Origin: a bacterium
GTDB taxonomy: Bacteria; JAHJDO01
Reading direction: 5' to 3'
Assembly (NCBI GenBank): GCA_030652805.1
Contig: JAUSPT010000068.1
Coordinates: forward strand, 1-17,351
DNA: 17,351 nucleotides
The position numbers and the translations under genes are program-made. The notes beneath the pieces were generated by a model. That model had not been told where the DNA came from. It worked only from the letters and a program-made list of their open reading frames with translations, and searched no databases. Positions 1 to 17,351 of this stretch are shown here, piece by piece (the stretch's first letter is position 1; the number at the start of each line of letters is the position of its first letter).

Positions 1-7
1 CAAGGAG

Positions 8-25
8 TTATCCACATTATGCACA
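8..25 (+). promoter_or_regulatory. Two abutting DnaA-box matches
   Basis: TTATCCACA (8-16) is followed with no gap by TTATGCACA (17-25). Both match the DnaA-box consensus TTATNCACA exactly and point the same way. About 40 nt downstream, inside an AT-rich purine tract, lies CTACTACTA (68-76), which resembles the DnaA-trio motif of some bacterial origins. Neither dnaA nor dnaN is visible. The CTACTACTA part recurs at 9679-9687 without DnaA boxes, so it belongs to a dispersed repeat. The site could be an origin-related or DnaA-regulatory site, or simply part of a mobile-element end. Confidence 0.4.
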
Positions 26-39
26 GAATTAACAAAAAG

Positions 40-139
40 AAAAAGTTTGATCAAAAAGAAAAAATTACTACTACTAATCTTAACAAAATAGGACATTTCT
101 ACTTTGGTAAGAATAGGACATTTCTATTTTGGCTTGACA
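40..139 (+). repeat. Dispersed repeat, left copy; probable mobile-element end
   Basis: Positions 40-99 match 9651-9710 over 60 bases with one mismatch (A64 versus G9675), in the same orientation. Both copies then run into GGCTTGACA (131-139 here, 9716-9724 in the right copy). This copy also contains an internal tandem unit: a 21-bp sequence beginning AATAGGACATTTCTA occurs at 87-107 and 113-133 with one difference. Iterated short units near an end are typical of transposase-binding sites of insertion sequences. No transposase lies inside the window, so any parent element would extend to the left or be lost. Confidence 0.6.
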
Positions 140-155
140 AAGGGCATACTTTGCC

Positions 156-184
156 TTGACCTAGTCTGTTTTGTATGATATTTT
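156..184 (+). promoter_or_regulatory. Possible promoter for the mreB operon
   Basis: TTGACC (156-161) is separated by 17 nt from TATTTT (179-184), a moderate sigma-70-type match that would start transcription about 20-25 nt before the mreB start. A better -35 hexamer, TTGACA at 134-139, ends the upstream repeat but has no -10 at proper spacing. TATGAT at 174-179 looks like a -10 but lies only 12 nt from TTGACC. This is the only candidate for the nine-gene operon within the window. Confidence 0.35.
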
Positions 185-214
185 TAGACTATTAAAAACA
201 ATATGGAGGAAAGG

Positions 215-1261
215 ATGAATACAATTTTTCAGTCCATTTTTAATTTGTTTTCAAATGACATAGCAATAGATCTTGGAACGTCTACTACTCTTATATATGC
301 AAAGGGCAAAGGCATTGTTCTTTCTGAACCATCGGTTGTTGCTATAAGAGGAAATACAAGCAAGGTGCTGGCTGTTGGGAATGATGCAAAGAAAATGCTC
401 GGAAGAACGCCTGGAGATATTTCTGCAATAAGGCCTCTAAAGGATGGAGTCATTGCGGATTTTGAGGTAGTGGAGATAATGCTAAGACATTTTATAACAA
501 AAATCCATAATAGAAGAATGTTTATAAGTCCAAGAGTAATTGTTGCTATTCCATCAGGTATAACAGCCGTAGAAAGGAGGGCTGTGGAGGATTCAGCTAT
601 TCATGCGGGGGCAAAGGAGGTTTATTTGATTGAAGAACCAATGGCAGCAGCAGTAGGCGCTGGACTCCCTGTTCAGGATCCGGCTGCAAGTATGATTGTA
701 GATGTAGGAGGCGGAACTACAGAGATTGCCGTTATATCTCTTGTCGGCAGTGTTTACGGACGAACAATCCGTGTCGCCGGCGATGAAATGGATGTAGGTA
801 TTATAGAGCATATCAAAAAAGCGTACAATGTTCTTATTGGTGAACGTACGGCAGAGGATATAAAAATAAAAATAGGCTCAGCATTTCCAGCAGACAAAGA
901 GGAAAAAATGCAGGTTAAAGGAAGAGATTTGGTTGCAGGATTACCAAAGACTGTATCAGTGTCATCTGAGGAGATAAGAGAAGCCCTGAGTGAGCCTGTG
1001 TCTGCAATTGTTGAGGCTGTTAAAGCAACTCTTGACAAAACGCCACCTGAGTTATCAGCAGATCTGGTTGACAGAGGAATAATATTAGCAGGAGGAGGGG
1101 CGCTTCTTAAGGGACTGGATAAATTACTCATTAAAGAAACGGGTCTTCCTACCAATATAGCAGAAGATCCTATAACTGCTGTGGTGAGAGGTGCTGGCAA
1201 GGTACTGGAAGAGTTGGATTTTTATAAGGATGCTTTGATACGTTCTGAATACAGGACGTAA
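215..1261 (+). CDS. mreB: Rod shape-determining protein MreB (bacterial actin)
   Basis: MreB is the actin-like ATPase that polymerises under the membrane and guides lateral cell-wall synthesis. The actin-fold signatures appear in order: IDLGTSTT near the N-terminus (phosphate 1), PSGITAVERRA, LIEEPMAAA, VDVGGGTTE (phosphate 2), RVAGDEMD, and LAGGGALLKG near the C-terminus (adenosine loop). I chose ATG 215 because GGAGG (205-209) sits 5 nt upstream of it. An in-frame ATG at 203 overlaps that Shine-Dalgarno site and has none of its own. This gives 348 residues, the usual MreB length. The stop codon shares one base with the mreC start (TAATG), which implies translational coupling. It is the first gene of the mre operon. 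Confidence 0.97.
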   Translation: MNTIFQSIFNLFSNDIAIDLGTSTTLIYAKGKGIVLSEPSVVAIRGNTSKVLAVGNDAKKMLGRTPGDISAIRPLKDGVIADFEVVEIMLRHFITKIHNRRMFISPRVIVAIPSGITAVERRAVEDSAIHAGAKEVYLIEEPMAAAVGAGLPVQDPAASMIVDVGGGTTEIAVISLVGSVYGRTIRVAGDEMDVGIIEHIKKAYNVLIGERTAEDIKIKIGSAFPADKEEKMQVKGRDLVAGLPKTVSVSSEEIREALSEPVSAIVEAVKATLDKTPPELSADLVDRGIILAGGGALLKGLDKLLIKETGLPTNIAEDPITAVVRGAGKVLEELDFYKDALIRSEYRT

Positions 1262-2046
1262 TGAAGCGTGTTCTAGTTCCTGTTATTATTTTAAGCGTCT
1301 GCACTATTATACTCACCATCAGTCATAATTATTCACAAGATAATGTAAGATCAGTATTTTTAAATCTCTTATATCCATTTCAGAAATTAACGAGCTCTGC
1401 ATACAAATCTGGTGTGAATCTTAAAAAAGCTATTCTCTCTGTAAGGGAAATGTGTTCTAGGGAGGATGCCCTAGAAAAGGAGATTGAAAGCTTATCAATA
1501 GAGATAAGCTTGTTGAGATCTTTACGTAGGGAGAATAAGAAATTAAGAGAACTTTTAGAGATCAAGAATAAATATAATTATCAGATTATTTTTGCAGAGA
1601 TTATTGCAGGAGATATAACAGGTTTGTATGATTCAGTAATAATTGACAAAGGGAAAAAGGATAATATTGAGAAGAATATGCCAGTTATGACAGCACAGGG
1701 CATTGTAGGAATAACACAGGACGTAGGAGCATACTCAACCAGGGTTATAACTATTCTAAATCCAAATTGCAAAGCAGGTGTATCTGTTGGTAAAAATTCC
1801 GTAAGAGGAGTCATGCAAGGTAAAGGCGATTACTGCATTATAAAATATATATCTGTAGAAGAAAATATAGAAGTAGGAAACAGTGTATATACTTCTGAAG
1901 GAGGAGGGATATATCCTGAAGGAATAAAAGTTGGCAGAGTCTTCAGAATAGATAAAAACCTGCATGATATTTTTCAGGTTGTATACGTTCTTCCTTGTGT
2001 AAATATTCGAACACTTGACAAGGTTGCAGTAATTAAAGACAAATAA
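1261..2046 (+). CDS. mreC: Rod shape-determining protein MreC
   Basis: MreC is the membrane-anchored periplasmic scaffold that links MreB and MreD to PBP2 in the elongasome. The 261-residue protein has one N-terminal membrane segment (about residues 4-21), then a charged heptad-rich region likely to form a coiled coil (about 58-103, rich in E, L and K). The C-terminal domain has family-type stretches such as GLYDSVIIDKG and GIVGITQDVG. It fits exactly between mreB and mreD, sharing one base with each (TAATG at both junctions). Those junctions stand in for clear Shine-Dalgarno sites. Length and architecture are normal for the family. Confidence 0.95.
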   Translation: MKRVLVPVIILSVCTIILTISHNYSQDNVRSVFLNLLYPFQKLTSSAYKSGVNLKKAILSVREMCSREDALEKEIESLSIEISLLRSLRRENKKLRELLEIKNKYNYQIIFAEIIAGDITGLYDSVIIDKGKKDNIEKNMPVMTAQGIVGITQDVGAYSTRVITILNPNCKAGVSVGKNSVRGVMQGKGDYCIIKYISVEENIEVGNSVYTSEGGGIYPEGIKVGRVFRIDKNLHDIFQVVYVLPCVNIRTLDKVAVIKDK

Positions 2047-2573
2047 TGAAATTCCTTATCTGGCTATTTCTGAGCCTATTTTTAATCATTTTCCAAACAT
2101 CGGTTTTTGACAAACTGAAGATTTTTGGCGCAAAACCGGATTTATTGTTAATTCTAGTCGTTTACGCCAATTTAGATAAAAAGATATATAAGGGATTAGC
2201 AGTTGCATTAATTGGCGGTATTTTTGCAGATGGATTTTCAGGCACTATTTTTGGGATACAGCTTATTTGTAAACAAGTTGATGCATTCGTTACCCAATTC
2301 TTATCAAGAAGATTATTTGTTAATGAGAAATTTGTAAAAATTTTAATAATAGCAATAGTTAGTCTTGCGGATAGGGTAGTGTTATATTCAACATCCGTCT
2401 TACTAAATCAAAATATGAATACATTGTTATACTTGGCAAGAAATACAGTGGTTATTATTCTATGCAACGTAATAGTCAGCCTTATTCTTTTCAGATTCTT
2501 CGATTACGTCTTCATATTGGGAGATAAAATCTATAAAACATGTTACATGATAAAAAAGAGACTGCGAATATAA
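2046..2573 (+). CDS. mreD: Rod shape-determining protein MreD
   Basis: MreD is the small polytopic membrane member of the elongasome. The 175-residue protein is almost entirely hydrophobic, with about five or six membrane segments. It contains GAKPDLLLILVVYANL and the glycine-rich stretch GGIFADGFSGTIFG, both of which resemble the MreD family. Sequence is weakly conserved in MreD, so the call rests mainly on this pattern and on the position between mreC and the PBP2 gene. The start is coupled to the mreC stop (TAATG). The last 34 nt overlap the PBP2 gene in another frame. Confidence 0.9.
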   Translation: MKFLIWLFLSLFLIIFQTSVFDKLKIFGAKPDLLLILVVYANLDKKIYKGLAVALIGGIFADGFSGTIFGIQLICKQVDAFVTQFLSRRLFVNEKFVKILIIAIVSLADRVVLYSTSVLLNQNMNTLLYLARNTVVIILCNVIVSLILFRFFDYVFILGDKIYKTCYMIKKRLRI

Positions 2574-4309
2574 AGAAAAGAATAAAGAAGGTTGCTTGGA
2601 TATTACTGGCATGTTTTTTGGTCATTATCTTTCGCCTATGGTATTTGCAGCTCATAAGAGGGAACCAGTTCAGGAATAGAGCAAAATCCAACAGGATACG
2701 CCTAGTTCATCTTAACGCTCCGAGAGGTTGTATATACGATAGAGATGAAAATCTCCTTGTTAAAAATGTCAGTTCTTTTAATGTGTTAGCAGTCCCAAAT
2801 GAAATAAAAGACATAGGCTCAACAGTTAAATTACTCTCCGAGATTCTTGGCTTAGAACAAACTTTTATAATGAGGAAACTCTACGATTTAAACTCTAAGG
2901 AGTACTCTGGTATCGAACTTGCATCAAATATTAGTTTGGAGAAAGTAGTATTGATTGAAGAGAGAAGTTCTCTTCTTCCAGGGATATTTATTCAGATAGA
3001 GCCTCGGAGAAAATATATATTAGGGGAAAATGCAGCACATATAACAGGACATGTTAAACAAGTTAGAAAAGGGGAGATTGAAAAGACACGGTATCATATA
3101 TTTCAATACAACGAATTTAAGGGAGAAGGAGGAGTTGAGGAAGCCTTTGATAATTTACTGAAGGGATCTGACGGAGCAAAACAGATTGAGGTTAATTCCA
3201 GAGGAGAACAAGTAGCAGTACTTATGGAGAAAAAACCGGAAAGAGGCAGCGATGTTATTCTTACAATTGATAAGCATATGCAGGAATTTGTAAGCAAATT
3301 ATTAGAGGACAAGGCAGGTGCAATAATTGTTATGAATCCTCAAAATGGAGATATACTCGCAATGGCAAGCAGTCCTTCTTATGACCCTGAGATTTTCAAT
3401 ACACCTGTTCTGCAAACAGATTTAGACGTTTTAGCCAAAAAGGATGCGCCTTTACTTAATAGAGCTATTTCTGCTTTATATGCTCCCGGTTCAATATTTA
3501 AGATACTTATAGCTGCTGCAGGCTTGAAACATCATGTTGTAACTTGCCCTCAAGAACTGGAGTGTAAAGGACACTTGAAAATCGGGGAAGGGATATTCTA
3601 TTGCTGGAACAGAGCAGGCCATGGATATATGAATATGTATAATGCTATAAAAGATTCATGTGATGTTTATTTCTATAGACTAGGACTGTTATTGGGGGTT
3701 AATAGGATTGCAGATTTTGCGGATAAATGCGGATTTGGCAAACTTACAGGCATAAAGCTTTCCGGAGAAAAAGCTGGGCTTATACCAGATAAAAGCTGGA
3801 GAAAAAAAAGGGCTTGGTATTCTGGAGATACAGCGCTCTTATCAATAGGACAGTCCTATCTTTTAGTAACTCCGCTTCAACTGGTGAATTTAATTAGCGC
3901 AGTAGCAAATGGGGGAACCATGTACAAACCCAGAATCCTTTTGCAGACACAGCCTGAGCAGATAGGCAAGCTGCCGTTCAGCAGGAAGATAATAAAAGAG
4001 ATTAAAAAGGCTCTTTGCGAGGTTGTAAGTGATAAGGGAACCGGTAAATTTGCACAGGTTAAGGGGCTGGAAATTGCAGGAAAAACAAGCACAGTGCAGG
4101 TAGTAAAAATGAAACATATTACTAAATACAGAGATATTCCGTATAAATTCAGAGATCACGCTATGTTTGTTGCTTTTGCTCCTGCAAAAAATCCACAGAT
4201 TGCTCTCGTAGTAGTTGTCGAACATGGTGGAGAAGGGGGAAGAGTAGCTGCGCCTATTGCAAAACAAATATTTAAATGGTATATGAAAAACAGAAGTGAT
4301 AAATCATAA
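2540..4309 (+). CDS. mrdA: Penicillin-binding protein 2 (peptidoglycan transpeptidase)
   Basis: PBP2 is the class B transpeptidase that cross-links peptidoglycan during elongation. The 589 residues comprise a short cytoplasmic end, one membrane anchor (about 18-36), a dimerisation domain starting with the family motif PRGCIYDRD, and a C-terminal transpeptidase domain. The catalytic SxxK is S318-I-F-K321. The second motif is S373-C-D375, the SxD form usual in PBP2. The third motif reads K515-T-S517 where the family normally has K-T/S-G, an unusual change discussed in the findings. ATG 2540 lies inside mreD and has only a distant GGGAGA upstream, so coupling to mreD translation is likely. rodA, the usual partner, does not follow. 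Confidence 0.95.
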   Translation: MLHDKKETANIKKRIKKVAWILLACFLVIIFRLWYLQLIRGNQFRNRAKSNRIRLVHLNAPRGCIYDRDENLLVKNVSSFNVLAVPNEIKDIGSTVKLLSEILGLEQTFIMRKLYDLNSKEYSGIELASNISLEKVVLIEERSSLLPGIFIQIEPRRKYILGENAAHITGHVKQVRKGEIEKTRYHIFQYNEFKGEGGVEEAFDNLLKGSDGAKQIEVNSRGEQVAVLMEKKPERGSDVILTIDKHMQEFVSKLLEDKAGAIIVMNPQNGDILAMASSPSYDPEIFNTPVLQTDLDVLAKKDAPLLNRAISALYAPGSIFKILIAAAGLKHHVVTCPQELECKGHLKIGEGIFYCWNRAGHGYMNMYNAIKDSCDVYFYRLGLLLGVNRIADFADKCGFGKLTGIKLSGEKAGLIPDKSWRKKRAWYSGDTALLSIGQSYLLVTPLQLVNLISAVANGGTMYKPRILLQTQPEQIGKLPFSRKIIKEIKKALCEVVSDKGTGKFAQVKGLEIAGKTSTVQVVKMKHITKYRDIPYKFRDHAMFVAFAPAKNPQIALVVVVEHGGEGGRVAAPIAKQIFKWYMKNRSDKS

Positions 4310-4320
4310 GGAGAAAGGTT

Positions 4321-5115
4321 ATGTCAATAAATTTTGAATCCATGGACAAAACAGCAGAAGGGAAGACAAAGATAATTTATAGAAATGCTGGGGATGAGAA
4401 AACAGTTTATATGGTCTTCAAGGATGATATTACAGCAGGTGATGGGGTAAAACATGATGTGATTTCGGGCAAGGCTCTGATTGACTGGAAAACTAATAGA
4501 GATACATTTGAACTTCTTAATAGGAAAGGAGTTAGGACTCATTATATCTCAAGTCCTGAAGAAAAAGTCGCGCTTGTAAGAAAACTTGACAGAAAGATTA
4601 ACCTTGAAGTTGTGTCAAGAAGAGTTGCTTCAGGCTCTATTCTGAAATGGAGCAATACTATTGAGGGACAGAGATACGATCCTGTAATTACACAATTTCA
4701 CTATAAGGATGATCCGTTACATGATCCTATGCTGGATAATGCCTATATTGCCTACATCATAAAGGCAAAGAGTGGTTTTGAATACGCTGCGATGAAAAAA
4801 ATTAATGAACAGGCTTTCGGATATCTTGAGGCAACTTTCGCACATTTTGATGTTCAATTAATAGATATTAAGCTAGAATATGGTATTATTGATGGAGAAG
4901 TATATCTCATAGATGAGATTTCAGGAGGCTCATTTCGGCTGTGGCCCTACGCACACAAAAACCCTAATCTTAATCAAGACAATGTATTGGGAGAACTTAA
5001 TCCAGAAGCTCGGCTTGATAAGGATACATACAGAATGGGGCAAAGCACAGACAAGGTTAAAGATAAATTTGCAGAAATAGCCGATATAACTGCAGGTTTT
5101 AAGAATATAGAATAG
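4321..5115 (+). CDS. purC: Phosphoribosylaminoimidazole-succinocarboxamide synthase (SAICAR synthetase)
   Basis: PurC joins aspartate to CAIR using ATP in de novo purine synthesis, in the cytoplasm. Family motifs are clear: EGKTKIIY near residue 13, FKDDITAGDG, RRVASGS and IDEIS. A strong Shine-Dalgarno (AAGGAGAAAGG) precedes ATG 4321. The C-terminal third departs from the usual bacterial form: the stretch normally reading DEISPDxxRLWD is DEISGGSFRLWP, followed by an extra segment (PYAHKNPNLNQDN and onward) before LDKDTYR. At 264 residues it is longer than the common forms of about 240. It lies 11 nt after the PBP2 gene and is the only clear purine gene here, so it appears transcriptionally attached to the cell-wall operon. 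Confidence 0.93.
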   Translation: MSINFESMDKTAEGKTKIIYRNAGDEKTVYMVFKDDITAGDGVKHDVISGKALIDWKTNRDTFELLNRKGVRTHYISSPEEKVALVRKLDRKINLEVVSRRVASGSILKWSNTIEGQRYDPVITQFHYKDDPLHDPMLDNAYIAYIIKAKSGFEYAAMKKINEQAFGYLEATFAHFDVQLIDIKLEYGIIDGEVYLIDEISGGSFRLWPYAHKNPNLNQDNVLGELNPEARLDKDTYRMGQSTDKVKDKFAEIADITAGFKNIE

Positions 5116-5150
5116 CAAATTCGCTCCCATATCTATTTGCCAAATCAATT

Positions 5151-6317
5151 ATGGACAGAGTATTAATTACAGACGGTCACTGGAGAAAGACACTTGCTGC
5201 AACCAGGGCGCTTGGAGAGAAAGGTATAGCAGTAACTGTTGGGGAAACTAGCATATTTGCCACTTCTTTATTCTCGAAATATTGTGCAAGAAGACTTGTT
5301 TATCCATCTCCTAAAAGAAATCCTGATGAATTTATAACTGCAATTATTGCAGAATTAACCAGGTTCAAATACAAGGCTATCCTTCCAATGGAAGAAACAA
5401 CAATGCTTGTTCTCTCTCAGCATAAGGAGAAAATAGAAAAATATACAAATTTACCTATTCTGAATTATGCGATGCTCAATCTTGCCAGAAATAAGGCAAG
5501 AGTTATAAAGCATGCTCAGTCTATTGGGATTCCATGTCCAAAAACATATTTTATAGAGAACATTAAAGAAGTTGAACAGATATCAAATAGCCTGCCATAT
5601 CCAGTAATAATAAAGCCTCAAATCAGTTCAGGATCTTTTGGCATCAGGAAGGTTGATTCAAAAGAAAACCTCATGACTAATTATCTTCAAATACACAGCA
5701 AGTTTCCTTATCCTATAATTCAGGAGTACATACCTGATGGAGGAGCATTCGGAGTTTCTTTGCTGTTTAACAGGAGAAGTCAACTGCGTGCAATATTCAC
5801 TCATAAAAGATTACGAGAATATCCTGTAAAAGGTGGGCCAAGCACCTTGCGCAAAGGAATAAGAAGATATGACATAGAGAATTTAGCGCTAGAACTTATG
5901 AAATCACTTTTGTGGTATGGTGTAGCTATGGTTGAATTCAGAATTGACAAGCGGGATGATATCCCCAAATTAATGGAAATTAATCCGAGATTCTGGGGAT
6001 CCTTACAACTTGCAATTTCTTCTGGTGTTAATTTCCCATATCTTTTATATGAGATAGCATGTAAGGGAGATACAGAAGGAGTTTTTGAATATAAGACAGG
6101 TATAAAGTGCAGATGGCTGTTATTCGGAGATGTATTGCATTTTTTGTCCAACCAGAAAAGATTCTCATTGGATCCAGGATTTTTTAAGTTCTTTGATAAG
6201 AACACGTCATATGATATATGCTCAACTGCGGACATTAAGCCAATATTTGGAAGGATATTATCAGGAATAACAATTTTATACGATCCAGACATGAGAAAGT
6301 TCCTGAAGAAAAGGTAA
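5151..6317 (+). CDS. ATP-grasp domain protein, carboxylate-amine ligase-like
   Basis: ATP-grasp enzymes activate a carboxylate as an acyl phosphate and couple it to a nucleophile. The 388 residues show an N-terminal Rossmann-like domain (VLITDGHWRKTLAATRAL), a lid strand with the ATP lysine (PVIIKPQISSGSFG), IIQEYIPDGGAFG, the loop KGGPSTLRKG, and the metal-binding motif M275-E-I-N278 followed by PRFWGS. This matches the predicted ATP-grasp family related to COG3919; the substrate is unknown. No Shine-Dalgarno is visible before ATG 5151. A 6-bp inverted repeat (GCAAAT 5115-5120, ATTTGC 5135-5140) lies in the short gap after purC. The neighbours (purC and a sugar-epimerase-like gene) do not settle its role. 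Confidence 0.85.
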   Translation: MDRVLITDGHWRKTLAATRALGEKGIAVTVGETSIFATSLFSKYCARRLVYPSPKRNPDEFITAIIAELTRFKYKAILPMEETTMLVLSQHKEKIEKYTNLPILNYAMLNLARNKARVIKHAQSIGIPCPKTYFIENIKEVEQISNSLPYPVIIKPQISSGSFGIRKVDSKENLMTNYLQIHSKFPYPIIQEYIPDGGAFGVSLLFNRRSQLRAIFTHKRLREYPVKGGPSTLRKGIRRYDIENLALELMKSLLWYGVAMVEFRIDKRDDIPKLMEINPRFWGSLQLAISSGVNFPYLLYEIACKGDTEGVFEYKTGIKCRWLLFGDVLHFLSNQKRFSLDPGFFKFFDKNTSYDICSTADIKPIFGRILSGITILYDPDMRKFLKKR

Positions 6318-6341
6318 CTAATAAAATCATAGGGGGTAAAA

Positions 6342-7418
6342 ATGGCTATCTTATACGGTAAAAGGATAGGTAAGGAAACATTGCTAAAAAAAGTTGGAAG
6401 CATTTCGCAAGTTGCTGGCATAAAAAGATATACGCTTTTAGAGGGAAGAGGAAAGGGTGTTGAAGCCGCTGATGTTAAAACAGGTTCGGGTTTTTCTTTT
6501 ACGGTTCTTCCATCCAGGGGTATGGATATCTCTTTTGCGCAGTATAATGGTAAGTCCTTGTGCTGGAGATCGCAGACAGGTGATGTGGCGCCAAGTTATT
6601 ATGAGCCAGAAGAACTTGAATGGTTAAGAAGCTTTTATGGAGGATTGCTCCTCACATGCGGACTGACTCAGGCAGGTATGCCATGTATAGATAATGAAGA
6701 AAAACTGGGACTGCATGGAAGGATATCAAACATACCAGCTACTGATGTTTCCATTCAGTCCGAATGGAAAGATGATGATTATATCATGAAGATAAAAGGG
6801 AAAATTATCCAGGCTAAGGTTTTTGGCGAAAATATCTGTTTAACCAGAGAAATCACAGCAAGACTGGGTGAAAGCAGGCTGTTTGTTTACGATGTAGTAG
6901 AGAATTTAGGATTTGAGGATGTCCCTCATATGATACTGTACCACATTAACGGAGGCTACCCAGCAGTTGATGAAGGCTCAAGTTTAATTGCTCAAGTAAA
7001 TAGTGTCTCTCCGAGGGACGATGAAGCAAAGATAGAACAGGAAAAATATAATCAGTTCAGTAGACCAATACATGGGTTCAAGGAACGAGTATATTATCTT
7101 GATATGGCTGAGGATAAGGATGGATTTGTAACAGCAGCGCTTGTAAATAAAACATATGATAATGGAGAAGGATTCGGTTTCTACATTAGATATCTCAAGA
7201 AAGAGCTTCCGCGATTTATTGAGTGGAAAATGAATGGCGAAGGAACATATGTGGTAGGCATAGAGCCTGCAAATTGCATGGTGGGAGGCAGAGCAAAAGA
7301 GAGAGAAGCTAAAACACTCCAGTTTATGAAGCCCGGAGAGAAAAGAGAATATCATTTGGAAATAGGTGTCCTCTCAGGTAAGGAAAGCATAGAGAAATAT
7401 GAAGAACAAATGCGCTGA
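6342..7418 (+). CDS. DUF4432 family protein, aldose 1-epimerase-like
   Basis: This protein resembles the DUF4432 branch of the galactose-mutarotase superfamily, whose beta-sandwich members bind sugars. Family-like motifs are PSRGMDIS near residue 53, L124-H-G-R127, a second conserved histidine in YHINGGYPAVDEGS (H201), and a late acid in E308-PAN. In mutarotases two histidines and a glutamate do the catalysis, and the three residues here could be the counterparts; that mapping is inference. At 358 residues the length is typical. A good Shine-Dalgarno (AGGGGG) precedes ATG 6342. Its last 20 nt overlap the PHP gene. The actual sugar substrate cannot be read from sequence. Confidence 0.85.
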   Translation: MAILYGKRIGKETLLKKVGSISQVAGIKRYTLLEGRGKGVEAADVKTGSGFSFTVLPSRGMDISFAQYNGKSLCWRSQTGDVAPSYYEPEELEWLRSFYGGLLLTCGLTQAGMPCIDNEEKLGLHGRISNIPATDVSIQSEWKDDDYIMKIKGKIIQAKVFGENICLTREITARLGESRLFVYDVVENLGFEDVPHMILYHINGGYPAVDEGSSLIAQVNSVSPRDDEAKIEQEKYNQFSRPIHGFKERVYYLDMAEDKDGFVTAALVNKTYDNGEGFGFYIRYLKKELPRFIEWKMNGEGTYVVGIEPANCMVGGRAKEREAKTLQFMKPGEKREYHLEIGVLSGKESIEKYEEQMR

Positions 7419-8247
7419 TTTGCACATTCACACTACTGCTTCAGATGGAACTTTTTCGCCGAGAAGGGTAGTGAGGGAAGCAGCCAAAAGAGGCATACAC
7501 GCAATAGCAATAACAGATCATGATACTGTTCAAGGCATTTCTGAAGCAATCAAGGCTGGCAAGGATATGAATGTTGAAGTTATTCCCGGAGTAGAATTGG
7601 CTACAGACGAGAAAGGAGTAGAGTTACATATTCTGGGACTGTTTATAGATTGGGAAAATAAAACTCTGCAAGATACACTTAAAACCCTGTCTGTACAAAG
7701 AATTAGCCGAATGAAGAAAATGATATCCAAATTAGCCCAATTTGAAATGAATATAAAATTTGAAGAGGTTTTAGAACTGGCAAAAGGAGAGATAATAGGA
7801 AGACTTCATCTTGCACAAGTTATGAAAAAGAAGGGATACGTAGAATATGTTGCAGAAGCCTTTAACAAGCATATAGGAGATAAAAAAGCGTGTTATGTTT
7901 CAAGGTATAAATTGAGCTCAGATGAGACTATTTCATTAATAAATCGTATTGGAGGTATCTCTATAATTGCACATCCAATGATACTGCACAGGGACGATAT
8001 TATAATAGACCTCATAAAAAAAGGATTATGCGGTATAGAGGTGTTCTATAATCATCAGTCTAAGGAAAGTGCTGAGCATTACGAAAAAATGGCAAAAGAG
8101 TATGGACTATTGGTTACAGGCGGTTCTGACTGTCATGGAGAGGCAAAAGATCAGGTTCTAATGGGGAGTGTAAGAATACCCTATGAATATGTTGAGAGAT
8201 TAAAGGAGAGTAAGGAGTCAATGAGTGGGAAAAATATTCATTATTAG
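7399..8247 (+). CDS. PHP domain metal-dependent phosphoesterase (YciV/TrpH-like)
   Basis: PHP phosphoesterases hydrolyse phosphate esters with a metal cluster; relatives of this size act on nucleoside 3',5'-bisphosphates or RNA 5' ends. The metal ligands are in order: H9-x-H11 with D16, D40-H-D42, E66, H192 in IIAHP, and D244-x-H246 in GGSDCHG. At 282 residues the length and the central helical insert (about 100-180) fit the YciV/TrpH group. ATG 7399 lies within the previous gene (20-nt overlap), and the 3' end overlaps the next gene by 23 nt. This packing with a phosphatase suggests coupled synthesis. The substrate is unproven. Confidence 0.88.
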   Translation: MKNKCADLHIHTTASDGTFSPRRVVREAAKRGIHAIAITDHDTVQGISEAIKAGKDMNVEVIPGVELATDEKGVELHILGLFIDWENKTLQDTLKTLSVQRISRMKKMISKLAQFEMNIKFEEVLELAKGEIIGRLHLAQVMKKKGYVEYVAEAFNKHIGDKKACYVSRYKLSSDETISLINRIGGISIIAHPMILHRDDIIIDLIKKGLCGIEVFYNHQSKESAEHYEKMAKEYGLLVTGGSDCHGEAKDQVLMGSVRIPYEYVERLKESKESMSGKNIHY

Positions 8248-8848
8248 ACATGGCCAAACTTCTGGCAACAGCGCACTAAAATATTTTGGTATTACTGATG
8301 TGGAGTTAAATAAAGAGGGCATAATCCAGGCTGGATTGGCAAGTAAAAGATTAGAAAAGGAAAACATTTACAGAATTTACAGCAGTAGTTTAAAAAGAGC
8401 ATTTAAAACTGCAGAAATAATAGCAAAACCTCACAGAATAAGTATTGAATTGAAAGAAGACCTGAGGGAAATCAACTTTGGAAATTGGGAAGGCCTAAGT
8501 TTTCAAGAAATCCGGATGAGTTGTCCACATGAATTTTCTGAGTGGCAGAATAATATAATGGGTTTCACAATGCCTCAAGGGGAATCGATATTAGAACTAA
8601 AAAGAAGAGTTGAGACAGCATTTAATGAAATATTAAATAGTGCAAAGGAGAATAATGTTGTTATTGTAACGCATGGAGGACCAATAAGGATAATATTGAG
8701 TAAAATACTTTCTCCAAATGCGTTAGAGACTGCGTTCTGGAAGATAAAGCAGGATAATGCTGCATTAAATATTATTGAGAATACAGACAACACACAGATA
8801 ATATCATTAATTAATGACACATCTCATCTGAATCCTAGGCGGTTTTAG
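8225..8848 (+). CDS. Histidine phosphatase family protein (phosphoglycerate mutase-like)
   Basis: This branch of the superfamily transfers or removes phosphate through a phosphohistidine. The catalytic motif R8-H9-G sits in IIRHGQTSGN. R58 (SSSLKRAF), E82 (LREINFGNWEG) and H150 (VTHGGP) complete the pocket. The LREINFGNWEG form and the 207-residue length resemble alpha-ribazole phosphatase (CobC) and related small phosphatases rather than glycolytic mutase. No cobalamin gene is nearby, so no symbol is given. The start is GTG 8225, inside the PHP gene, with AAGGAG about 8-10 nt upstream. The 3' end overlaps the convergent scaffold gene by 14 nt. Confidence 0.88.
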   Translation: MGKIFIIRHGQTSGNSALKYFGITDVELNKEGIIQAGLASKRLEKENIYRIYSSSLKRAFKTAEIIAKPHRISIELKEDLREINFGNWEGLSFQEIRMSCPHEFSEWQNNIMGFTMPQGESILELKRRVETAFNEILNSAKENNVVIVTHGGPIRIILSKILSPNALETAFWKIKQDNAALNIIENTDNTQIISLINDTSHLNPRRF

Positions 8849-9215
8849 CTTTTACCAGATAGTCATTAATTGCTGATTTGAGTGCCTCCTCTGCCAAAAC
8901 CGAACAATGCATTTTTATATGTGGAAGTCCACCCAATGCTTCTGCTACTGCTCGATTTGATATCTTAAGTGCTTCATCTATGGTTTTCCCTTTAACTAAT
9001 TCAGTAACCATGCTGCTTGTAGCTATAGCTGCACCACATCCAAAGGTCTTAAATTTAGCATCTACAATAATATTATTTTTCACCTTAATATACATTTCCA
9101 TAATATCCCCACAAACAGGATTCCCTACGTGCCCAATACCATCCGGATTTTTTATTTCACCTACGTTTCGTGGGTTTCTGAAATGCTCCATCACTTTCTT
9201 ACTGTAGTTTTCCAC
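8835..9215 (-). CDS. iscU: Iron-sulfur cluster scaffold protein, IscU/NifU N-terminal type
   Basis: The scaffold assembles Fe-S clusters from sulfur delivered by a cysteine desulfurase and passes them to client proteins. All three cluster cysteines are present: C35 in NPVCGD, C60 in FGCGAA and C104 in HCS. D37, which modulates cluster lability in this family, is also there. At 126 residues it is a complete stand-alone scaffold. The start is GTG (complement of CAC 9213-9215), supported by AGGAG 7 nt upstream and by the family N-terminus ENYSKKVMEHFRNPRN. No desulfurase, hscA/hscB or ferredoxin gene is adjacent, so it is an orphan copy. It would serve radical-SAM and other Fe-S enzymes such as the aminomutase encoded further right. 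Confidence 0.93.
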   Translation of the reverse strand: MENYSKKVMEHFRNPRNVGEIKNPDGIGHVGNPVCGDIMEMYIKVKNNIIVDAKFKTFGCGAAIATSSMVTELVKGKTIDEALKISNRAVAEALGGLPHIKMHCSVLAEEALKSAINDYLVKAKTA

Positions 9216-9238
9216 TATTTATCTCCTATAAGTTAGAT

Positions 9239-9270
9239 ATTATATATGCTAGAAGTATTTTTAATCTTCT
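9239..9270 (-). promoter_or_regulatory. Possible iscU promoter and operator
   Basis: On the minus strand a perfect TATAAT (complement of 9239-9244) lies 23 nt before the GTG start, but no good -35 hexamer is found 16-18 nt upstream. Just upstream is an inverted repeat AGAAG-N10-CTTCT (9251-9270), placed where an activator or repressor of this promoter could bind. Many isc operons are controlled by an Rrf2-type regulator, but this site is not a recognisable match to a known motif. Confidence 0.35.
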
Positions 9271-9377
9271 CAGGAATTATATAAATAAAAAGACATCTTG
9301 CCAAGTATTTTTAGCGGGTAATAGGAAAGCAATATGACTACTTACTTATAGGAAGGAAAATTCACGCCCCTGGGGGT

Positions 9378-9412
9378 CGGGAAGGGACATGGGCATTAAC
9401 ATACCTCTCCCG
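9378..9412 (+). other. GC-rich hairpin block
   Basis: CGGGA-AGG (9378-9385) can pair with CCT-C-TCCCG (9404-9412), leaving one bulged C and an 18-nt loop. A CCCCTGGGGG run (9367-9376) lies just before it. The block is much richer in G+C than its flanks, which are almost all A and T. It could be a structured RNA fragment, a relic of another gene, or part of an inserted element. No run of T follows it, so it is not an ordinary terminator. Confidence 0.3.
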
Positions 9413-9584
9413 CACAGAATTAGCTGATAAAAAGATGTTATATACACTTTCTGGAATATCCCCCCAAAAAATAGTTCTCGAAATTTATAACTAATTTTAA
9501 TAGAAAAAATATGCGAATTGTAATTCATTAGGAGTAGAATGCAATCACGGTAGTGCTGGAGTTTAATGAGAACTCGAATTTTTA

Positions 9585-9620
9585 ATGTCAATAACTTCAC
9601 ATAAGGCACCTTATTGACAT
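9585..9620. repeat. Perfect 10-bp inverted repeat
   Basis: ATGTCAATAA (9585-9594) and TTATTGACAT (9611-9620) are exact reverse complements around a 16-nt loop. The right arm contains TTGACA (9614-9619), but no -10 follows at normal spacing. No T tract follows, so termination is unlikely. It could be a protein-binding palindrome or the remains of a small element. Confidence 0.5.
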
Positions 9621-9650
9621 AAATATATAGAATAAAGCTAACTTTATATA

Positions 9651-9724
9651 AAAAAGTTTGATCAAAAAGAAAAAGTTACTACTACTAATCTTAACAAAAT
9701 AGGACATTTCCAACAGGCTTGACA
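9651..9724 (+). repeat. Dispersed repeat, right copy
   Basis: Positions 9651-9710 match 40-99 with one mismatch. The second AATAGGACATTTCTA unit of the left copy is missing here, and both copies continue with GGCTTGACA before diverging completely. The common part therefore ends close to 9724 and 139. The DnaA-box pair of the left copy has no counterpart here. The TTGACA at the boundary points outward, as seen at many insertion-sequence ends, although no gene on this strand follows for over 1 kb. Confidence 0.6.
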
Positions 9725-9784
9725 TTTTTATTTACATTTTGTAATAGCGTTGGATATATCCATTTTGAATTTGAAGCAGATAAC

Positions 9785-10078
9785 TTAAAATGGCTTTCGC
9801 TCTTTAGGAAATAAATATCCACAAGCTCCACCAATCTCCTGAAGATCTCTTTCATCAATGGGGAATACTTTACACTGTTGCGGACGAAAGGAATGATAAA
9901 TCTGACAACAAATCTTCTTTCCAGAACCCCTTAGGAATGGACATCGATAAAGGAAAACACAGCATTTACCACATTGGAAACATTCTCCTTGACGGATCTC
10001 CAATTGCTTTTTGACATATTCTGGACGGAACTTTATCAAAAAGAATCTTCGGATTTTCCCTTTAATCTCTATTATCAT
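9785..10078 (-). CDS. YkgJ-family cysteine-cluster protein (putative zinc- or iron-chelating)
   Basis: The 97-residue protein has the CxxCxxCC signature C33-FQ-C36-GK-C39-C40, followed by C46, C57-C58, C69 in the context RPQQCKVFP, and C86. The pattern CxxCGxCC...RPxxCxxFP is that of the YkgJ / UPF0153 family, thought to bind a metal or Fe-S cluster; no reaction is established. Family members are often somewhat longer, and the N-terminal 30 residues are basic and hydrophobic. The ATG at 10078 overlaps the upstream membrane-protein gene by 17 nt and has only a weak purine-rich site before it, so it is probably translated by coupling as the second gene of a two-gene minus-strand operon. Confidence 0.8.
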   Translation of the reverse strand: MIIEIKGKIRRFFLIKFRPEYVKKQLEIRQGECFQCGKCCVFLYRCPFLRGSGKKICCQIYHSFRPQQCKVFPIDERDLQEIGGACGYLFPKERKPF

Positions 10079-10781
10079 GCTTTTCTTTATTGTTTGAAGG
10101 GGTGCTCTTTTTTAGTTTTATTTTTTGCCTGGCCAGACTATAAAGATGCCGCAGTCTGTAGAAGATTGCTATTCCTAAAATTAAACCAACAAATATCGAG
10201 GGGATAAGTTTCCCTGCTCCTGTAGCGAACTCAAATAGATAATCAAAAGCAAATGTCCATGATATGACACTAGCAATCATCGCAGATGTTACCACGCAAA
10301 TTACAGTAATTGTACGCATACCAATCAAAGTTCCGATAATTGCTCCTACCAATGCTCCACTTGAGAAAAGAGGAGCCCACACAAAAAAGGCTAATCCCAG
10401 AGAGCCCCATTTTTCTATTTTAGGCTGATACTTTTCAGCTTTATGTTTAACTGAACCGATGATTTTCCCTATAAATTTCATTTCTATTAAATGTTCGTAA
10501 AAATAAATAATTGGGGGATAAAGAACAAAAAGAAATGTGAGATTAGAAAAAACTAAAATTGAAATAACTAAAAATTTAGATAATCCAAGATTTAAGCCCA
10601 GAGATATACTCACACCTCTTCCACCAAGAAAGTAAGCAGCAATTACTGAAAATAAATTCTCTTTTAACTCAGGAATATAGTGTCCAAATAGAGCAAAAAG
10701 AATTAGTTCAATTGCAAGAAGACAACAACCAATCAGGAAGATAAGTCCTTCTATGCTTCTAAAAAAAGAAAATTTTGACAT
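10062..10781 (-). CDS. Small multidrug export-type integral membrane protein
   Basis: The 239 residues carry about five or six membrane segments and a basic tail from about residue 210. The segment WGSLGLAFFVWAPLFSSGAL followed by VGAIIGTLIGM resembles the core of the COG2426 / Sm_multidrug_ex family, whose transport role is predicted rather than proven. The start ATG at 10781 has no Shine-Dalgarno. A promoter match TTTACA-17-TAAAAT on this strand (-10 at 10788-10793) would start the transcript almost at the start codon, making it leaderless. It is divergent from the MarR gene and shares its control region, so MarR may regulate it, and it could export a toxic compound or the product of the right-hand cluster. 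The last two ideas are inference. Confidence 0.75.
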   Translation of the reverse strand: MSKFSFFRSIEGLIFLIGCCLLAIELILFALFGHYIPELKENLFSVIAAYFLGGRGVSISLGLNLGLSKFLVISILVFSNLTFLFVLYPPIIYFYEHLIEMKFIGKIIGSVKHKAEKYQPKIEKWGSLGLAFFVWAPLFSSGALVGAIIGTLIGMRTITVICVVTSAMIASVISWTFAFDYLFEFATGAGKLIPSIFVGLILGIAIFYRLRHLYSLARQKIKLKKSTPSNNKEKHDNRD

Positions 10782-10803
10782 ACAAACATTTTACATATAT
10801 AAT
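10775..10803 (+). promoter_or_regulatory. Consensus sigma-70 promoter for the marR-kamA operon
   Basis: TTGACA (10775-10780), a 17-nt spacer and TATAAT (10798-10803) match the housekeeping promoter consensus at all twelve positions. Transcription would start near 10810, leaving a leader of about 55 nt before ATG 10866. The -35 hexamer overlaps the first codon of the divergent membrane-protein gene, so transcription of the two sides may interfere. The strength of the match suggests that the promoter needs repression. Confidence 0.85.
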
Positions 10804-10816
10804 ATTTATATGTAAA
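10790..10816. promoter_or_regulatory. 27-bp palindrome, probable MarR operator
   Basis: The arms TTTACATATA (10790-10799) and TATATGTAAA (10807-10816) are perfect reverse complements around a 7-nt centre. The palindrome covers the TATAAT of the rightward promoter and the start region of the leftward transcript. A symmetric AT-rich site of this kind next to its own gene is what dimeric MarR proteins bind. On this evidence the regulator would repress itself, the kamA operon and the divergent exporter. Confidence 0.7.
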
Positions 10817-10865
10817 GCATTGATTGTCAAAAAAAGCGTAAAAATCATAGAAAGGGAATTGGAAA

Positions 10866-11393
10866 ATGGATAGTAGCAATAGTATAGAATTTGAAATCTT
10901 CAGTACTTTAAGAAAAATAATTAAAACCGTAGATATTTATTCTGCAAAATTAAAAATGGAACATAAAATAAATTCTTCACAACTATCCTGTTTATTAGTT
11001 CTTGGAGAGCTAGGCTCAATTTCACTTAGCCAGTTAAGTAAAAAGGTTTCCTTGTCTCCAAGTATGATTACTGGTGTTATAGATCAACTTGAAAGCAAAG
11101 AATTGGTCACAAGAGCAAGGAATTCCACTGATAGAAGAGTGATACTTATTGAATTAACAGAGAAGGGGAAAGACACTCTAAAAAACGCTCCGCTTTCTAT
11201 CCAAAAGAAATTGGTAAATGCTTTGTCTGCTATAAAAAAAGAAGAAAAAATAGAAATCAATAAAAGCTTGTTAAAATTATTGTCAATGATGGTATCAGAA
11301 GTATTAATAGATTCTTCTATCTTCGGAGCCGAAGATAAGATGGTAGATGTTGAACCTTCTGTCATTCAATCAGAAGAAAATTTAAAAAGTTAG
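10866..11393 (+). CDS. MarR family transcriptional regulator
   Basis: MarR proteins are dimeric winged-helix regulators that usually repress nearby genes and release DNA on binding a small ligand. In this 175-residue protein the reading helices lie in SLSQLSKKVSLSPSMITGVI (about 54-73), followed by the wing with the typical DRRVILIELTEKGK. A C-terminal tail of about 30 residues beyond the usual end is acidic. ATG 10866 has AAAGGG 9 nt upstream. kamA starts 6 nt after its stop, so it is the first gene of the operon, and its likely operator lies directly upstream. The ligand is unknown; lysine, beta-lysine or a related compound is a guess from context. Confidence 0.9.
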   Translation: MDSSNSIEFEIFSTLRKIIKTVDIYSAKLKMEHKINSSQLSCLLVLGELGSISLSQLSKKVSLSPSMITGVIDQLESKELVTRARNSTDRRVILIELTEKGKDTLKNAPLSIQKKLVNALSAIKKEEKIEINKSLLKLLSMMVSEVLIDSSIFGAEDKMVDVEPSVIQSEENLKS

Positions 11394-11399
11394 AAAATA

Positions 11400-12731
11400 A
11401 TGGAATTTGATAATAAACAACAAAAAAACATAGTTAATATTATTTCTACCGACCAAGAACCAGTTTTTTCAAATTGGAGAGATTATAAATGGCAGTTAAA
11501 ACATTCAATTAAAGATATTGAGACATTTGAAAAACTAACCGACATCAAATTCAGCAAAAAGGAAAAGTCTGAACTTAAAAAAACAATTGATAAATTCCCA
11601 ATTTCTATAACGCCATATTATCTATCTCTCATTAATAAGGATGATTATCTGAATGATCCTGTTTTTAGGCAGTCGTTTCCTGACCCTCGTGAACTAATTT
11701 TAGAAAAATATGATATGAGTGACCCCTTGCATGAAGATAAAGATAGTCCAGTTGTTGGTATAACACATAGATATCCGGATAGGGTTTTATTTATAATAAG
11801 CAATATATGTTCTATGTACTGCAGGCATTGCACAAGAAAAAGGAAAGTTGGCGATGTGGATTGTATTCCATCAAAGAAAGAAGTAATGAAAGGTATTAAC
11901 TATATAAAAAATACCTCTGTTGTCAGAGATGTTCTGCTTTCTGGAGGCGACCCTTTTATGTTGTCAGATGACTATCTTGACTGGATACTGACCGAACTGC
12001 AAAAAATTCAGCATGTTGAGGTAATAAGAATAGGAACAAGGATGCCTGCTGTTTTGCCTTATCGCATAACTGACGATTTAATTAAAATATTGAGAAAGCA
12101 TCATCCGTTATGGATCAATACACATTTCAATCATCCTAGGGAAATAACAGCTTCTGCAAAAGAATCGTTAAGAAAGTTGGCCGATGCAGGAATTCCATTA
12201 GGCAACCAGAGTGTGTTATTGGCAGGAGTCAATGACTGTCCGCGGATAATTAAAAAATTATCACACGACCTTGTTCAAAGTAGAGTGAGACCGTATTATT
12301 TATATCAATGTGATTTAACAGAAGGCTTAAGCCATTTTAGAACTCCAGTCGGAAAAGGCATAGAAATTATTGAAGGTTTAATAGGGCACACAAGCGGTTT
12401 CGCTATTCCTACTTATGTTATTGATACACCGGGTGGCGCTGGGAAAATTCCTGTTATACCGAATTATATAATCTCATGGTCAACCAATAAAATTGTTTTA
12501 AGAAATTATGAAGGCGTAATTTCTACTTATAAAGAACCCGACTCTTATGAGCCTATTTTTTGCGATAGAAATTGCGCTGATTGTAAGTTGCAGTTAAAAC
12601 TTGACTCAGCAGAGGAAATCAGGGCTACAGGGGTTGGGAAACTTTTATCTGACTTTGACAAGACAATTGCTCTCACTCCGGAACATAGTGACAGAGCTAA
12701 AAGAAGAAATAAAAAACCAAAAGAATACTGA
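11400..12731 (+). CDS. kamA: L-lysine 2,3-aminomutase (radical SAM, PLP-dependent)
   Basis: The enzyme moves the alpha-amino group of lysine to carbon 3, giving beta-lysine, using SAM, a [4Fe-4S] cluster and PLP. The cluster motif is C137-SMY-C141-RH-C144, the SAM-contact motif is S181-GGDP, and the PLP lysine is K349 in PGGAGK. In the clostridial enzyme D293 and D330 bind the side-chain amine, with PLP on K337; here D305, D342 and K349 have the same spacing (37 and 7). Glutamate-type mutases replace the two Asp residues. C280 and C388/C392/C395 could be the intersubunit zinc site. At 443 residues it has the full C-terminal region that the shorter EpmB proteins lack. No Shine-Dalgarno is obvious. 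Its stop overlaps the next gene (TGATG). Confidence 0.92.
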
Positions 12732-14068
12732 TGATAGATTATACCTCTCTAAATAAAATAAAAAATGTTCTCATAGTTGGGAGCTGGGCAAAGGAGCAAA
12801 TTACTATTGAAAACATAAAAAGCAATAAAAAAATAAAAGTATTTTCATATCTAGACACGAAAAATCCGGGCATAATATCATTGGTTGATAGTTATAAAAT
12901 AGGCAGTTTGTATAAGATAGAAAATATTGCGAAATATGCTAAAACAGTTAAAGCAGATCTAGTAATTATAACAACAGCAGCCCCGCTTTCTCTTGGTATT
13001 GTTGATGTTTTGGAAGCAGAAAAAATACCTGTATTTGGGCCGAATAGCACAGCTGCAAAATTAGAATCAGATAAAGAGTTTGCAAGAAAACTTATGCGTA
13101 AATATAGGATTGATGTGCTACCTGAATTTAATGTATTTAGCGAAATTAAACCAGCTATTCAATATGCGAAAGATCTTCAATGGAACGTCGCTGTTAAACC
13201 AGTTTCTCTTACCGAGGGATTAGGGGTGAAGGTTTCCAGAGACCAATTAAAAAACAAAAGCGAGATTATAAACTATATAACACGCGTCCTAAATGATAAC
13301 TCAAAAGTTTTGATAGAGGAAAAGCTTGAAGGCGAAGAATTTACCTTGCAATGTTTGGTTAATGGCACTTGCATAATCTCCACTCCTGCTGTGCAGGATT
13401 TTAAAAAAAAATTACCAGGTGACAGAGGATTGAATACCGCAAGTATGGGCTCTTACTCTGATACAGGGCATATATTGCCTTTTATGAAGCAGGAAGATTA
13501 TGATTCTGGAATTGATATCATAAGAAAAACCGTGAAAGCTTTTCAATCTGAAACAGGGCAGATATGCCGCGGTTTTTTATACGGGCAGTTTATGATTACA
13601 GGAAAAGGGATAAAACTTATAGAATACAATTTTCGTCCTGGAGATCCTGAGTGGATGAATACTTTGATAGTACTGAAGGATAATGTATTAGACATAATTA
13701 AAGATTTACTGAGAGGTAAAGAGAGAAAACTCAGACTTGAGAACAAAGCGTCAGTATGTAAATACATAGTTCCTAATAATTATCCTGAGAAATTAAATGA
13801 GGTGTTGGATATTGCTTTTAAAGAATCGGATATAAAAAAAGATGATGTTAATATCTATTATAGTTGTGGAGTTAACGACAACAGGAAATTGAATACTGGT
13901 TCGGAGAGAGGTATTGCTCTTATTGCAAAAGCTGATACTGTTTCTAAAGCGAATAAAAAGGTAGAGAAAGCAGTCTCATTAGTTAATGGCAGTTTTCACT
14001 ATAGGTTTGATATTGGCACTGAGGAAATGATTAAGTCTAAAATTGCTTTTCGTGAAAACAGATTATGA
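12731..14068 (+). CDS. PurD-like ATP-grasp ligase with altered substrate motifs
   Basis: The 445-residue protein has the full fold of glycinamide ribonucleotide synthetase (PurD): N-terminal domain, ATP-grasp core (FGPNSTAAKLESDKEFARK, VAVKPVSLTEGLGVKV, G201-EEF) and C-terminal domain. The metal residues are kept in E298-YN300-FRPGDPE. The positions that handle the PurD substrates differ: the N-terminal GGREH loop is VGSWAKEQIT, the DHK motif is D223-F-K, GPNTGGMG is G233-LNTASMG, and RFGDPE is RPGDPEW. It is therefore probably an active ATP-dependent ligase with another substrate. It lies between the aminomutase and an acetyltransferase, with one-base overlap to kamA and ATGA overlap to the next gene. 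A beta-lysine or lysine amide bond is the natural guess but remains inference. Automatic pipelines may label it purD. Confidence 0.85.
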   Translation: MIDYTSLNKIKNVLIVGSWAKEQITIENIKSNKKIKVFSYLDTKNPGIISLVDSYKIGSLYKIENIAKYAKTVKADLVIITTAAPLSLGIVDVLEAEKIPVFGPNSTAAKLESDKEFARKLMRKYRIDVLPEFNVFSEIKPAIQYAKDLQWNVAVKPVSLTEGLGVKVSRDQLKNKSEIINYITRVLNDNSKVLIEEKLEGEEFTLQCLVNGTCIISTPAVQDFKKKLPGDRGLNTASMGSYSDTGHILPFMKQEDYDSGIDIIRKTVKAFQSETGQICRGFLYGQFMITGKGIKLIEYNFRPGDPEWMNTLIVLKDNVLDIIKDLLRGKERKLRLENKASVCKYIVPNNYPEKLNEVLDIAFKESDIKKDDVNIYYSCGVNDNRKLNTGSERGIALIAKADTVSKANKKVEKAVSLVNGSFHYRFDIGTEEMIKSKIAFRENRL

Positions 14069-14562
14069 AAGAAGCTATAACTATACGCAGAGCGAATGAA
14101 AGTGAATTTCTTAAAGTTTATCAATTTGTTTCCAATTGCAAGCCGTTAGAAAATTATTCAGAACATTTTTATAAAATAATCCTAAGATATTTTGGAAACA
14201 GCTGCTTCGTTGCTGAATATAATGACAGCATAATTGGATTTGTAATGAGCTTTATTTCACAAACTCACAATAAAACATATTTCTTATGGCAAATAGGTGT
14301 AACGCCTAAAATGCATGGCAAAGGGATAGGAAGGAAACTTCTGGAATCAGTTGAAGTGGAATTGGCGAAAATGGGTTGTGATCGAATTGAACTTACAATA
14401 GATCCGAAAAACATACCTTCCATGAAACTGTTCGAAAAAGCTGGATATAAAAACATTAGCGAAAAAGAGGGAAGCACTCTAATCGTTGATAATAATATCG
14501 CTGTAAAAGATTATTACAAGTCTGAAAGCCATTTTATGCTTTATGAGAAAAACTTTTCATAA
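14065..14562 (+). CDS. GNAT acetyltransferase, EctA-like
   Basis: GNAT enzymes transfer acetyl from acetyl-CoA to an amine. The 165-residue protein contains the pyrophosphate-binding loop H84-GKGIG89 after the strand FLWQIGVTP. The pattern of a 'PLENYSEHFY...CFVAE..D.IIGFV' region followed by FLWQIGV resembles diaminobutyrate acetyltransferase EctA of ectoine synthesis, which has FVWQVAV at the same point. EctB and EctC are absent. Both diaminobutyrate and beta-lysine are diamino acids, so acetylation of beta-lysine, as done by AblB in N-epsilon-acetyl-beta-lysine producers, is a reasonable proposal. AblB itself is usually longer. The start overlaps the previous stop (ATGA), so translation is coupled. 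The EctA resemblance is from memory of the family. Confidence 0.85.
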   Translation: MKEAITIRRANESEFLKVYQFVSNCKPLENYSEHFYKIILRYFGNSCFVAEYNDSIIGFVMSFISQTHNKTYFLWQIGVTPKMHGKGIGRKLLESVEVELAKMGCDRIELTIDPKNIPSMKLFEKAGYKNISEKEGSTLIVDNNIAVKDYYKSESHFMLYEKNFS

Positions 14563-14587
14563 GCATGTTGTATAAGGAGATAAATAA

Positions 14588-16051
14588 ATGGGAAGATTGA
14601 AGTTCCGATTAGGATTTCTTCGCAAAAAACAATTTTTAATGATATTTGTTTTAGCATTTCTAATTATTATTAATATTGACTTATTTGCAAAAGAGAAAGA
14701 AACATTTACTATAGCTTTAACAGGTAAATATCCTCCTTTTAATTTCTATTCGGATGAAGGAAAGTTAGTAGGTTTTGATGTTGACACAGCAAAAAAAATA
14801 TCAAAACATTTAAATCGAAAACTTGTTATTATTCCCACGGAATGGGATTCTATAGTAGCAGGGCTGCTGTTCAAAAAATACGATGCAATAATAGGTTCAA
14901 TGGCAATAACACCTGAGCGTGCGAAGAAAGTAAACTTTTCTATCCCTTACTACATATCCGGCGCTCAACTGTTCATACACAAAAGGAATAGAGAGAAAAT
15001 AAAGAAAATAACCGATCTTTACGGGAAAAAGGTCGGTGTTGGATTAGGTGAAACTTATGAACACTACCTAAGGAAAAACCATCCGAGTATAAAAATTGTT
15101 ACTTACAAAAGCACAGTAGATATTTTTATGGATATGCACAATAACAGACTGGACGGATTTTTAACAGATAGGCTTGTCGGCTTATATCAGATTAAAAAAG
15201 GGCATATGCCTTTTATCCCAGCTGGCCAACTCTTATATGAGGAGAAAATGGCTATTCCTGTAACTATTAATAACACTGAATTACTGACCAATATAAATAA
15301 GGCATTAAAGAGAATGAAAGAAGATGGAACTTCTGCAAAACTCCACAAGAAATGGTTTGGAAGTGCTTCAGTTAGCGATCCAAAAGCCGAAAGAGACATG
15401 AGAACAGAGGTAATTATAAAAAAACTCGCGCAGGGTTTTGCTATTACACTGTTCGTTGCGTTTATTTCTATCTTGTTCGGGTTTATTCTGTCAGTCCCCT
15501 CAGGCATTATTCTTAACAGCAAAAAAACTTTCTTATACCATATCTTAAGATCGTCTAATGATATTATAAGAGGAACACCACTTCTTATACAGCTCTTTTT
15601 TGTCTATTTTGGCGCTCCACAGATAGGAATAACTCTTGCTCCCATTCAAGCAGCAATAATAACTTTGACAATCAATTCATCTGCCTATATGTCTGAAGTG
15701 ATAAGATCCGGGCTTATGGCTGTTGACCATGGTCAGAATCTTGCAGGAAAAGCGCTTGGGTTGACAAAACTGCAGGTCTTTAGATATGTAATTTGGCCTC
15801 AATCCTTTAGAGTGTCTCTTCCCCCTCTTGTAAATTCAGTAGTGGCCTTAATGAAAGACACAGCCTTAATTGCTATGATATCCGTAGGGGAAGTTATTAG
15901 GGAAACTCAATCAATAATCAGCGTAACTTATAACCCGATAAAATATTACTTTATTGTTGGGGCTATGTTTTTTGTTTTTACATTCCCCTTAATGAAAATG
16001 GCTAACAAATTAGAAAAGAATATTAAAGAAAGAGGATTTACCCATGCTTAA
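14588..16051 (+). CDS. Amino acid ABC transporter, fused substrate-binding and permease protein
   Basis: One chain joins a periplasmic amino-acid-binding domain to a membrane permease. A signal or anchor segment (about 16-33, basic before it, possible cleavage after A34) precedes the binding domain (about 36-258, with GFDVD and the carboxylate-binding Arg in ITPERAKKVNFS). A linker leads to the permease (about 285-480), with RGTPLLIQLFFVYFG and the ATPase-docking loop A386-GKALGLTKLQVFRYVIWPQ. The overall pattern is the polar amino acid (HisM/GlnP) uptake family. Fusions of this kind are known in other bacteria. AAGGAG precedes ATG 14588, 25 nt after the acetyltransferase. It probably supplies an amino acid, possibly lysine, to the cluster, or recovers its product. 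Confidence 0.92.
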   Translation: MGRLKFRLGFLRKKQFLMIFVLAFLIIINIDLFAKEKETFTIALTGKYPPFNFYSDEGKLVGFDVDTAKKISKHLNRKLVIIPTEWDSIVAGLLFKKYDAIIGSMAITPERAKKVNFSIPYYISGAQLFIHKRNREKIKKITDLYGKKVGVGLGETYEHYLRKNHPSIKIVTYKSTVDIFMDMHNNRLDGFLTDRLVGLYQIKKGHMPFIPAGQLLYEEKMAIPVTINNTELLTNINKALKRMKEDGTSAKLHKKWFGSASVSDPKAERDMRTEVIIKKLAQGFAITLFVAFISILFGFILSVPSGIILNSKKTFLYHILRSSNDIIRGTPLLIQLFFVYFGAPQIGITLAPIQAAIITLTINSSAYMSEVIRSGLMAVDHGQNLAGKALGLTKLQVFRYVIWPQSFRVSLPPLVNSVVALMKDTALIAMISVGEVIRETQSIISVTYNPIKYYFIVGAMFFVFTFPLMKMANKLEKNIKERGFTHA

Positions 16052-16733
16052 GATTAAAAATTTAACTTATACATATCCTAACGGAACTACTGCTCTGAAA
16101 AACATTAATACAGAAATTCAAAAAACACATATTTTTGCAATAATGGGGTCAAGCGGTTCAGGAAAAACAACTATGTTAAACTGCATAGGTAAATTTCTAA
16201 AACCTGATACAGGCAGCATACTAATCAATGGCAAAAACATATATAACATAGAAGAAAGAGTATTGAGAGAAAAAATCGGCATTGTTTTTCAACAGCTTTA
16301 TCTTTTTCCTCATCTTACTGTTCTGGAGAATATGATATTAGCGCCTATGAAGGTACTAAAACAGGATAGAGAAAAAGCAAAAAAAGAAGCTGTAAAAACA
16401 CTTAAAAAATTAGGAATTAATGAACTAAAAAACAGTTATCCGTCACAAATAAGCGGAGGACAGGCTCAACGTGTTGCTATTGCGCGCGCATTAATACTAA
16501 AACCATCTTACCTGCTACTTGATGAACCTACCTCTGCTCTTGATGTAAACACAACAGGTGAATTTGGAAAATGGCTCGTAGATTTAAAAGAGGAAACAAC
16601 ATTCGTTATTGTTACTCATGATGTACCCTTCGCAAGTGAAATCGCGACATCGGGAGTTTTAATGGCAAATGGGAAAATAGAATACACTGGAAGCATTAAG
16701 GATATTTTAAAAACTCTAAATATTAAGACATAA
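16044..16733 (+). CDS. Amino acid ABC transporter ATP-binding protein
   Basis: This is the energy-coupling subunit for the fused permease. The 229 residues show Walker A G35-SSGSGKTT, a Q-loop in VFQQLYLFPHLTV, the signature I136-SGGQAQR (the I replaces the more common L), Walker B YLLLD160-E161 and the switch H192 in VTHD. Family members are usually about 240 residues, so it is complete. It overlaps the permease gene by 8 nt, the usual sign of a stoichiometric pair. No terminator follows; the next gene begins 35 nt later. Confidence 0.95.
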   Translation: MLKIKNLTYTYPNGTTALKNINTEIQKTHIFAIMGSSGSGKTTMLNCIGKFLKPDTGSILINGKNIYNIEERVLREKIGIVFQQLYLFPHLTVLENMILAPMKVLKQDREKAKKEAVKTLKKLGINELKNSYPSQISGGQAQRVAIARALILKPSYLLLDEPTSALDVNTTGEFGKWLVDLKEETTFVIVTHDVPFASEIATSGVLMANGKIEYTGSIKDILKTLNIKT

Positions 16734-16768
16734 CCTTTCTGAAAATAACAATATAAAAAGAGGTTCAC

Positions 16769-17170
16769 ATGGAAAATTCGGTATTTCTCGCTAAAATTCT
16801 TGGTCCGTACTGTATTATTATCGCTACAGGGATTCTCTTCAACCTTGAAAGCTATCAGAAGATTATAAAGGATTTTCGCAAAAACTCTGCTTTGCTTTAT
16901 CTTGGCGGAATACTTGCGCTTCTGTTTGGTTTTCTTATAGTGCTGTTTCACAATGTATGGGTGGCTGACTGGCCTGTAATCATTACAATTTTTGGCTGGG
17001 GAGGGCTCATTAAAGGTGCGGGGTTGATCATTTTCCCGAACGCGCTAGCCAAATTGACACGGACATGTCATGAAAACACGATGCTATTATTGGTTCTTTT
17101 ATTTGTACCCACATCTGCAGTCTTCGGTATCTTTCTGACGGTCATGGGGTATTTTGCCGCATTTACTTAA
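16769..17170 (+). CDS. Small integral membrane protein of unknown function
   Basis: I do not recognise this family. The 133-residue protein has four likely membrane segments (about 7-25, 41-61, 67-89 and 104-128), a short charged loop ESYQKIIKDFRKN after the first, and a glycine-rich patch IFGWGGLIKGAG between the middle segments. AAAGAGG lies 8 nt before ATG 16769. It is 35 nt after the transporter ATPase gene on the same strand, so it may belong to the same transcript, but nothing ties its function to it. Composition is like its neighbours. Confidence 0.7.
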   Translation: MENSVFLAKILGPYCIIIATGILFNLESYQKIIKDFRKNSALLYLGGILALLFGFLIVLFHNVWVADWPVIITIFGWGGLIKGAGLIIFPNALAKLTRTCHENTMLLLVLLFVPTSAVFGIFLTVMGYFAAFT

Positions 17171-17351
17171 GGATAATAAAATAAGAACTTTTCGATTTAG
17201 GCTAAAAAGCAATAGGCGGTCACAAAATTAGAGGGAAGGGAGAAACTTTTTGATGAAGCGGATTTTATCTTTATGTCCAGTCTTAGCAGCAGTGAGCGCA
17301 ATGAGGAGTACGGTAATATGAGAAATAGTGCAGTGGTTAGCAGTAGCATGC
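17171..17351 (+). other. Right-edge sequence with a short reading frame
   Basis: The first 80 nt are AT-rich with no motif I can name and no terminator. GGAGAAAC (17239-17246) then precedes ATG 17253, which opens a 22-codon frame (MKRILSLCPVLAAVSAMRSTVI) with a signal-peptide-like start and a TGA at 17319-17321. The stop overlaps another ATG at 17318 (ATGA), which has AGGAG 9 nt before it and stays open to the window end. This may be a leader peptide plus the start of a cut-off gene, or a frameshifted secreted protein. Confidence 0.35.
17318..17351 (+). CDS. Possible 5' end of a gene cut by the window edge
   Basis: ATG 17318 has a good Shine-Dalgarno (AGGAG 17304-17308) and an open frame of 11 codons up to the edge (MRNSAVVSSSM). 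It overlaps the stop of the 22-codon frame before it in the ATGA arrangement seen elsewhere in this window. Far too little is present to identify a product. Confidence 0.25.
   Translation, partial: MRNSAVVSSSM

Follow-up and report, generated by a model that had tools for sequence, protein, structure and literature searches.

A PurD-derived ligase linked to lysine 2,3-aminomutase and an EctA-like acetyltransferase: a candidate route to acetylated aminoacyl-beta-lysine solutes

What might a bacterium synthesize from an operon that joins lysine 2,3-aminomutase (KamA) to a PurD-like ligase and an EctA-like acetyltransferase? The question is raised by the window, meaning here the whole 17,351-nucleotide stretch analysed, which is contig C68 of a 2.0 Mb assembly of 102 contigs. 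Direct reading located all six open reading frames that the first-pass annotation had described as co-directional and tightly packed, and matches to Pfam and NCBIfam profiles upheld the function it had given to each (Table 1). Its remark that no pathway with this gene set had been described agrees with the open-access literature searched, where none was found; no paper there treated beta-lysine together with ATP-grasp enzymes or with PurD, and none treated ATP-grasp together with dipeptide, osmolyte and acetyltransferase. We refer to the ligase as PurDL.

Operon organization and regulation

Spacing within the operon is minimal: MarR and KamA are 6 bp apart, KamA and PurDL overlap by 1 bp, PurDL and the GNAT by 4 bp, and the binding protein-permease and ATPase genes by 8 bp, with a 25 bp gap between the GNAT and the permease fusion. 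Upstream lies a sigma-70-type promoter whose -10 box is overlapped by a perfect inverted repeat, TTTACATATA-N7-TATATGTAAA, of which imperfect copies occur in L072 and L027. This arrangement suggests that the MarR protein binds the repeat and probably represses the operon from there. No Na+ or other riboswitch, a type of element known for some kamA genes, was found upstream in the window, nor did any score above gathering upstream in nine relatives. The fused binding protein-permease is confined to the genus of the window, being present also in L072 and not found beside L027; the adjoining importer may take up lysine or the pathway product. Elsewhere in the window, a second, unrelated ATP-grasp protein (5151-6317) is encoded beside SAICAR synthetase, a DUF4432 protein and a PHP-domain protein, and a scaffold gene with a NifU N-terminal domain (IscU-like; 8835-9215, minus strand) is convergent with a histidine phosphatase gene.

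Table 1. Features of the operon and of related loci (positions refer to the window unless a locus is named).
Feature	Position	Strand	Evidence or remark
Sigma-70-type promoter, TTGACA, 17 bp, TATAAT	10775..10803	+	Direct reading; same arrangement in close relative L027
Perfect 10-bp inverted repeat across the -10 box; putative MarR operator	10790..10816	+	Direct reading
MarR-family regulator	10866..11393	+	PF01047 8e-17
KamA/AblA lysine 2,3-aminomutase, beta-lysine supply	11400..12731	+	TIGR03820, PDB 2a5h
PurDL, ATP-grasp ligase derived from PurD; predicted to join an amino acid to beta-lysine	12731..14068	+	
EctA-like GNAT, predicted acetyltransferase of the PurDL product	14065..14562	+	TIGR02406, family alignment, AF2 model, fold search
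Fused amino-acid substrate-binding/permease protein	14588..16051	+	PF00497 (SBP_bac_3), PF00528 (BPD_transp_1)
ABC transporter ATPase partner	16044..16733	+	PF00005 2.9e-38; also in L072
604-605-aa KamA-family protein	L028 8840-10654; L029 8840-10654; L070 4085-5902		

Assignment of KamA

The aminomutase of the window is a true lysine 2,3-aminomutase: it scores 763.5 bits against TIGR03820 (cut-off 525.4), matches PDB 2a5h at 1.3e-143, carries the Cx3Cx2C radical SAM motif as CSMYCRHC and keeps R134, D293 and D330 (2a5h numbering), which we take to be the lysine-contact residues. Enzymes of this family take part in lysine fermentation and, under the name EpmB, in the modification of elongation factor EF-P, so that either role could be proposed for the operon. 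Both are extremely improbable and were rejected. The EpmB profile reaches only 238 bits on this protein, under its cut-off of 369, and, beyond the absence of lysine-fermentation genes already held against catabolism on first reading, none of 15 PurDL genomes has a PF09043 (beta-lysine 5,6-aminomutase) match above cut-off, although the control genomes, which have none either, give no positive control. The KamA of the Bacteroidales operon (L033, 5791-6990) is diverged, with 42% identity and a score under the lysine 2,3-aminomutase cut-off; it retains the lysine-site Arg and both Asp residues.

Relationship of PurDL to GAR synthetase

PurDL is close enough to GAR synthetase to pass as one. The window protein exceeds the TIGR00877 cut-off of 288 by a small margin (321.9 bits), the Bacteroidales homologue falls under it (269.5), and the best structural matches of the AF2 model (pLDDT 88, built from an eight-row alignment) are GAR synthetases, with a TM of 0.85 to 2yw2. 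In the alignment-based scoring, full-length PurDL proteins obtained 658-816 bits and canonical PurD at most 422, and a tree branch with support of 100/99 splits the two groups. On these comparisons PurDL is a clade separate from PurD and most probably not a second purine enzyme.

Residue conservation indicates what may have been kept and what lost. Aquifex PurD holds ATP through K103, K143, E185, E192 and K214, and glycine through D212, R287 and E292 (PMC8880213). The equivalents of the ATP contacts (K115, K156, E196, E203, K225) and of the glycine contacts (D223, R302, E307) are invariant across the PurDL alignment. In the N domain, GGGREH is replaced by SWAKEQ and GPE by TTA with near-total consistency; GGREH and GPE are absent from all 14 PurDL proteins compared and near-invariant in 31 PurD proteins. 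By analogy with PurT and PurK, this domain of PurD presumably takes the ribose-phosphate substrate, and the signature motifs accordingly point to loss of the phosphoribosylamine site in PurDL. Since the acyl contacts are kept and the N-domain motifs are lost, the enzyme has most likely retained the phosphorylation of an amino-acid carboxylate and accepts a different amine. Beside the predicted acyl site, GG is changed to AS, QDHK to QDFK and RFGDPE to RPGDPEW (A/T to W), and such substitutions may indicate an acyl donor other than glycine.

The profile score and the fold would also suit a second functional GAR synthetase; the rest of the operon would then be an ordinary N-acetyl-beta-lysine pathway in which the GNAT stands in for AblB. 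We regard this as very improbable. Canonical PurD is additionally encoded in the window genome (G000), G002, G049 and the Methanoperedens genomes, which, with the loss of the PurD signature motifs, makes synthesis of glycinamide ribonucleotide by PurDL unlikely, and a role as second GAR synthetase was rejected on these grounds; the clade is separate, PurDL is co-inherited and fused with the GNAT, and AblB and the GNAT occur together in one operon. Diverged PurD paralogues with 29-31% identity (L038, 6821-8218; L039, 6959-8377) share the GDPEWMN motif; no adjoining GNAT was found for these two proteins.

Distribution and gene linkage

Searching 84,980 species genomes with the aligned window protein and KSB1 homologue as query yielded 11 PurDL loci, three of them pieces of one metagenome-assembled genome (MAG), and two distant loci; additional members came from whole-genome searches. 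PurDL is thereby known from 16 genomes, all of them assemblies of variable quality, in at least seven phylum-level lineages. The carriers are the window genome and G002, which belong to one genus; L027; six members of the Methanoperedens order; two genomes labelled Elusimicrobia; single genomes labelled Atribacteria, Aminicenantes and Bacteroidales; and two from the KSB1 phylum. At 10.4 Mb and with several PurDL pieces, the Aminicenantes MAG is probably mixed.

The conserved kamA/PurD-like/EctA-like neighbourhood that the first-pass annotation anticipated does recur, across unrelated bacteria and archaea, and includes gene fusions. The GNAT is fused to PurDL or follows it directly in every copy except one cut by a contig end, and the two form a single open reading frame in five genomes (L031, L032, L033, L036/L037 and L078). 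KamA and PurDL are likewise a single frame in L027, either by natural fusion or through a single-base artefact. In 14 of the 16 genomes kamA lies immediately upstream of PurDL or, where ablB intervenes, of ablB-PurDL. The exceptions are both KSB1: in G049 kamA is located elsewhere, with ablB, and in G1286 the PurDL:GNAT fusion stops near a contig edge and kamA does not adjoin it at that locus. Above cut-off, kamA was found in 13 of 192 broadly sampled genomes (~7%), so its linkage to PurDL is far above background. In a KSB1 genome, kamA and ablB are separated by a sodium:solute symporter-like gene (L071, 4885-6315), and the Aminicenantes MAG has an apparently broken relative of it, 66% identical, downstream of its PurDL:GNAT (L036, 1990-2535).

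Occurrence is sparse: PurDL was detected in three of 385 broad relatives, counting the window genome and G002, in one of 395 genomes of the phylum of the Bacteroidales MAG and in one of 297 of that of the Aminicenantes MAG, the single genome being in each case the seed of the search. In the tree, the Mnv1 copy (L035) falls outside the group of other Methanoperedens PurDL proteins, a placement consistent with horizontal transfer. No relative was found that would point to viral carriage, and plasmids gave only PurD-like matches of ~31% identity or less.

PurDL operons of Methanoperedens and the place of AblB

In Methanoperedens, PurDL operons follow the order mscS-kamA-(ablB)-PurDL-GNAT, with the MscS gene abutting kamA. 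Another strain of this group induces mscS(ynaI)-kamA-ablB under salt and accumulates N-epsilon-acetyl-beta-lysine, and the genes downstream of its ablB have been described as of unknown function (PMC11337218). The AblA/AblB route of methanogens and Ca. Methanoperedens shares its first enzyme and an acetylation theme with the operon studied here, and in Methanoperedens it is encoded in the same operon, with the MscS gene, as PurDL. The PurDL operon differs from it in its additional ligase of PurD origin, in a distinct GNAT that resembles EctA, and in that AblB is optional. AblB (TIGR03827) is missing from eight of 11 genomes tested, the window genome included, and was found in G059, G060 and G049. 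In three Methanoperedens operons (L028, L029, L068) ablB lies between kamA and PurDL, and replacement of AblB by PurDL-GNAT in this group was rejected for that reason. Since AblB is often absent yet sometimes co-operonic, PurDL-GNAT neither needs nor replaces it, and the two look like parallel, independent branches from beta-lysine. In three Methanoperedens the last gene of the PurDL operon encodes a longer KamA-family protein that has an additional N-terminal region (Table 1); this protein scores 316 bits against TIGR00238, under every specific aminomutase cut-off, and might make a second beta-amino acid.

The MscS link is found only in Methanoperedens and no osmotic gene adjoins the operon in the window, which counts against an osmolyte. 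The product could instead be a small peptide with an antibiotic-like or signalling role, a cofactor or a modification of the cell surface. A secondary metabolite would suit the patchy distribution and the restriction of the MarR regulator and the ABC transporter to one genus, and that transporter might carry something other than an osmolyte. Such a role is nevertheless doubtful in our judgement, because the PurDL genes share an operon slot with the salt-induced kamA-ablB and MscS genes in Methanoperedens and no larger biosynthetic gene set was recognized around the copies inspected.

Proposed pathway and product

The reading that we prefer, with confidence about evenly balanced, is a compatible-solute pathway in which PurDL joins an amino acid, with glycine as the favoured candidate, to beta-lysine and the GNAT acetylates the result. 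KamA would convert L-lysine to beta-lysine. PurDL, its amine-acceptor site rebuilt, would activate the carboxylate of an amino acid, most economically glycine, as an acyl phosphate and transfer it to an amine of beta-lysine. One remaining amine of the dipeptide would then be acetylated, giving a net-neutral zwitterion (two amines and one carboxylate, with one acetyl) like N-epsilon-acetyl-beta-lysine. Glycine is favoured as donor because its contacts are conserved and because mono-acetylated glycyl-beta-lysine would be net neutral.

The substitutions beside the acyl site keep alive a different assignment, in which beta-lysine is itself the acyl donor, with its carboxylate activated by PurDL, and the acceptor is ammonia or some other amine; the acetylated product would be a beta-lysyl amide or dipeptide. 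The changed neighbours would fit a larger donor, and peptide-amide osmolytes have a precedent in N-acetylglutaminylglutamine amide (PMC1224877). We consider this unlikely: the three charged glycine contacts are kept and the N-domain motifs lost, so that a change of amine partner would be the smaller evolutionary step, and a beta-lysyl amide with a single acetyl group would carry a net positive charge, by our reasoning unusual in a compatible solute. The plain beta-lysyl amide suggested at the outset is disfavoured on the same count of charge.

By sequence, the closest characterized relative of the window GNAT is EctA, diaminobutyrate acetyltransferase, which acts on a diamino acid. The window protein differs from EctA in scoring 82.8 bits against TIGR02406, under the cut-off of 120.6, and in having no ectB or ectC nearby; in the fold search with the GNAT model, EctA is only one of several near-equal GNAT folds. 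An apparent truncation of the GNAT in L030 was rejected as an artefact of the assigned start, a full-length frame being present. TIGR03103, the GNAT/ATP-grasp fusion of N-acetylglutaminylglutamine amide synthesis, matches the GNAT part only (23.7 bits, 1.5e-5; cut-off 569). The two systems are alike in ATP-grasp plus GNAT logic and in a capped peptide osmolyte, whereas PurDL belongs to another ATP-grasp lineage, and the window operon has no amidotransferase and includes a beta-lysine enzyme. Compared with PurD, PurDL shares the fold and all charged residues contacting ATP and glycine, and it differs in the N-domain motifs, in clade and in its coupling or fusion to GNAT and kamA.

Implications

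More tentatively, the operons may specify compatible solutes of a new class, N-acetylated aminoacyl-beta-lysine dipeptides, whose synthesis would rely on a re-purposed purine ligase fused to its acetyltransferase and whose genes would have spread horizontally between methane-oxidizing archaea and several bacterial phyla. Because the window PurDL passes the PurD cut-off, such genes risk misannotation as GAR synthetase. With three soluble enzymes, the product is directly testable. PurDL genes are also carried by Ca. Methanoperedens, in which work on beta-lysine osmolyte genes has been limited to kamA and ablB. If correct, the proposed pathway would extend a known osmolyte route by a ligation step and a new solute, and PurDL would exemplify a PurD paralogue that has left purine synthesis.
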